The notes under the pieces are model-generated. The model ran no database searches and had not been told where the DNA came from. It worked only from the letters and a program-made list of their open reading frames with translations. From an uncultured Bacteroidota bacterium (lineage in GTDB: Bacteria > Bacteroidota > Bacteroidia > Chitinophagales > Chitinophagaceae), in the NCBI GenBank assembly GCA_903839875.1, contig CAIMDZ010000011.1, forward strand, positions 1-55,393: a stretch of DNA of 55,393 nucleotides. Direction: 5' to 3'. Positions 1 through 55,393 of this stretch are shown piece by piece (the stretch's first letter is position 1; each line of letters begins with the position of its first letter). A program made the translations under genes and the position numbers.

Positions 1-4
1 CTTT

Positions 5-27
5 TTTTGTTACTCTGTTGTTACTTT
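5..27 (+). repeat. Left attachment site (attL), 23-bp direct repeat
   Basis: Identical over 23 bases to 6081-6103. It contains GTTACTCT and GTTACTTT, two near-identical 8-mers in the same orientation 11 bp apart, which could be paired recombinase core-binding sites. Identity stops exactly at both ends, as expected when different DNA lies outside. Confidence 0.7.
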
Positions 28-120
28 CAAAAACTTTTGTTTAACTTTGTCAAACATTACACAACCAAAGGAAAACAAAAGCATAAAAACCTTTACCATA
101 GCGGTTCTTATTTATTTTCA

Positions 121-143
121 AAAGTAACAAAAACCAAAGTAAC
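121..143 (+). promoter_or_regulatory. Arm-type repeats before the integrase gene
   Basis: AAAGTAAC occurs at 121-128 and 136-143, ending directly at the integrase start codon. It is the reverse complement of GTTACTTT at 20-27 in the attachment site. Repeats like this between an attachment site and its integrase gene commonly serve as recombinase arm sites, and here binding would also cover the integrase start and could repress it. The role is inferred; the repeats are directly visible. Confidence 0.4.
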
Positions 144-1211
144 ATGAGCGTAAAACTTAGAAAACGGAAAAATGCGGATAACACAACCTCATTAATACTG
201 GATATTTACCACAATGGTAAACGCAGTTATGAGTTTTTAAAGCATCTCAAGCTGAAAACTAAACCAGCTTCACCGATTGACAGGCAACTGAATAAAGAGA
301 ATTTAGAGCTTGCCGAAAGTATCAGAAATAAGAGAGCGCAAGAACTTGTAACCAGTGGTTATGATGTAGTAACCTCTTTCAAAAGTAATGTTGATTTCAT
401 TCTTTACTTTGAAAACTACATCAAGAAATACACGAAGAAAGATAAACGGAACATGGAAGGAGCATGTAAAAGGTTCATAGATTTTATGAAAAAAGAAGGC
501 ATTAAGAGCCTTACAATGAAACAGCTTACAGAGAACATCATTCACAAATATGCAGAGTACCTAAGCGACACATCAGAGGGCGAAGGAGCAAGCAGTTACT
601 TTAAGCGTTTTAAGAAAATGATTAAGCAAGCTGTAAGAGAAAAAGTAATCCTAAGTAATCCCGCTTCTGATGTTACCATTAAGAAAGACGATAGCTTAGT
701 AAAAGATGTACTTACAATTGAAGAAATAAAAATATTGGCAGGTACACCAATAACCAATATGCAGATAAGAAATGCTTTTTTATTTTGTTGCTTTACCGGG
801 CTTAGTTGGATTGACGTAAAAGAATTGAAATGGAAACATATAAATCTTAGAAACCTAATACTAACAAAAGTGAGAGCTAAGACCGATACGGAAACAGTAG
901 TTAGTTTAAACAGTACAGCCGTTTCCATGCTGCCTGATGCCGGAGAACCACAAGACCTTGTATTTACTTTGCCTACTAATGCAGGTGCCCTTAAATCGCT
1001 TAAATATTGGGTTGAAAAAGCAAAACTACAAAAACACATCACTTGGCACTGTGCCAGACACTCATTTGCAACAAATTTAATTTATTATAAAACAGATGTA
1101 ACAATAGTAAGTAAGCTACTTGGACACACTTCACTTAAATACACCCAAAGATACACGCACATTGCAGAGGAATTAAAAAGAAATGCAGTGAATAGTCTGC
1201 CAACCATTTAA
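144..1211 (+). CDS. Tyrosine recombinase / integrase of the element
   Basis: This 355-aa protein would catalyse integration and excision at the flanking 23-bp repeats. An N-terminal arm-binding region is followed by a SAM-like core-binding domain at about 85-180 and the catalytic domain at about 190-350. The motif HCAR at 302-305, the LGH histidine 328 and the nucleophile Tyr337 (QRYTHI) are all present. Where most family members have the first catalytic arginine (TGLR), this protein has Ser221 (TGLS). IntDOT of the Bacteroides conjugative transposon CTnDOT also has serine there, so the enzyme is probably active and of the IntDOT-like Bacteroidota group. No Shine-Dalgarno sequence is seen, which is common in this phylum. 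It lies next to the left repeat and reads inward. Confidence 0.9.
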   Translation: MSVKLRKRKNADNTTSLILDIYHNGKRSYEFLKHLKLKTKPASPIDRQLNKENLELAESIRNKRAQELVTSGYDVVTSFKSNVDFILYFENYIKKYTKKDKRNMEGACKRFIDFMKKEGIKSLTMKQLTENIIHKYAEYLSDTSEGEGASSYFKRFKKMIKQAVREKVILSNPASDVTIKKDDSLVKDVLTIEEIKILAGTPITNMQIRNAFLFCCFTGLSWIDVKELKWKHINLRNLILTKVRAKTDTETVVSLNSTAVSMLPDAGEPQDLVFTLPTNAGALKSLKYWVEKAKLQKHITWHCARHSFATNLIYYKTDVTIVSKLLGHTSLKYTQRYTHIAEELKRNAVNSLPTI

Positions 1212-1243
1212 TTTACCTTCGATAAATTTTTAAAATTAATGGA

Positions 1244-1984
1244 ATGATAAAAGTTCCTGTTCCTTTTTTTAATGATGGTGCTTCTGAATCAGAAGTAAAA
1301 CCGGATTTTAAACTTATTAAAGAGTTTTATAACTATCCGCCACAATATGAATCATTTTTTAAGCCTAATTTTTGGAGGTTTAAAACCATTCCTGAATATT
1401 CGTCTTTAACAAATTTTCTAAAATGTAAAAATCTTGATACAGATGCTAATCTGTATTTTTTTGCAATAACATATCATCGTTTATATGAGAATATGGAAGA
1501 AAATAAAAATTCCGACCATTTAGAAGAACACAAAAAATATATAAATGATGCAAGAAAAATGAAGTTACAATTTCAGGAATTAAAAGATAGTGAGGTTAAA
1601 GATATTGAAAGTATAGTATTCCATATTTCAAACGAAAATAAGAAGAAAGAACACATCACAATAGATAATAAAGAATTGATTGCCGATTTTTATTTTCAAT
1701 TACATGATTGGCTTGTAAATCTTGAAGTGCCTACACCATTCCCAAAAATAAAAACAAAAGATAGTTATTTCCCATCCTTTATACGTTACACCTTTCCGCT
1801 TTTCAATTATATGAATGCTACACATCATAAAGCAAATAAAACTAAAACAAAAACCTATGAATTTATTCAGGTCTTTTTAGAAAGCATTGGAGTTGATTTT
1901 GAAAAATACATAGATAAAAAAATTATTCCATTTCAATACATAAAAGACCGTTATATAGAGGCTAATATTAATAAGCCTGAATAA
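1244..1984 (+). CDS. Hypothetical protein, 246 aa
   Basis: I do not recognise this protein. It follows the integrase gene by 32 bp on the same strand and ends just before a strong terminator, so the two are probably co-transcribed. It is rich in Lys, Asn, Phe and Tyr, with no signal peptide or membrane segment, which points to a soluble cytoplasmic protein. Short aromatic patches (FYNYPPQYESFF near 27-38, NFWRFK near 42-47) and a charged middle region are the only visible landmarks. Position beside the integrase suggests a role in controlling recombination or a fixed accessory gene of this element type, but that is inference from location only. Confidence 0.6.
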   Translation: MIKVPVPFFNDGASESEVKPDFKLIKEFYNYPPQYESFFKPNFWRFKTIPEYSSLTNFLKCKNLDTDANLYFFAITYHRLYENMEENKNSDHLEEHKKYINDARKMKLQFQELKDSEVKDIESIVFHISNENKKKEHITIDNKELIADFYFQLHDWLVNLEVPTPFPKIKTKDSYFPSFIRYTFPLFNYMNATHHKANKTKTKTYEFIQVFLESIGVDFEKYIDKKIIPFQYIKDRYIEANINKPE

Positions 1985-1990
1985 AAAAAT

Positions 1991-2040
1991 TGCGTAGAAA
2001 CTTTCCGAAATTTCACTTCTTTTCTACGCACTTTTTTTTT
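1991..2040 (+). terminator. Rho-independent terminator after the integrase operon
   Basis: TGCGTAGAAA (1991-2000) and TTTCTACGCA (2021-2030) form a perfect 10-bp stem with a 20-nt loop, followed by C and nine T residues. It separates integrase-operon transcription from the excisionase-like gene at 2089. Confidence 0.85.
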
Positions 2041-2088
2041 ACGTCCCTACCTTTCTTTGTCTAATTATTAAACTTAAAAACTTTAAAA

Positions 2089-2373
2089 ATGGACAATTCA
2101 AAAACAATTGAGCAAAGACTGTCAAACATTGAAAGCCTGTTAGTAGGCACAAAGACCGTGTTAACCTTTGATGAGGTAGCAACTTATACCGGACTATCTA
2201 AAAGTTACCTGTATAAGCTAACATCGGGTAATGTGATACCCCATTACAAACCAAACGGTAAAAATGTCTATTTCAATAAAGCCGAAATTGATACATGGCT
2301 TTTAAGAAATGAAGTGAAAACAAATGATGCACTGGAGCAGGAAGCAATAAATTACAAAATCGCCAAATTTTAA
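2089..2373 (+). CDS. Excisionase-like helix-turn-helix DNA-binding protein
   Basis: The protein is 94 aa. Residues about 25-75 form a winged helix-turn-helix of the excisionase / HTH_17 type, seen in LTFDEVATYTGLSKSYLYKL, then a proline-containing turn and a wing with IDTWLL. An N-terminal stretch, SIEQRL-like and charged, could be a short coiled coil. Proteins of this kind bend attachment-site DNA and direct a tyrosine recombinase to excision, or act as regulators of element genes. It has its own transcription unit after the terminator at 1991-2040. Its last codons enter a long hairpin (2351-2457), so termination or translation of downstream genes may depend on that fold. Confidence 0.8.
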   Translation: MDNSKTIEQRLSNIESLLVGTKTVLTFDEVATYTGLSKSYLYKLTSGNVIPHYKPNGKNVYFNKAEIDTWLLRNEVKTNDALEQEAINYKIAKF

Positions 2374-2457
2374 ACTTCAAAGCAACGCATGGATATAGTA
2401 CGCCGGAACGGCGTAACTGTGTCTTTGCTTTGAAGGGGCTTTGGCGAGCCTTGTAAT
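2351..2457 (+). other. Long nested hairpin between excisionase-like gene and cargo
   Basis: Four complementary segments nest around one axis: ATTACAA 2351-2357 with TTGTAAT 2451-2457, CGCCAAA 2361-2367 with TTTGGCG 2440-2446, CTTCAAAGCAA 2375-2385 with TTGCTTTGAAG 2425-2435, and an inner CGCC/GGCG hairpin at 2401-2413. That gives about 29 paired bases in 107 nt, beginning inside the excisionase-like reading frame and ending 50 bp before the next start. There is no long T-run directly after it. Possible roles are an RNA switch or attenuator, a small RNA, or a DNA cruciform used as a transfer origin or recombination site. Confidence 0.6.
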
Positions 2458-2507
2458 TGCAGGGAATTACGGTTACGCTATTTTTTTGTAACAATCAATA
2501 CAATAAA

Positions 2508-2993
2508 ATGAAAACACTAAAGAGAATAGTTTTAATGATACTTGCAATAATAGGCGCGGCATCTATTGTCTATTTTTCATACACCTATATTTCTAAAAAC
2601 ATAAACAGTAATGAAAGTGTTGAAGTAAACAGTCCGGATTTTAAAACACTAACAGAATCAGAGAAAACAAGAATATGGTTTGAAGACGGAGAAAGATTAG
2701 CAGCCCAATATTCACAAAGATTGGTTGAAAATGAAATCAAAGACAACAGATTTACAGCCTCATCAATGATTCCGGTACATCATATTTTTGCCGGACAATA
2801 TTTAGTTGATGGTATTTTAAAGACACATGATGGAACTGGTAGGTATTTAAACTATTCGTGCAAAGTTACTTGTTATGTTAATGAAGATCCACGTGATGAA
2901 AAAAATTGGTTTTGTTGTGAACTGTTTGTAAACGGCGAAAAAATAACGACATCTTTTGAATCGAAAGCGGGGAAAGAAAAGTATGGAAAATAG
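2508..2993 (+). CDS. Membrane-anchored hypothetical protein, 161 aa
   Basis: The ATG at 2508 is chosen because it opens directly into a basic N terminus (MKTLKR) and a hydrophobic segment at about 7-27 that acts as a signal anchor. Upstream in-frame codons run back into the hairpin at 2351-2457. The rest is a soluble, probably periplasmic domain with cysteines in SCKVTCYV and FCCEL, which could form disulfides. I do not recognise the family. It is the first cargo gene after the hairpin and is followed 91 bp later by another membrane protein on the same strand. Confidence 0.6.
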   Translation: MKTLKRIVLMILAIIGAASIVYFSYTYISKNINSNESVEVNSPDFKTLTESEKTRIWFEDGERLAAQYSQRLVENEIKDNRFTASSMIPVHHIFAGQYLVDGILKTHDGTGRYLNYSCKVTCYVNEDPRDEKNWFCCELFVNGEKITTSFESKAGKEKYGK

Positions 2994-3084
2994 ATAATTA
3001 AGAAACAAAAGGAATTGATTAATCTCAATGCCAATACATGAAATATAAAAACCGAATCGTTAACTTTTTAAAATACCCAAAATC

Positions 3085-3414
3085 ATGACCGGGATAATTT
3101 TTTTAGTATTGCTATTTGGATTGTTTGGATACTTATTAGGTAAAGATAGAACAACGGGCAGCGGTGGTGGTTTAGCACTTGGTTTATTATTAGGGTTAAT
3201 TGGTATAATAATAATTCTTTGCTGTCCAAAAATTGCTGATTCATACGAAAAAATAAATGATGAAGAACAAAAGAAAGCTACTACTGCTGACGAATTAAAA
3301 AAATGGCATGATTTAAAAAATTCTGGTGCTATAACTCAATACGAATTTGAAGAAAAGAAAAGACAATTAATAGACAATAAAAAAAATGATCGTATAATAT
3401 ATCTCAAAAAATAA
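3085..3414 (+). CDS. Small membrane protein with a C-terminal SHOCT-like domain
   Basis: The protein is 109 aa. Two hydrophobic helices (about 3-18 and 30-48) separated by a Gly-rich turn (GSGGG) form a membrane hairpin. The C terminus, about 68-98, has the SHOCT pattern: LKKWHDLKNSGAITQYEFEE followed by KKRQLI. SHOCT domains are short helical modules at the ends of many bacterial proteins, often membrane-linked and of uncertain function. It lies between two unrecognised cargo genes on the same strand. A role in oligomerisation or in tethering a partner to the membrane is plausible but not shown. Confidence 0.7.
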   Translation: MTGIIFLVLLFGLFGYLLGKDRTTGSGGGLALGLLLGLIGIIIILCCPKIADSYEKINDEEQKKATTADELKKWHDLKNSGAITQYEFEEKKRQLIDNKKNDRIIYLKK

Positions 3415-3466
3415 AAAAACAATTTCAGTTACTCTATTTTTTTGAACATACTTAAAACAAGAATAA

Positions 3467-4561
3467 ATGAAAGCAATTGAAGAAGAATTAAATAAGAATA
3501 TCAAGGGGGCAAATAAATTGTTAAACAATAACCCTGATATTAAATTGCTTTATACTCAAAAAGAAGGGGTACGATTTTTAATCAACAATATTAATAGTAA
3601 GACAAAGCAATTAAGGAAATCAATAAAAGAAACAATGTTGGAATTGCTTAAAGAGGGGTATTTTGATAAAGTGTTGGTTTATGGAAATAAAGATGAAGTA
3701 GAGGACATAATTAATGAAATATCCGATAATGGCTCAAACAATAATAAATCCACTGTAAAGTTTTCATATAATGATTGGCAGGTTCATAAACTTAATCCTT
3801 ATAATGACTTAACAGGCTACATTAATGATTTTGCCAAACTTGTCATAGAATTAGGTTATGCACCTCAAGAATTATCCATTCTTTTAGATCGCATTGATAA
3901 AATACCAGCAATGACTTTCGATGAAGAAGCAAATATATTATTTGAAGAAGAAAATATAATTTTAGTTGAAAAATGTGATAAAGTTCATATGTACGTAGGC
4001 AATGAAGCAGTCAATGGTGTAACCGAAAAAAATATAGAGTATCAGGATGATTGGGAACTACTTCTTTGTTGGGTAGTCTCAGAAATATTTTCTTGCAGGT
4101 TTATTTTAAATGGGTTAGATAAGAATATTAGTATCATTGGCTTAGATTATAATGTCAATAAAACCGTTGAGCATTTTGAATCTTTTTCTAAAGAAATCAT
4201 GAATTTAGGGATGCGAAAATACTCTGCTTTTCTTAATGGATATAATATTGATGCCGATATGATAGAATCTATAAATACGGAAATAAAAAAATTTGGTAAA
4301 AAGACAACGCTTCAGGAAAATTATATAGAGAACTATCTTTTTGACGTAGTTGCAGGTGTAAAAAAGAAAATGGATGACCAGGCTTTTGAGAGGGCAAAAT
4401 CTAACTCTGAATCTGGTTTGATGGTGGTCGGTCAAAAAGATTTAGTTGATGAATATGTGCGTAAAAACTATCCAAATCGTAGTTATGTCAGAATAAAAGT
4501 AGAAAAGGAGTTAAAAAAGCGGTTTCATATACTATATGATTTAGCGATGGTAAAGAGATAA
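3467..4561 (+). CDS. Hypothetical cytoplasmic cargo protein, 364 aa
   Basis: I do not recognise this protein. It has no signal peptide or membrane segment. The first 75 residues are helical and basic, with repeated Lys/Asn. The middle has a conserved-looking acidic patch (FDEEANILFEEENIIL) and an aromatic, cysteine-containing segment (DWELLLCWVVSEIFSC). The last 60 residues are charged (VGQKDLVDEYVRKNYPN then a basic tail). The stop lies 16 bp before the start of the IF-2 N-terminal-like gene at 4578, so the two almost certainly form an operon and may act together. Being carried by an integrative element fits an accessory role such as defence or host interaction, but nothing in the sequence proves one. 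Confidence 0.6.
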   Translation: MKAIEEELNKNIKGANKLLNNNPDIKLLYTQKEGVRFLINNINSKTKQLRKSIKETMLELLKEGYFDKVLVYGNKDEVEDIINEISDNGSNNNKSTVKFSYNDWQVHKLNPYNDLTGYINDFAKLVIELGYAPQELSILLDRIDKIPAMTFDEEANILFEEENIILVEKCDKVHMYVGNEAVNGVTEKNIEYQDDWELLLCWVVSEIFSCRFILNGLDKNISIIGLDYNVNKTVEHFESFSKEIMNLGMRKYSAFLNGYNIDADMIESINTEIKKFGKKTTLQENYIENYLFDVVAGVKKKMDDQAFERAKSNSESGLMVVGQKDLVDEYVRKNYPNRSYVRIKVEKELKKRFHILYDLAMVKR

Positions 4562-4577
4562 TAGTAAAGCCAATGCA

Positions 4578-5066
4578 ATGATTAAGATTTCAACTATACC
4601 CCGATTATTGGAAGCTGCCAAAGAATTTAATATTGGTAGAGCAACAATCGTTGAGTTTCTTTGGGAAAATGGATTTGAAATCAATGGCGACCAAAACGAA
4701 AAATTATCTGAAGATATGTATAATGCTGTACAGATTAAATTTGGCATTGACAAACAGGTTAAACTCGAAAGTGAAGAAATAATACTTTCTCAAGATTCAC
4801 TACTCGATATACTGGAAAAATTGAGGGATGAGCAAAACATGCTTGCCAATCCGAAGAAATTAGAAAATCAAAGAAAATTAGAAAAACAGAAAATAAATTT
4901 AGAAAAACAAAGGAATAAGAAATTAAAAGACAAAGAACAACCCGACTTTATATTTTCACAGACATTATCAAGAAAAAGAATTATTCTGCAACCACCACAA
5001 CCTAAATTATTGCCATCACCATTTAATGAAGATGAATTAGTGCATTTTAGCACAAACCCAATATAA
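4578..5066 (+). CDS. Small protein with an IF-2 N-terminal-like domain
   Basis: The protein is 162 aa. Residues about 6-58 resemble the N-terminal domain of Bacteroidota translation initiation factor IF-2: RLLEAAKEFNIGRATIVEFL, a Gly-Phe-Glu turn, then KLSEDMYNAVQIKF. The GTPase and tRNA-binding domains of IF-2 are absent. Residues about 90-125 are a Lys/Gln/Asn-rich probable coiled coil, and the tail holds a Pro-rich segment (LQPPQPKLLPSP). It is translated 16 bp after the 364-aa gene. The domain is a small helical module thought to contact ribosome or RNA in full-length IF-2, so a free-standing copy on a mobile element could target translation. That function is inference. Confidence 0.65.
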   Translation: MIKISTIPRLLEAAKEFNIGRATIVEFLWENGFEINGDQNEKLSEDMYNAVQIKFGIDKQVKLESEEIILSQDSLLDILEKLRDEQNMLANPKKLENQRKLEKQKINLEKQRNKKLKDKEQPDFIFSQTLSRKRIILQPPQPKLLPSPFNEDELVHFSTNPI

Positions 5067-5138
5067 AAAGGTTGTTTAGTTTTCAGTGATAGGGTAAAAA
5101 ATCAAAATCCCATTTCATCAATAAAACGCCAAAATCTT

Positions 5139-5714
5139 TTAGGCATACCTGCTATGTATCAACGCATCCACCCTGCAAAATTCCTCAATAGTTTTATCCT
5201 TTTTAATTGCTCTTTTTGTCATTATGCCATTATAAAAATCCATTTTTCTTTTTTCATAAAGTTTGGATATTTTTTCGTCCAGTAACCCGTATTTAATATA
5301 GAGCCTGTCATCTTTTGAGCATTGCTGTAAGGGATAAAGATGTTTATAAGCCTGCCTGCATTTCCATTCTTTACTATTGTCAGCTTTGTAAAGCATCTTA
5401 CATCTTTGCCCGGTTTCAGGGCAAACAAAATGCAACACTTCACCTTTGCCCAAATTAGATGGTAAAGCCTCAATAAAAATTTTGTAATCAATAAATTCCT
5501 TTACACCCGTAGTAGGGTATAATACTTCATAGATCAAACGGATACTTTTTTCATTTCTTGTAAAATCAGTCAGAACTTTTATGCTACAATCCTTCCACGA
5601 TAATATACTTTCTACTTTGCGCCCTTTACTTATGCATCCATTTTTTACAAGATGGCGCATTTCAATTCGCATACAATCGGCTGTAGAGTGCCGTCCAGTG
5701 CTATTTTTAGCCAT
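5139..5714 (-). CDS. Hypothetical protein with a cysteine knuckle-like motif, 191 aa
   Basis: This gene reads toward the other cargo genes, so it is convergent with the 4578-5066 gene. The protein is soluble and basic. The start is MAKNSTGRHSTADCMRIE, and the middle (about 100-125) has CPETGQRCKMLY then WKC about 15 residues later, which could bind one zinc ion in a ribbon or knuckle. The tail is highly charged with KKD and RKMDF segments. I recall similar unnamed proteins from mobile DNA of Bacteroidota but cannot name a family. DNA or RNA binding is plausible from the basic charge and the cysteines. It probably has its own promoter in the 5715-6080 stretch. Confidence 0.6.
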   Translation of the reverse strand: MAKNSTGRHSTADCMRIEMRHLVKNGCISKGRKVESILSWKDCSIKVLTDFTRNEKSIRLIYEVLYPTTGVKEFIDYKIFIEALPSNLGKGEVLHFVCPETGQRCKMLYKADNSKEWKCRQAYKHLYPLQQCSKDDRLYIKYGLLDEKISKLYEKRKMDFYNGIMTKRAIKKDKTIEEFCRVDALIHSRYA

Positions 5715-6080
5715 AAAATTATTTATGTAAAGGTACTAAGTAAACGAACCTCTATTCTTAAGGAGTTACTGCAAATTACGTGCCTGAAATTTGCCTGTCA
5801 TTCCTGTCATGCTCCCAAGTATGGGCTATGAATAAAAGCCCCTGTTTTGTCTTATGGTAGGCAATGCAAGGCAATAGCAACCGGAGCAGGCTATATAAAA
5901 AACCAAAAAAACCTATGTATGAAGTACCCGTACAGCGAATCGGGCAAAAAGGCGTTTTTTGAGATGTGGTAGTCTTTACGGTTAAGCTATATATCCATTG
6001 GTAAGTATAAGTATTTTTGCTTTGATAGGTTGCCACAAGGAATAAGGGGTAAATACTCCCCAAAGTATAAAAACCTAAAC
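5715..6080. other. Non-coding right end of the integrative element
   Basis: No convincing gene is seen. A 95-codon open frame on the minus strand (5776-6063) has low-complexity, Cys/Thr/Tyr-rich translation and no recognisable domain, and is probably chance. A short GGGCT/AGCCC hairpin lies at 5823-5841. The region should hold the promoter of the 5139-5714 gene and right-end recombinase sites next to attR. Confidence 0.4.
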
Positions 6081-6103
6081 TTTTGTTACTCTGTTGTTAC
6101 TTT
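6081..6103 (+). repeat. Right attachment site (attR), 23-bp direct repeat
   Basis: Exact copy of 5-27 in the same orientation. The bases that follow (from 6104) differ from those following the left copy, and host-like genes resume at 6468, so this marks the right end of the element. No tRNA or other RNA gene is seen overlapping it, so the insertion appears intergenic. Confidence 0.7.
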
Positions 6104-6467
6104 GAAATTCATAAAAGCCGTGAAATCCTTGCCAATACAGCATCACAGCGTTTTTAAATTTTCCCGTCTGGGGCACAAAAATGAGAGCGAAGTGCGGAGA
6201 GCGTGAGAGCGTTTGACGGACTTCGTTCTTTTTTTATGATTATCCTGCACAAGGTTGCAGGTGAGGAACACCAGGAAGGGGCGGAAGAATGATGGCAGTT
6301 TCAGTGGATCAGGCTAAATTGTTGATCCACCGAAAACATCAAATTATTTTACTGCTCCCCCCAACAATTCAGCTTGATCTATTCTCGTCATATTTTGTGC
6401 ATAAAATAGAAATGTATCACAAACGAAAGGAAAGTGTATATATTTGTGACGCACGTAAATTAGCAAT
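6104..6467. other. Intergenic stretch with a probable promoter for the DUF4468 gene
   Basis: A TATATTTG -7 element (TAnnTTTG form) lies at 6439-6446, 21 bp before the ATG at 6468, and is the best promoter signal here. No clear -33 TTG sits at the usual spacing. A palindrome GTGGATCA / TGATCCAC with an 11-nt loop lies at 6304-6330. A 60-codon open frame at 6289-6471 overlaps the promoter and looks like chance. Confidence 0.45.
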
Positions 6468-7019
6468 ATGAAACATATTACCTCAATACTACTGGCAGCG
6501 ATTGCCATCACTGCACTGGCATTGCAGCCCACTATGGCCCAGGAGCACAAAGAGCCTCCGGTAACGTTGGTCAGGACGGAAGGCTCAGGCTTTACTTTTG
6601 AGAAAATTATTGATCTCCCCGGTGTTACGAAAGAGCAGGCTTACGACAGAGCGAAGCAATGGATACTCAACAATTTTAAAACTGCTGACAACAATACGTC
6701 ATTTGACGATAAGGGAAAAGACCACATAAACACATCAACAGCCATGATGCTGGATAAGCGCAAATGGTGGACCGATCCGCCGTATGTGTCGTTTAAATTT
6801 TCGATCAGCTTTAAGGATAATAAGATGAAAATAAATGCTGCTCAATTCTTAATTTCTATTGATGGGCTTGGTTACTCAAATCTTAACGCTGCTCCGTTCG
6901 ATGATTTCAAATTTGCAAAGAAAGACAAGACCTTTATCTACGAAAGTTTTGATCAAAAGTTTTCCGCCACGGTAGCGGCACTTCAAGAGGCAGCATCGAA
7001 GGATAAAAACAACTGGTGA
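6468..7019 (+). CDS. Exported DUF4468 (TBP-like fold) protein
   Basis: The protein is 183 aa with a signal peptide at 1-24 (MKHITSILLAAIAITALAL, cleavage after TMAQ). Residues about 42-120 match the DUF4468 pattern: FEKIIDLPGVTKEQAYDRAK, then a block with DDKGKDHI and a beta-rich segment ending KFSISFKDNKMKI. Members are exported proteins of Bacteroidota with a TATA-binding-protein-like fold and unknown function. The predicted mature protein is periplasmic. It is a single-gene unit with the TATATTTG element just upstream and a convergent neighbour downstream. Confidence 0.8.
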   Translation: MKHITSILLAAIAITALALQPTMAQEHKEPPVTLVRTEGSGFTFEKIIDLPGVTKEQAYDRAKQWILNNFKTADNNTSFDDKGKDHINTSTAMMLDKRKWWTDPPYVSFKFSISFKDNKMKINAAQFLISIDGLGYSNLNAAPFDDFKFAKKDKTFIYESFDQKFSATVAALQEAASKDKNNW

Positions 7020-7042
7020 TTATGTAAGTAATTAACCCTGGG

Positions 7043-7225
7043 CTACTGCTTCACAAACTTCCTGACCTCTGTGCCGTTTATTCTGATGAGGTAGATGCCT
7101 GGGGGTAGGTTTGCTACATCTACTAGTACTTGTGGTGAGTTATACTGCTGGGTGTATATGGTTTGACCTATGAGGTTCATGATGGCTATTTGGTTGTACA
7201 GGTGGAAATGTACTTTATCAAACAT
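7043..7225 (-). pseudogene. Orphan fragment of a T9SS C-terminal sorting domain
   Basis: Sixty codons encode a typical last part of a type A T9SS sorting domain: an NLIGQTIY core strand, then LPPGIYLIRING and a terminal basic KFVKQ. There is no signal peptide, no upstream domain and no YPNPN motif. The frame opens only about 13 codons further upstream, inside the end of the preceding gene. T9SS domains work only at the end of an exported protein, so this is most likely what remains after loss of a larger secreted-protein gene. Confidence 0.6.
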
Positions 7226-7248
7226 AATCTTAATATCCCAAATCCTTG

Positions 7249-7761
7249 CTATTTCACCTTATAAAAATGTACCGTATCATAATAATACGCAGGATTGTTA
7301 AGGTTTTCAATAATCCGTTTCTGTAATTGCTTCTGGTTAAGCGTCCGTAGGGTAGTATCATGTACAGTTGTGGTAGTCATTTTTGTAAAGGTTTTGTTTA
7401 CACTTAGTATTTTCAGAAATAAATAACCGTTGTGATCATTTCCATTATATTCGCTATATCCCACATTAATAAAAGTTGCACCTCCTATCTTTGATAAAAA
7501 AGCTATTGATTCATAAGTGGGGTTAGTGCCGCCCCTGTTCCAGAATTTTACATGGTACATATTGGTCTCATAACCTGGGTATCCACTGAAAACCTCATAA
7601 AAATTATTCTTATTAGTATCTTCTTCAAATTTCCAATTACCTATCAAACTATCGTTTAGATTATTTGATGAAGCGTCAGTAATTGGAAATTTACATATGC
7701 TCTTGCAACTGCATAAAAACATAAAAACAAGCAAAGGGAGAAACAGTAATGCTTTTTTCAT
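7249..7761 (-). CDS. Lipoprotein of unknown function, 170 aa
   Basis: The start at 7761 is preferred over a longer frame because it opens a lipoprotein signal peptide: MKKALLFLPLLVFMFLCSCK with a cysteine lipobox near 17-19. The mature part begins with a Ser/Asn linker and continues as a beta-rich domain (GNWKFEEDTNKNNFYEVF) that resembles small lipocalin-like lipoproteins of this phylum, though I cannot place it firmly. It is expected on the inner face of the outer membrane or on the surface. The stop lies just upstream of the orphan T9SS fragment. Confidence 0.65.
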   Translation of the reverse strand: MKKALLFLPLLVFMFLCSCKSICKFPITDASSNNLNDSLIGNWKFEEDTNKNNFYEVFSGYPGYETNMYHVKFWNRGGTNPTYESIAFLSKIGGATFINVGYSEYNGNDHNGYLFLKILSVNKTFTKMTTTTVHDTTLRTLNQKQLQKRIIENLNNPAYYYDTVHFYKVK

Positions 7762-7880
7762 AAATGCATCTTTATATAGTAAAGGTAGCAATTTATCCAA
7801 TTCCAAACCTATTACTATCAATCAATCGCCACCCAGCCTGCCCGGCTGCTAATACTATTTAGTCCCTCCTGAATTCAATA

Positions 7881-9623
7881 CTATTTCTTCTTGTCCTTCG
7901 AGTCAATGTACAGCCCGGCCCCAACAATGTAAGTCTTATCTCCTGACTTCACTTTGCGCACATAGGTGTACTTGTGGGCGGGTGTATTTTCTCCGGGCCT
8001 GTACCAGTAGTAGTCAACCCATGCACTGCCATTTTTTGCAGCGGCATCAATGTATTCCTTAACTATCAGTTTTCCGTGCACATCTTTTTCGTTAATGAGG
8101 TTTTTACCTTCCAGGCTGCGCTGCGCAGGATTTACCAGTTCTATGCCATTAGGGTCATCAACAAACACATAGGTATCCATAAACATAAAAGGACTGGTCT
8201 TGTCGCGCAACTGATCAAATGCTGCTTTTCCATCACGTTCCACCAGGGTGGCGGCACGATTCACTACATCCGCTATGAATGCTTTATCCATATCCATGTT
8301 GTATATACCGCAGCCAACAAGGTACCGCCGGCCTGAAGGGAAAGTTACGCGCTTCACAAAACTGGACTTCCAGGTAGGGAAGATATCCTCTGGCTCAGGG
8401 TACATATAATGAACCCATCCCTCGCCGTTGACCGACGCAGCCGCATCCAGGAACATCTTGCCATATGGCCTGCCAAGCACATCCTTAGTGCCGTTTACAT
8501 GTTCCCCTTCTATTGCAGGGTTCGCAGCATTTAAGACCCGCTCACCATCCATCGTCCACACAAAGAAGTAGGTATTGTCGCGGAACCACTTAGACCCTTT
8601 CTGCCGGAATTCAGGGAATGCCGATTCTCCCTTTTTTTCAAATACTGCCGCTCCTTCATACACAAGCTTCATCAGTTCAGGCGCAGTCAGCTTTTTGGTG
8701 ACGGAGATTTCTTTTGGCGCATCAGCAAGGTAAACCCCGCAGCCTACTACCACCCATTTATCTCCTATTTTAGCTTTGCTCACATAAGTTGACTTAAGTG
8801 TAGAAACGCTTTTTCCCGGTTTGGGCCACATATAATCAACCCAGCCCGACCCACTTGCCTGCGCTACTTTGATCATTTCCCTGACTAATTTTTTGCCATG
8901 CTTGTCCTTCAGATCCAGTATGTTGCGCCCCTCCAGGCTCGGAAAGCCCGGGTTTACAAGGTCAACGCCATTCATATCTATGACAAAAATGTAGGCGTCT
9001 TTGGCCATAAAAGGGCTGGTCGGATCATGGAAGGCCTTAAAAGCGTCCGCTCCGTCTTTTTCTACCTGCCCCACAGCATCCTGAACAACATCAATAACAA
9101 ATGCCCTTTCCATACGGTCGTTGTAGGTACCGCTCCCCACAATATATTCTTTACCTGAAGGTGATTTTACCAGTTGCACATAACTGCTTTTCCACCGCGG
9201 CAGAAGCCCGCCTGGTACCGGCCATTCATAATGATACCAGCCTTCCTGCTTGTCTGGTGTATTTGTCGCCGCATTGATTAATCCCCTGATGATGGGTTTC
9301 CCGTTGATATCTTTTAGATTCAGTGTGTTCCTGCCTTCCAGCTCAGGATCGGGGTGTACCAGCATATTACCTTTGAGATCCAGGATAAAGATGTAGGTTT
9401 CACCCTTACGCCAGCGACTGCCCGGAAGACGCAGATCAGCAAATGCCGCTTCGCTTTTAAGGTGAATCAACGCTGCTGCGTCCTTTACCAACGCGACGAG
9501 TTTTCGAGTATCCTCATAGTTATACTGTTGGGAATTAGCAGTATGATTTTTCTTTACAACCTGCGCCTTGCCTGATGAAATTATGGATAGCGCCGCGATG
9601 ATAAAATAAATACTTTTTTTCAT
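7881..9623 (-). CDS. Exported protein of four tandem Cache domains
   Basis: From the ATG at 9623 the protein is 580 aa with a signal peptide (MKKSIYFIIAALSIISSGKA). The rest is four repeats of about 130-140 aa. Each has a leading helix (LVALVKDAAALIHLKSEAAF type), a strand with YIFILDLKGNML, VHPDPELEGRN or its variant VNPGFPSLEGRN, a D-x-x-GK step, a W-x-x-Y-x-WP segment, and a closing IVGSGTYND or VGCGVY strand. This is the single Cache (sCache_2) pattern. Cache domains usually sense small ligands for chemoreceptors or kinases, but here no second membrane segment or signalling domain follows, so this is a free periplasmic or outer-membrane-associated protein. A box like those in the REC-Crp region lies upstream (9706-9717). 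A binding-protein role is inference. Confidence 0.8.
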   Translation of the reverse strand: MKKSIYFIIAALSIISSGKAQVVKKNHTANSQQYNYEDTRKLVALVKDAAALIHLKSEAAFADLRLPGSRWRKGETYIFILDLKGNMLVHPDPELEGRNTLNLKDINGKPIIRGLINAATNTPDKQEGWYHYEWPVPGGLLPRWKSSYVQLVKSPSGKEYIVGSGTYNDRMERAFVIDVVQDAVGQVEKDGADAFKAFHDPTSPFMAKDAYIFVIDMNGVDLVNPGFPSLEGRNILDLKDKHGKKLVREMIKVAQASGSGWVDYMWPKPGKSVSTLKSTYVSKAKIGDKWVVVGCGVYLADAPKEISVTKKLTAPELMKLVYEGAAVFEKKGESAFPEFRQKGSKWFRDNTYFFVWTMDGERVLNAANPAIEGEHVNGTKDVLGRPYGKMFLDAAASVNGEGWVHYMYPEPEDIFPTWKSSFVKRVTFPSGRRYLVGCGIYNMDMDKAFIADVVNRAATLVERDGKAAFDQLRDKTSPFMFMDTYVFVDDPNGIELVNPAQRSLEGKNLINEKDVHGKLIVKEYIDAAAKNGSAWVDYYWYRPGENTPAHKYTYVRKVKSGDKTYIVGAGLYIDSKDKKK

Positions 9624-9674
9624 GGTTAATAAATTATTCAGGTAAAAAATATTCCACACGGGAAAATAATTTGG

Positions 9675-9717
9675 TCAAATTAGGATGCCGGACCACTTGA
9701 TGCAATGATGATTGTCA
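9675..9717 (-). promoter_or_regulatory. Crp/Fnr-type box and -7-like element before the four-Cache gene
   Basis: TGAT-GATT-GTCA (9706-9717) is a perfect TGAY-N4-RTCA palindrome. On the minus strand TAATTTG ends at 9676, 35.5 bp from the box centre. That is one base shorter in both element and spacing than at the promoters near 16-20 kb. The gene starts 53 bp further on. The box is clear; the -7 element is weaker than at the other sites. Confidence 0.4.
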
Positions 9718-10005
9718 ATACACCATCTGATTGTACTCAGTCGCCGCAGCCTGTGCTCATTTATGGGCAGGATATGTAATCAGCTTTTCTACGCCAGGTC
9801 AATGAAATTTGTTGATAGTAAAGCGGTCAGCATGGCTTCCCGCCGTCAGACAGCTATACGTTTTGGATAATTTAAAAATATGATGAAAATTCCTAGGAAG
9901 AGTTTACACATCAATGCAATAAGCAGCGCACCCAGGCTTCAAAAGATAGATTTCGGAAAACGTAAGTGTTCTCACTAACGTACCCGTGCAGGAAGTTCCC
10001 GGCTT

Positions 10006-10392
10006 TCAATCATCAACCCTCATACTGGAAACGCCGCCATGGCCAAATGCTTTAAAATGGATTTCTTTTTTTGTCGTTTTATTAAAAAAACGCACCGCAA
10101 TGGTATCGCCATACCAGGCATAATCAACTTTGTCTAAAACATCTTTGCCGCCTTAAATTGCTCCATGTGACCTTAAAGTGTCTTTTTCTGATTGGTGATA
10201 AGTTACCATGTAATGATCCCCCAGCCTGAAAAATTCCGCATCGTGGTGTTTATGCTTGGTTAAGTCGTCATTGGGCATTTTTGCGTTACCAATATTCTTT
10301 ATTTCTGCGGTGAAATGCTTTGCAGATTGTGCGGTGCACAAACTACCTGCTACCAACAACAATGCCATGGTTACCAGTGTTAGTCTGTTCAT
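10006..10392 (-). pseudogene. Small exported protein gene interrupted by one in-frame TAA
   Basis: From the ATG at 10392 the frame encodes a signal peptide (MNRLTLVTMALLLVAGSLCTA) and a mature part up to codon 79. Codon 80 is TAA (10153-10155). The same frame then stays open for 48 more sensible codons (GGKDVLDKVDYAWYGDTIAV and on) to TGA at 10006-10008. The continuation has normal codon use and ends naturally, so the full protein was about 128 aa. A single nonsense change, a sequencing error, or rare readthrough would all explain it. The family is not recognised. Confidence 0.7.
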
Positions 10393-10430
10393 ACAGTATT
10401 ATTTCAATGAAATAAAGATAGTGGTATTTT

Positions 10431-10937
10431 TTAAATCAGCTTTTTTCGTTGCAAAACGAATTTATTGTCTTCTGCATATTGTTGCTGCCGTTTTTTCAGG
10501 CGATTGATCTCCACCTCTTCTCCTTTACCCAATTCATCAAGGTTATCATTCGCTGCTTGTATAGCTTCACTACCTCTATCAGAGGTAAGCTGTTCAAATG
10601 GACTGAATCCAAGGTTGATTACTTTCTTCTCCATTTTTAAATAACTAATTTCCTCTCTTTTGAATTGTTCACCACCTTTTCCTACAGCTTCCATTTTCTC
10701 CAATGCTTCAATATGATGTTGAATGTAATTTTCAGTATTCACCCGAATCTTATTCAGGCTGGTATAGTCGCCTGCCCGTAAACTATCACCCCATATTTTT
10801 GCGTTCGACATTATGGCCTGGTTGATTTTTATGATACTATCATTGAATTTCACAGCATTCCTTATATCCATGTACTGACAGGATGGAAAAGAAAAACAAA
10901 TGACGGCTGAGAGCAATAAAGCAGATAAGGATTTCAT
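10431..10937 (-). CDS. Lipoprotein with helical domain, 168 aa
   Basis: The start at 10937 gives a lipoprotein signal (MKSLSALLLSAVICFSFPSC) with the lipobox cysteine at about 20. Upstream in-frame codons lack signal-peptide character. The mature part is helical and charged (IRNAVKFNDSIIKINQAIM and following), with a tail rich in Lys, Arg and Gln that may form a coiled coil. I cannot name the family. It would sit in the outer membrane facing the periplasm. It lies 38 bp upstream of the broken small exported gene, so the two were probably co-transcribed. Confidence 0.65.
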   Translation of the reverse strand: MKSLSALLLSAVICFSFPSCQYMDIRNAVKFNDSIIKINQAIMSNAKIWGDSLRAGDYTSLNKIRVNTENYIQHHIEALEKMEAVGKGGEQFKREEISYLKMEKKVINLGFSPFEQLTSDRGSEAIQAANDNLDELGKGEEVEINRLKKRQQQYAEDNKFVLQRKKLI

Positions 10938-11544
10938 CAGGAAATAATTTTTTGCAAGGTAAGATTTATTAGTCATCCCAACTCTGGCAATGAGTGAATT
11001 CCCGTTTGTTTGGAAATAAAATGAGTGCCTGCACAGAGTGACTTTATGCTGGTTCATGTGGCAAATATGCTATTAAATGTACTTGTAATGATTAGAATCG
11101 TCGAAAAATTGATCATAATCATGTGGTGGCATGTCCGTAGTCATAAAATCCGGCTATATTGGATGGTATCTTTGAAATGTAGTTTAAAACATACTTTTTA
11201 CAAACTAATGATATAATACTTCCCGTCTTTATCGCTGCCAGGGTAAAACCTCTTTCCTTCCTGAAAGCTGACTTATTAAAAAAAAGTCGGCTTTCGTATT
11301 TATATGAATACAGGAATGATTCCGGTATTATTAAATTGTGCACCGGATAAGTTTGTGCATTGATCAATAAGAGCTTTGCGAGCTTAACAACGCAACAAGA
11401 GTGTAATAAAATGATAAAAATTGCGCCTTTGCTGCCTACCCCGCCATTGGCGGTGGTGAAACTCTTTTGCACAAATCTATGCTGCGTGAAGTATAAATTG
11501 CTATTTTGAAGAAAAATAGCTGCTTTTTATCCTTGTCCCTGTGA
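10938..11544. other. Intergenic stretch with no supported gene
   Basis: Open frames here (for example 11119-11472 minus) lack domains, signal peptides and sensible composition. A small CCGCC-ATT-GGCGG hairpin lies at 11441-11453. The stretch holds the promoter of the lipoprotein gene on its low side and the 3-prime end of ftsH on its high side. Confidence 0.4.
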
Positions 11545-13479
11545 TCATAAAATTTTTTTATCGCCGGGGAATTCCCGCTTGCCTAAAATGCTTTCCAGGT
11601 CGGCTTTATAAATTACTTCTTTGTTCAGCAGCAGATTGGCAAGGCTATCCAATTCTGCACGCTTATTTCGTAGTACTTCTTCTGTTTTCCTGTGTGCCTC
11701 CTGCACCAGTTTTCTTACTTCCGAATCTATCAGCTCTGCTGTAGCTTCACTGAATGGTTTCTGGAAAGCACTTTCATAAGTGCCCGTAGAATCATAATAA
11801 CTTATATTGCCGATCTCTGTACTCAGGCCAAGGTTTGCAACCATCATATAGGCCTGCTTGGTTACTTTTTCCAGGTCGTCCAGCGCACCCGATGAGGGTT
11901 CATTAAATACAATCTCTTCAGCCACTCTGCCGCCTAAGGCACTGCAAATCTGATCGAAGAATTGAGACCTGGAGATGATCTGGTGTTCTTCCGGCAAAAA
12001 CCAGGCAGCTCCAAGTGATTTTCCCCTGGGGATAATGGATACTTTAACCAGCGGGTCAACATGCTTAAGCATCCAGCTTACTATTGCATGGCCTGCTTCA
12101 TGGTAAGCAATTATCTTTTTTTCCGCCGGTGATATGATCTTACTTTTCTTTTCCAGCCCTGCTACAATACGGTCAATGGCGGCATAGAAATCTTCTTTAT
12201 CAATAGCTTCTTTTTTACTCCTTGCAGCTATCAGCGCCGCTTCGTTGCACACATTTGCTATGTCTGCCCCTGAAAATCCGGGGGTTTGCGATGCAAGGAA
12301 ATCACTGTCAACAGTAGAATCTGTTTTCAGCGGTTTCAGGTGAACCTTAAATATCTCTATTCTTTCATTTTTATTAGGTAGTTCCAGGTAAATATGACGA
12401 TCAAACCTGCCGGCTCTAAGGAGTGCGGGGTCAAGAATATCAGCCCGGTTGGTCGCCGCCATTACTATTACTCCTGTGTTAGGATCAAAGCCATCCATTT
12501 CGGTGAGTAATTGGTTCAATGTGCTGTCGCGCTCATCGTTAGCCTGTGCTGAAACAGCTTTACCTCTTACTCTTCCTATAGTATCTATTTCGTCAATGAA
12601 AATAATACTGGGGGCTTTTTGTTTCGCTTTGTTAAACAGGTCCCGAACTCTTGAAGCGCCAACACCTACAAAAATTTCTATAAATTCCGAACCTGAAAGC
12701 GAAAAGAATGGAACCGCAGCTTCTCCGGCAACGGCCTTGGCCATTAAGGTTTTACCGCTGCCCGGAGGACCCACCAGCAAAACGCCCTTTGGTATTTTGG
12801 CGCCTAGTTTTGTAAATATCCCCGGTTGCTTAAGAAAGGAAACAATTTCCATTACTTCCATTTTGGCTTCATCATACCCGGCAACATCTTTAAAGGTAAT
12901 AGGGCTGATTTTCCCCTTACTATATTCTGCATCCCTGGATTTTCCAAAATCAAAGATGGAATTTCCGCCACCTGCAATGCCTTTCCCAATTCTACTCATG
13001 AAGAAAAAAAGTACAAGAAAAAAGCCCAAAGGTAATATCCACATCATTATTTTTGATAACCAGCCTTCCTTATTATTATAAGTGACCGGTATCTTTTGAT
13101 TCTCGGGAAAGTTTGTCTGTGCGGCTTCCAGCTTTTGTTCAAATACTTCAATAGAACCAAGTTGGAAGAAGTAATGAGGTCCCGGGTTGATCTTTTTCTC
13201 TGCTATTGCTGATAGATGGCTGTACTTAGGTTTCTTAAGGCTGTCTTTTTTGATGTACACTTCAACAGTCTCTTTATTGATGACCTCAATTCGATCTACG
13301 TCATGTTGCAGTAATAGCTCATTTTTAAAAGCCTGCCAATTTGTTTCCTCCGCGGTTTTGCCCCTGTTTGCAAGGTAAATAATAAACAGGCTGATAATAA
13401 AAAAGTAAAAGATCCAATTAAAATATTTTGGACCTTCTTTTATTTTCCCGGGTTGTTTTTTTTCTTTGTCAGGATACAC
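11545..13479 (-). CDS. ftsH: ATP-dependent zinc metalloprotease FtsH
   Basis: The 644-aa protein is a membrane-anchored AAA+ protease that degrades damaged or short-lived membrane and cytoplasmic proteins. Two membrane segments (about 19-37 and 146-162) flank a periplasmic domain. The AAA module has Walker A GPPGSGKT (237-244), Walker B IIFIDEID (292-299), and the second region of homology around ATNRADILDPALLRAGRFDR. The peptidase domain has the zinc motif HEAGH at 460-464, with a further acidic ligand in LDDLEKVT. Length and order are typical. The periplasmic part and C-terminal tail are short, and Bacteroidota often carry more than one copy, so this may be a second, stress-linked FtsH. It lies beside the kinase/REC-Crp operon, but no TGA-N6-TCA box is seen upstream. 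Confidence 0.95.
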   Translation of the reverse strand: MYPDKEKKQPGKIKEGPKYFNWIFYFFIISLFIIYLANRGKTAEETNWQAFKNELLLQHDVDRIEVINKETVEVYIKKDSLKKPKYSHLSAIAEKKINPGPHYFFQLGSIEVFEQKLEAAQTNFPENQKIPVTYNNKEGWLSKIMMWILPLGFFLVLFFFMSRIGKGIAGGGNSIFDFGKSRDAEYSKGKISPITFKDVAGYDEAKMEVMEIVSFLKQPGIFTKLGAKIPKGVLLVGPPGSGKTLMAKAVAGEAAVPFFSLSGSEFIEIFVGVGASRVRDLFNKAKQKAPSIIFIDEIDTIGRVRGKAVSAQANDERDSTLNQLLTEMDGFDPNTGVIVMAATNRADILDPALLRAGRFDRHIYLELPNKNERIEIFKVHLKPLKTDSTVDSDFLASQTPGFSGADIANVCNEAALIAARSKKEAIDKEDFYAAIDRIVAGLEKKSKIISPAEKKIIAYHEAGHAIVSWMLKHVDPLVKVSIIPRGKSLGAAWFLPEEHQIISRSQFFDQICSALGGRVAEEIVFNEPSSGALDDLEKVTKQAYMMVANLGLSTEIGNISYYDSTGTYESAFQKPFSEATAELIDSEVRKLVQEAHRKTEEVLRNKRAELDSLANLLLNKEVIYKADLESILGKREFPGDKKIL

Positions 13480-13645
13480 AGGATTACTTTATTAAAGACC
13501 TGAAATGAAATACCCAAAAAATCATGCCACAACGAAATCGTACCCGTTTTTGAATATTGGATTCACTTAATCTCTTTGCCTGCGGTGCCAGACACTAAAA
13601 AGAGCGTTCATAAAACCCCAAATCAACAGGGAATCTAAACGAGAA

Positions 13646-14707
13646 CTATCTTATTGATTTTTCAAGTTTTACGTCATTTATGATTTCGATCTTATTGTCC
13701 TTTATGTCAATCAGCTTTTCGTTTTTAAATTCAGTGAGTGTACGGATAAAAGATTCTGTAGCAGTGCCTGCAAGCGCTGCCAGGTCATCGCGTGAAATGT
13801 CAATATAGAAACGTTCTTTTTTATTAGTATGATATTTCTTTTCCAGGCTGTTTAGTGCGGTTGCAACTTTTTTACGGAGGGTATTATAGGCTATGCCCAG
13901 AAGGTGAGTTTCATTCTCGGAAATATTTTTAGCCAGCATTTTTATTACTTTGCGTTGCACCCCCGGGTTTTTATGCAGCAGATCTTCAAAATCTTTTTTC
14001 GGTATCAATGTCAGTTCTGTTTCTTCTATTGCTTCAGAAGTTTCTTTATAGGCTGATTCTTCCAGCAATGAAATATAACCAAAAAAATCACCCTCGTTAA
14101 ACAGATCCATTACCAGTTGCTTGCCATCGTCATGAGTTTTATAGGTCCTTACTTTACCTTTTTGAACGTAATACAGATAGTGTGGCGTATGACCTTCTTT
14201 GTAGATCACCTGTTTTTTCTGATAAGTATTTGTATCATGATCACGTGGCAGCGTTTCAAGGGTGCCGTTATTCGATTCATTAGCCTCCATTAATTCGTTG
14301 AGGCCTTTGAGGTCGGCGCTCAGGTTCTTCTTCATCACTGCCATTCTCCTGAACCTGTTTTCTACAGCCTTGAGCAATTCATCGCCATTGAATGGTTTGG
14401 TAATATAATCATCCGCACCCGAGTCCATTGCATTACGGAAATCATTCCGGTCACTTTTGGAGGTAAGAAAAATAAAAGGGACATCCTCTGTTTTGGGGTC
14501 CTTGCGCAATACATGCAGCATACCAAAACCGTCTACGATCGGCATGGCAATATCACTGACAACCAGGTCCGGCATGAACTCATATGTTTTTTCAATACCT
14601 TCTTTTCCATTGACTGCTGATATGACCTTATAATTTGCCAATGTAAGAATTTCTGCAACATCTTCGCGTATTACTTCATTATCTTCAACTATCAGAACCG
14701 TTTTCAT
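13646..14707 (-). CDS. Response regulator: receiver fused to Crp-type sensor and DNA-binding domains
   Basis: The protein has three parts. A receiver domain (about 1-122) carries the acidic pair ED near 8-9, phosphoacceptor Asp in VVSDIAMP (residue 52 from this start) and the conserved Lys in YITKPF. A cyclic-nucleotide-binding-like domain (about 150-265) follows, recognisable from VIYKEGHTPHYLYYVQKGKV and FNEGDFFGYISLL. The C terminus is a Crp winged HTH with LAALAGTATESFIRTLTEF as recognition helix. Phosphorylation by the adjoining kinase would thus directly control a Crp-type DNA-binding protein. The start at 14707 (MKTVLIVEDN) is preferred; an in-frame ATG lies at 14716. It overlaps the kinase gene by 23 bp, so the two are translationally coupled. 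Candidate binding sites lie before its own operon and before nearby genes. Confidence 0.9.
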   Translation of the reverse strand: MKTVLIVEDNEVIREDVAEILTLANYKVISAVNGKEGIEKTYEFMPDLVVSDIAMPIVDGFGMLHVLRKDPKTEDVPFIFLTSKSDRNDFRNAMDSGADDYITKPFNGDELLKAVENRFRRMAVMKKNLSADLKGLNELMEANESNNGTLETLPRDHDTNTYQKKQVIYKEGHTPHYLYYVQKGKVRTYKTHDDGKQLVMDLFNEGDFFGYISLLEESAYKETSEAIEETELTLIPKKDFEDLLHKNPGVQRKVIKMLAKNISENETHLLGIAYNTLRKKVATALNSLEKKYHTNKKERFYIDISRDDLAALAGTATESFIRTLTEFKNEKLIDIKDNKIEIINDVKLEKSIR

Positions 14708-15935
14708 TTTGTTCAATTTGATTATTAAATGTGATTATAAATTCACTTCCTTTATTTATTTCGCTCTTAAATGCAATTGTTCCATCCAAAATCTCCACAT
14801 ACTTCTTTACAATATTTAATCCCAGGCCTGTGCCTTCTATATGAACGGCATTTGAGCTGCGGAAAAATCTTTTGAATAGATTTTCCTGTTCTTTTTCAGG
14901 AATACCTATCCCATAATCTTTTACTCTAATGACCAATTTCTGATCCACCTGGTCAATAATTATTTCAATAGGGCTGTTTTCAGGAGAATATTTAATTGCA
15001 TTTGACAGGAGATTGGTGATTATGTGGTGAAACATTGACTTGTCTATATAAGCAATGCTGGTTTCGCCATTATGCTGGTATGAAATATTTTGCCCGGCTT
15101 TTAAAATATATTTTAACTCCTGTATAATCTCATTAACCTCATCGCTAACATTGAACCACGTAAGATTGGGTTTAAAATTTCCCTGCTCTATTTTATCTAC
15201 TGACAGGAAATCTCCCAATACTTCATTCAACAAATTGACTGAAGAAATTATGCGTTTAATATGCCTGTCCCTATGTGGCTGTTCTTCTCCTTTAGTATAT
15301 TTAGAAAGCAGGTAGGTGGATGCTAATACTCCTGATAAAGGCGTTCTGAATTCATGTGATGCAACCGAAACAAAGCGTGATTTTAACTGGTTCAGTTCTT
15401 TTTCTTTTTCCAGCGCCTTTTCTAACTCCTCATCCTTCCGTTCATTTTCCTTTATCTGCCTGCTTAACTGATCTACAGTTGCATTTAACGACCTGGTACT
15501 TTCTTTCACCTTTTGGTCAAGTTCGGCGTTCAGGCGTTTAATGGTATCTTCTGCTTCTTTTTTCTGGCTGATATTATTTACAAATGCAATGTAGTAATTG
15601 TCTTCCTGCTCTTTGTAAAAACCAAGCTTCATTTCAATATAAAACTCACTTCCGTCTTTTTTAATGCCCTTCAGGTTTCTGTCCGCCGGAATTGATAAAT
15701 TCGTGGGGTTTAAAAAAAAGGTTTCACGATGCCTCTCATGCACCTCCTTGTATTGCGCTGGTACCAGGAATTCTACTTTTTGGTGAATGATTTCATGTTC
15801 CTCATAGCCAAATTCATCCAGGATATATTTATTTACAGCTTCAATTTCCCCTTTATTATTAACTACAATAATGCCAATAAATGCTTGATCAAATAAGGTT
15901 GAGAATTGGTTGTTATTAAAAATATGATGCAACAT
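14685..15935 (-). CDS. PAS-domain sensor histidine kinase
   Basis: The protein is 416 aa without a membrane segment, so it is cytoplasmic. A PAS domain lies at about 10-125 (AFIGIIVVNNKGEIEAVN, ending with the PAC-type FVNNISQKKEAEDTI), then a coiled coil at about 126-185. The dimerisation domain has the phospho-accepting His194 in VASHEFRTPLSG. The ATPase domain has the N box NLLSNAIKYSP, G1 VKDYGIGIP and G2 EGTGLGLNIVKKY. No cysteine cluster or heme-binding residue stands out in the PAS domain, so the signal (oxygen, redox, energy state) cannot be read. It is the first gene of the operon with the REC-Crp regulator and is its obvious partner. Confidence 0.93.
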   Translation of the reverse strand: MLHHIFNNNQFSTLFDQAFIGIIVVNNKGEIEAVNKYILDEFGYEEHEIIHQKVEFLVPAQYKEVHERHRETFFLNPTNLSIPADRNLKGIKKDGSEFYIEMKLGFYKEQEDNYYIAFVNNISQKKEAEDTIKRLNAELDQKVKESTRSLNATVDQLSRQIKENERKDEELEKALEKEKELNQLKSRFVSVASHEFRTPLSGVLASTYLLSKYTKGEEQPHRDRHIKRIISSVNLLNEVLGDFLSVDKIEQGNFKPNLTWFNVSDEVNEIIQELKYILKAGQNISYQHNGETSIAYIDKSMFHHIITNLLSNAIKYSPENSPIEIIIDQVDQKLVIRVKDYGIGIPEKEQENLFKRFFRSSNAVHIEGTGLGLNIVKKYVEILDGTIAFKSEINKGSEFIITFNNQIEQNENGSDS

Positions 15936-15999
15936 CTAATGAAAATCTTTAAATTTTGGCCTCAGAATAGTATAGAAATATCTATAATTATTCATAGTA

Positions 16000-16064
16000 C
16001 AAATATATATTGGTACTAACATTAAGAATATGACATTGGTTGGTTTTTTTAATGATTATCATCA
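16000..16064 (-). promoter_or_regulatory. Promoter and Crp/Fnr-type box of the kinase/REC-Crp operon
   Basis: On the minus strand TATATTTG (16007 to 16000) fits the Bacteroidota -7 element. The palindrome TGAT-TATC-ATCA (16053-16064, inside AATGAT-N4-ATCATT) is centred 58.5 bp upstream of its last base, two helical turns further than at the neighbouring promoters and near the classic class I activator position. A second inverted repeat, TAGTAC / GTACTA, at 15995-16018 straddles the -7 element. Autoregulation by the REC-Crp protein is inferred. Confidence 0.5.
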
Positions 16065-16101
16065 TTGTTATAGATTATTTTGTTAGGATTTATACAAATT
16101 A

Positions 16102-16128
16102 AAATACCCGGTCAAATGCCGGGTATTT
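16102..16128 (-). terminator. Terminator after the BON gene
   Basis: AAATACCCGG (16102-16111) and CCGGGTATTT (16119-16128) form a perfect 10-bp stem with a 7-nt loop. It lies 49 bp past the BON stop and is followed on the minus strand by TAATTT. It insulates the kinase operon promoter from BON transcription. Confidence 0.75.
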
Positions 16129-16176
16129 CTGAAGCCGGGATATTTATTTTGTTAAAGTTACAAAGGTAAATATCGT

Positions 16177-16829
16177 CTATGGAGCAATTACAAGTTCATC
16201 TTCTACAGCCATTACTCCGGGCGCACACCAGGCTGCTCTTTCAACTTCATTTCTTTCGCTCCAGGAACGTGCTTTACCTCTTAGTGTCACTTTATTTCCA
16301 TGAGTTTCAATAATAATCCTGTCAGCTTCAATATCAGCGCTGCGTTCCAGCGCTTTTTTTATTGTATCTCTTACAACGGGGATATTTACCCTTGGTTTAA
16401 TGTTAATAAGATTAGTTACACCTTTTACACCTACTATATCGTCTACAACCAGTGTCGCAGCATCTTTCTGAAACTGCCAGTCTAACTGGCCTTCTAGTGT
16501 CAGCCACCCGTTTTCAACTGACAATTTGATTTTATCATCAGGAACACTGCTATTCCATTTGAGTGCATTAACTGCCGCTTCGGCAATTTCAGTATCCGTA
16601 CGTTGCCCGTCACGCAGCAACCTCACATTTATTTCTTCGGCTATTCCTTTTACTTCCTTACCCGTTTTACAGCCTCTTCAGCTGCCAGTTTTTTTGTATA
16701 GCTATTTACACTTCCGCTTAGCGTTATTATGCCGTTTTTAGCAGCCACTCCTATTTCAGCTGAATCAAGTTTTGGATCCCACTTCAATTCGTCCATAACA
16801 TCCTTCTGTAGTTGCAAGTCCGTTTTCAT
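16177..16829 (-). pseudogene. BON-domain protein, three domains, split by a one-base frameshift
   Basis: From the ATG at 16829 the first frame encodes a complete BON domain (MKTDLQLQKDVMDELKW, GVAAKNGIITLSGSV) and then stops at TAA (16650-16652) right after AVKRVRK. Adding one G near 16655 restores the expected VREVKGIAEEINVRLLRDG, and the second frame carries two further BON domains to 16177. Three-domain BON proteins of about 217 aa are usual in Bacteroidota and act as periplasmic or cytoplasmic stress proteins that may bind membranes. The GTG at 16626 could start a two-domain product, but no ribosome site favours it. It is divergent from hsp20 and has its own box and -7 element. Confidence 0.8.
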
Positions 16830-16861
16830 AATATTGATTTTTATGTTTAAAATATTTTTTA

Positions 16862-16904
16862 CAAACGTACATCGTTATATAAGGATTGCCTATGACTACT
16901 GTCA
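16862..16904 (-). promoter_or_regulatory. BON promoter: Crp/Fnr-type box 36.5 bp above a -7 element
   Basis: TGAC-TACT-GTCA (16893-16904) is a perfect palindrome. On the minus strand TACGTTTG (16869 to 16862) fits TAnnTTTG. Box centre to last base of the -7 element is 36.5 bp, giving an activator position of about -42 if transcription starts six bases on. No TTG is seen at -33, as expected for an activator-dependent promoter. Confidence 0.6.
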
Positions 16905-16977
16905 AGGCAATTACTGATGTTCGTAAGTAACAAAATTCGTCATTCATTTTTCGACTGATTAAGTTCAATGCACCTAT

Positions 16978-17020
16978 TGACTAACATCATTTGAAGCGGT
17001 CAGGTGCGGGGATAGCTTTG
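16978..17020 (+). promoter_or_regulatory. hsp20 promoter: Crp/Fnr-type box 36.5 bp above a -7 element
   Basis: TGAC-TAAC-ATCA (16978-16989) precedes TAGCTTTG (17013-17020), again with exactly 36.5 bp between box centre and last base. TTG at 16991-16993 lies 19 bp before the -7 element, so this is also a good sigma-ABfr promoter. Extended with two T's, the box differs from that of the kinase operon (TGATTATCATCATT) at only two of 14 positions. Confidence 0.65.
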
Positions 17021-17054
17021 CATTATTATTTAACTAAAACAAAAGGAGGATCAA

Positions 17055-17492
17055 ATGTCACTGAAAACATTAGCAAGACCCAGCAGCTTCACTTCGGTGT
17101 TAAGCGATTTTTTTGAACCATGGAATGAGTGGTTCCTCGACGGTTCAGCCGGCAAAGCTTTGACTTTACCAAGAGTCAACATTACAGAAGACAAAACCAG
17201 TTATAATTTGTCAGTAGCCGCACCCGGACTGCACAAAAAAGATTTTAAAATTGACGTTGACGGTAACCTGTTGACAGTAAGCGCTCATAAAGAAGAAGAG
17301 AAAGAAGAAAAGGACGATTCATTTACCCGCAGGGAATATAATTATTCTTCTTTTTCACGGTCTTTCACTATGCCTGAAGAAGTAGATCTCGACAAGATCA
17401 ATGCTACCTATGATGGTGGAGTATTAAAATTAGCTCTTCCTAAAAATGAAAAAGCATTGAAGAGTTCACAAAAAGCAATTCCGGTAAACTAA
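17055..17492 (+). CDS. Hsp20 / alpha-crystallin small heat shock protein
   Basis: The 145-aa cytoplasmic chaperone holds unfolding proteins in a refoldable state. The alpha-crystallin domain spans about 33-130: PRVNITEDKTSYNLSVAAPG, a charged flexible loop (EEEKEEKDDSFTRREYNYSSF), and ATYDGGVLKLALPK in place of the usual A-x-x-x-NGVL-x-I motif. The C-terminal tail is short, with IPV as the I-x-V-like oligomerisation motif. AAGGAGG at about 17042-17048 is an unusually strong Shine-Dalgarno sequence for this phylum, which suggests high expression when induced. It is a single gene between a box-containing promoter and a clear terminator. Confidence 0.92.
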   Translation: MSLKTLARPSSFTSVLSDFFEPWNEWFLDGSAGKALTLPRVNITEDKTSYNLSVAAPGLHKKDFKIDVDGNLLTVSAHKEEEKEEKDDSFTRREYNYSSFSRSFTMPEEVDLDKINATYDGGVLKLALPKNEKALKSSQKAIPVN

Positions 17493-17514
17493 TTTACCTA
17501 TCAGCGTGATAACG

Positions 17515-17553
17515 ATAACCCGGCAATTATTTCCTGCCGGGTTATTTATTTTA
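17515..17553 (+). terminator. Terminator after hsp20
   Basis: ATAACCCGGCA (17515-17525) and TGCCGGGTTAT (17535-17545) form an 11-bp stem with a 9-nt loop followed by TTATTTTATT. It lies 23 bp past the stop. Confidence 0.85.
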
Positions 17554-17670
17554 TTAAAATGATCAATTCCTTATGAATAAATGATTGAATTGGTGAAGTT
17601 CGAAAATATATTTCGTGTCTGTTTTTCGCAATACTATGTCATCCTCCAAATCAAAATGAAATCAATAGTT

Positions 17671-17713
17671 GGATTTTTATCAACTTAAATATTGGGATGC
17701 TAAAGTATTTTTG
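17671..17713 (+). promoter_or_regulatory. Small-lipoprotein promoter: near-box 36.5 bp above a -7 element
   Basis: GGAT-TTTT-ATCA (17671-17682) differs from TGAY-N4-RTCA at one base, and TATTTTTG (17706-17713) is a perfect TAnnTTTG. The spacing is again exactly 36.5 bp. The start codon follows 30 bp later. Confidence 0.5.
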
Positions 17714-17742
17714 TAATATTGTCTACCTAAAATTGTTGTAAA

Positions 17743-18012
17743 ATGAAAAATTTACTCTTTCTCCTGATAGCAGGATCAATGTTTATCGCCTCATGTGCCA
17801 CTCGCACAGATTGTTATACGTGCCTGACATTAGTTTCTAATAATGGGACCTACACAAATTATACTTACATTAGAACGGACACGTTCCGGGATTGCAATAT
17901 GACGTCAAAAGATGCCAGGAAATACGAGGAAGCAAATACGATTAATGCACCAATGGACAACCATTTCCCCGGCGAAACCCGGACAACCCGGTGTGATGTT
18001 TCTAAGAACTAA
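17743..18012 (+). CDS. Small cysteine-containing lipoprotein, 89 aa
   Basis: The signal peptide MKNLLFLLIAGSMFIASC ends in a lipobox with Cys18. The mature 70 residues include CYTC near 24-27, a further Cys in RDCNM, and a last Cys near the end, so one or two disulfides are likely. No known family is recognised. Its promoter carries the same box and -7 arrangement as hsp20, and the gene lies inside the REC-Crp region, so it is probably a stress-induced envelope protein. Confidence 0.7.
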   Translation: MKNLLFLLIAGSMFIASCATRTDCYTCLTLVSNNGTYTNYTYIRTDTFRDCNMTSKDARKYEEANTINAPMDNHFPGETRTTRCDVSKN

Positions 18013-18100
18013 CCAATATTTTTTATCGCTTATGCATCAATTAGCATAGCAGGTGTTCGTATCCCGTGTGGTTTTATTCTTGCCCGAATAGAATCGAATT

Positions 18101-18712
18101 TTATTTTTTCCTTAAACACCACGTAGTCATGCAACGTAAATTTTCCACGTTGGTTGTTTTAATGGGTTCATAAAGTTCCCCGTTGAGTTCCTTTGTATAG
18201 TTAATGAGGGTTTCTAAATTTACCAGGAATCGTTCGGAACCATCGGGCAGTAAATACCTGCCATTCCCAATTGGCTTAACAAGGTTTTCGATACCAAAAT
18301 CAGAAGCCAGCCTGGTAAATAAATAGCCTCCGGGTTTTAATATCCTCCAAACGGAGCGTACCATTTTATCAAAATGATCTTTATCGTTTGCAAAATGGAG
18401 TACTGCATTGCAAATGACCACGTCAAAAAAATTATTTTCAAATGGTAACTCTTCAACCTTCGCAACTACAAAATTGTCTGTGGGATTTCCTGGGGATAAT
18501 TGCTGCGACAGTATTTTTACAGCCGCTACTGCCCGGGAATCCTGGTCTATACCATATACCTGATAACCATTTTTAAGGAAATAAACCAGGTTCCGTCCTC
18601 CGCCACAACCAATGTCAATGACTGTTTTGCAATTATCATACCTGCCCTTGAGCAACTGGTCGAATAGGTAGATGTCTATATTGCCGAATTCAGCTTGTAA
18701 ATTGCTGTTCAT
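18101..18712 (-). CDS. Class I SAM-dependent methyltransferase
   Basis: The 203-aa cytoplasmic enzyme has the Rossmann-fold SAM motifs: motif I VIDIGCGGGRNL (about 32-43), an acidic end of strand 2 in GIDQDS (about 55-60), motif IV FDVVICNAVLHF (about 96-107) and a following LKPGGYLF. It belongs to the Methyltransf_11/25 group, whose substrates range from quinones and small molecules to metals, so the substrate cannot be predicted. It sits 40 bp downstream of the DUF2889 gene and is probably co-transcribed with it. Confidence 0.85.
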   Translation of the reverse strand: MNSNLQAEFGNIDIYLFDQLLKGRYDNCKTVIDIGCGGGRNLVYFLKNGYQVYGIDQDSRAVAAVKILSQQLSPGNPTDNFVVAKVEELPFENNFFDVVICNAVLHFANDKDHFDKMVRSVWRILKPGGYLFTRLASDFGIENLVKPIGNGRYLLPDGSERFLVNLETLINYTKELNGELYEPIKTTNVENLRCMTTWCLRKK

Positions 18713-18752
18713 AGTATTTGAGAGAGTGGTCAGGAATTGATGTCAAATGTGG

Positions 18753-19274
18753 TCATTCAGACTTTTCCTTATAGATAAAGCATGTGTTCTTAAGCAAGCG
18801 CCTCGATAGCTCGAACTTCTGTTGCTCGTCAAGGATATTAAAATCACGGCTCATAAGACCAAAACCTTCGTCGTAACCAATTAAAGTGGTTGCGGCAAAA
18901 TTAATGGTCTCTAATGCCAACTCTTTCAAATGAACACAGCCTTCGCTGCCCCCGATCTTCTGCAAAATGGTTTTTGTGATGCCTCGTTCTATTTTTACAC
19001 CAATCAATAGTTTCGCTTTTTCAGCTACCATGGGGCAAGCCGCATGAGGATGGCTGGCAAATTCACTTTTTGCGCTTACAATGGTTTTGGTGCCGGGTTC
19101 AATGTGAAGGTTTAACCTGATTAAATGATAAGGATCTAATAAAGTTGCTTCCAGCATCAGATTTCCATTTTCCAGCTCAAAGGCTTCGATGCCAATATCT
19201 CTCTTGGAAACAAGTCTCTTTACCGGTATCCTTTCCATTTTGGCAATTGTGTCTGCGTTTTCTGTTTCGTTCAT
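18753..19274 (-). CDS. DUF2889 family protein
   Basis: The 173-aa protein matches DUF2889, whose members have unknown function. Visible family features are a central ATLLDPYHLIRLNLHIEPGT block where relatives have a Y/F-rich metal or ligand segment, then ASHPHAACP, and a late GGSEGCVHLKEL motif (the family GC-x-HL) with Cys and His that could bind metal. It has no signal peptide. The methyltransferase gene follows. DUF2889 genes occur in many proteobacteria and are less usual in Bacteroidota. Confidence 0.7.
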   Translation of the reverse strand: MNETENADTIAKMERIPVKRLVSKRDIGIEAFELENGNLMLEATLLDPYHLIRLNLHIEPGTKTIVSAKSEFASHPHAACPMVAEKAKLLIGVKIERGITKTILQKIGGSEGCVHLKELALETINFAATTLIGYDEGFGLMSRDFNILDEQQKFELSRRLLKNTCFIYKEKSE

Positions 19275-19358
19275 AGTTTATTTATTAGCTCCTTAATTAA
19301 CAGCGCATTCAAAGGCATCTGTTTTGTATAATTTCCAGAGTGCAAAATTACGAATAAA

Positions 19359-19460
19359 ACCATAGCCCACGGTTTCAACCGAGGGTAAAAAAGTAAAAAA
19401 TGAGTGCTAACTAACCGTTTCAACGGTTTATAATATGTGGATAAACAGTTTAAACCGTTC
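19359..19460. repeat. Palindromic repeats after the broken lipoprotein gene
   Basis: CCCACGGTT (19366-19374) faces AACCGAGGG (19377-19385) with one mismatch, and AACCGT (19413-19418) faces ACGGTT (19423-19428). A related TAAACCGTT lies near 19451. The related palindromes look like copies of a dispersed REP-like intergenic repeat and may double as terminators for the gene ending at 19493. Confidence 0.5.
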
Positions 19461-19492
19461 TGTTGGCATCAGTTACTATTTCATTCATAAAA

Positions 19493-20077
19493 TCAACGCC
19501 GCACTTTCCATTCTTTTGAGATGATGAAATTGCCTTGTTCAGCGGGAGCTCCTTTAAAGTAAACAGTGGCGCTGACATAATATTCAAAAAATGCGGTAGA
19601 ATCTGCACTTGTATACAAAGTAGTAACGCTGTCTATTGTATTCTTTGTTTTTTGCACAATCAATCTGCTCTCGTTGATTTGAACGGAGTCTGCATTTATT
19701 TTTGCGGTTTGTTCTTTGAATGAAGCATCATCATATTTTTCCCCATGTTTTTCATACATGGCTTTTTGTTGGCCAAGGCTCCATAGCAGGGTGGAGTCTG
19801 CTTTAAGCAATGCCACTTTTGATTCCCAGACATCATTATAGGTTTTGAGCAGGCGGTAACAATTGTCCATCAGGATCTTTAAACTGTTCTTTTGGGTCAG
19901 GGTGTCAATGGCAGAAATGCCAATACTATCAATAACAGGAACATCCTTTTTATCCATACCTGTGATAAGGTAGCTGGTAATAGCCTCCTATATTTTTTTT
20001 GAAACTTCGTTTTTTGGTCCCCCGGAGCATGAAGCAAAAAGGATAATAATAACAATGGGAATAAATGGTTTTCTCAT
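19493..20077 (-). pseudogene. Lipoprotein gene interrupted by one in-frame TAG
   Basis: The ATG at 20077 opens a lipoprotein signal (MRKPFIPIVIIILFASC, lipobox Cys17). Codon 30 is TAG (19988-19990), and the same frame continues without further stops as EAITSYLITGMDKKDVPVID and on to 19493. The continuation, 164 codons, is helical and charged with a closing beta-rich part. Translation from the internal ATG at 19957 would give a 154-aa cytoplasmic protein lacking the export signal. Because the frame is kept on both sides, a single substitution or a sequencing error is the simplest cause. The family is not recognised. It is divergent from cytochrome c, and TAAATTTG (minus, 20138 to 20131) is a likely -7 element. 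Confidence 0.7.
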
Positions 20078-20170
20078 CAAAAGAAAATTGGTTTTGAAAA
20101 GTGTAGTAAATTAAATAAATAGTACGATTTCAAATTTACTTATCTTTTGGTTTTTTTTAGTAATTAACCA

Positions 20171-20213
20171 TGACTTATATCATAATATTTGCTGGGCATC
20201 TATAATATTATTG
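20171..20213 (+). promoter_or_regulatory. Cytochrome c promoter: Crp/Fnr-type box 36.5 bp above a -7-like element
   Basis: TGAC-TTAT-ATCA (20171-20182) has the same half-sites as the hsp20 box. TATTATTG (20206-20213) matches TAnnTTTG at all but one fixed base and ends exactly 36.5 bp from the box centre. The ATG follows 14 bp later. The box may also serve the divergent gene at 20077. Confidence 0.55.
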
Positions 20214-20227
20214 CAGTAAAATATAAA

Positions 20228-20629
20228 ATGAAACCTTTTTATACAATTATCTTCTTTTCACTATTTAGCTGGGCTGGTACTTGCTTCGCTCAAATTGATC
20301 CATGGATTGCGCCTGATTATGCAAATAGAATTAAGAATCCCATTGCAAATAATGCAAAGGAAACTGAAAAAGCAAAGAAGGTGTATTTTACCGTATGTAA
20401 TGTATGTCATGGAGATCATGGAAGAGCAGACGGAATCGCTGCATTGCCATTGAGGCCAAAGCCCGCAAATTTCACAACCGATGAAGTGCAGAACCAGACC
20501 GATGGTGTACTATTCTGGAAGTTAACCAATGGCAGGGGCCCTATGGCACATTATGACTCATTGACCCGTAATCAAAGATGGCAGTTGGTGAATTTTATTA
20601 GACAATTAGGAAAAGAAAGTAAACTATAG
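20228..20629 (+). CDS. Periplasmic class I cytochrome c
   Basis: The start at 20228 (MKPFYTIIFFSLFSWAGTCFA) opens directly into a signal peptide; a longer frame from 20189 does not. The 133-aa protein has one heme site, CNVCH, at about 59-63, and a probable Met axial ligand in GRGPMAHY. The end NQRWQLVNFIRQLG is the usual C-terminal helix of the cytochrome_C / CBB3-type fold. It would carry electrons in the periplasm, for example to a terminal oxidase or nitrosative-stress enzyme. Its promoter shares the box of the REC-Crp region, which fits redox or oxygen control. Confidence 0.88.
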   Translation: MKPFYTIIFFSLFSWAGTCFAQIDPWIAPDYANRIKNPIANNAKETEKAKKVYFTVCNVCHGDHGRADGIAALPLRPKPANFTTDEVQNQTDGVLFWKLTNGRGPMAHYDSLTRNQRWQLVNFIRQLGKESKL

Positions 20630-20653
20630 AAGTCTTAATTCCTGAAAAGCACC

Positions 20654-22933
20654 TCACTTGATCTTATATCGCAAGCCCGCATAAATACTCCTTCCCATCA
20701 TAGGCCCCCATATCATTGATGCATCGAAATCCGGGGCAGATGTGTTTGCATAATCAATTATCGCATCATGCTGCATATAATTGGTAAGATTCTCTCCACC
20801 GAGGTAAAGTTCGAATACATCTGAGAGCACTTTTGAAATTTGTGCGTTCATCTGGATGTAAGAAGGGGAAGCATTTATCCCGCCGGGGCTAATGCCTTTA
20901 TGGTTATGGGTGATGCCCGGAGTACGTTCAGAACTGATCCATTGAATGGTATAGTCAAATCTCCAGTTGTTCGTGTTCCTTGTTTTGTAACCGATATTAA
21001 TGAATGCCCGGTGAGCTGGTACAAGCGGTTTTTCCCTCAATACTCCTTCGCCCGTAGCAGGGTCTTTATAAGTTACCATAACATTGTAATACCGGTAAGC
21101 GAGCCGCAGATCCAGGTTGTGCATTAATTCATAATCGAATTGTGCCTGGAAACTATGTGCAAATGACCGCCCGCTAAGATTGTAGAAGCTGATGAAATCC
21201 GGGTATTCCATGTCCACTACCACCTGGCTCTGGAACCAGGTATAATAATAATCGAAAGTGAGCACGGCCTCGCGCAGCCCTAACTTGAATTTATGGGTTA
21301 GGTTGATACCGGTATTCCATGCCACTTCAGGATTTAGGCCATAGGCTTTTCCCTGCTCATGGTTAAGTATATTGAATTGCCTGTTGCCTGCCATAAAGCC
21401 CATGTTCTCAGCGAAAATATTTGCGGTGCGTTGTGCCCTCCCTATGGATGCACGGATAACGGTCTTTTTAAAAGGCGCATACCGCACATGCAGCCTGGGT
21501 GTAACGAATAAGCCATATATATTATTGTCATCCACACGCAGTCCTGCTACCAGGTTGAATTTATCTGTATGGCTATAACTATATTCCCCGAACACCCCCG
21601 GCACTACTTCGGTCCTGTTATAATTTTCTCCGGCAAACTGTTCATTATATTTATCAACCACTTCGCTTGCACCCAGTTTTATAATATTGTTGGTGTTGCC
21701 TATGTAGGTCTGGAAAATAAGGTTGGCATAAAAACTGGTTTGGGTACCCTTGTATTCGCGTTGTCCGTAAATGGCGTCCAGGCTATGGTCGGCATTAGAT
21801 AACTGGAGGCCTATACTTGTGCCTTCTCTGCCCGAAAAAACCTTTGCAATCTTTGCCCAGTCCTCAACCCTGTTGATGTTTGAGGTATATCCCCAGGGAT
21901 TTCCAGCCACTTGTAACATGCCTTCCTTATAGTTCCAGTCACCGCCTATCGCGTCAGCATGCACATATTTTATTCCGGCCTGCACCATCCATCCATTGCT
22001 ACCTGAATATATCCATCGGTTAAGGATGTTGAACTGGTTGCCTAAAGGTTCATCAATAAAGTGGTCTTTATTCTGGTCTTGTTTCAGCCATTGCGAATTG
22101 ACATGCACCAGCAGGTTAGTTCCGATCTTATCATTGAATTTATGCTTGTAGTTTACATTGGCTTCGCTGCGGCCTTGTGTATTCTGGTAAAGGTTGAAGA
22201 GCCAGCGCTCACCGTCAAAAGGTTTTCTAAGCTCTACATTTATTTGGCCTGCTACACTTTCATATCCGTTTACCACGCTCCCGGTGCCCTTGCTTAGTTG
22301 CATGCTTTCTATCCATGTGCCGGGCGTAAAACTAAGCCCGGTAATTGCCGCAAGGCCGCGGATGTCGGGTATGTTCTCCCGCGTAATAAGCGTATAGGGT
22401 CCTGACAGCCCCAGCATCTTTATCTGTTTATAACCTGTTACTGCATCGGTAAATGAGACATCAATAGATGGGGTGGTCTCAAAACTTTCACTCAGGTTGC
22501 AGCAGGCGGCTTTAAGCAATTCTTTCTGGCCAATGTTCTCTACTTTAATTGGCCCGTGCATGTTTATTTCGGTTGATTGCACTTTTTCCCGTATCCACAC
22601 TTCTTCCAGGGTGTTTTCGTGGTGCAATTCTATGTTTAGGTTGTCTGCGCCGGGTTTCAGCAGTATGGTATCCGTTTTGAAACCGACAAATGAAACGATA
22701 AGCGCCGTAACTGTATCCGGTATGCTCAGCGAAAATCTGCCGTCCTTATTGGTTTGGGTGCCTGTCATTACCCCAAGGGCTCCTACAGTGGCGCTTTCCA
22801 GATATTCCTTCTTTCCTTTACTAGCCTTACTATATACTTTCCCTTCTATAGTTCTTGTATACTGGGCATATGAATTAGCCCCAACAAGCAATAATGAACC
22901 CAACAGGAAAATCTTAAGTTTCAAAGAGTTCAT
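20654..22933 (-). CDS. TonB-dependent outer-membrane receptor, probably for metal
   Basis: The 759-aa protein has a signal peptide (MNSLKLKIFLLGSLLLVGANSYA), a CarboxypepD_reg-like domain (about 28-110), a plug (about 130-235, with NIPDIRGLAAITGLSF and GSVVNGYESVAGQINV) and a 22-strand barrel ending in GLRYKIK. A cysteine pair (KAACCNLSESFE) opens the plug, which could bind a soft metal. It lies 10 bp after the HMA metal-binding gene and is surely in one operon with it, so copper or another soft metal is a likelier cargo than a siderophore. The substrate itself is inferred from context. Confidence 0.88.
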   Translation of the reverse strand: MNSLKLKIFLLGSLLLVGANSYAQYTRTIEGKVYSKASKGKKEYLESATVGALGVMTGTQTNKDGRFSLSIPDTVTALIVSFVGFKTDTILLKPGADNLNIELHHENTLEEVWIREKVQSTEINMHGPIKVENIGQKELLKAACCNLSESFETTPSIDVSFTDAVTGYKQIKMLGLSGPYTLITRENIPDIRGLAAITGLSFTPGTWIESMQLSKGTGSVVNGYESVAGQINVELRKPFDGERWLFNLYQNTQGRSEANVNYKHKFNDKIGTNLLVHVNSQWLKQDQNKDHFIDEPLGNQFNILNRWIYSGSNGWMVQAGIKYVHADAIGGDWNYKEGMLQVAGNPWGYTSNINRVEDWAKIAKVFSGREGTSIGLQLSNADHSLDAIYGQREYKGTQTSFYANLIFQTYIGNTNNIIKLGASEVVDKYNEQFAGENYNRTEVVPGVFGEYSYSHTDKFNLVAGLRVDDNNIYGLFVTPRLHVRYAPFKKTVIRASIGRAQRTANIFAENMGFMAGNRQFNILNHEQGKAYGLNPEVAWNTGINLTHKFKLGLREAVLTFDYYYTWFQSQVVVDMEYPDFISFYNLSGRSFAHSFQAQFDYELMHNLDLRLAYRYYNVMVTYKDPATGEGVLREKPLVPAHRAFINIGYKTRNTNNWRFDYTIQWISSERTPGITHNHKGISPGGINASPSYIQMNAQISKVLSDVFELYLGGENLTNYMQHDAIIDYANTSAPDFDASMIWGPMMGRSIYAGLRYKIK

Positions 22934-22943
22934 ATTTTTCCCG

Positions 22944-23294
22944 TTAGTGTTTTTTTATTCCCGACCTATACTTGCAGCACTTAGGTATTTTATTATAATC
23001 CTCATCTTCCGCTTTGAACATCTCATTGTCATGACCGGATTTTGCTATGCTTTTGAGGAAGATACCAGGAGCCGTTTTTGTGGAATCGTACTTCACTGTA
23101 AGATCATGCGTGTCCACATTCCAATCTGCAAATTTTACACCTTTCACATATGCCGCTTGCTCTATCCTTGTTTTACACTGGTCGCATACACCGTTAACCG
23201 TAAAATGTTTGGTTACTGTTTTACCTCCTGCAAATGAAAGGAAAGGTGTAAAAAACAAACCACAGATTAAAAGGAAAGAAAATAAACGTTGCAT
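22944..23294 (-). CDS. Exported HMA-type heavy-metal-binding protein
   Basis: The 116-aa protein has a signal peptide (MQRLFSFLLICGLFFTPFLSFA) and one heavy-metal-associated domain at about 26-92. The metal site is CDQCK at about 37-41, a C-x-x-C in the usual loop after the first strand (TKHFTVNGVC). A second cysteine pair (KCCKY) lies near the end. It would bind copper, zinc or mercury in the periplasm and may hand it to or from the receptor encoded 10 bp downstream. Exported single HMA domains beside a TonB receptor are known in Bacteroidota, though their exact role is unsettled. Confidence 0.85.
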   Translation of the reverse strand: MQRLFSFLLICGLFFTPFLSFAGGKTVTKHFTVNGVCDQCKTRIEQAAYVKGVKFADWNVDTHDLTVKYDSTKTAPGIFLKSIAKSGHDNEMFKAEDEDYNKIPKCCKYRSGIKKH

Positions 23295-23485
23295 TGCTTG
23301 AATTATTGGAGTTTTTGGTTTTAAATATAAATAGCTTTAACGCTATGTAAAGTTACAATTATAATAATATAAAATTATGATAAAATCATTTCGTCATGTA
23401 ATACCAATACCTATGTTAAATTAGTCCAAAAAAATAAGAGTTGCTAATAGCACCTCCCTTATATATTTGTATTTCAATAGTCCAG

Positions 23486-23684
23486 GTCAGTAATCTGCGG
23501 TGAGTGGAGTGAGGCGGAGCCGAACGGAACGAACCGCAGATTACTGGGCAAAAATAATCAACTTTGATGATAAGGAGGGGACGCTCCCCTGGTACTTGAT
23601 ACCGTCCTAAAGTATCTCCTCCATCAAGTTGAGTTCGGGGTATAACTTGGCACATGATGCCGTATTGTTGATAAGGCTGAACGA
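23486..23684 (+). ncRNA. Candidate bridge RNA of the IS110 element
   Basis: The leader folds into three hairpins. The first has a 13-bp perfect stem (23488-23500 with 23534-23546). The second spans 23558-23632 and would be the target-binding loop: CTGGTAC 23589-23595 matches the left target plus core (two G-U), and CCTAAAGT 23606-23613 is fully complementary to core plus right flank (25172-25179). The third spans 23633-23682 and would be the donor loop: GGTATAAC 23639-23646 equals the right end plus core (25166-25173), and GTATTG 23662-23667 complements CAATAC at the left end (23405-23410). IS110 recombinases are known to use such RNAs, encoded in this position. Exact 5-prime and 3-prime ends are estimates. 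Confidence 0.65.
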
Positions 23685-23687
23685 TGC

Positions 23688-25094
23688 TTGATATTTTATT
23701 CACCAAATAAAACCATTGAGTATGGAAAAAAAGGATTTTTAGGTATTGATGTAAGCAAAGGGTACGCCGATTTCCTTTTGCTGGGCAACGATACCAATGT
23801 ATTGGAAGAAGGATTTCAATTATCGGATAATAGAGAAGGCCGGCATAGATTAAAACAGTTGATTACGGGCTGGCAGCAGCAAGGACTTGAAGAGCTTTAC
23901 TGTGGGGTTGAAAGCACAGGAGGTTATGAAGATCTTTGGCATTCATATTTAAAAACTGCTTTTAAGGAGAGCAAGGTATATGTATGCCGGATTAATCCCA
24001 GGGGAGTGAAAGCTGTTGGCGATGCAGCCTTAAAGCGAACAATAACTGATGCAGTAAGCGCTGAAAATATAGCAACGTATATGATCAGTTTTTCTAAAAA
24101 ACTTGATTATGGTACAAATGCTATCCCTCTTAATGAAGGTTTTAAAGAAGGCAGGCAGCACAATACTTGCATTAGAATGTTGGTGAAACAGAAGGTACAA
24201 TTAGGCAATCAGTTAGAAAAACTGTTGTACCAGTATTTTGCTGAAATGCTGGTGTATTGTTGCCATGGTACACCGGTTTGGTTGTTGAATATGTTACTTA
24301 AGTATCCAACATCTGCAATGGTACTCAAAGCTGGCACAGCAAAGCTTTCTGCCATCAAAGGGGTAAGCAATGCAAAGGCTAAGGCCATTGTAGCTAAAGC
24401 TAAGGATAATACTCAAATTGTAAGCACTCAAATCGGCCATGTAATAATGGTTACAGCCAGAGAAATATTGCATAAAGAAACATTGATAAATGAAGAAAGG
24501 CAGTATTTGGCCAATCTGTATAAAGAATCGGAAGAAGTAATACTGTTGACCACTATACCTGGGGTAGGTATAGATAGTGCCGTTGTCTTTGCATTGGAAA
24601 TAGGAGATGTGAATCGATTTGAATCAGCAAAAAAAATGGCTTCGTTTTTTGGAGTGCATCCCACTTTTAAACAAAGCGGAGATGGTGTGTGGGGCATTCA
24701 CATGAGTAAAAAAGGCCGGGGAGAAATAAGGTCTGCTTTATACATGGCATCACTGAGCGCCGCCAGGCACAATCCTGTTTTAAAACAAGTATATGCTCGA
24801 TTCAGGGCCAAGGGTATGAAGCATTATCAATCTGCAGGGGTTGTAATGCACAAGTTGCTTAGGATCATCTTCGGCATGCTTAAAAATAAGACAAAATTCT
24901 GCGCGGAAACAGACGAACAAAATCAACAAAAAGCAAAAGAAAAGCAACATGATAAAGAACAAAAAGACCAGGCAGACAAGAAGATAAAGCAACAAAAAAA
25001 GCATCGTTTTCAGGAAGCAACAACACAAGGACCTATATCCAGGAGAGCCGAACAAAGAATAAGAAAGCAGATAGCGTCCCAAGCTTCAGACTGA
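23688..25094 (+). CDS. IS110-family DEDD transposase (bridge-RNA-guided recombinase)
   Basis: The 468-aa protein has the RuvC-like DEDD domain at the N terminus (GIDVSK with Asp21, VESTGGYED with Glu75, TDAVSAENIA with Asp121) and the C-terminal Transposase_20 domain (LTTIPGVGIDSAVVFALEIG, FFGVHP, KKGRGEIRSALYMASLSA with the likely catalytic serine). The last 70 residues are a highly charged Lys/Gln tail. In-frame, the only upstream start is TTG at 23688. A natural-looking ATG at 23722 reads MEKK but is one base out of frame across a run of seven A residues (23726-23732), so the start may involve slippage there. All catalytic residues are intact, so the element may be active. Confidence 0.93.
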   Translation: MIFYSPNKTIEYGKKGFLGIDVSKGYADFLLLGNDTNVLEEGFQLSDNREGRHRLKQLITGWQQQGLEELYCGVESTGGYEDLWHSYLKTAFKESKVYVCRINPRGVKAVGDAALKRTITDAVSAENIATYMISFSKKLDYGTNAIPLNEGFKEGRQHNTCIRMLVKQKVQLGNQLEKLLYQYFAEMLVYCCHGTPVWLLNMLLKYPTSAMVLKAGTAKLSAIKGVSNAKAKAIVAKAKDNTQIVSTQIGHVIMVTAREILHKETLINEERQYLANLYKESEEVILLTTIPGVGIDSAVVFALEIGDVNRFESAKKMASFFGVHPTFKQSGDGVWGIHMSKKGRGEIRSALYMASLSAARHNPVLKQVYARFRAKGMKHYQSAGVVMHKLLRIIFGMLKNKTKFCAETDEQNQQKAKEKQHDKEQKDQADKKIKQQKKHRFQEATTQGPISRRAEQRIRKQIASQASD

Positions 25095-25269
25095 AGAAAA
25101 TACGGGCTTACTACCTGCTCGATATCAAACATACAAAAATGTTTGAAAAGGGCTTGCTTTTTAACGGTATAACTTTAGGGCCGGGGTTTATAGGTAATTG
25201 AGGTCAGACTAATTTATTTTATCATATCTGCTAAAATCCAACTGACTTTAACCCGTTTTCAAATGTAAC

Positions 25270-25309
25270 GATAACCCGTTTGGAACCGAAAGGTTCCAAA
25301 CGGGTTATC
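25270..25309. terminator. Perfect 18-bp hairpin with GAAA loop downstream of the anti-sigma/barrel gene
   Basis: An 18-base arm at 25270-25287 is followed by GAAA (25288-25291) and its exact complement at 25292-25309. It lies 74 bp past the stop of the gene ending at 25383. No clear T-run follows on either strand, so it may act as a transcript-end stabiliser or factor-dependent terminator rather than a simple intrinsic one. The rest of 25174-25382 shows no gene. Confidence 0.55.
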
Positions 25310-25382
25310 AATGAAATTCAGAGAAAGGGTTTAAAGGGTGATGCGCAACTTTGTCCTCGTTTTCAAACCGTGAAAACTAGTC

Positions 25383-26924
25383 TTACTTTGTGATCTTATA
25401 ACCAATTGATAACCGGAAATAAGTAGACGATTGGGAGGTGTTGATATTATATCCGCCTTTTATATCAGCAGGCACATAAGTTCGTTTAATCAGGGCGTCA
25501 ATCAGCCATTTTTTACCAAGGGCATAAGTGAAGCCCACCATATAGGCAACATTGAACTGGTAGCCGCTTTGAGTTGCATGTAACGGTCCATTGTAGTCGG
25601 AGACAGGTGAGCCTGAATAAGTAAAGCCAATGCCCTGGGGCTTCGTAGTTGCAGGATCATCGGGCGAGATAACTGTAGTATCAAACGACCTTATTATTCC
25701 TTTCTGTGTGTAGGTGTTTTCTCTGATCGTGGTAAGTTTGCTATACACAATGTTTATCCCACCATATCCGGAGAACTTTTTGCTAATATTATATTTGAGC
25801 AATACCGGCAGTTCAAATTCCATGGTGGTGCCACCTATCCTGCTTGTTTTCAGGATCGAGTCGTGGGATTGGGTATAATGATAGTTATCTACGTGGTCCA
25901 CGATGGTTTCTGATCCGCTGGTATAAATCTGGTCCTGCATTTTCGTGTGGGTCATCACCATATTCTCCGGATTGGCGTTATAGTAGGTTTCAGGTGTACC
26001 CAGGGTTCTGCCATTGATGTTGGAAGCAATAATTCCCGGCTGCAGCATTACCGAAAACTTAGGACTAAGATTGTACTGCGCATACGGTGCAATCGCAAAT
26101 TTCTTAGCTGCCCCATCGTTGAAACCTCCCTCATAACCCGCCTTTACCCCTGCTTCAAATCTTGGGAAGCTGGGTTTGTTACGAGTATTGCTGTTTTTAT
26201 CAGCAATACTCGCAGAGGGTTTATGCACAGGCGCCTCTTTCTTAGTTGCATTTGCCTGTACTTCGGGTTTACTTACGACTGATAGGGTCGTATTGGGGCT
26301 GGCAGCTATTACTAGATTATTGTCATCTCCTTCCTCTTCCGGGGCTGGTTTAGAAAGGTTACCATTGTAATGGTGAGTATTGTTCTCTTTATTGTCTTTT
26401 GATTTGTTTTGCGTGGTATTTCCTGCTATCGGTGCATTAAGGTGTTTAGTCCCGGCAGATTTTTTCCCGGTAGTTCCTTTATTTGTTTCCTTATTTGCTA
26501 TGGTCACAGTATTACTGCTTGTTCCGTTATTGTCTTCCTTGCCGGGGTTAGTCATGGTAGATTGCCCTGCAGGGTTGCCAGGAACATTGCCATTGTTTAC
26601 AGTAGCATCCGATGCTGTTTTACTTTCCGGATTCTGACTATTTGATAAAGGCAAATTTGTGGATAGATTATCGTTCAGGGCGATACTTTTATTTTCAGCA
26701 TTTGCATTACCAAAAAATTTCTTTCCCACAGATACACTCAGGAACAGGATCAGCGAAACCAATGCAAAATGCATCATCCACCGGTAGGAGGCGCCGTACC
26801 CCGCAGGTTTCAGTCCGTCAAGTCTTGCCTCTATTTCATCCCATGCTTCGGGAGGAGGTGTCTCCCTGTAATTGCCTAACTTTTCCCTGAAAAAGTCATC
26901 AATATGTTTTATAAAGTTGCTCAT
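25383..26924 (-). CDS. Trans-envelope anti-sigma / outer-membrane beta-barrel protein
   Basis: The 513-aa protein joins three parts. Residues 1-45 are cytoplasmic and carry the TPPPEAWDEIEARLDGL motif common at the start of Bacteroidota anti-sigma-like proteins. One membrane helix lies at about 49-66. Residues about 70-260 are a low-complexity Asn/Thr/Lys/Ser-rich periplasmic linker, and about 260-513 form an outer-membrane beta-barrel of the PorT/OmpW-like kind (FEAGVKAGYEGGFNDG, SPKFSVMLQPGI, YFRLSIGYKITK). It could therefore span both membranes and pass an outer-membrane state to the sigma factor encoded 10 bp upstream in the same operon. The domain order is visible; sigma binding is inferred. 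Confidence 0.75.
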   Translation of the reverse strand: MSNFIKHIDDFFREKLGNYRETPPPEAWDEIEARLDGLKPAGYGASYRWMMHFALVSLILFLSVSVGKKFFGNANAENKSIALNDNLSTNLPLSNSQNPESKTASDATVNNGNVPGNPAGQSTMTNPGKEDNNGTSSNTVTIANKETNKGTTGKKSAGTKHLNAPIAGNTTQNKSKDNKENNTHHYNGNLSKPAPEEEGDDNNLVIAASPNTTLSVVSKPEVQANATKKEAPVHKPSASIADKNSNTRNKPSFPRFEAGVKAGYEGGFNDGAAKKFAIAPYAQYNLSPKFSVMLQPGIIASNINGRTLGTPETYYNANPENMVMTHTKMQDQIYTSGSETIVDHVDNYHYTQSHDSILKTSRIGGTTMEFELPVLLKYNISKKFSGYGGINIVYSKLTTIRENTYTQKGIIRSFDTTVISPDDPATTKPQGIGFTYSGSPVSDYNGPLHATQSGYQFNVAYMVGFTYALGKKWLIDALIKRTYVPADIKGGYNINTSQSSTYFRLSIGYKITK

Positions 26925-26934
26925 CGTTTTTCTT

Positions 26935-27525
26935 TTACTTCATGAAGAGAGTTAATTTTTCTTTTAATCTTCTCCTGGCGTCGTTCAGGTGCCACCTGCA
27001 ATTATTTTGTTTTATGTTTAATAATTTCGATATCTCTTTATGCGAATAGTTCTCAAATACGAACAGGTTAAACACTTCTTTTTGCGCATCGGGTAGTGTG
27101 TCAATGATCTTCAAAAGTTCTTTATGCGATAAATTATCTACCGGTTCACTGTTTATATAGGCATCTTCTGCCTCTACTTCTCTATGAACCTCATCCTTAT
27201 CATTCTTCCTGAAGTAGTCCGTAACAGAGTGTATCACTATCCTTCTTATCCACCCCTCAAATGCGCCCTGGAAAGAATATTGGCCAAGATCTCGGAATAT
27301 TTTAAAGAACGAATCATTTAATATTTCCTTTGCTACCTGGTCATTATTGTAAACAAACTTTTTAATGATCCCGTACACATCCGGTGAATACCGGTCATAT
27401 AATTTTTTCTGCGCGCTTCTTGAATGCCCAATACACTCTTTTATCAGGAACTGGAGCTCATCAACCCTTGTTGAGCTCTGCTCTGAAGTAGCAAAATGTG
27501 TACTAACGTCTAATGTTTTGGGCAA
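26935..27525 (-). CDS. ECF-type RNA polymerase sigma factor
   Basis: The 196-aa protein has sigma region 2 at about 30-98 (YDRYSPDVYGIIKKFVYNND, ILNDSFFKIFRDL, then FEGWIRRIVIHSVTDYFRK) and region 4 at about 130-190 (LPDAQKEVFNLFVFENYSHKEIS with the HTH ending LLNIKQNNCRWHLNDARRRL). The first 25 residues extend beyond the usual start and are poorly conserved; they may be untranslated or a tail. It heads the operon with the anti-sigma/barrel gene. Its promoter carries the CTAACATT-N14-CGCCTA pair also found before two T9SS genes, so it probably activates itself and them. Confidence 0.92.
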   Translation of the reverse strand: MPKTLDVSTHFATSEQSSTRVDELQFLIKECIGHSRSAQKKLYDRYSPDVYGIIKKFVYNNDQVAKEILNDSFFKIFRDLGQYSFQGAFEGWIRRIVIHSVTDYFRKNDKDEVHREVEAEDAYINSEPVDNLSHKELLKIIDTLPDAQKEVFNLFVFENYSHKEISKLLNIKQNNCRWHLNDARRRLKEKLTLFMK

Positions 27526-27593
27526 TGCGCTGTAAATTTTAATTCATTTGACAATTTTATAGTTACCTGATCTTCACATTCCTACTATTAATA

Positions 27594-27621
27594 TAGGCGT
27601 AACATTGATACTAAATGTTAG
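27594..27621 (-). promoter_or_regulatory. ECF-type promoter of the sigma operon
   Basis: On the minus strand CTAACATT (27621-27614) is followed after 14 bases by CGCCTA (27599-27594). An AAC-containing -35 and CG-containing -10 are typical of ECF sigma promoters. The gene starts about 69 bp downstream of the -10. The same two blocks at the same spacing occur at 34150-34177 and 38634-38661. Confidence 0.6.
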
Positions 27622-27830
27622 TAAAGCACAGATATATTTATTGTGCTAATTTATGCCGTTTTGCCGGCCCACAATATAATAGGTAGGGTTACTTACCCGA
27701 ATTTACGAAGAAATGCCGGAATGGGCAAAAATATGTGAAGTTGGATGAGTAGACATGATCACTTTCGGTTTTATACACAACATTTTTCTCCATTTGAAGT
27801 CTATTCCAGTTTTTCATGAGCAAGGGCTTG

Positions 27831-28056
27831 GGAGAGGTCCTGCTCGCGCCTACGTAACATCTCCCTCTCCTTCGGAGAGGCCGGGGAGAGGCATCACTCG
27901 CGCCTACGTCACATCTCCTCTCCTTCGGAGAGGCCGGGGAGAGGCCTCACTCGCGCCTGCGTCACATCTCCTCTCCTTCGGAGAGGCCGGGGAGAGGTCC
28001 CACTCTCGCCTGCGTAACATCTCCCTCTACTTCGGAGAGGGCCGGGGTGAGGCCTC
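27831..28056. repeat. Four tandem 53-54-bp units with UUCG hairpins
   Basis: Units begin near 27843, 27897, 27950 and 28003 with CTCGCGCC or a close form, preceded by a partial unit at 27831. Each contains CTCTCCTTCGGAGAG, a stem closed by the very stable cUUCGg loop when read on the plus strand (one copy has ACTTCGG), followed by GCCGGGGAGAGG. The array ends directly at the stop codon of the giant T9SS gene (28057). A fifth copy lies at the same place behind the next T9SS gene. The 27526-27830 stretch before it holds the sigma promoter and no gene. Confidence 0.8.
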
Positions 28057-31000
28057 CTACTCCACCAACACCCTAAACACCCTTACACCCTCACCACCCT
28101 TCAAATTCAACAAATACACCCCACGTGCAAGAGTATGTTCACAAACTACCTGCTCATCAATTGCTCCGCTATGCACCATCATTTTCTTCGCATACACTAC
28201 TTGGCCTAATAAATCTGTCAAGGTCACGTCCATTTCCTCATCATTCAATAATCCCGTTTTACCCTTTATAGTAAACACCCCTTTATTAGGATTCGGATAG
28301 ATTCCCACCATTCCCATAAAACCGCCAGGGTCTTTAATACCCGTACTATTCACATTTATCCTTACCGAATTAAATCCTTCATGGCCGCATAGCCCGCTGC
28401 ACGAAACCTGGCAGGTCACCGAATCATTATCATACAACATATTGGTGATGTAAATGGAATTGGTGGCTCCCGGCACAGGTGTAGTATTAATGATCCATTG
28501 GAATGAAGGCGCCGAACTGCAGTTGGTAACACCGGCTGTCAAGGTTACTGTCTGGCCGGGTGTCAGGGTAAATCCCGGGTTTGCGGTAATAGCTACGAAA
28601 GGTATGTTTAATGGTATTACTGTCATTACTACAGATGCTATAGCAGTATCCGGACCTGGACAAACTGTGTTACTCCTGAGTCGTGCTTTCACCACATCAC
28701 CGTTAGCGGGAGTATAGCTGTAGCTGCTGCCTGTTCCTGAAACAACACCGTTTACCTTCCATAAATAATCAGGAGCCGATCCTCCGTTTACAGAGCTCGC
28801 TGTAAAACCCGAAAGAGTGCCATTACAAATAGTATTTCCTCCCGGTACAGCTATGCTCACCGATGGAGCTACGGTTGGAATGACTGTCATAATTGCGCTG
28901 CCCGGCATATTGCTCAGGCAGGATGTAATGGTATTCTTTGCCCGTACAGTATAAACTCCCGGCGCTGCGTACAACCCCATATCCAGTCCGCTGCCGGTTC
29001 CTGCTGTTGTTCCGCCAACTGCAACACCACCCTTATAAAGCTGGTAGTTAATTCCGGTTGCAGAGCCACTCAGGAAAATATGCCTGCCGGTATCATCAGC
29101 GCAAAAGCTGCCGCCACCGCTTACTGTATAGGTTGACGGTAGTGGATTAATGTTTATAACAACACTTGAAGTCATAGTGCTTTTGCATGAAGTAGAAGGA
29201 TTAGTGCCGACAACTGTATAGGTGCCCGCTAAAGTATGCACACCAAAATCCAGTGCAGTCCCTCCACCTGTCAGCGCACTGCCATCAGGAGAGCCGCTGT
29301 GGTAAAGCTGGTAATGAATACCAGCCCCTGATCCGCTCAGGTAAATATGCACACCCGTATCACCGGCACAATAGCCCCCGCCGCCCGTAACCGTAAAGGT
29401 AGTTGGCAACGGATTGATGGTGATGGAAGCAGATGAAGTCATATTCCTTGAACAGGTAGTGCCCGGATTGGTAGCAATTATTGTATAGGTTCCGGCTGTT
29501 GTTTGTAATCCCATATCCAGCAGGGAACCTGTTCCAGCCACAACACCGCCAACGGGCCCGCCACTAAATAACTGGTAATTGATACCTGTAGCCGACCCAC
29601 TCAGCCTTATATGTACTCCCGTATCACCCACACAATAACCTCCACCGCCTGTAACAGTATAGGCCGCCGGCAGCGGATTTACATTCACCACCGCACCCGC
29701 CAACATATTGTTGCTGCATCCCGAAGTCGTATTTGTAGCTATTGCGGTATAGGTGCCGCCGGTTGTTACAACTCCAAGGTTGAGTGTCGAACCTGTTCCC
29801 GCAACTGCACTACCTACCGAAGTACTTCCCAACCGCAGTTGGTAACTAACCCCCGCATCCGATTCGCTGAGCATTACATGTGCACCAGTATCACCTGCGC
29901 AAAAGCTGCCGCCACCGGTTACGGTATAAACTGTGGGCAAGGCACTGACAGTAATACTCTTTGTCGCCTTGCATCCTGATGCAATAGTATAGATGATAGT
30001 ATCCACCCCCGCAGCAACAGCGGTCACCACTCCCGATGAAGGGCTGATAGTGGATACAGATGTATTGGTGTTGCTCCAGGTTCCTCCCGTTGTCGGATCG
30101 CTAAGTGTCGCTGTTGATCCCATACAAACATTTGCCGTTCCTCCTATGGATGGTGCAGCGTTTATGGTAACTATTTTATTAACTGTTCTGGTAGTGCAAG
30201 AATTAGCAACTGTGTATTTGATGGTATCTAATCCGGCCGTAACACCGGTCACAATACATCCCCCCGGCACCAAAGCTATTGAGGCATGCGCATTGGTAAC
30301 ACTCCACACACCACCGGCAGTGTTATTCGACAACGTATCATGGGATCCCACACATACAGTTGGTTGCCCGTTGGTCGCGCTTACGCCTAACACATTAACT
30401 GCAGTATTAGTCAGCACAGCGGGGTTATCATCAAAAAATATTCCCGCTGTGTTCTTTATTAATGCTCCGTCGGCAAGTCCCGGCTTGGTCTTGATAGTGT
30501 ACCTGACCATACCGTCGGCTTTGCCGTGATGGGAGCTGTCCAGCAGATTTATGTGCGGGAAATCAAACTTGGCTATATAGTGGCTGCCTGCTTTGTAAAT
30601 GCCGGTATTCATCTGCGCCGATGCGAATTCTACCTGTAGTGTTTTGGGGTCCAGGTTATCCGAAAGGGTATCTACAACGAAGATGTTTTTCGCAATATCA
30701 TTACCTGTATTTTCGAAGTTGATCGTATAGTGCAGAGGGGTGCAGGGTATAACATTTGTAGCAGGCGACACGCTCATTTCGTTAGGGTCATACGGACCGT
30801 ATACACCGGAAACTGTTGCCACATAGTTGTTGGTCGTATCGGTTTCGCTTGATACTACCGCAACTTTATAGTCTGCGTGTACGGTATCGGTTCCGGGTAT
30901 CAGCCATCCGCTTCCGGGTATGTCGCAATTGAAATATATATACTCGCTGGCGGAGTGGATGCTTCCTAAATTCCAGGTTACTGTATTCCCAACTATCGAG

Positions 31001-34000
31001 GTTGGGGTAGGGTAGGCATTGCGGAACGTGTAGTGCGGGCTGAAATGCATGGTCACCACCGCTGGCGCCGGGTTGCAATAGGTGTTGGTAATGTATATAC
31101 CGCCCCAGAGTTCGTGGCTGCTGGCCCAGGACCACTGCTTAATAGCAAGGTCAGTGGCTGAGGTGGCGTCGCATTCAAGGGCGAAGTATTTTGTCGGGTA
31201 CACGTCCACAGTTGACTGGATGGTATCATAGATAACTCCGCTTGAAGGGCATGTAGTATGCATGCCCGGAAACGCCACTGACCTGAACCCATATACAGTA
31301 CCAGGTCCTCCGGAGGCATAATAATAGAGCCCGCTTGTTCCGGTCAGCGTATCCAGCGGAATGCCGTTGGTATCTATTGCTATCCGGATAGGGAAATTGG
31401 TGGCAAGTTCGCCGGCATCCTTGATACAGTTGCTGTTGGTGTCGTTGTAGAACGCTAAAGACAATATTTTACAGTAAATATTTTCAAAAGAATAGGATAT
31501 GGAGTCAACGGGGCCGGTGGTATCATACAGCACTTGCTTGATAAGGTAAGTGCCGGGCAGCGCGTAAGTATGGGTTACATCTAAATACCCGGTAGTGTAA
31601 CTGGAAACATGGTCATATCCTGAAGTTCCATCGCCGAACCATGTTCTTACATGATAAGAAGTATCGGCAGAGCAAGTGTTCAATTGAAAATGCGGAGACC
31701 CACATGATCCGGGGGTGTAACCTCCATAATATGATATCCGGTTATTGATCTTTATGAAAATGTAACCCGAATTGGCTGACAAGCCGCTTGAAGTACACGT
31801 TACTACACAGCGGTAGTAAAAAGATGCAGTTGGTGTATGTGTATAGGAAAATCCTGTAGCTCCCGGAATATTGGTCCATGTGGTAGAGTTAGGCGAGGAC
31901 TGCCACTGATACGTAGTCCCGCAGAGCACCACGCCGCTTAGGAAAAGGGACAGCGATTTGCCGGCACACAGTGGCGGCCAGTCGTTTGTGCTGGCATCGC
32001 CTGCATAGGGTACGCCGCTGCACGTGCCGGGCGCGGGTTCAATTTTCGCTTGTCCGTTCATAGATACGCCACATCCGGTTGTTGTATTGAGCGAAGTTGC
32101 CCTGTAAAAGCCGGGTGCCGTATATGCGCCAAAATCCAGTGCGCTGCCTGTGCCCGTGATGGTATCTACCAGGTTGTTGTACATGTCATACAGTTTGTAC
32201 AATACCCCCGTCTGAGAGCCGCTAAGGTAAATGTGCGGCGCAGGACCTGAGCAGTATGCCCCGCCGCCATTAAGGTTGAAGGTGGTAACGCCGGTGGCTG
32301 TTATGGTAGCGCTGCCGGTCATGGTTAGGGTACATCCGCTGCCAATGGTGGCGGTAACGGTATAGAGGCCGGGGGTAGTGAAATAACCAAGGTAGATAGA
32401 ACCGCCAGATCCGGCAACGGTGGTCCCGGTACTGCTGCCGTCACGGAATACCTCGTAGGTTGCAAGGTATGTAGAGCCACTTAAATAGATGGCGCTGCCC
32501 GGACAGGAACCTCCGCCACCTGTAACAGTGAATGATGGTGGCGGTGTGCCCGTGGCAATAGTCGCCGTTCCCGCCATTGTGTCGGTGCAGCCGGAATAGG
32601 AATTATTAGCTGTAATGTGATAAGCGCCGGTCGCTGTTTGAAGTCCGAAGTCGAGCGCTGCCCCGGTTCCGGTCAGCGTACTTACAAGTGCTGTGCCCAG
32701 GTATAAACTGTAAATAATAGCTGCCTGCGAGCTGGCCAGGCCAATATGCACTCCGGGACCGCCGGTGCAGAACAGGCCTCCGCCGGTAATTGAGTACACC
32801 ACCGGATCTGTAATTATTGTCGCCGAACCGCTCATAGCATTGTAACAGCCAAAGGAATTGGCGCTGGCAGTATAAGTGCCATTTATTGTCTGCACACCAA
32901 AGTCCAGAGCTGCGCCGGTTCCGGCTACAGGTGTGCCGACGGTAGTCGTGCCCATGTATAGTTGGTAAGAAACCCCTGTCTGCGAACCGCTCAGGTAGAT
33001 ATGACTTGTTGCCCCGCAGGACGACCCGCCACCAGTTACCGTATACACAGTCGGCGTCACACCGGATGTTATGACAGCGCTGTCTGCCATGGTGTCGGTA
33101 CAGCCGGTGGAGGGATTTGTTGCTATAACTTTATAAATGCCGTTTGTTGTGAACAGGCCAAAATCAATCGGCCCTCCTGTACCTGCAAATGGGGAAAGTA
33201 CGGCGGTCGAACCACGCATCAGCTGATAGTTTACCCCTGATCCTGAAAAGTCAAGCCCAATATGCACGCCCGTTCCGCCCGTGCAAAACCCGCCGCCGCC
33301 GATAACGTCGAAGATCCCAACAGGAATCGAAACAGTGGCGGAGCCACTCATAGCCCTTGTGCAGCCTGTTGCACCATTTGTGCTCGTGGCCGTATAGATG
33401 CCAGTGAATGTCCCTAGTCCGAAATCTACGCTGCTACCACTGCCGGCAACGGGGCTGCCCACGGCAATACCTCCAGTAAAAAGCTGATACGTAGTACCAA
33501 GGTCGGACCCGCTCAAAATAATATGTGAAGCAGTACAACCTGAAACACCGCCCGATAAAGTGTAGGCTGTTGGTAATGGGTTAATAGCAACATTTGCTGT
33601 TCCGGTCATATTACTCGTGCAGCCGGTTGTTGGGTTTGTAGCGGTTACTGTATATGTACCCGGTGCTGTTAGTAGACCAAAGTCAAGCCCTGAATTAGTC
33701 CCCGCTACCGGTACTCCAACCGGCCCACCATTCCACAACTGGTAATTGATACCTGCGTCTGAATAACTTAATCCTATATGAACTCCCGTACCTCCTGCAC
33801 AAAAACTTCCACCTCCTGTTACAATATATGCAGCAGGCGCCGGATTAACCGTAACAAGTGCAGTTACATTTCCCGCTCCTACAGTATAGGTTATTACAGC
33901 AACCCCGGCAGACACACCGGTCACTATACCTGTTGTTGACCCGACAGTAGCAATTGCTGGTGATCCGCACGACCATGTCCCCCCAGGTGTGGCATCCGAA

Positions 34001-34113
34001 AGCGTTAACGAACTGTCTGTACAGCTACTTGCAGGTCCGGTGATAGTGCCAATCTGTCCAAACGAACAAACAGAAATAAATAACCCAATCAGGGTAGTAT
34101 AGATATTTTTCAT
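28057..34113 (-). CDS. Giant T9SS-secreted repeat protein, 2018 aa
   Basis: The signal peptide is MKNIYTTLIGLFISVCSFG. A BIG2-like Ig domain (about 25-85) is followed by seven repeats of about 80-85 aa of the form YTVTGGGSFC...GVHIYLSGS...GINYQLY, each with a second Cys near its end. The middle (about 690-1200) holds Ig-like, PKD-like (FGDGTSGYDH, THTYALPGTY) and DUF11/DUF7619-like domains (YDPNEMSVSP, YTINFENTGND). Two more BIG2-like domains and four more 85-aa repeats follow. The C terminus is a type A T9SS sorting domain (GIYPNPNKGVFTIKG, closing RGVYLLNLKGGEGVRVFRVLVE-like strand), so the protein is exported and attached to the cell surface. A role as adhesin or gliding/biofilm filament is likely by analogy. 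An ECF-type promoter lies 37 bp upstream. Confidence 0.9.
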   Translation of the reverse strand: MKNIYTTLIGLFISVCSFGQIGTITGPASSCTDSSLTLSDATPGGTWSCGSPAIATVGSTTGIVTGVSAGVAVITYTVGAGNVTALVTVNPAPAAYIVTGGGSFCAGGTGVHIGLSYSDAGINYQLWNGGPVGVPVAGTNSGLDFGLLTAPGTYTVTATNPTTGCTSNMTGTANVAINPLPTAYTLSGGVSGCTASHIILSGSDLGTTYQLFTGGIAVGSPVAGSGSSVDFGLGTFTGIYTATSTNGATGCTRAMSGSATVSIPVGIFDVIGGGGFCTGGTGVHIGLDFSGSGVNYQLMRGSTAVLSPFAGTGGPIDFGLFTTNGIYKVIATNPSTGCTDTMADSAVITSGVTPTVYTVTGGGSSCGATSHIYLSGSQTGVSYQLYMGTTTVGTPVAGTGAALDFGVQTINGTYTASANSFGCYNAMSGSATIITDPVVYSITGGGLFCTGGPGVHIGLASSQAAIIYSLYLGTALVSTLTGTGAALDFGLQTATGAYHITANNSYSGCTDTMAGTATIATGTPPPSFTVTGGGGSCPGSAIYLSGSTYLATYEVFRDGSSTGTTVAGSGGSIYLGYFTTPGLYTVTATIGSGCTLTMTGSATITATGVTTFNLNGGGAYCSGPAPHIYLSGSQTGVLYKLYDMYNNLVDTITGTGSALDFGAYTAPGFYRATSLNTTTGCGVSMNGQAKIEPAPGTCSGVPYAGDASTNDWPPLCAGKSLSLFLSGVVLCGTTYQWQSSPNSTTWTNIPGATGFSYTHTPTASFYYRCVVTCTSSGLSANSGYIFIKINNRISYYGGYTPGSCGSPHFQLNTCSADTSYHVRTWFGDGTSGYDHVSSYTTGYLDVTHTYALPGTYLIKQVLYDTTGPVDSISYSFENIYCKILSLAFYNDTNSNCIKDAGELATNFPIRIAIDTNGIPLDTLTGTSGLYYYASGGPGTVYGFRSVAFPGMHTTCPSSGVIYDTIQSTVDVYPTKYFALECDATSATDLAIKQWSWASSHELWGGIYITNTYCNPAPAVVTMHFSPHYTFRNAYPTPTSIVGNTVTWNLGSIHSASEYIYFNCDIPGSGWLIPGTDTVHADYKVAVVSSETDTTNNYVATVSGVYGPYDPNEMSVSPATNVIPCTPLHYTINFENTGNDIAKNIFVVDTLSDNLDPKTLQVEFASAQMNTGIYKAGSHYIAKFDFPHINLLDSSHHGKADGMVRYTIKTKPGLADGALIKNTAGIFFDDNPAVLTNTAVNVLGVSATNGQPTVCVGSHDTLSNNTAGGVWSVTNAHASIALVPGGCIVTGVTAGLDTIKYTVANSCTTRTVNKIVTINAAPSIGGTANVCMGSTATLSDPTTGGTWSNTNTSVSTISPSSGVVTAVAAGVDTIIYTIASGCKATKSITVSALPTVYTVTGGGSFCAGDTGAHVMLSESDAGVSYQLRLGSTSVGSAVAGTGSTLNLGVVTTGGTYTAIATNTTSGCSNNMLAGAVVNVNPLPAAYTVTGGGGYCVGDTGVHIRLSGSATGINYQLFSGGPVGGVVAGTGSLLDMGLQTTAGTYTIIATNPGTTCSRNMTSSASITINPLPTTFTVTGGGGYCAGDTGVHIYLSGSGAGIHYQLYHSGSPDGSALTGGGTALDFGVHTLAGTYTVVGTNPSTSCKSTMTSSVVININPLPSTYTVSGGGSFCADDTGRHIFLSGSATGINYQLYKGGVAVGGTTAGTGSGLDMGLYAAPGVYTVRAKNTITSCLSNMPGSAIMTVIPTVAPSVSIAVPGGNTICNGTLSGFTASSVNGGSAPDYLWKVNGVVSGTGSSYSYTPANGDVVKARLRSNTVCPGPDTAIASVVMTVIPLNIPFVAITANPGFTLTPGQTVTLTAGVTNCSSAPSFQWIINTTPVPGATNSIYITNMLYDNDSVTCQVSCSGLCGHEGFNSVRINVNSTGIKDPGGFMGMVGIYPNPNKGVFTIKGKTGLLNDEEMDVTLTDLLGQVVYAKKMMVHSGAIDEQVVCEHTLARGVYLLNLKGGEGVRVFRVLVE

Positions 34114-34149
34114 ACAGGTGGGATTAAAATAAAGTATCAGTTATAAAGA

Positions 34150-34177
34150 TAGGCGCAATATTCATTAACAATGTTAG
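34150..34177 (-). promoter_or_regulatory. ECF-type promoter of the 2018-aa T9SS gene
   Basis: On the minus strand CTAACATT (34177-34170), 14 bases, CGCCTA (34155-34150). The gene starts 37 bp downstream of the -10, a usual leader length. Blocks and spacing are identical to those before the sigma operon. Confidence 0.6.
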
Positions 34178-34354
34178 TAAATGTCAAATAATATTTATTA
34201 TCCGCATTTATTCAGATCAAATTCCACACCCATTTATGCCGTAACTAAAACAAGATATGACATGATGTTACTCCCACAAATCTTCACACCCGCGCAATCA
34301 GCGAAATCCCTTAATCAGTTTAATCCGTGGTTCAGACAACATCGAGCAGGACAA

Positions 34355-34407
34355 CTCGCGCCTACGCTACATCTCCTCTCCTTCGGAGAGGCCGGGGAGA
34401 GGTCTCT
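34355..34407. repeat. Single copy of the UUCG-hairpin repeat
   Basis: Same unit as at 27843-28055 (CTCGCGCC start, CTCTCCTTCGGAGAG hairpin, GCCGGGGAGAGG). It ends at the stop codon of the 1376-aa T9SS gene (34408), in the same relative place as the array behind the 2018-aa gene. Confidence 0.75.
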
Positions 34408-37400
34408 TTACTCCACCACAAACCTAAACACAACCCGCTCATCACCCGCCTGCAGACTCAGCATATAAACACCCTTCGACAGGACGTTATCCGGTCTTAT
34501 ATGTTCATTAATAAATCCATTTACAGGCACTATATGGTTTCGGTAAACCAACTGTCCCATCATATTCATAACCTCAATGGTCACCCCCTCATTCCCCGTC
34601 ATGCCTGTTTTACCTCTTAAAGTAAAATCACCCTTATTCGGGTTAGGGAACAAAGCCATTTGTCCTTTCTTATTCAGATTTTGTACACCCACATTTCCCA
34701 CAGTAATGATAAATGAATTGAATGTGGAAAACTTACAGATATCATTGCCGGTTGCCACGCAGGTAACCGAATCATTATTAACAAGCGTACTGGTGATAAA
34801 GGTATCTGTTGTTGCCCCTGAGATTGGTGCGCCGTTCAGCAGCCATTGGAAGGTTGGCATCGGCCCGATACCGCCAACTGTTGCAACAAAAGTGTCAGCC
34901 ATGCCCGCTGTAATAAATATCCCGGGATAGGCATCCAGCGTTATGGGCGGCACATAAGGATCAATAACAATCAGCAGCTCAGACTTCACTGCTGTATCCG
35001 GTAATGGGCACTGTATACTGCTCGTCATTGTAACGGAAACAACATCACCATTTACAGGCGTAGCAAGGTAGTAGGTAGCCCCGGTATCTGCAAAAGCGCT
35101 GTTCAGATACCATTTATAGGCAGGAGTAGTGCCACCGTATACCGGATGAGCGGTAAATGTAGGATTATCATAAGAGCATACCGAATCCCCGGTTCCGGTA
35201 TTCGAAGTAATAGTTACCCCCGGCGCCACTACCGGGTTAATGGAAATAGTTTTGGTTGCTGTTTTAGCAGCACATGCATTCGATAGCGTATAATTTATAG
35301 TATCAAGGCCTGCGCCTATTCCGGTTACCAGTCCTTTTACAACCGCAGCTGTGCCATTGCTGCTGCCCCAGGCGCCAAACTGGCTCAGATCGTTCAGTTG
35401 TATACTTGATCCGTTGCATACATTCGTTGGCCCAGTGATTGGGCTGATGCCTATGATGTTTCCAACCGTATTTGTAAGCACAGGTCTGTTATCATCAAAA
35501 TAAATACTGGCACGATTGAATATCGTTGACCCGTCCGCCAGCCCTTGTTTTGATTTTACAGAGAATACTACCATACCATTGCATTGGTTGTGGTGGCTGC
35601 TGTCCGGCAGGTTTATGTGCGGGAAGTCAAACTTCACCACTGTATGTCCGCTGAAATGCTGTATAGCCATATTCATCACTGCCGATGCGGTAACCACCTT
35701 AATACTGTGCGGGTCCACATTGTCAGGTAAAGTATCTATTACCGAAATATTGCCGGCTGCAGCATTGCCGGTATTTTCAAAGTTGATGGTGTATTGCAGG
35801 GGAGTGCATGGTATTACATAACCTTTTGGAGACACCGAAATATTATTGGGGTCATAAGATGACATAATAGTATCTACACGCTCCACAAAATTATCCGACG
35901 AATCAAAATCCCCTACGGTAGGCGTAATCCTGTAGCTGGAATACACGGTATCGCCGGTGGTTAAGAATGGCCCGGTTATGCCCAGCGTATAATAGATAGC
36001 AGGCACAGCGCCTGAATTATATACTGACAAGGGAGGCAGGTGCCACGTTACGGTTTGCCCGCTTACTGAAAAAGGTGCAGGATAAGAACTTACAAAATTA
36101 TACTTAGGGCTCACATACATGGTCACTACTGCCGCTTCCGGCGTGCAGAATTTATTATAGAAATTGATTACTCCGTTTGCAACGTGTCTTGCGCAAAGCA
36201 TGTTTGCCTGTATCCCAAGGTTGAAATTCACAGAAGAACTGCAATTAAAACCTATGTATTTAGGGCTGTAGGTATTTACAAAAGAGTTGATCGTGTCATA
36301 AATGATACCGGTTGTCGGGCAGCTTAAATGCAGGCCTGTATCATGTGCTATCACTATGAACCTGTAAATGGTTTCTGTATCGCCAAGCGCTTTGTAATAA
36401 AATCCATTCCAAGATGTAATGGTATCAATCGCTACTCCATTAGAATCCACTTCTGTTGTCACCGGCCCGTTGTTCCATCCGTCACCAATGTCAAACACAC
36501 AGTTGTTGTTGGCATCGTAATAAAAGAAAACAGGCAGTGTGCGGCAATAGTTGTAATTAAATGAAAAAGTAGTAGAATCCTGTACCGAAGTGCCGCTGCG
36601 CAGTAGTTGCTTAACGGAATAAGTACCCGGATAGTTGTAGGTGTGAAAAATATCAGCGCTGGCCGATGAGTCAGGCAAGTAGGTTGAAAGGTGGGTGCTG
36701 TCCGATGTCCCGTCTCCGTAATAGGTCAGCACATTTGTCCCCGGTGCTATGCCGCAGGTGTTAAGATGCATATCAGGCCCGTTGCAGAAAGTAGACGGTG
36801 TGTTGATGATGCTTTGTGAGGTAATATGGTTAAATACGGTCACATGCGTTCCTGCTGAATAAGCAAATAATCCCGTCGAAAAACAAGTGAGTTTGCACCG
36901 GTAGTATATATTCGATTGCGGATGTACAGTAATTGAATCATGGTTGGTGCCCGGCATTGCCGACCACGCAAGGCTGTCCGCTGAATATTGCCATTGGTAT
37001 GAAGTGCCGCAGGTGTTGGTATATCCTGATAAGTAAAGCAAGTCGGCATTCCCGCTGCATACCGATGCCAGTGAAGCATGCGCTGTTCCTGCTGTTGGTG
37101 TTCCTGTACATGAAGAGGTAACATTTACAGTATAGGTTGATACACAGCCTGTGGAATAAGAATTACAGGTAATAACAGTTGTTCCCGGATATACTGCAGT
37201 AACAGTACCGGACATAAAACCGCTAACGATAGTTGCAACTGCAGTATTGCTGCTGGTCCATGAGCCATTGATGCTTGTGTTTAATGTTATAGTTGCTGTA
37301 GCACACACGCTGGCAGGCCCTGTAATTACCGGTGGAGGATCAATAGTTAAATTGGTGACAGCGCTGCATCCGGCAACTGTATAGCTTATGGGCGCTGTTC

Positions 37401-38538
37401 CTGCACCTGCACCCACTGCAATCCCGCTGGATGTCCCTATCGTGGCAACTGCTGTATTACCACTTGTCCATACACCGCCTGTTGTAACGTCGTGAAGGGT
37501 AGATACCGCTCCTCCGCAAATACTGGTGATACCTGTTATAGAGGCAGGTGCCGCATGCACAGTCACTGTCATACTCGCTGCCCCGCAGGTTCCGCCAACA
37601 GTATAGCTTATGGAGGTCGTTCCTGCCGATACGCCAATAATGGTACCCGAAGACGAACCAATGGTTGCAACCGCAGGGTTGCTGCTCGTCCATGTTCCGC
37701 CGCCCGAGGCATCGGTTAATGTCACAGGTGCTCCGGTGCAGATACTTGATGGCCCGCTGATAGGTAATACCAGGTTGATCACACTCAGGCTCGATGTTGC
37801 CCTGCAACCGGTAGTCAGGGTATAAGAAATAGTAGTACTTCCTGCCGCAACTCCGGAGGCAGTACCTGTAGAGCCTATAGTTGCTGCCGATGGGGTACTA
37901 CTGCTCCATGTGCCGCCGGGTGTTGGGTCTGTCAGTAATACGGTCGAACCCACGCACACACTGCTTGGCCCCACTATAGGGCTGGGTGCAGGTAATGAAG
38001 TTATGGTGGCGGTTCCGGTCATACTATTCCAGCAACCTGTAACTGTATTCGTCGCCGCTACGGTATAGGTTCCGGGAATGGTATTCGCCCCCATGTCCAG
38101 TAAGGCCCCTGTGCCGGCAACCGGTGCACCCATTGGTGAGCCCGTCATGTATAGCTGGTAACTGTATCCCGGCGTTTGTGAACTGCTCACATAAATGTGC
38201 ACTCCCGGCCCTGCTGGGCATACACTTCCGCTTCCCGCAAGGAATACCGTATAAGAGGTCGGCAGGGGGTTAATGGTTACTAAAGAGGTAACAGTGCCTG
38301 TGCCTGTTGTATAACTAATAGTTGCTGTGCCGGTTGCCACTCCGGTTACAATCCCTGATGACGATCCCACCGTTGCAATAGCAATATTGCTGCTGCTCCA
38401 TGTTCCGCCTGATGTTGCATCAGTCAGGTGGCTTGTGTCATTCAGGCATATGGTGATCCTGCCTGTTATCGGCCCTGGCACCGCGAATGAGGCAAATGAA
38501 ATGAGTAAAGCGATTATTGAGAGGTTAATATGCTTCAT
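34408..38538 (-). CDS. Large T9SS-secreted Ig-repeat protein, 1376 aa
   Basis: A paralogue of the 2018-aa gene product with a signal peptide (MKHINLSIIALLISFASFA). The N-terminal half is mostly BIG2-like Ig domains (GGTWSSSNIAIATVGSSSGI and following forms) with only one unit of the 85-aa Gly-rich type (about 90-170). The middle has Ig-like, PKD-like (YYGDGTSDSTH, FHTYNYPGTY) and DUF11/DUF7619-like domains (YDPNNISVSP, YTINFENTGNA). The end is a T9SS sorting domain (ALFPNPNKGDFTLRG, SKGVYMLSLQAGDERVVFRFVVE-like close). It is surface exposed, probably adhesive. Its promoter carries the ECF pair at 38634-38661, leaving a leader of about 90 nt. Confidence 0.9.
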   Translation of the reverse strand: MKHINLSIIALLISFASFAVPGPITGRITICLNDTSHLTDATSGGTWSSSNIAIATVGSSSGIVTGVATGTATISYTTGTGTVTSLVTINPLPTSYTVFLAGSGSVCPAGPGVHIYVSSSQTPGYSYQLYMTGSPMGAPVAGTGALLDMGANTIPGTYTVAATNTVTGCWNSMTGTATITSLPAPSPIVGPSSVCVGSTVLLTDPTPGGTWSSSTPSAATIGSTGTASGVAAGSTTISYTLTTGCRATSSLSVINLVLPISGPSSICTGAPVTLTDASGGGTWTSSNPAVATIGSSSGTIIGVSAGTTSISYTVGGTCGAASMTVTVHAAPASITGITSICGGAVSTLHDVTTGGVWTSGNTAVATIGTSSGIAVGAGAGTAPISYTVAGCSAVTNLTIDPPPVITGPASVCATATITLNTSINGSWTSSNTAVATIVSGFMSGTVTAVYPGTTVITCNSYSTGCVSTYTVNVTSSCTGTPTAGTAHASLASVCSGNADLLYLSGYTNTCGTSYQWQYSADSLAWSAMPGTNHDSITVHPQSNIYYRCKLTCFSTGLFAYSAGTHVTVFNHITSQSIINTPSTFCNGPDMHLNTCGIAPGTNVLTYYGDGTSDSTHLSTYLPDSSASADIFHTYNYPGTYSVKQLLRSGTSVQDSTTFSFNYNYCRTLPVFFYYDANNNCVFDIGDGWNNGPVTTEVDSNGVAIDTITSWNGFYYKALGDTETIYRFIVIAHDTGLHLSCPTTGIIYDTINSFVNTYSPKYIGFNCSSSVNFNLGIQANMLCARHVANGVINFYNKFCTPEAAVVTMYVSPKYNFVSSYPAPFSVSGQTVTWHLPPLSVYNSGAVPAIYYTLGITGPFLTTGDTVYSSYRITPTVGDFDSSDNFVERVDTIMSSYDPNNISVSPKGYVIPCTPLQYTINFENTGNAAAGNISVIDTLPDNVDPHSIKVVTASAVMNMAIQHFSGHTVVKFDFPHINLPDSSHHNQCNGMVVFSVKSKQGLADGSTIFNRASIYFDDNRPVLTNTVGNIIGISPITGPTNVCNGSSIQLNDLSQFGAWGSSNGTAAVVKGLVTGIGAGLDTINYTLSNACAAKTATKTISINPVVAPGVTITSNTGTGDSVCSYDNPTFTAHPVYGGTTPAYKWYLNSAFADTGATYYLATPVNGDVVSVTMTSSIQCPLPDTAVKSELLIVIDPYVPPITLDAYPGIFITAGMADTFVATVGGIGPMPTFQWLLNGAPISGATTDTFITSTLVNNDSVTCVATGNDICKFSTFNSFIITVGNVGVQNLNKKGQMALFPNPNKGDFTLRGKTGMTGNEGVTIEVMNMMGQLVYRNHIVPVNGFINEHIRPDNVLSKGVYMLSLQAGDERVVFRFVVE

Positions 38539-38633
38539 AAGGTGCGAATTTACATTATAATTGTTTCAAAATAATCTGTTGCCCAAAGTCGTTAATTTAG
38601 GCATTTACACTTTTATAAGCTATCTCCTATTAT

Positions 38634-38661
38634 TAGGCGTACTATTTTGTTAAAATGTTAG
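38634..38661 (-). promoter_or_regulatory. ECF-type promoter of the 1376-aa T9SS gene
   Basis: On the minus strand CTAACATT (38661-38654), 14 bases, CGCCTA (38639-38634). Third copy of the pair in the window. The remainder of 38662-38947, between this and the divergent T9SS gene, shows no gene and no copy of the pair facing the other way. Confidence 0.6.
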
Positions 38662-38947
38662 GGTAAAATAAAAGATGTAATCCCGCCAATTGCTGGTATT
38701 ATACATGTGGTAAATTTGTTAATTGTATTGAGGGAGCAAAATAGATAACTGTCGTGGTAGCCTGTCCCGATTCTTAGGTAAGCCGCGCCGAACAATGACT
38801 ATTGAGCAATATTCTTAGATTGATCATTGCTTTATAGTCACAAGTATCCTTTGTGGACAATAATATTTCTCATCCTTTCTTTTTATTCATTAATAAATCA
38901 ATAATCCATATTTTTACAGAAGTATAATTCCATCAAACAATCCAATT

Positions 38948-40624
38948 ATGAAAAAAATATACTTATTGCTGCTGTTTGTTGCCGCTGCATTTCAGGGCTT
39001 TTCACAAACTGCGGCATCCTACATTTTCTCGGTAGTTCCCGGAACAACCTATACCAGCATTGCCTCGGCCCCAGGAGTTGTTACGGCAAGCCTCGCCTGC
39101 GATGATTGTAATCTCGGCAGCATCCCGATTGGTTTTACGTTCAGATTCTGCGGCACTAATTATACAACCCTTGCCGCTTCATCCAACGGATTTATTTCAC
39201 TCTCCAATTTATCTTCAGCTCCGTTTACGGTAAATGCTACCAACATTACCGGCCCCGGCTTCCTCATGCCTTACTGGTCTGACCTTACCGGATTAGGTTC
39301 CCCGGCTCCTGCCGCTTATTATATTACAACCGGCTCCGCCCCCAACAGAGTGTTCACTTTCCAGTGGAAGAATTTTCTGAAGACAGGTACAACCTGGCCT
39401 GCGAATGTCCAGGTAAAATTATACGAAACCACCAACGCCATTGAATATTGCTATGGCACCTTCACCAATACTATTACGCCTGCAAGCGTAGGTATTGCCA
39501 ACAGCACCACCGACTGGCAGAATTTAAATACGTTAAGCGGCACGCCTGTTTCATCTTCTTCTACGTTTACTAATAATCCTGCCGGCCTGCCCGACAGCAC
39601 ACAAACATTCCGGTGGATGCCTCCCTGCTCCGGTACGCCTATAGCAGGCACGGTCAGTGCCTCGCTTACTGCCGGTTGTGTTAACTATACTTCATTACTT
39701 ACATTGACCGGTGGTGTTCCGCCCTACACACCCGGCATTTCCTACGAGTGGAAAAGCTCTCCCAATGGTACCTCATGGAGTGTGGTGCCGGGTGCCACAA
39801 ACCCTGCTTATACCGCTACGGTAACTGCAACCGTTTATTACCATATCATTACATCCTGCAGTTACAGCGGACTCACAAATGTTACTCCGCCGGTCCTTTT
39901 ATCTTTTAACGCGCCCGGCGCCATCTCCGGCCCCGATACTATTTGCGTGGGTAGTACAGGTACATTTTCAGATACTACGTCAGGCGGCATCTGGAGCAGC
40001 AGCAATACCGGTGTGGCCATCATAGGTGCAGTTGGAAGCGTCATGGGTGTATCCGCAGGAACTGTTACCATTACTTTTACGCACGGAGGTTGTTTTGCAA
40101 CCAGATCATTGTATGTCAGCAGCGGTCCTGATCCCGGTGTTATTACCGGCAATTACTTACTATGCGCCACCCCCACCACTTTCACCGAAACCGTTCCAGG
40201 CGGTACATGGGGAGTTACTAATACTTCTATCGCGGGAGTATCAACCGGAGGCGCTGCTTACGCAATCCTTCCCGGTCTCGATACCATAACTTATACCTTA
40301 AGCAATACCTGCGGTACATCCGTTACCAAATTTCCTGTCAATACCACTCCATGCCTTACCAATGTAAACATCCTGAATACTGCGGGTATGAATATCGAAG
40401 TGTATCCCAATCCCAATAACGGCACATTTACCTTCAAAGCAGCTTCACTAAATGATGAACAAATAACGGTATCCCTTACCAATTTATCAGGCGCCCAATT
40501 AAGGCAATTCACCACCACCACAAACAAAACCACTGACCTAAAAACCACCCTTCCTGCCGGTATGTACTTCCTTACCGTACGTTCAAAGCAGGGTAGTGCG
40601 GTAGTAAAGGTTTTGGTAGAATAA
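38948..40624 (+). CDS. T9SS-secreted Ig-domain protein, 558 aa
   Basis: The signal peptide is MKKIYLLLLFVAAAFQGFSQ. The N-terminal 200 residues resemble the glycine/aromatic beta-sandwich found in many Bacteroidota surface proteins (GFTFRFCGTNYTTLAASSNG, MPYWSDLTG, FTFQWKNF). Two Ig-like or BIG2-like domains follow (SGPDTICVGSTGTFSDTTSG and a closer relative at about 395-455). The C terminus (about 478-558) is a type A T9SS sorting domain with VYPNPNNGTFTFKA and LPAGMYFLTVRSK. It is related to the two larger genes next door but lies on the other strand and lacks the ECF promoter pair, so it is probably regulated differently. Confidence 0.88.
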   Translation: MKKIYLLLLFVAAAFQGFSQTAASYIFSVVPGTTYTSIASAPGVVTASLACDDCNLGSIPIGFTFRFCGTNYTTLAASSNGFISLSNLSSAPFTVNATNITGPGFLMPYWSDLTGLGSPAPAAYYITTGSAPNRVFTFQWKNFLKTGTTWPANVQVKLYETTNAIEYCYGTFTNTITPASVGIANSTTDWQNLNTLSGTPVSSSSTFTNNPAGLPDSTQTFRWMPPCSGTPIAGTVSASLTAGCVNYTSLLTLTGGVPPYTPGISYEWKSSPNGTSWSVVPGATNPAYTATVTATVYYHIITSCSYSGLTNVTPPVLLSFNAPGAISGPDTICVGSTGTFSDTTSGGIWSSSNTGVAIIGAVGSVMGVSAGTVTITFTHGGCFATRSLYVSSGPDPGVITGNYLLCATPTTFTETVPGGTWGVTNTSIAGVSTGGAAYAILPGLDTITYTLSNTCGTSVTKFPVNTTPCLTNVNILNTAGMNIEVYPNPNNGTFTFKAASLNDEQITVSLTNLSGAQLRQFTTTTNKTTDLKTTLPAGMYFLTVRSKQGSAVVKVLVE

Positions 40625-40692
40625 TGGTTGTATTTCAATGCTTTGTCATCCGGGCATATGAAGAAATAATTGGTACCCTATAATTCAGTTTT

Positions 40693-40722
40693 GCAGTTGG
40701 CAGTTGGTAGTTGGCAATTGCC
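40693..40722. repeat. Degenerate CAGTTGGCAG short tandem repeat
   Basis: GCAGTTGGCAGTTGGTAGTT and the next bases are three to four imperfect copies of a 7-8-base unit. Related stretches occur at 44104-44153 (reverse orientation) and 54735-54770, each next to a gene end. Confidence 0.55.
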
Positions 40723-41661
40723 TGTGTTGCGAAGACTATGTTACTACCGGCAGACAGTCGCAAGGTATTGCCCCTTTATCATTGTCGCATTTTTCTATTT
40801 TTTTGCACACCTTACCTTTGATAATCAATCGTTTATCATAAATCATTGTCGTATCATTGTCGCACTTTTACCCCCTACTTTTTAAGTTCAATGGGCGATG
40901 CCACCCGATTACTATCGGGACTATTGGATTTAATTCGCCGCGTCGGATAGCATGTGTTTTTACTGTATTGTTATAATTTATAATTTATAACTGTAGTGGT
41001 TGGTTGAAAACTGCGGGAATAAAAAATTGTGTGCTGGTTTGTGATATTTAATTGATTTTCAATCAGTTGTATCTCAGACAATTTCCGGTTTCTTTCCGGT
41101 TGCTTCAGGAATCAGAAATGCGGCCGGAAGTAAAGTTATATATACCATAAATCCATACTGCTGAAAAAGCGGGACCTTGTGCCGGGACTTCACAGGAGAA
41201 TAAATCTTCAACAGCATCCTTATGCATTAGGCTTTTTTTGAACGTGGAGTGAACAAATATAAGATACAAATTTTAAATTACAAAATATAATTTATATGAT
41301 AGTGCAGTTTTGAGCTTATGATAGAAAGTTTTTTTGGTAGTAAGTGGTTGATGAGTATTTATTTAAATAATATAAAGTGGGGGAAAAGCGGACTAAGATT
41401 TATAGGATTAGAAGATTTTAAGATTCACATGTCACATATCATTGCCCCGTTAATGAGCAAAAGGTTTAGAAGCCCAACAATTCCCCCGTAACAAGCGTCC
41501 CGTTATACACAGCGGAATAAAAAACGCAGCATTTTTTATAAACAGAAACGCTGAAACCATTGTAAATACAGCATTTCATAAAAATAATTGTTTCATTTAT
41601 GCGGCATTATTTATGTCGTCATGTATAGGTAGCGCAATCCAATAGCGTCAGCTTGGTGTAC

Positions 41662-41708
41662 GCAAGGGAGGTCCTTGCATATTTGAGGACCAAGCGGACT
41701 CTTGGTCC
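41662..41708. other. Twin hairpins upstream of rhomboid
   Basis: GCAAGG (41662-41667) pairs with CCTTGC (41673-41678), and GGACCAAG (41687-41694) pairs perfectly with CTTGGTCC (41701-41708) around a 6-nt loop. Back-to-back hairpins of this size occur at ends of IS200/IS605-type elements and in REP sequences, but no such transposase is nearby. Confidence 0.45.
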
Positions 41709-41835
41709 AGTGAAAAATAATACAGCCCGGACAACAAACCTTGCTATTCTTCCGGTTACACCGGATAGAGGCGGGGTGGTTTTACTTTTCAAATTATTTG
41801 TCATTATCTTGCTGTTCTAATCTCAAAAAGTTCGT

Positions 41836-42678
41836 ATGCCTTTTGTAGCCTTCGTTGCCATTGCCCTTATCGGTATCAACCTTATCTTTTCTTACATTGG
41901 ACTGACGAAGGATTCGTTTTATGAGCGGCACCTGTTCAGGGTTGATAATGTGCTCATCAATAAGGAATACATACGGCTCATCAGCTCCGGTTTTTTACAT
42001 ATCAGCTGGACGCACCTGCTGTTCAATATGATCTCGTTGTATCTGTTCAGTGGTATTTTAGAAATGTACCTCGGCCATGTTCAATTCCTCATCGTTTACC
42101 TGGCAGGGCTGCTGGGCGGCAGTTTTCTGGCGTTGTTCCTACACAGGCAACATGGCGATTACAGCGCGGTGGGAGCGTCGGGCGCTATATGCGGAATAAT
42201 ATTCGCATCTATAGCTATTTTCCCCGGCCTGGATATCGGGATACCGTTTATACCTGTCCGGATTCCGGGGTGGCTATATGGAGTGGTATATATAGTGTAT
42301 ACTATTTATGGTGTGCGGTCGAAGAAAGATAATATAGGTCACGAAGCACATCTGGGCGGAGCGCTTGTTGGTATGTTGGTAGCGCTTGCTTTTCAGCCTT
42401 CTGCTTTTGCTGCAAACTACGTAACCATTCTTATTGTAAGCCTGCCGGCGCTGCTGTTCATATACATCATCATTACACGTCCGCATGTGATGTTTATAGA
42501 TAATTTCTACTTTAAACAACATCACCGGAACGCCACTATCGAAGACCGCTACAACCTGGCGAAAGTAGAAGAGCAAAAGGAATTAGACCGTCTGCTGGAA
42601 AAGATACACTGTAAAGGAATTGCCAGCCTCTCGAAAGCAGAAAAAGAAAAGCTGGATAAGTATTCGGGATCGCGGTGA
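41836..42678 (+). CDS. Rhomboid-family intramembrane serine protease
   Basis: The 280-aa protein has six or so membrane helices and cleaves membrane-spanning substrates within the bilayer. The family core is visible: HISWTHLLFNM (about 55-65), the catalytic Ser115 in VGASGAICG, and the catalytic His172 in GHEAHLGG. The last 60 residues are a cytoplasmic tail rich in Lys and Glu (EEQKELDRLLEKIHCKGIASL), with a short motif seen in many Bacteroidota rhomboids. Length is typical. Substrates are unknown. It stands alone between a long intergenic region and convergent genes. Confidence 0.92.
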   Translation: MPFVAFVAIALIGINLIFSYIGLTKDSFYERHLFRVDNVLINKEYIRLISSGFLHISWTHLLFNMISLYLFSGILEMYLGHVQFLIVYLAGLLGGSFLALFLHRQHGDYSAVGASGAICGIIFASIAIFPGLDIGIPFIPVRIPGWLYGVVYIVYTIYGVRSKKDNIGHEAHLGGALVGMLVALAFQPSAFAANYVTILIVSLPALLFIYIIITRPHVMFIDNFYFKQHHRNATIEDRYNLAKVEEQKELDRLLEKIHCKGIASLSKAEKEKLDKYSGSR

Positions 42679-42821
42679 AGTGGTAGGTGTGTGTGGACCG
42701 ATTTTTTGAGCGTTGCCAGATTGCAGGCAGTCCGACTTATGTCTGACCCATATCATTCCGGCAATTCATACCAGGTAGAAGCAACCGTAGCTACCTGCTC
42801 AAAATCAACAGTTCTGATACA

Positions 42822-43262
42822 CTACTCATCCGCGAAAGGGCATATTAAATCCTGTGCTTTCTCGTTTCTTAAATAGACCAGAACCGCCTTAATCGCATCT
42901 TCATAAAAAAGCAGATCACAATGACGTATGGTGCTTGAAAATGGACTTAAATATCTAAAATTCAGCACTCTTGTTTGTAACGTATTTGTTGCTTTGATTG
43001 AATCTACAAATTTTTCAAAAAGTGGGATAAACTGTACCCGATTTCTTTTTAAAAAGCGTAAAGCAGATTGATATTCACTTCTTCTTTGTTTAATGCCAAT
43101 CTTTTCCTGGCAAGCTTTTTCATAGTTATTTTTTAATTCAAATGTTTTTGTCAGTACTTTTTCTATTGATAAACCATTTAAAGCATTTGTTTGCGAAAAA
43201 CATTGCGTATAGAAGAAGTGTATATAGAACACAAACAGAATCATTTTATATAAAATCTTCAT
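42822..43262 (-). CDS. Exported hypothetical protein, 146 aa
   Basis: The first 22 residues (MKILYKMILFVFYIHFFYTQ) look like a signal peptide with cleavage near CFSQ. The rest is helical and basic (KTFELKNNYEKACQEKIGIK, RFLKRNRVQFIPLFEKFVD) with no recognisable family. Cysteines at the end of the signal and near the C terminus might pair. The gene converges with rhomboid. It could be a periplasmic protein of narrow distribution. Confidence 0.55.
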   Translation of the reverse strand: MKILYKMILFVFYIHFFYTQCFSQTNALNGLSIEKVLTKTFELKNNYEKACQEKIGIKQRRSEYQSALRFLKRNRVQFIPLFEKFVDSIKATNTLQTRVLNFRYLSPFSSTIRHCDLLFYEDAIKAVLVYLRNEKAQDLICPFADE

Positions 43263-43454
43263 CTTGATCGTATTATGGGTGGATGAACGTATGAATTATT
43301 AATTGCACTTGTTTTCTGTATATTCTGTAAAGAAGGTAAAGTTCTGCTACCTTGTCTTTCCACTTCTGTACTCGGAGGGTCTACCAATTCAGAGCCTCAT
43401 GTATAGCAAGGACCCACCGACATCAGGGAACCAAAGCTGAAATTTCTATCTCTA

Positions 43455-44051
43455 TCACGTCTGAAAAGATTGAAATGGAACATCCCGATTTTTTTGGGAG
43501 GGCATCTCTTCCGGCAACTCATACCAGGTTGCCATCCGGTCTTTTGGGGTGCGCCAATTGGAAGGGCCATCATATTGAAAGACCTCGACAAAACGGAACC
43601 CCAGTTTTTCGAGGATATGCCGGGATGCACCATTGTTAATATCGGTCATTGCATAAACGGGCTTCAATCCAAGTTGCCGGATGCCATATTGCAGTGAGGC
43701 ACGTCCCGATTCAGTTGCATATCCCTTACCCCATGCTGCTCGCTTGAAACGGTAGCCATAATCGTAATGGCCGATATGCCCGTTTGCGACTTCGCACATT
43801 AATTTAAAGCCGGTCCAGCCCAGGAATTCACCCGTTTCTTTTTCTAATACAGACCACCTGCCGATTCCATTATCCACATACTGTGAACGGACATAATTCA
43901 GCACGGTGCGACACTCTTCCAATGTTTCCAATGGCCGCTGGCCCACATAACGATGCACTTCAGGGTCGGTATCCATTTCGAACAAACCATGCTCGTCCTC
44001 GGGCAGCATCTCCCTGATGATAGTTCGTGGTGTTTCGATGTAAATACTCAT
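43455..44051 (-). CDS. GNAT-family N-acetyltransferase (RimJ/RimL type)
   Basis: The 198-aa enzyme transfers an acetyl group from acetyl-CoA to an amine, often a protein N terminus. The RimJ/RimL pattern is clear: TPRTIIREMLPEDEHGLFEM at the start, the acetyl-CoA-binding loop YGYRFKRAAWGKGYATESGR (about 98-117; the R/Q-x-x-G-x-G/A motif), and the later NGASRHILEKLGF. The substrate cannot be told. It lies downstream of and on the same strand as hpd, separated by the CAGTTG-type repeat, and may be co-transcribed. Confidence 0.88.
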   Translation of the reverse strand: MSIYIETPRTIIREMLPEDEHGLFEMDTDPEVHRYVGQRPLETLEECRTVLNYVRSQYVDNGIGRWSVLEKETGEFLGWTGFKLMCEVANGHIGHYDYGYRFKRAAWGKGYATESGRASLQYGIRQLGLKPVYAMTDINNGASRHILEKLGFRFVEVFQYDGPSNWRTPKDRMATWYELPEEMPSQKNRDVPFQSFQT

Positions 44052-44103
44052 AACAAGCTTGTATGATATTTAAGCAAAATTGGCAGCAAACAACTCACGC
44101 CGG

Positions 44104-44153
44104 GCAACTGCCCACTGCAAACTGTCAACTGCCCACTGAAAAAACTGTCAACT
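44104..44153. repeat. Degenerate AACTGCCCACTG short tandem repeat
   Basis: Imperfect copies of CAACTGCCCACTG and AACTGTC alternate up to the stop of hpd. On the other strand it reads CAGTTGGCAGT-like and is related to the repeats at 40693 and 54735. Confidence 0.55.
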
Positions 44154-45282
44154 AAAGGTTCCCCCTCTTCGCCTGTTCTCTTTCAATTGATTCAAACAAT
44201 GCCTTGAAGTTGCCTGCGCCGAAGCTCTGTGCGCCTTTGCGTTGTATGATCTCGAAGAACAGGGTAGGGCGGTCTTCTACCGGCTTGGTGAATAACTGTA
44301 GGAGATAGCCTTCTTCGTCGCAGTCAACCAATATACCCAGTTCCTGGAGTGGAGCTATGTCTTCGTCTATTTTTCCTACCCTGTTTGGAAGGTCCTCGTA
44401 ATAGGCATTGGGTGGTGCGTCCAGGAATTCTACGCCACGTGATTTCAGTTCACGTACTGTGGCTACAATATCATGGGTAGCGACAGCAATATGCTGCACA
44501 CCTTCACCCTCATAAAAGTCGAGGTATTCTTCGATCTGAGATTTCTTCTTGCCCTCCGCCGGTTCGTTGATCGGGAACTTCACAAAGCCGTTGCCATTGC
44601 TCATTACTTTACTCATCAGTGCTGAGTATTCAGTGTTGATCTGCTTATCGTCGAAAGAGAGGATGTTCACAAAGCCCATTACATCCTCATACCATTTAAT
44701 GGTTGGGTTCATGCGGCCCCAGCCTACATTGCCTACGCAATGGTCCACATACAGCAGTCCGGCATCTTTGGGGTTGTAGCTGCTCTTCCACTCCTTATAG
44801 CCCGGCAGGAAGAGTCCCTTATAATTTTTGCGCTCTACAAACAGGTGTATCGTCTCGCCATAGGTATAGATACCGCTCATGCGCACCTCGCCAAATTCAT
44901 CAGTAATGGTCTTTGGGTCCATATACACCTTTGCGCCACGGTTCACCGTTTCTTCAAAGGACTTATAGGCATCGTCCACCCACAGCGCGAGTATCTTCAC
45001 TCCATCGCCATGCTTACGTATATGCTCAGAGATAGGGTTGGTTGACTGGAGTGGGGTAGTGAGCACTAAGCGTATCTTACCCTGCTGTAGTACATAAGAT
45101 GCCACATCGCGCACACCGGTCTCAGGCCCTGCATATGCCAGCGACTGAAAGCCAAATGCTGTTTTATAAAAATGAGCAGCCTGCTTTGCATTGCCCACAT
45201 ACAATTCAATATGGTCTGTGCCATTGATCGGCAAAAAATCCTTCGCCTGTGTCATTTTCTGGCTAACGGTAAGTGATTCCAT
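44152..45282 (-). CDS. hpd: 4-hydroxyphenylpyruvate dioxygenase
   Basis: The 376-aa iron enzyme turns 4-hydroxyphenylpyruvate into homogentisate in tyrosine breakdown. The two vicinal-oxygen-chelate halves are visible, and the iron ligands are His181 (VDHCVGN), His264 (GVQHIAV) and Glu344 (LFFEIIQRKG). The C-terminal GAGNFKALFESIE helix that closes the active site is present. hmgA, the next step, lies 1 kb upstream on the same strand with an unrelated nuclease gene between. The product could also feed pigment (pyomelanin) formation if hmgA fails. Confidence 0.95.
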   Translation of the reverse strand: MESLTVSQKMTQAKDFLPINGTDHIELYVGNAKQAAHFYKTAFGFQSLAYAGPETGVRDVASYVLQQGKIRLVLTTPLQSTNPISEHIRKHGDGVKILALWVDDAYKSFEETVNRGAKVYMDPKTITDEFGEVRMSGIYTYGETIHLFVERKNYKGLFLPGYKEWKSSYNPKDAGLLYVDHCVGNVGWGRMNPTIKWYEDVMGFVNILSFDDKQINTEYSALMSKVMSNGNGFVKFPINEPAEGKKKSQIEEYLDFYEGEGVQHIAVATHDIVATVRELKSRGVEFLDAPPNAYYEDLPNRVGKIDEDIAPLQELGILVDCDEEGYLLQLFTKPVEDRPTLFFEIIQRKGAQSFGAGNFKALFESIEREQAKRGNL

Positions 45283-45315
45283 TGTTTATTTCTTTTAATG
45301 ATTGTTTCATTTTAT

Positions 45316-46179
45316 TTATTCCAACCCGAACTGACGTTTTAATTCAGCTAATTCTTCTGCTAAGGCTTCTTTAGCCTTTCTTTCTTCTTCTTTAGCTTTT
45401 CTTTCACGCTCTAATTGCATTTCTAATTCTCTATTTCTTTCCCCACCCATAGCTCCAATTGTGCGCCAGGCTTCCCGCTCATTTTCTATTTCTTTTCTTT
45501 TTACCGGGTCAGTAGCAACAAAGTGCAGCATATCCACCATGCTTTTAATTATTTCATTACTTATCTCATATTTATATTCCTTTATAATTCCATTTTCGTC
45601 CAAAAAATTACTTTGTTCAAAAACGCTAAGAAGCTCCTCAAGGCGGGTACGTACCCTTACTTGAATTTTAGACATTTGAACTATGTAACAATCGTGAGAA
45701 AGGTGTTCTATAAAGTCACTTTTTTGCGGGATTATCTTATGTGTAAGCAGGTCAGTATAATTTCGTGCAACTTTTAAAGCAGCCGATTCTATACCGGGCA
45801 AATCAAAACCTAAAAGATACATGTCAATAATGGGCAATGGTTTTTTTTGCTTCCCATATTCTGTATGTATTTCATCTTCTTTTTTGTATTGCTCGCCGAG
45901 GTAATTCCGGAAGCGCATAAGGTCAATAGCATTTTTTGCCTTTTGTATCTCTATCAGTACTTTTTTATGTTCACCGTTGTTTGTCTTTATAGTGGCAATG
46001 AAATCGTACCTTGATACAGCCAGCACTTTTTGCTCATCTGTATATACAAACTCCTGGGGCTTAAGTTCCACTTCTTCTATTGTTTCTTCCGTCAGTGTTT
46101 CAATAAAAAAACGCGCTATACGCGTGTTTTGCATCAGCCGTTTAAAAACTACATCATATATGGGGTTGGCGATAATCAT
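45316..46179 (-). CDS. Rpn-like PD-(D/E)XK nuclease-family protein
   Basis: The 287-aa protein belongs to the PDDEXK_2 / Rpn recombination-promoting nuclease group. The start ANPIYDVVFKRLM, then the active-site set YDFIATIK and VLIEIQKAKN (Asp then E-x-Q-K, as in the family), fit the fold. The C terminus (about 235-287) is a Glu/Arg/Lys coiled coil. Rpn-type proteins are spread by transfer and vary in copy number, with roles in recombination and phage defence. Its place between hpd and hmgA breaks a metabolic pair, which suggests a later insertion. Confidence 0.8.
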   Translation of the reverse strand: MIIANPIYDVVFKRLMQNTRIARFFIETLTEETIEEVELKPQEFVYTDEQKVLAVSRYDFIATIKTNNGEHKKVLIEIQKAKNAIDLMRFRNYLGEQYKKEDEIHTEYGKQKKPLPIIDMYLLGFDLPGIESAALKVARNYTDLLTHKIIPQKSDFIEHLSHDCYIVQMSKIQVRVRTRLEELLSVFEQSNFLDENGIIKEYKYEISNEIIKSMVDMLHFVATDPVKRKEIENEREAWRTIGAMGGERNRELEMQLERERKAKEEERKAKEALAEELAELKRQFGLE

Positions 46180-46263
46180 TTTGAAGGTTCAATATTGGCA
46201 AAAATAATACTTTTTATATGAAGCGCATGATTGGAAATTATTGAAATTTACGGGTTCAATGAT

Positions 46264-46297
46264 TGACTTACAACTTACGACTTATGACTCACGACTA
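46264..46297. repeat. Degenerate CTTACGA / CTCACGA heptamer repeat
   Basis: GACTTACAACTTACGACTTA and the following bases to 46297 are about four to five imperfect 7-base units ending inside the stop region of hmgA. It lies, like the CAGTTGG repeats, directly behind a gene. Confidence 0.5.
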
Positions 46298-47455
46298 TTC
46301 AATCCAGCTATACACATAACTATCATCCTCTATGCCCAAAGCATCCTTTGTTAATATCAGCGGATGGAACGTATCTACCATTACTGCTAATTCTCTGGTC
46401 TCCTTTGCATTTATACTCTTTTCTACCGTTCCCGGATGTGGACCATGTGGAATACCCGCAGGGTGCAGGGTGATCATTCCGCGCTCCACATGTTTGCGGC
46501 TCATAAAGTCACCGTCTACGTAATAGAGTACCTCATCGCTGTCTATATTGCTGTGGTTGTATGGGGCTGGTATGGATAGCGGGTGGTAGTCGAACAACCT
46601 TGGAACAAATGAGCATATAACGAAGTTATTGGCATCGAAGGTCTGGTGCACAGGTGGCGGCTGGTGTATGCGCCCGGTTATAGGTTCAAAGTCGTGGATG
46701 CTTAGCGCATACGGATATTCACAGCCGTCCCATCCCACTACATCAAACGGGTGATGTCCATACCAGATGGGGTAAAGAAAACCTTTCTTCTTCACCTGTA
46801 TCAGGTATTCTCCCTGCTTGTCAATTGGCTGCAGGTTTTCGGGCAGGCGCAGATCGCGCTCACAGAAAGGGGCGTGTTCCAGTAGCTGGCCGTACTTGCT
46901 CAGGTATCTCTTTGGGAAAGTGACCGGACTAAATGATTCAATGATGAACAGGCGGTTGTCTTCGTTCTCAAATTCGATCTGGTAAATAGTACCTCTTGGC
47001 ACTACCACATAATCGCCATAACCGAAGGATATTTCACCGTATTGGGTCTTCAGTGTACCTTTCCCTTCATGAATGAACAACACTTCATCAGTATCGGCAT
47101 TCTTGTAAAATACGTTGTTGGTCAATCCCTTTTTAGGTGCTGCAAGGGTAAGCTGTACATCGTTGTTGAAGAGTACCGTTTTCCTGCTTTTCAGGTAATC
47201 GTCATCAGGGGTAATATTGAATCCCTTAAAACTGCGGTGCTTCAGTATATTGGATGTTGCAGCAACCGGGGCTACATTAACCGGCTCTTCTGCTTTTATT
47301 ATCTTTGTTGGCGGATGGATATGATAGAGTAAAGAGGAATTGGAAGAAAAGCCCTCGGTACTGAATAACTGCTCGGAATACAATGATCCGTCAGGTTTAC
47401 GGTACTGGGTATGCCGCTTATGAGGGATTTTCCCTAGCGAATAGTAGTGAGGCAT
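46295..47455 (-). CDS. hmgA: Homogentisate 1,2-dioxygenase
   Basis: The 386-aa iron enzyme opens the ring of homogentisate to maleylacetoacetate. The cupin halves are readable: FIHEGKGTLKTQYGEISFGY with PRGTIYQIEFE, HPFDVVGWDGCEYPYALSI, and the iron-site region YHPLSIPAPYNHSNIDSDEV then HPAGIPHGPHPG. Length is a little under the eukaryotic and proteobacterial enzyme, as usual for Bacteroidota. CAAAATTA on the plus strand at 47472-47479 is TAATTTTG on the minus strand, a good -7 element about 17 bp before the start. Confidence 0.92.
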   Translation of the reverse strand: MPHYYSLGKIPHKRHTQYRKPDGSLYSEQLFSTEGFSSNSSLLYHIHPPTKIIKAEEPVNVAPVAATSNILKHRSFKGFNITPDDDYLKSRKTVLFNNDVQLTLAAPKKGLTNNVFYKNADTDEVLFIHEGKGTLKTQYGEISFGYGDYVVVPRGTIYQIEFENEDNRLFIIESFSPVTFPKRYLSKYGQLLEHAPFCERDLRLPENLQPIDKQGEYLIQVKKKGFLYPIWYGHHPFDVVGWDGCEYPYALSIHDFEPITGRIHQPPPVHQTFDANNFVICSFVPRLFDYHPLSIPAPYNHSNIDSDEVLYYVDGDFMSRKHVERGMITLHPAGIPHGPHPGTVEKSINAKETRELAVMVDTFHPLILTKDALGIEDDSYVYSWIE

Positions 47456-47520
47456 TGAATAAAAGTTTGTGCAAAATTACAAAGAATTGTACAATCATTA
47501 TTGCTTTTTCCAGTGCTGTG

Positions 47521-47718
47521 TTATATAAGTCCTTCCTGCTTTAATTGTATCCCCAGCTCTTCCAGCGTTATTGTCTCATCATTTTTTCGCGCTTCCGCAA
47601 TTATTGTATCAAACAGGACTTCCAACTCATGTTCACCAATACTTGCAACTTCTTCAAGATCGAGCTGCACATAGCGCCTGTGATTCGTTTCATCCGTGAA
47701 AAAACTTACTCCCTTCAT
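47521..47718 (-). CDS. Small acidic protein, 65 aa
   Basis: From the ATG at 47718 (MKGVSFFTDETNHRRYVQLD) the protein is 65 aa, acidic and probably helical at the end (ITLEELGIQLKQEGLI). A start 7 codons earlier is possible. The size, charge and pattern resemble antitoxin-like or DUF2683-type small proteins of this phylum (phosphate-free, with EVASIGEHELEVLFD), but no toxin gene lies beside it. Function unknown. Confidence 0.55.
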   Translation of the reverse strand: MKGVSFFTDETNHRRYVQLDLEEVASIGEHELEVLFDTIIAEARKNDETITLEELGIQLKQEGLI

Positions 47719-47816
47719 AGAGAATTTATGTATTATCAAATTTACAACTTATCTTTCATGTGGAAATAAATTGGTTGTCTTGAATTACCTAAACATTCGA
47801 TTACACTTATAATAAT

Positions 47817-48338
47817 ATGGAATTATATAACTCATTCGAGTCGTCAAATCATTTACAACCAGAATTTGACAAAAAACAGTTTGAAGCACTGCATAGTTGG
47901 GATTTTGGTTATGCACTTCTCGAACCAATTGATATTTCAGCGAATTCAGATGACGAGATAGAACTATCCCGAAGACTTTCACCAGGTCAAAAGGCCCTTT
48001 ACTTCTTCTGGTATCTCGACGCGCAAGTTACCAATGGTGGATTTATTCAGTTCTACTGGAATGGTTATGGAAAATATTTTTCAGCGATTATCGAAGGTTT
48101 AAAACTGATCAATGATAACACAATGCTTGATCTTGTTAATAGTTCTGGTTACGAATATCTTGATAATAAAGATTATTTTAAAAGACAAAAACAAAATGAT
48201 GATTGGGAACCACTTTATAATGATTTGAAGAAATTTGATGAACTAGATGATAAATATTTGGAGTGCCATCATCACACAATGGAATTATTAGAGAAGTATG
48301 CCAGAGATAACCCCAGTGATTTTGTAAAATTATTATAG
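47817..48338 (+). CDS. DUF4375 (DMP19-like) protein
   Basis: The 173-aa acidic protein has the DUF4375 core SPGQKALYFFWYLDAQVTNGGFIQFYWNGYGKYF split here as SPGQKALYFFWYLDAQVTN and GGFIQFYWNGYG (about 60-95), followed by helices and an acidic tail. DMP19 of Neisseria has this fold and mimics DNA to release a repressor; most members are untested. The many Asp and Glu residues would allow DNA mimicry. It has a neutral neighbour on each side, so context adds nothing. Confidence 0.75.
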   Translation: MELYNSFESSNHLQPEFDKKQFEALHSWDFGYALLEPIDISANSDDEIELSRRLSPGQKALYFFWYLDAQVTNGGFIQFYWNGYGKYFSAIIEGLKLINDNTMLDLVNSSGYEYLDNKDYFKRQKQNDDWEPLYNDLKKFDELDDKYLECHHHTMELLEKYARDNPSDFVKLL

Positions 48339-48438
48339 CCTACGTATTATTGGCGAATACTTTGCCTTGCTTTGATGTATACTTTAACTTTACATCTTAT
48401 GGAACATTTGCAATAGGTAAGTATCTTTGCCCAAATTA

Positions 48439-50304
48439 ATGATGCCGCGGATGCATAGACGGATATTCCTGTTTAGTACAATTATATTGATGTGTGTTTT
48501 TAGTAATGCAATTGCTCAGCGTCCGGCACATTTGCATTATACCAAGAAGGAAGTAATGGTGCCCATGCGTGACGGCATAAAGCTATTTACAAAAATTTAC
48601 ACTCCTGATAGTATTACTGAACCTCTGCCGATACTCATTATGCGTTCTCCTTATTCCGACTGGAATATTGGAGTATTAAGCCCAGAGAAAGACCCCTATG
48701 TTTACAATATGGCCAATGAAGGGTACATATTTGTGTATCAGAACATAAGAGGGAAGCAAAAGAGTGAGGGCGAATTTGTGATGGAAGGGGCGTTTGATAA
48801 GAATAACCACAATATTATTGATGAGGCATCAGACACTTACGATTTTATTGAATGGCTGTTGAAAAATACCAATAACAACGGCAGGGTAGGGCAATTGGGT
48901 ATTTCCTATCCGGGTGAACTAGCCCTTATAAGCGCTATAAAACCTCATCCTGCATTGAAAGCGGTTTCCCCTCAGGGTACAGTGGCCGATTTTTTCCTGG
49001 GGGATGATTTCTTTCATAACGGCGCATTCCGCCTGGCATTCGGTTTTGAATATTCCTTCAGCGAAGAAGCTGCGAAAGGCGACACTATCTTCCCGTTCCA
49101 CATGTATGACCTGTTTGACTGGTATTACGACCTTGGCCCCATCTCGAACGTAAACAAAAAGTACTTCCATGGCGATATTCCTACCTGGAACGACTTTGTA
49201 AAACACCCGAACTACGACAGCTACTGGAGCGACAAAGCACCGCTTAAATATTCCGACACACCCAGACTTCCTATTTTGCATGTAGGCGGCTACTGGGACC
49301 AGGAAAATATGAATGGCCCCGAAGCCCTTTATGCTAAAATGGAACAATACGATACAAAGCATTACAACTATATTGTACTTGGTCCATGGTGCCATGGCCA
49401 GTGGGGTGATTCCAGTGCCTGTAAGCTCCATGAGTATTGTATGGACAGGAATACCGCCGATGATTTCAGGGAGATTCAAAAGAACTGGTTTGATTACTGG
49501 CTGAAAGGCAAGGGCACCGGAAATTTCCCTGAAGCTGTTTGTTTCCAGACCGGTACAAATGTGTGGAAGCAATATGACTACTGGCCCGTAAAATCAGCAA
49601 AGCCAACCAAAATATACCTGCAGGATAGTAAGAAACTTTCATTCGACAAACCAACAACGACGGGCAATGCATATGACAGTTACACCAGTGATCCCGAAGC
49701 TCCGGTTTCTTACAGGCCACGCCCCATTGAGCTTACCTATTCCGACAGCTCGGAGTGGGAAACATGGCTCGTGGAAGACCAGCGTTTTGTAGACCACCGC
49801 CCCGACGTGCTTACCTACAAAACAGATCCACTAACGTCCGACATTATCATAACAGGCGATGTGCTGGCTCATTTATTTGCCAGCATCACAGGCTCTGATA
49901 TAGATTGGGTGGTGAAGCTCATTGATGTCTATCCCGAAAGTTACGCCAAGAACCGTGAGCTCAGCCAGTTCGAACTTATCATTGCCGCCGACATTTTCAG
50001 GGGCAGGTTTAAGAACAGTTTCTCAAAACCACAGGCTATTACACCAGGTAAAGTGGAGGAATACACCATAGGCCTGCACCAGGTGAACCACGTGTTTCAG
50101 AAGGGCCACCGGATCATGGTGCAGATACAAAGCTCCTGGTTCCCTATATTTGACAGGAACCCCCAAAAGTATGTGCCGAATATCTTTCTTGCCACCCAAA
50201 AAGACTTTATAAAATCTACCCAGCACATCTACCACAGCAAACAATACCCCACCAGCATTGAATTGCCCGTAATAGGTGAAATAAAAACAGCTAATGTGAA
50301 GTAA
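48439..50304 (+). CDS. Exported CocE/NonD family hydrolase (X-Pro dipeptidyl-peptidase S15 type)
   Basis: From the ATG at 48439 the protein is 621 aa with a signal peptide (MMPRMHRRIFLFSTIILMC). The alpha/beta-hydrolase domain has the nucleophile elbow GISYPG, an Asp-containing segment and a His in LGPWCHGQWGD, with WY and oxyanion elements (RSPYSDW, VYQNIRGK). The C-terminal jelly-roll (about 430-610, ending with QIQSSWFPIFDRNPQKY) is typical of X-Pro peptidases and cocaine-esterase relatives. It likely cleaves dipeptides or esters in the periplasm. A TATCTTTG -7 element at 48422-48429 sits 9 bp before the ATG, so the mRNA leader would be very short. Confidence 0.88.
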   Translation: MMPRMHRRIFLFSTIILMCVFSNAIAQRPAHLHYTKKEVMVPMRDGIKLFTKIYTPDSITEPLPILIMRSPYSDWNIGVLSPEKDPYVYNMANEGYIFVYQNIRGKQKSEGEFVMEGAFDKNNHNIIDEASDTYDFIEWLLKNTNNNGRVGQLGISYPGELALISAIKPHPALKAVSPQGTVADFFLGDDFFHNGAFRLAFGFEYSFSEEAAKGDTIFPFHMYDLFDWYYDLGPISNVNKKYFHGDIPTWNDFVKHPNYDSYWSDKAPLKYSDTPRLPILHVGGYWDQENMNGPEALYAKMEQYDTKHYNYIVLGPWCHGQWGDSSACKLHEYCMDRNTADDFREIQKNWFDYWLKGKGTGNFPEAVCFQTGTNVWKQYDYWPVKSAKPTKIYLQDSKKLSFDKPTTTGNAYDSYTSDPEAPVSYRPRPIELTYSDSSEWETWLVEDQRFVDHRPDVLTYKTDPLTSDIIITGDVLAHLFASITGSDIDWVVKLIDVYPESYAKNRELSQFELIIAADIFRGRFKNSFSKPQAITPGKVEEYTIGLHQVNHVFQKGHRIMVQIQSSWFPIFDRNPQKYVPNIFLATQKDFIKSTQHIYHSKQYPTSIELPVIGEIKTANVK

Positions 50305-50317
50305 AAAACTATTTCAT

Positions 50318-51118
50318 TTACGGTACCACAACTAAACTTTTAGAACTTGATGTATGCGCACTGAAATACCCCAGGCAGCCACCGGTAATATTACTTTCGG
50401 GATTTGCGGGTGACGCGGAGTTTTGATTTGTGGACTGCTGTAGTCCGTAATAATATTGGTACATCGCGGAATCTATACATTCCATGTAAATAGCCACCAC
50501 ATCCCCCGGAATTATCTGGCTTCCGCCGCCACCACCACCAAGTGGCTCGCTTATTGTTTGTCCGTTTACCAGGTCATCATTGCGAATGTAAATACCCGAC
50601 ATCATGGAATCATTTTTTATTTCCACAAAATGGTAATAGTTTCCCCTTACCACAGGGTCGGTATAAACAGGAACTACCCGGTGACTATTCCCCCTGAAAG
50701 AAGATAGCTGTGTATATAAGCTGTCTAAAGTGATCGCCTGCGGCATAGTGCAGGATCCTGTAAATATGTTTGAATTGGCGTTTACATACAAGGAGTATTT
50801 ATGTCCCGGTACCCCGGTAAGCATGCTGGTATTGTAACTTCCCGGAGTTGTTTCTTTAAGTGTGTCTGCTATATTGGCCGTATTGTCTGTTATTACCACT
50901 ATTGCACCGCTCACCGTTGGGTAAACATTATCCTGGGTAAAGTTTACAGACTTTGTAATAGTGACAGTATAGGGTCCAGATTGGTCGGTTACATTGGCTT
51001 CAATTACGTAGAGTGGAGCAGCGTTATTAAGGTTCACATTCACTACCTTCCTGCAGCAAGAAAGAGCAGCAATGATTACTATAAAAGAAAATGGAAAAAA
51101 ATATTTTGATAGTTTCAT
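50318..51118 (-). CDS. DUF4249 lipoprotein, partner of the TonB receptor
   Basis: The 266-aa protein opens with a lipoprotein signal (MKLSKYFFPFSFIVIIAALSC, then CRK). The DUF4249 pattern follows: PLYVIEANVTDQSGPYTVTI, then TVSGAIVVITDN and the Y-x-Y-x-V beta repeats, ending with LGYFSAHTSSSKSLVV. Such lipoproteins sit over TonB receptors on the surface and may capture substrate, like SusD. The receptor gene lies 5 bp upstream in the same operon. A Gly run (LGGGGGGS near 190) is an unusual loop. Confidence 0.85.
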   Translation of the reverse strand: MKLSKYFFPFSFIVIIAALSCCRKVVNVNLNNAAPLYVIEANVTDQSGPYTVTITKSVNFTQDNVYPTVSGAIVVITDNTANIADTLKETTPGSYNTSMLTGVPGHKYSLYVNANSNIFTGSCTMPQAITLDSLYTQLSSFRGNSHRVVPVYTDPVVRGNYYHFVEIKNDSMMSGIYIRNDDLVNGQTISEPLGGGGGGSQIIPGDVVAIYMECIDSAMYQYYYGLQQSTNQNSASPANPESNITGGCLGYFSAHTSSSKSLVVVP

Positions 51119-51123
51119 CTCGT

Positions 51124-53466
51124 TTAGAATTTAAAGTTATAAGAAATAGAGGGTACCCAACGGAACAATGAGGTCTGTACTGCCTGTGTTCTGTTAGGGT
51201 CATTTGGGTCTGTCTGGAATGTGATGGTATAGGGGTTTTCGCGGCCATAGGCATTATAAAGCCCGATGGTAAGTTCAGAAGAAAACTTCTTATGTTTCTT
51301 TAATTGTTTGGTGGCGCTTATATCAAGCCGGTTGTATGGCGGCATACGCCCGCCGTTTCTTTCGGTGTAAAGCAGGTAGTTGTTGTTTACCGGATAATTT
51401 CCGGGAAATCCGTTATTCAGAGTGTACTTGCCGCCGGGGAAGGTAACCGCATTGCCGGTATAATAAACAAAATCCGCCGAGACTGTCCATTTGGATGATA
51501 ATTTATAAATGCCTACCACCGACAGGTCATGTGTTCTGTCCTGCCTTGCAGCGTACCACGAATCATGGTTGATGCCATTGATCTGGAGTTCGGTGCGCGA
51601 CAATGTATAAGATATCCATCCGGTGAATTTACCGGCTTTTTTCTGGAAGTAACATTCAATGCCATAAGCTCGTCCGTGACCAAACAAAAGTTCCGGTTCT
51701 ATTGGTTTATTGTTTACAATATCAGCATCGTCTCTATAGTCAATCTCGTTTTGCATATACTTATAATAGCCTTCCACGCTAAATTCATAATTATCATTTT
51801 TAAGGCTGCGGAAATAACCTATAGAAACCTGGTCGGCGATCTCAGGTTTAATAATATTATTCGAAGCCACCCATTTATCGGTAGGGTTGCTGGATAAGGA
51901 ATTGCTAATCAGGTGCAGGTACTGGGAGTTGTGGGTATAAGACCCTTTAATAGAAGACACATCGTTTAGAATATAACTGCCCGACAATCGCGGTTCAGGG
52001 ACAACATAGGTTTTCACGATCTGCCCGGAGCCATAGTGGAGGGTATCTATGATATTTCCGCTGGCATTTAAATCATAAAGGTTGGAGCCGCCCAGAACAG
52101 AAAAAGCGCTGAAACGGATACCGTAATCTATATTCCATTTTTTTGATGCTTTCCAGCTATTGGTTATGTAAATGGCATTTTCCCAGCTATGGTTATCGGG
52201 TTGGTTGTAAGTGGTGATGCCGGTTCCGGTTACTTCCCCGGGAGTGATGGTATGATATACCGAGCTAAACCCGAAACGTATAGAGTTGCTTGGGTTGGCA
52301 AACAATTCCAGCTCTTCTTTCAGGTTCCAGTCCCGGATACCGGAAAAGATGTTGGCGCTGAGGCCGGAATTGTTCACATTGATATTATAGCTGTAATCGC
52401 TGTAAATAAGCGAGAGGTTCGAAAACAGTTTATCATTGATGAGGTGGTTCCAGCGGAGTGTTCCGGTTGCATTGCCCCAGTTGATACCGAAGAGCGTGCC
52501 AACACCCAGGTCGTCCCTGCCAAAATAACCTGATAAATATAGCCTGTCTTTCTTCGACAGTTTATAGTTCAGTTTTGTATTCAGGTCATAAAAGTAAAGC
52601 CTGCTTTTCTTCAGGGTAGTATCGCTCGATAGTTTCAGGAAAAGGTCGGCATAAGTGCGCCTGGCTGTGATCAGGAAAGAGCCTTCGTCTTTTACTATCG
52701 GACCTTCTATGTTAAGCTTTGATGAGATCAGGCCAATACCGCCACTAACGTGGTAATCCTGGTTGTTGCCGTCGTTCATTTTTACATCCAGCACACTCGA
52801 TAGCCTGCCACCATATTGTGCCGGAGCGGTACCCCTGTAAATGGTAACATCTTTGATGGCATCAGAATTAAAAACAGAAAAGAAGCCCAATAAATGGGAA
52901 GGATTGTAAACAAGGGCTTCATCAAGTAAGATCAGGTTTTGGTCGCCTGCTCCTCCCCGCACGTAAAAACCACTGCCGCCATCACCTGCAGGCAAAATAC
53001 CGGGTAGTAGCTGAATAGTTTTCATTATGTCCTTTTCTCCAAACAGCACCGGCAGCATGTTGATGTCTTTAATGTTCAGTTTATCCATACCCATCTGGGC
53101 CGAGGTTATTTTATTTGTTTTGCCGGTTATTGTCACTTCCGAAAGTTCCGCCGACAATAATTCCAGCGATATATTCAGATTGCTGCTTTTATCGGGGGTG
53201 ACGTTTGCTTCCTGTTCTTTGTAGCCTGTATAGCCTATCAGCAGTTTATAATTCCCGGACGGCAGTGTTAAAGAATAAAACCCATACTCGTTGGTTATGG
53301 TTCCTGTTGAAGGCTTATCAGCAACTTTTATGGTAGCGCCAATAAGCAGCTCTCCTGTTTTCTTATCTTTTACATTGCCGCTGACTGTAAATTTACTTTG
53401 TGCGCCTGCATGAAAAGAAAATGCTAAAAAAGCAAAGGCAATGATGGTTCTCAGATAATTACTCAT
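51124..53466 (-). CDS. TonB-dependent receptor with carboxypeptidase-like N-terminal domain
   Basis: From the ATG at 53466 the protein is 780 aa with a signal peptide (MSNYLRTIIAFAFLAFSFHA). A CarboxypepD_reg domain (about 25-110) is followed by a plug (about 120-225; PGILPAGDGGSGFYVRGGAGD, LLDEALVYNPSHLLGFFSVF) and a barrel ending SISYNFKF. It forms a surface uptake pair with the DUF4249 lipoprotein. The upstream promoter carries TGA-N6-TCA exactly 36.5 bp above a TACATTTG -7 element, as at the stress cluster 35 kb away, so it may belong to that regulon. Substrate unknown. Confidence 0.88.
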   Translation of the reverse strand: MSNYLRTIIAFAFLAFSFHAGAQSKFTVSGNVKDKKTGELLIGATIKVADKPSTGTITNEYGFYSLTLPSGNYKLLIGYTGYKEQEANVTPDKSSNLNISLELLSAELSEVTITGKTNKITSAQMGMDKLNIKDINMLPVLFGEKDIMKTIQLLPGILPAGDGGSGFYVRGGAGDQNLILLDEALVYNPSHLLGFFSVFNSDAIKDVTIYRGTAPAQYGGRLSSVLDVKMNDGNNQDYHVSGGIGLISSKLNIEGPIVKDEGSFLITARRTYADLFLKLSSDTTLKKSRLYFYDLNTKLNYKLSKKDRLYLSGYFGRDDLGVGTLFGINWGNATGTLRWNHLINDKLFSNLSLIYSDYSYNINVNNSGLSANIFSGIRDWNLKEELELFANPSNSIRFGFSSVYHTITPGEVTGTGITTYNQPDNHSWENAIYITNSWKASKKWNIDYGIRFSAFSVLGGSNLYDLNASGNIIDTLHYGSGQIVKTYVVPEPRLSGSYILNDVSSIKGSYTHNSQYLHLISNSLSSNPTDKWVASNNIIKPEIADQVSIGYFRSLKNDNYEFSVEGYYKYMQNEIDYRDDADIVNNKPIEPELLFGHGRAYGIECYFQKKAGKFTGWISYTLSRTELQINGINHDSWYAARQDRTHDLSVVGIYKLSSKWTVSADFVYYTGNAVTFPGGKYTLNNGFPGNYPVNNNYLLYTERNGGRMPPYNRLDISATKQLKKHKKFSSELTIGLYNAYGRENPYTITFQTDPNDPNRTQAVQTSLFRWVPSISYNFKF

Positions 53467-53546
53467 TATATACTTTATAGATGATAAACCATGCAATTTA
53501 GGAACAATAACTTATCCTGTCATTGTTTATTGTGCTTTACTCCCTG

Positions 53547-53589
53547 CAAATGTATCAGAATGTGGTAGCTTCCTGATTGAAAGAAATCA
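53547..53589 (-). promoter_or_regulatory. TonB receptor promoter: Crp/Fnr-type box 36.5 bp above a -7 element
   Basis: TGA-AAGAAA-TCA (53578-53589) has both outer triplets of the TGAY-N4-RTCA box. On the minus strand TACATTTG (53554 to 53547) fits TAnnTTTG. Spacing from box centre to the last base is exactly 36.5 bp, and the ATG lies 81 bp downstream. Confidence 0.5.
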
Positions 53590-53680
53590 CGTAAAAAAAC
53601 AAATGCGTCAAATTGAAAACCCAAAGTTGTAATCATAGAACAAAAGCCACATGCGTGGTCCCCCGTGGGGGGTCAGGGGC

Positions 53681-54706
53681 TTATTGGCCTAGCATCTGCC
53701 CCACCATTTCCTTCAGTAACTCCTTATCACCCGCCGTACTCTTGATTCCTACAGCCATGGTGTTGTATTTTGCCAGCAGCATCAGGCAGCGTTCCACCCG
53801 GTGCAGGGGCCAGTTTTGGGTTGCGGCGATGATACTCTTTACAAACCAGGGCGACATACCAATAGCTGCTGCAGCATCTTTATCAGATTTTCCCTTTACG
53901 AAACTGGCGATGTAAAGCCTGTTGAAATGGGTATATAAAGAGGCCACAAGCAGTGGCATAGGAGCTGCCTTGGTATTAGCAAGGAAGTAGGTGAGCATTT
54001 TATAAAACTTATCGGCATCATTGCCGGTAAGCGCAACCGGAAAATCGAAAATGTTGTATTCCTTGCTGATGCCTATGTATTTTTGTATCAGGTCGGAAGT
54101 GAGTTTCTTTTCACCGGGAATATTGATGCGCACCTTTTCTATTTCGTTGGCTATTTTCTGCAGGTCGCTGCCCAGGTAGGAAGCCAGTGTTTCTGCTTCC
54201 TTCTGGCCGATCTGGAAATTAATATCGCTACCATAATCCATGATCCAGGCGGGCAGGGTCTCGTCCTTAATCTTGTCTGATGTGAATCGTACCCCCTTGT
54301 CCTTGATCCTTTTTGCAAACCTGGTGGTGCCATCTACTTTTTTGAACGGATGCTCGATCAGGAAAATAGTGGTGGGCGATGGATGCTCTATATAGGGGAT
54401 CATGGAATTAAGCCCTTTCATATCATCTTTTCCACCTTTGAGCGATGCGGCATCTTTCAGTATCACTACCTGCTTTTCGGCAAACATTGGGAAGCGCCTG
54501 CAGGCATTGTTCACTTCGTTCCACTCCACATCCTTGCCATACAAGACGATCAGGTTAAAGTCGCGCTCGGCAGGGGTGAGTATCTCATTCTCAAACCATG
54601 AAGAGATCATGTCTAAGTAATATGGTTCCTCGCCGTCTATCAGGTAGACGGGGGCAAACTGTTTTAGCTGGATTGACTGGTATATCTTTTTAAGTTCTGC
54701 TGTCAT
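53681..54706 (-). CDS. holA: DNA polymerase III subunit delta
   Basis: The 341-aa clamp-loader subunit opens the sliding clamp. The family start is clear (LKKIYQSIQLKQFAPVYLIDGEEPYYLD), then CRRFPMFAEKQVVILKDA, and the later EIEKVRINIPG, NIFDFPVALTGNDADKFYKM and GMSPWFVKSIIAATQNWP. Length is normal. This is a housekeeping gene and anchors the window as chromosomal. A CAGTTGGCAG repeat lies just upstream. Confidence 0.92.
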   Translation of the reverse strand: MTAELKKIYQSIQLKQFAPVYLIDGEEPYYLDMISSWFENEILTPAERDFNLIVLYGKDVEWNEVNNACRRFPMFAEKQVVILKDAASLKGGKDDMKGLNSMIPYIEHPSPTTIFLIEHPFKKVDGTTRFAKRIKDKGVRFTSDKIKDETLPAWIMDYGSDINFQIGQKEAETLASYLGSDLQKIANEIEKVRINIPGEKKLTSDLIQKYIGISKEYNIFDFPVALTGNDADKFYKMLTYFLANTKAAPMPLLVASLYTHFNRLYIASFVKGKSDKDAAAAIGMSPWFVKSIIAATQNWPLHRVERCLMLLAKYNTMAVGIKSTAGDKELLKEMVGQMLGQ

Positions 54707-54734
54707 GGGAATGAGGATGCAATTTAATCAAAAA

Positions 54735-54770
54735 GTTTGCAGTTGGCAGTTTGCGGCATAGTTTGCCGGC
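54735..54770. repeat. Degenerate GTTTGCAGTTGGCAG repeat
   Basis: GTTTGCAGTTGGCAGTTTGC and the following bases are imperfect copies of the unit seen at 40693 and (reversed) 44104. It lies 29 bp upstream of the holA start. Confidence 0.5.
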
Positions 54771-54887
54771 ATTGGAATCAGATTTGTGACCGGTAAAAGT
54801 AAAATTTATTGAATTCTTCTTTCTTTTGACCCGGAACCTATGCTGAAACAGCGAAATTATTTTATTTTCATAACTTAGTTCTGCCAT

Positions 54888-55219
54888 CTGTTTAAAAACA
54901 TCTTCGGGGTAGTATTGGTTTCAATAGTTCTTTTAAACCAGCCATTGTATGCTATTACAAGGCATGCCCTCATTTTTGCTATTGGCAATTACCCTGAAAA
55001 GAAGAACGGCTGGGTAACCCTTGAGCGCATGAGGGATTCATTGATGCTGCATCTGGAATCACTGGTTAATAATTCGTATAACCTGACCCGCGGTTTTGAG
55101 GGGTATACCGAAGCCGCAGATTGTACCACGAGTTCTGTTTCATTTACAATAAAAAGGTAACAAACGATTCCCCGGAAATCTTTAAAGTAACGTATTATTT
55201 CAGAATAAAAAACGTGTAA
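54888..55219 (+). pseudogene. Decayed secreted caspase-like gene
   Basis: An open frame from 54879 encodes a signal-peptide-like stretch (GVVLVSIVLLNQPLYA) followed by ITRHALIFAIGNYPEKKNGW, which matches the start of caspase-family (peptidase C14) domains where ALIVAIG-x-Y precedes the first loop. The catalytic His and Cys regions are missing. The frame ends at TAA near 55158, and another frame continues with NKKVTNDSPEIFKVTYYFRI up to TAA at 55217-55219. No ATG starts either part. It looks like the fused ends of a deleted gene. Confidence 0.5.
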
Positions 55220-55393
55220 AAAAAAGGTTTTTTAACACGGTATTGTTATCTACCAGGTATTCTATTTATATCTGTTATCTCATAGGTCTGGCACCTCTGA
55301 CAAGATGTGAAAGCTGTAGGAATTCCATACTAAAAACATCAAAGAATGAGAGAAATATCCTGAACCATATTATTTTCTGTCCGGAAAAAGACA
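55220..55393. other. Window end with no supported gene
   Basis: Short open frames only; no domain, hairpin or repeat stands out. Confidence 0.35.

Follow-up and report, generated by a model that had tools for sequence, protein, structure and literature searches.

Fixed spacing of Crp boxes at dozens of promoters in a Bacteroidota genome suggests a possible master regulator of energy and stress genes

In the genome of an uncultured Bacteroidota bacterium of the Chitinophagaceae (assembly GCA_903839875.1), dozens of promoters carry a Crp-type palindrome at a fixed distance from the -7 element, a pattern that may reflect a single master switch acting on energy and stress genes. Our preferred reading, to which we give a probability of roughly two in three, is that these palindromes are operators of a Crp-family activator and that the main activator in this genus is REC-Crp, a receiver-Crp fusion, together with its kinase, its regulon and a small-RNA arm. 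The analysis centres on contig CAIMDZ010000011.1, positions 1-55,393 (the whole stretch of 55,393 nucleotides, referred to here as the window). We use 'box' for the palindrome TGAY-N4-RTCA, '-7 element' for TAnnTTTG, and 'gap' for the number of base pairs between them.

Fixed spacing of Crp box and -7 element

The original prediction placed the boxes of four window genes exactly 36.5 bp from box centre to the last base of the -7 element. On re-reading the coordinates this is correct, and the distance corresponds to a gap of 23 bp (gap 23). The BON-domain gene (16177..16829, minus strand; Pfam BON on 16177-16626, start at 16829 chosen by eye) has an exact proximal box at 16893..16904(-), a distal box with one mismatch at 16915..16926(-) and the -7 element TACGTTTG at 16862..16869(-). 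Its reading frame seems to be interrupted before 16626 in this assembly. The small heat shock gene hsp20 (17055..17492(+); Pfam HSP20) has an equivalent arrangement, with a distal box at 16956..16967(+) (one mismatch), an exact proximal box at 16978..16989(+) and TAGCTTTG at 17013..17020(+). A small secreted or lipoprotein-like protein (ORF 17743..18012(+), for which Pfam and NCBIfam searches returned no match) is preceded by a box with one mismatch at 17671..17682(+) and by TATTTTTG at 17706..17713(+). The cytochrome c gene (20228..20629(+); Pfam Cytochrome_CBB3 / Cytochrom_C; ATG chosen by eye, listed ORF from 20189) has an exact box at 20171..20182(+) and a -7 element, TATTATTG, with one mismatch at 20206..20213(+). 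The single mismatches in the lipoprotein box and in the cytochrome c -7 element are those given originally.

The kinase/REC-Crp operon had been singled out because its box lies 22 bp further away. The distance is right: re-reading gives an exact box at 16053..16064(-) and the -7 element TATATTTG at 16000..16007(-), that is, gap 45. The promoter does not stand apart as an exception, however. It is a double-box promoter whose proximal box, at 16031..16042(-), is degenerate (two mismatches, with the right half GTCA intact). Since TAnnTTTG sits at -12 to -5 in Flavobacterium (PMC9723704), box centres fall at -41.5 for gap 23 and at -63.5 for gap 45, in agreement with the proposed class II position near -42. 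Two further gap-23 sites, each with one mismatch in the box, can be added to those already described. One, at 11132..11143(+) with TATCTTTG at 11167-11174, is the proximal box of a promoter that also has an exact distal box (gap 45) at 11110..11121(+); no listed ORF of at least 60 amino acids starts on the same strand within 350 bp downstream of this promoter. The other, at 53578..53589(-), lies at gap 23 from TACATTTG (53547-53554).

Counts of bare boxes in the window are not significant (7 compared with 3.36 expected; 7 boxes also occur in 6 of 100 shuffled sequences or are exceeded there), and for this reason only the combination of box and -7 spacing was used for analysis. With up to one mismatch, the window contains six gap-23 sites; 100 Markov simulations yielded 0.09 on average and never more than 2. 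Four of these fall in 16000-20213, where the simulated mean is 0.018 and none of 1000 simulations reaches four. The genome-wide enrichment at this distance, on which the original prediction depended, is present: among exact pairs with gaps of 8-38 in the whole genome, gap 23 accounts for 45 of 83 and gap 24 for another 11, the other gaps averaging 0.93 each. This is the arrangement that characterises class II Crp/Fnr promoters, a Crp palindrome at about -41.5 and at fixed spacing. A second peak occurs at gap 45 (18 of the 47 pairs with gaps of 39-69; mean 0.79 outside gaps 44-46). Likewise, 22 of 56 class II sites have a distal box (up to two mismatches) at offset 22, compared with 0.97 at other offsets (p = 2e-24). 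Promoters in the genome often have such an additional box, centred at -63.5, which explains the layout of the kinase promoter. The spacing observation is confirmed and extends beyond what had been described.

It is practically inconceivable that this spacing is a mere by-product of promoter composition, with AT-rich palindromes and -7 elements meeting in intergenic DNA without any regulator: box and -7 words are both AT-rich and promoters are short, but neighbouring gaps are almost empty (three pairs at gap 22 and none at gaps 20, 21, 25, 26 and 27), the reversed pattern gives 4 pairs against 83 in the same genome, a gap 27-29 control gives 35 against 646 across 35 genus genomes, and a further sharp peak is found at a distance of exactly 22 bp from the main one. 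The same spacing controls rule out chance clustering of box and -7 element.

Predicted targets and a small-RNA gene family

Among the genes predicted to be controlled are those for hsp20, BON, Usp, NuoA, cytochrome biogenesis, FeoA, fumarase and enolase. Of the proposed joint regulon of hsp20, BON and cytochrome c under REC-Crp, the part that stands is a genome-wide class II Crp-type regulon predicted to include hsp20, BON, Usp and respiratory genes; the part that does not is REC-Crp as exclusive regulator. Orthologous promoters had been expected to keep the box. They do so for hsp20 (three of three, including G008 and G029) and for the kinase (three of three), but for BON only in two of three, G029 being without a box at up to one mismatch.

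A new candidate branch of the regulon is a tandem array of five small-RNA genes, with Crp boxes in double-box promoters, in the same genome (C221). The family occurs in seven genomes, each unit of about 80-100 nt comprising a promoter, a conserved core and a terminator-like hairpin with compensatory changes. We consider it improbable that these units are instead repeated short leader or attenuator elements, or that they drive the expression of very short peptides. The small size of the unit and the divergence of u5 and u3 would suit such elements, but promoter, core and compensated hairpin recur together as a unit in all seven genomes. In addition, the first three exact units have no ORF of at least 60 amino acids at a distance of up to 350 bp, the last exact unit has only a 64-amino-acid TTG ORF 245 bp further on, and inspection by eye showed no short reading frame common to the units.

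At gathering thresholds, neither the family as a whole nor, at the small-RNA genes, FopS (RF04319) gave an Rfam match in the sequences scanned (L112, L076 and the window). A permissive scan of eight loci (those of G020 and G027 not among them) placed FopS only in L184 (1170-1228, E 0.46), away from the small-RNA-like element, and FnrS is absent from the seven Rfam matches obtained up to E = 1. Matches to the L20 leader (E 0.05) and STnc40 (E 0.31) over the small-RNA genes were judged to be due to chance. Searches with our own RNA model also returned matches that we rejected: eight with E 0.0087 to 0.05, three further weak ones and those in six genomes outside the genus have no site with up to one mismatch, and one in the same genome (L007, E 0.0059) lacks a box and resembles a gene terminator.

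Target prediction for six small RNAs gave an overall negative result: start regions (177, including mechanical ORFs) pair no better than internal regions (u4 equally well, the others more weakly). In a best-of-all test of two small RNAs, the best pairings of u4 were equalled by 0 of 150 dinucleotide shuffles and those of u2 by 73 of 150. A candidate target of u4 is the gene at 7249..7761(-), whose start ATGAAAAAA and leader appear complementary to it. Three start regions were preselected, so the 300-shuffle counts for them are descriptive only.

The candidate regulator

As originally proposed, the window encodes a Crp-type regulator. REC-Crp (ORF 13646..14707(-)) carries the Pfam domains Response_reg, cNMP_binding and HTH_Crp_2; its ATG was chosen by eye, with a TTG at 14716 as an alternative start. 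The gene for a PAS histidine kinase (14685..15935(-); Pfam PAS_9, HisKA, HATPase_c) is directly upstream and overlaps it, and this operon order suggests phosphotransfer from the kinase to REC-Crp. The receiver has the response-regulator residues D54, T84 and K106, found in 38, 39 and 38 of 40 aligned REC-Crp rows, respectively. A cNMP-binding-like domain together with HTH_Crp_2 places the protein in the Crp/Fnr superfamily, and the recognition-helix residues E320 and R324 occur in all 40 rows. REC-Crp scores below the NCBIfam cut-offs both for E. coli-type cAMP-activated CRP (equivalog, 80.9 bits; cut-off 266) and for iron-sulfur FNR (64.2 bits; cut-off 228), and its output domain, HTH_Crp_2, is not that of a DosR-like LuxR/NarL-type regulator. 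The best Crp-type structure chains by sequence are 4ev0 (E 8e-19) and 2gau (E 1e-18), which we take to be Thermus SdrP and a protein from Porphyromonas. These chains (216 and 232 residues) align only from REC-Crp residue 148 or 164 onward and thus lack the receiver.

Within the genus there are two main REC-Crp paralogues, 'a' and 'b', and the window gene is an 'a' in the tree (support 86/88 for the 'a' clade and 92/77 for the sub-clade on which the closest comparison is based). All seven genomes with 'a' have boxes at its own promoter (six exact at gap 45, one with one mismatch), even where the adjoining kinase differs, and the gap 45 of the window recurs at the 'a' promoters of five further genomes. 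That 'b' is without boxes refers to the four genus genomes with at least 2.6 kb of flank, most 'b' loci being about 1.5 kb or less and possibly falling short of the kinase promoter; one row on a long branch (G016b) does carry a site at gap 45, with one mismatch. The genomes with 'a' contain 59, 48, 44, 40, 36, 28 and 21 sites, about three times more than the rest of the genus (average 13.2 in the remaining 28; p = 1.2e-4). Genomes with 'a' are also larger.

Across the class, we examined 295 other Bacteroidia genomes, scoring REC-Crp as present for a match at E up to 1e-40. The 144 genomes with REC-Crp average 7.4 sites compared with 3.5 in the 151 without (p = 2.5e-13; per Mb, p = 2e-8; within-family permutation, p = 0.0022). 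This larger test, which came out positive, was run after a first sample of 25 genomes outside the genus had given no association (4.75 versus 3.3, p = 0.31), and in 6 of 24 informative families the raw mean is higher without REC-Crp. The expectation that the box tracks REC-Crp is thus borne out in the genus and class-wide, but not as an exclusive relationship: 118 of the 151 genomes without REC-Crp have at least one site, the maximum being 19, and a further genome without REC-Crp (G054) has 12. Other Crp proteins must therefore share the geometry.

The genome studied here encodes four Crp-type regulators besides REC-Crp, one with a cysteine-rich N-terminus like that of Fnr (by eye). The boxes could belong to a single-domain protein among these, either the C186 Crp or the Fnr-like C24 protein with the cysteine-rich N-terminus, and REC-Crp would then be only a regulated gene or a minor co-regulator of the same DNA specificity. 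We regard this as unlikely, though it is the alternative with most in its favour. The geometry does occur, with fewer sites, where REC-Crp is absent; the C186 Crp has, by eye, an RExxxR-type recognition helix and a box directly upstream of its own start; and the C24 gene adjoins, again by eye, an iron-sulfur protein gene. Against this, site number climbs with REC-Crp inside families and with the 'a' copy inside one sub-clade of the genus, and all five other genomes with at least 20 sites in the 296-genome sample carry REC-Crp.

With REC-Crp as the main activator in the genus, we would picture the system as follows. A Crp-family activator would bind at -41.5 (class II) at Bacteroidota sigma-A promoters, often with a second dimer 22 bp, or two helical turns, upstream at -63.5. 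The PAS kinase would phosphorylate the REC-Crp receiver, and phospho-REC-Crp would bind TGAY-N4-RTCA and contact RNA polymerase. It would directly activate the operon that encodes it, the protective genes hsp20, BON and Usp, genes for electron transport, heme/iron and central metabolism, and the small-RNA family with its double-box promoters. The small RNAs would form a repressing arm, pairing near start codons. The signal may be low oxygen or energy limitation; a resemblance to dormancy or hypoxia regulons of other phyla had been noted originally.

Relation to known regulons and significance

Class II promoters of E. coli CRP and FNR have a TGA-N6-TCA palindrome centred at -41.5, an optional upstream dimer and a role in a global energy regulon, all of which are paralleled here. 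In the present promoters, however, the sigma-A -7 element TAnnTTTG replaces the -10, the candidate regulator has a receiver and the distal box is exactly 22 bp upstream, at -63.5. DosR/Anr-type hypoxia or dormancy regulons similarly join hsp20, universal stress proteins and respiratory genes, but DosR is a LuxR-type regulator whereas the candidate here is of Crp type, phylum and operator differ, and the signal in our case is a presumed one.

In Bacteroides, the Crp protein BT4338 has a predicted regulon of sugar-use genes with the operator TATGTTnTAnAACATA (PMC3878776). It, too, is a global regulator of the Crp family whose own gene is preceded by a site, but its operator differs from the boxes here (TGAYNNNNRTCA), and the passages of that study dealing with BT4338 mention neither a -7 spacing rule nor a receiver domain. 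E. coli FNR is described as driving both genes and the small RNA FnrS (PMC8139620), as proposed here for a Crp/Fnr-type regulator; the present small RNAs differ in that Rfam gave no match for them, as many as five copies stand in tandem, their promoters have two boxes and the candidate regulator is fused to a receiver. FopS and GibS, paralogous small RNAs of Bacteroides thetaiotaomicron, are described as multicopy and as pairing near start codons, the fopS genes having canonical sigma promoters and possibly an unknown regulator (PMC11697453). Our family is also multicopy and from Bacteroidota, with a presumed start-codon pairing, but it has Crp boxes at each unit and, at the genes scanned, does not match RF04319. 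Among the top-ranked matches in the open-licence literature, we found no Crp regulon with this operator and spacing.

A bolder proposal, which we advance only tentatively, is that REC-Crp may be the Bacteroidota counterpart of FNR/Anr/DosR: driven by a phosphorelay, using a two-dimer code (-41.5 and -63.5, at sigma-A TAnnTTTG promoters) class-wide, with a duplication of the regulator that expanded the regulon about threefold and a multicopy small-RNA arm silencing envelope and secreted-protein genes at AUGAAAA starts.

In Bacteroidota, little is known of how energy and stress genes are controlled at the global level. With the 43-base rule (box, 23 bp, TAnnTTTG), promoters likely to be activated can be predicted in Bacteroidia from the genome sequence; the rule also comes with a candidate regulator and with a test that can be applied genome by genome. 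The small-RNA family would provide the regulon with a post-transcriptional arm and offers a concrete RNA to look for.

Box and promoter spacing in the window and its genome

Base-by-base re-reading of the window reproduced all five promoters of the original prediction, which had placed a Crp-type palindrome (TGAY-N4-RTCA, the 'box') at a set distance before a -7 element (TAnnTTTG). With up to one mismatch, the 55 kb contain six box/-7 pairs at a gap of 23 bp, against 0.09 expected from simulations, and four at a gap of 45. The interval to which the prediction referred holds four of the gap-23 pairs (simulated mean 0.018; none of 1000 simulations reached four). Bare boxes without a -7 element were not significantly enriched in the window (7 against 3.36 expected). 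By eye, a one-mismatch gap-23 site at 53547-53589 (-) lies upstream of an ORF from about 53465. The BON gene (16177-16829, -) has its apparent start at 16829, about 33 nt past its -7 element; its frame is interrupted before 16626, which may be an assembly error.

The predicted enrichment at this distance is also present genome-wide (5.29 Mb, 97% complete; the window is its contig 11). Between gaps 8 and 38 there are 83 exact pairs, 45 of them at gap 23, 11 at gap 24 and three at gap 22, with a mean of 0.93 per gap besides 23 and 24; the reversed pattern gives four. A second peak occurs between gaps 39 and 69, where 18 of 47 pairs fall at gap 45, five at 44 and two at 46 (mean 0.79 at the remaining gaps; reversed pattern, eight). 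A Flavobacterium study (PMC9723704) places TAnnTTTG at -12 to -5. If the start site lies as in Flavobacterium, box centres would fall at -41.5 (gap 23), -42.5 (gap 24) and -63.5 (gap 45).

The two distances are frequently combined. A second box (up to two mismatches) is found exactly 22 bp upstream in 22 of the 56 gap-23/24 sites, compared with 0.97 at other offsets, and in 16 of the 18 gap-45 pairs the proximal register still shows a TCA half-site. The kinase/REC-Crp promoter, for example, carries an exact distal box (gap 45) and a proximal box (gap 23) with two mismatches. Its box does therefore lie 22 bp further out, as predicted, but it forms the distal part of a double-box promoter and is not a single far box.

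REC-Crp as a candidate regulator of the boxes

Six Crp-type HTH proteins are encoded in this genome, two of which are REC-Crp (receiver plus Crp-type regulator). A 40-row REC-Crp tree separates the 'a' clade (support 86/88), which includes the window copy and is found in seven genomes, from the common 'b' type. A third, diverged type (about 50% identity, long branch) occurs in G020 (L152) and G027 (L153).

Across 35 genomes of the genus we counted 646 sites at gaps 22-24 and 35 at gaps 27-29. Site counts in the seven 'a' genomes are 59, 48, 44, 40, 36, 28 and 21, compared with a mean of 13.2 in the remaining 28 (p = 1.2e-4). Six 'a' genomes belong to a single 'b' sub-clade (support 92/77), whose five members without 'a' (G012, G004, G025, G011 and G032) have 13, 12, 8, 10 and 9. 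Five genus members without a full REC-Crp, whose genomes are 57 to 85% complete, have 15, 3, 1, 8 and 1.

The prediction that the box tracks REC-Crp thus holds in the genus. The first set of 25 genomes outside it showed no difference (4.75 sites with REC-Crp, 3.3 without; p = 0.31), but the prediction holds in a class-wide sample of 295 other Bacteroidia genomes at least 90% complete, in which REC-Crp presence was defined as a match at E up to 1e-40. The 144 genomes with REC-Crp have a mean of 7.4 sites (median 6) and the 151 without it 3.5 (median 3; p = 2.5e-13); zero-site genomes number 4/144 and 33/151, respectively, and the densities per megabase are 1.91 and 1.09 (p = 2e-8). Shuffling labels inside each of the 24 informative families (183 genomes in all) gives p = 0.0022; in six of them, genomes lacking REC-Crp have the higher raw mean. 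Together the 295 genomes contain 1604 sites and 120 reversed-pattern matches. The window's genome, with 59, ranks first of 296, followed by genomes with 34 and 33.

These counts indicate that the geometry is a class-wide Crp promoter code, either common to REC-Crp and other Crp proteins or taken over from them by REC-Crp. The code is real, stronger than originally described, and among the sampled genomes most expanded in this genus. REC-Crp is well supported as a regulator of the boxes, though neither proven nor exclusive. A candidate rival, and candidate Fnr-like oxygen sensor, is a Crp-type protein on contig 24 (L116, G000:C24:831-1586). By eye, its N-terminus is cysteine-rich and the neighbouring gene encodes another cysteine-rich protein, of iron-sulfur-like type.

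Each of the seven 'a' genes is preceded by boxes at its own promoter; at gap 45 these are exact in six genomes, and G027 has one mismatch. In G003 and G024 a box directly precedes REC-Crp even though the closest kinase shares only about 31% identity. Where the neighbourhood is kept (G008 and G029 beside the window's genome), the box is retained in 3/3 cases before hsp20 and the kinase; BON is the exception to the idea that genes keep their box, with 2/3. No lipoprotein or cytochrome c orthologues were found in the six stretches compared.

The receiver Asp is present in 38 of 40 REC-Crp rows, and the recognition-helix Glu and Arg, presumed to contact DNA, in all 40; we take the roles of these residues to be those assigned in CRP/FNR. 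REC-Crp falls well short of the equivalog cut-offs for CRP and Fnr, so its switch is likely to be receiver-driven and not cAMP-driven.

A candidate small-RNA family

The most unexpected addition is an array on contig 221: four consecutive exact sites, spaced at 179 to 195 bp with no intervening genes and preceded by a fifth unit with one mismatch. Each unit consists of a box, a -7 element, about 80-100 nt and a hairpin, the first and last being the most diverged. A shorter sixth unit, with hairpin and T run, lies at C46:1110. Downstream of the array, locus L112 holds two copies of a repeat (1602-1835 and 2669-2903), which agree at 94% in one segment and at 76% in another.

A covariance model made from the transcript parts of eight units, with promoters left out, found four further copies beyond its training set (G020, G027, G032 and G011; E up to 0.004); in all four an exact box stands at a gap of 23 or 24. 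None of the eight weaker matches has a box with up to one mismatch. Altogether, 13 units in seven genomes have a second box 22 bp upstream that is exact in nine, has one mismatch in three and two in one; most units were found via their boxes, a bias that spares only the four copies recovered by the model. The hairpin (10 sequences) shows compensatory changes: four of nine pairs have changed on both sides and 97.8% of cells are paired. Rfam gave no match at its thresholds and weak ones only when these were relaxed.

Loci of other genera (G036, G431, G505 and partly G362) share, by eye, the core UUUUUCAUAGG and lack the box; the RNA may therefore predate its Crp control. One locus outside the genus (L185, G362) is a weak model match with a GGTTTTTCATAGG core and no Crp box with up to one mismatch. 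In the window, 11110-11300 (+) carries a pair of Crp boxes followed by TATCTTTG; no listed ORF of at least 60 aa starts just downstream, and about 90 nt on a hairpin can be seen by eye (GAAAGCTGACTT / AAGTCGGCTTTC). This is possibly another sRNA of the regulon.

The RNAs might pair near start codons, their core UUUUCAU being complementary to AUGAAAA starts. Among 177 start regions, the best pairings of the sRNA u4 are with two ATGAAAAAA starts, those of a contig-40 gene (itself boxed) and window gene 7249-7761, and none of 150 dinucleotide shuffles equalled these pairings. By the same comparison the sRNA u2 was not significant, and start regions as a group paired no better than internal regions. 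The best two matches of the sRNA model to the window are weak, with E 0.43 and 0.71, and lie at 20077(-), beside cytochrome c, and at 7761(-); both lie on the strand opposite gene starts, as complementary target sites would. Pairing of u4 with the 20077(-) region, selected beforehand, reaches -26.7 kcal/mol. The secreted-protein-like ORF adjoining cytochrome c (19493-20077, -) is broken at codon 30 by an in-frame stop, and two blocks of its leader are complementary to u4. Known systems include activation of the sRNA FnrS by FNR in E. coli (PMC8139620) and the multicopy FopS sRNAs of Bacteroides, which bind near start codons (PMC11697453).

The predicted regulon

Among the top-ranked results of an open-licence literature search we found no Crp regulon of Bacteroidota that uses this operator at this spacing. 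For the Crp protein BT4338 of B. thetaiotaomicron, PMC3878776 gives a predicted sugar regulon, a site before its own gene and an operator that differs from our box.

Target ORFs were chosen mechanically (the first suitable ATG ORF up to 350 bp downstream), and some assignments will be wrong. Pfam matches at 1e-5 were obtained for 33 of 49 scanned proteins. Three Usp proteins are among them, as are a second BON protein, a baeRF-type protein, a subunit of NuoA type, a cytochrome c assembly protein, a doubled-CXXCH cytochrome, a 4Fe-4S ferredoxin, FeoA, an Nramp transporter, an MlaE permease, enolase, fumarase, the glycine cleavage P-protein and an acyl-CoA enzyme. A tRNA_anti-like protein appears by eye to be CcmE and a PLP enzyme to be cysteine-synthase-like. 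Predicted targets that fit no theme are dehydroquinate synthase, DciA, an AraC-type regulator, a lycopene-cyclase-type protein, an aminotransferase, an ABC protein, and TPR and NHL proteins. The predicted regulon is thus one of stress, energy and respiration with other genes mixed in, and its signal would be oxygen.
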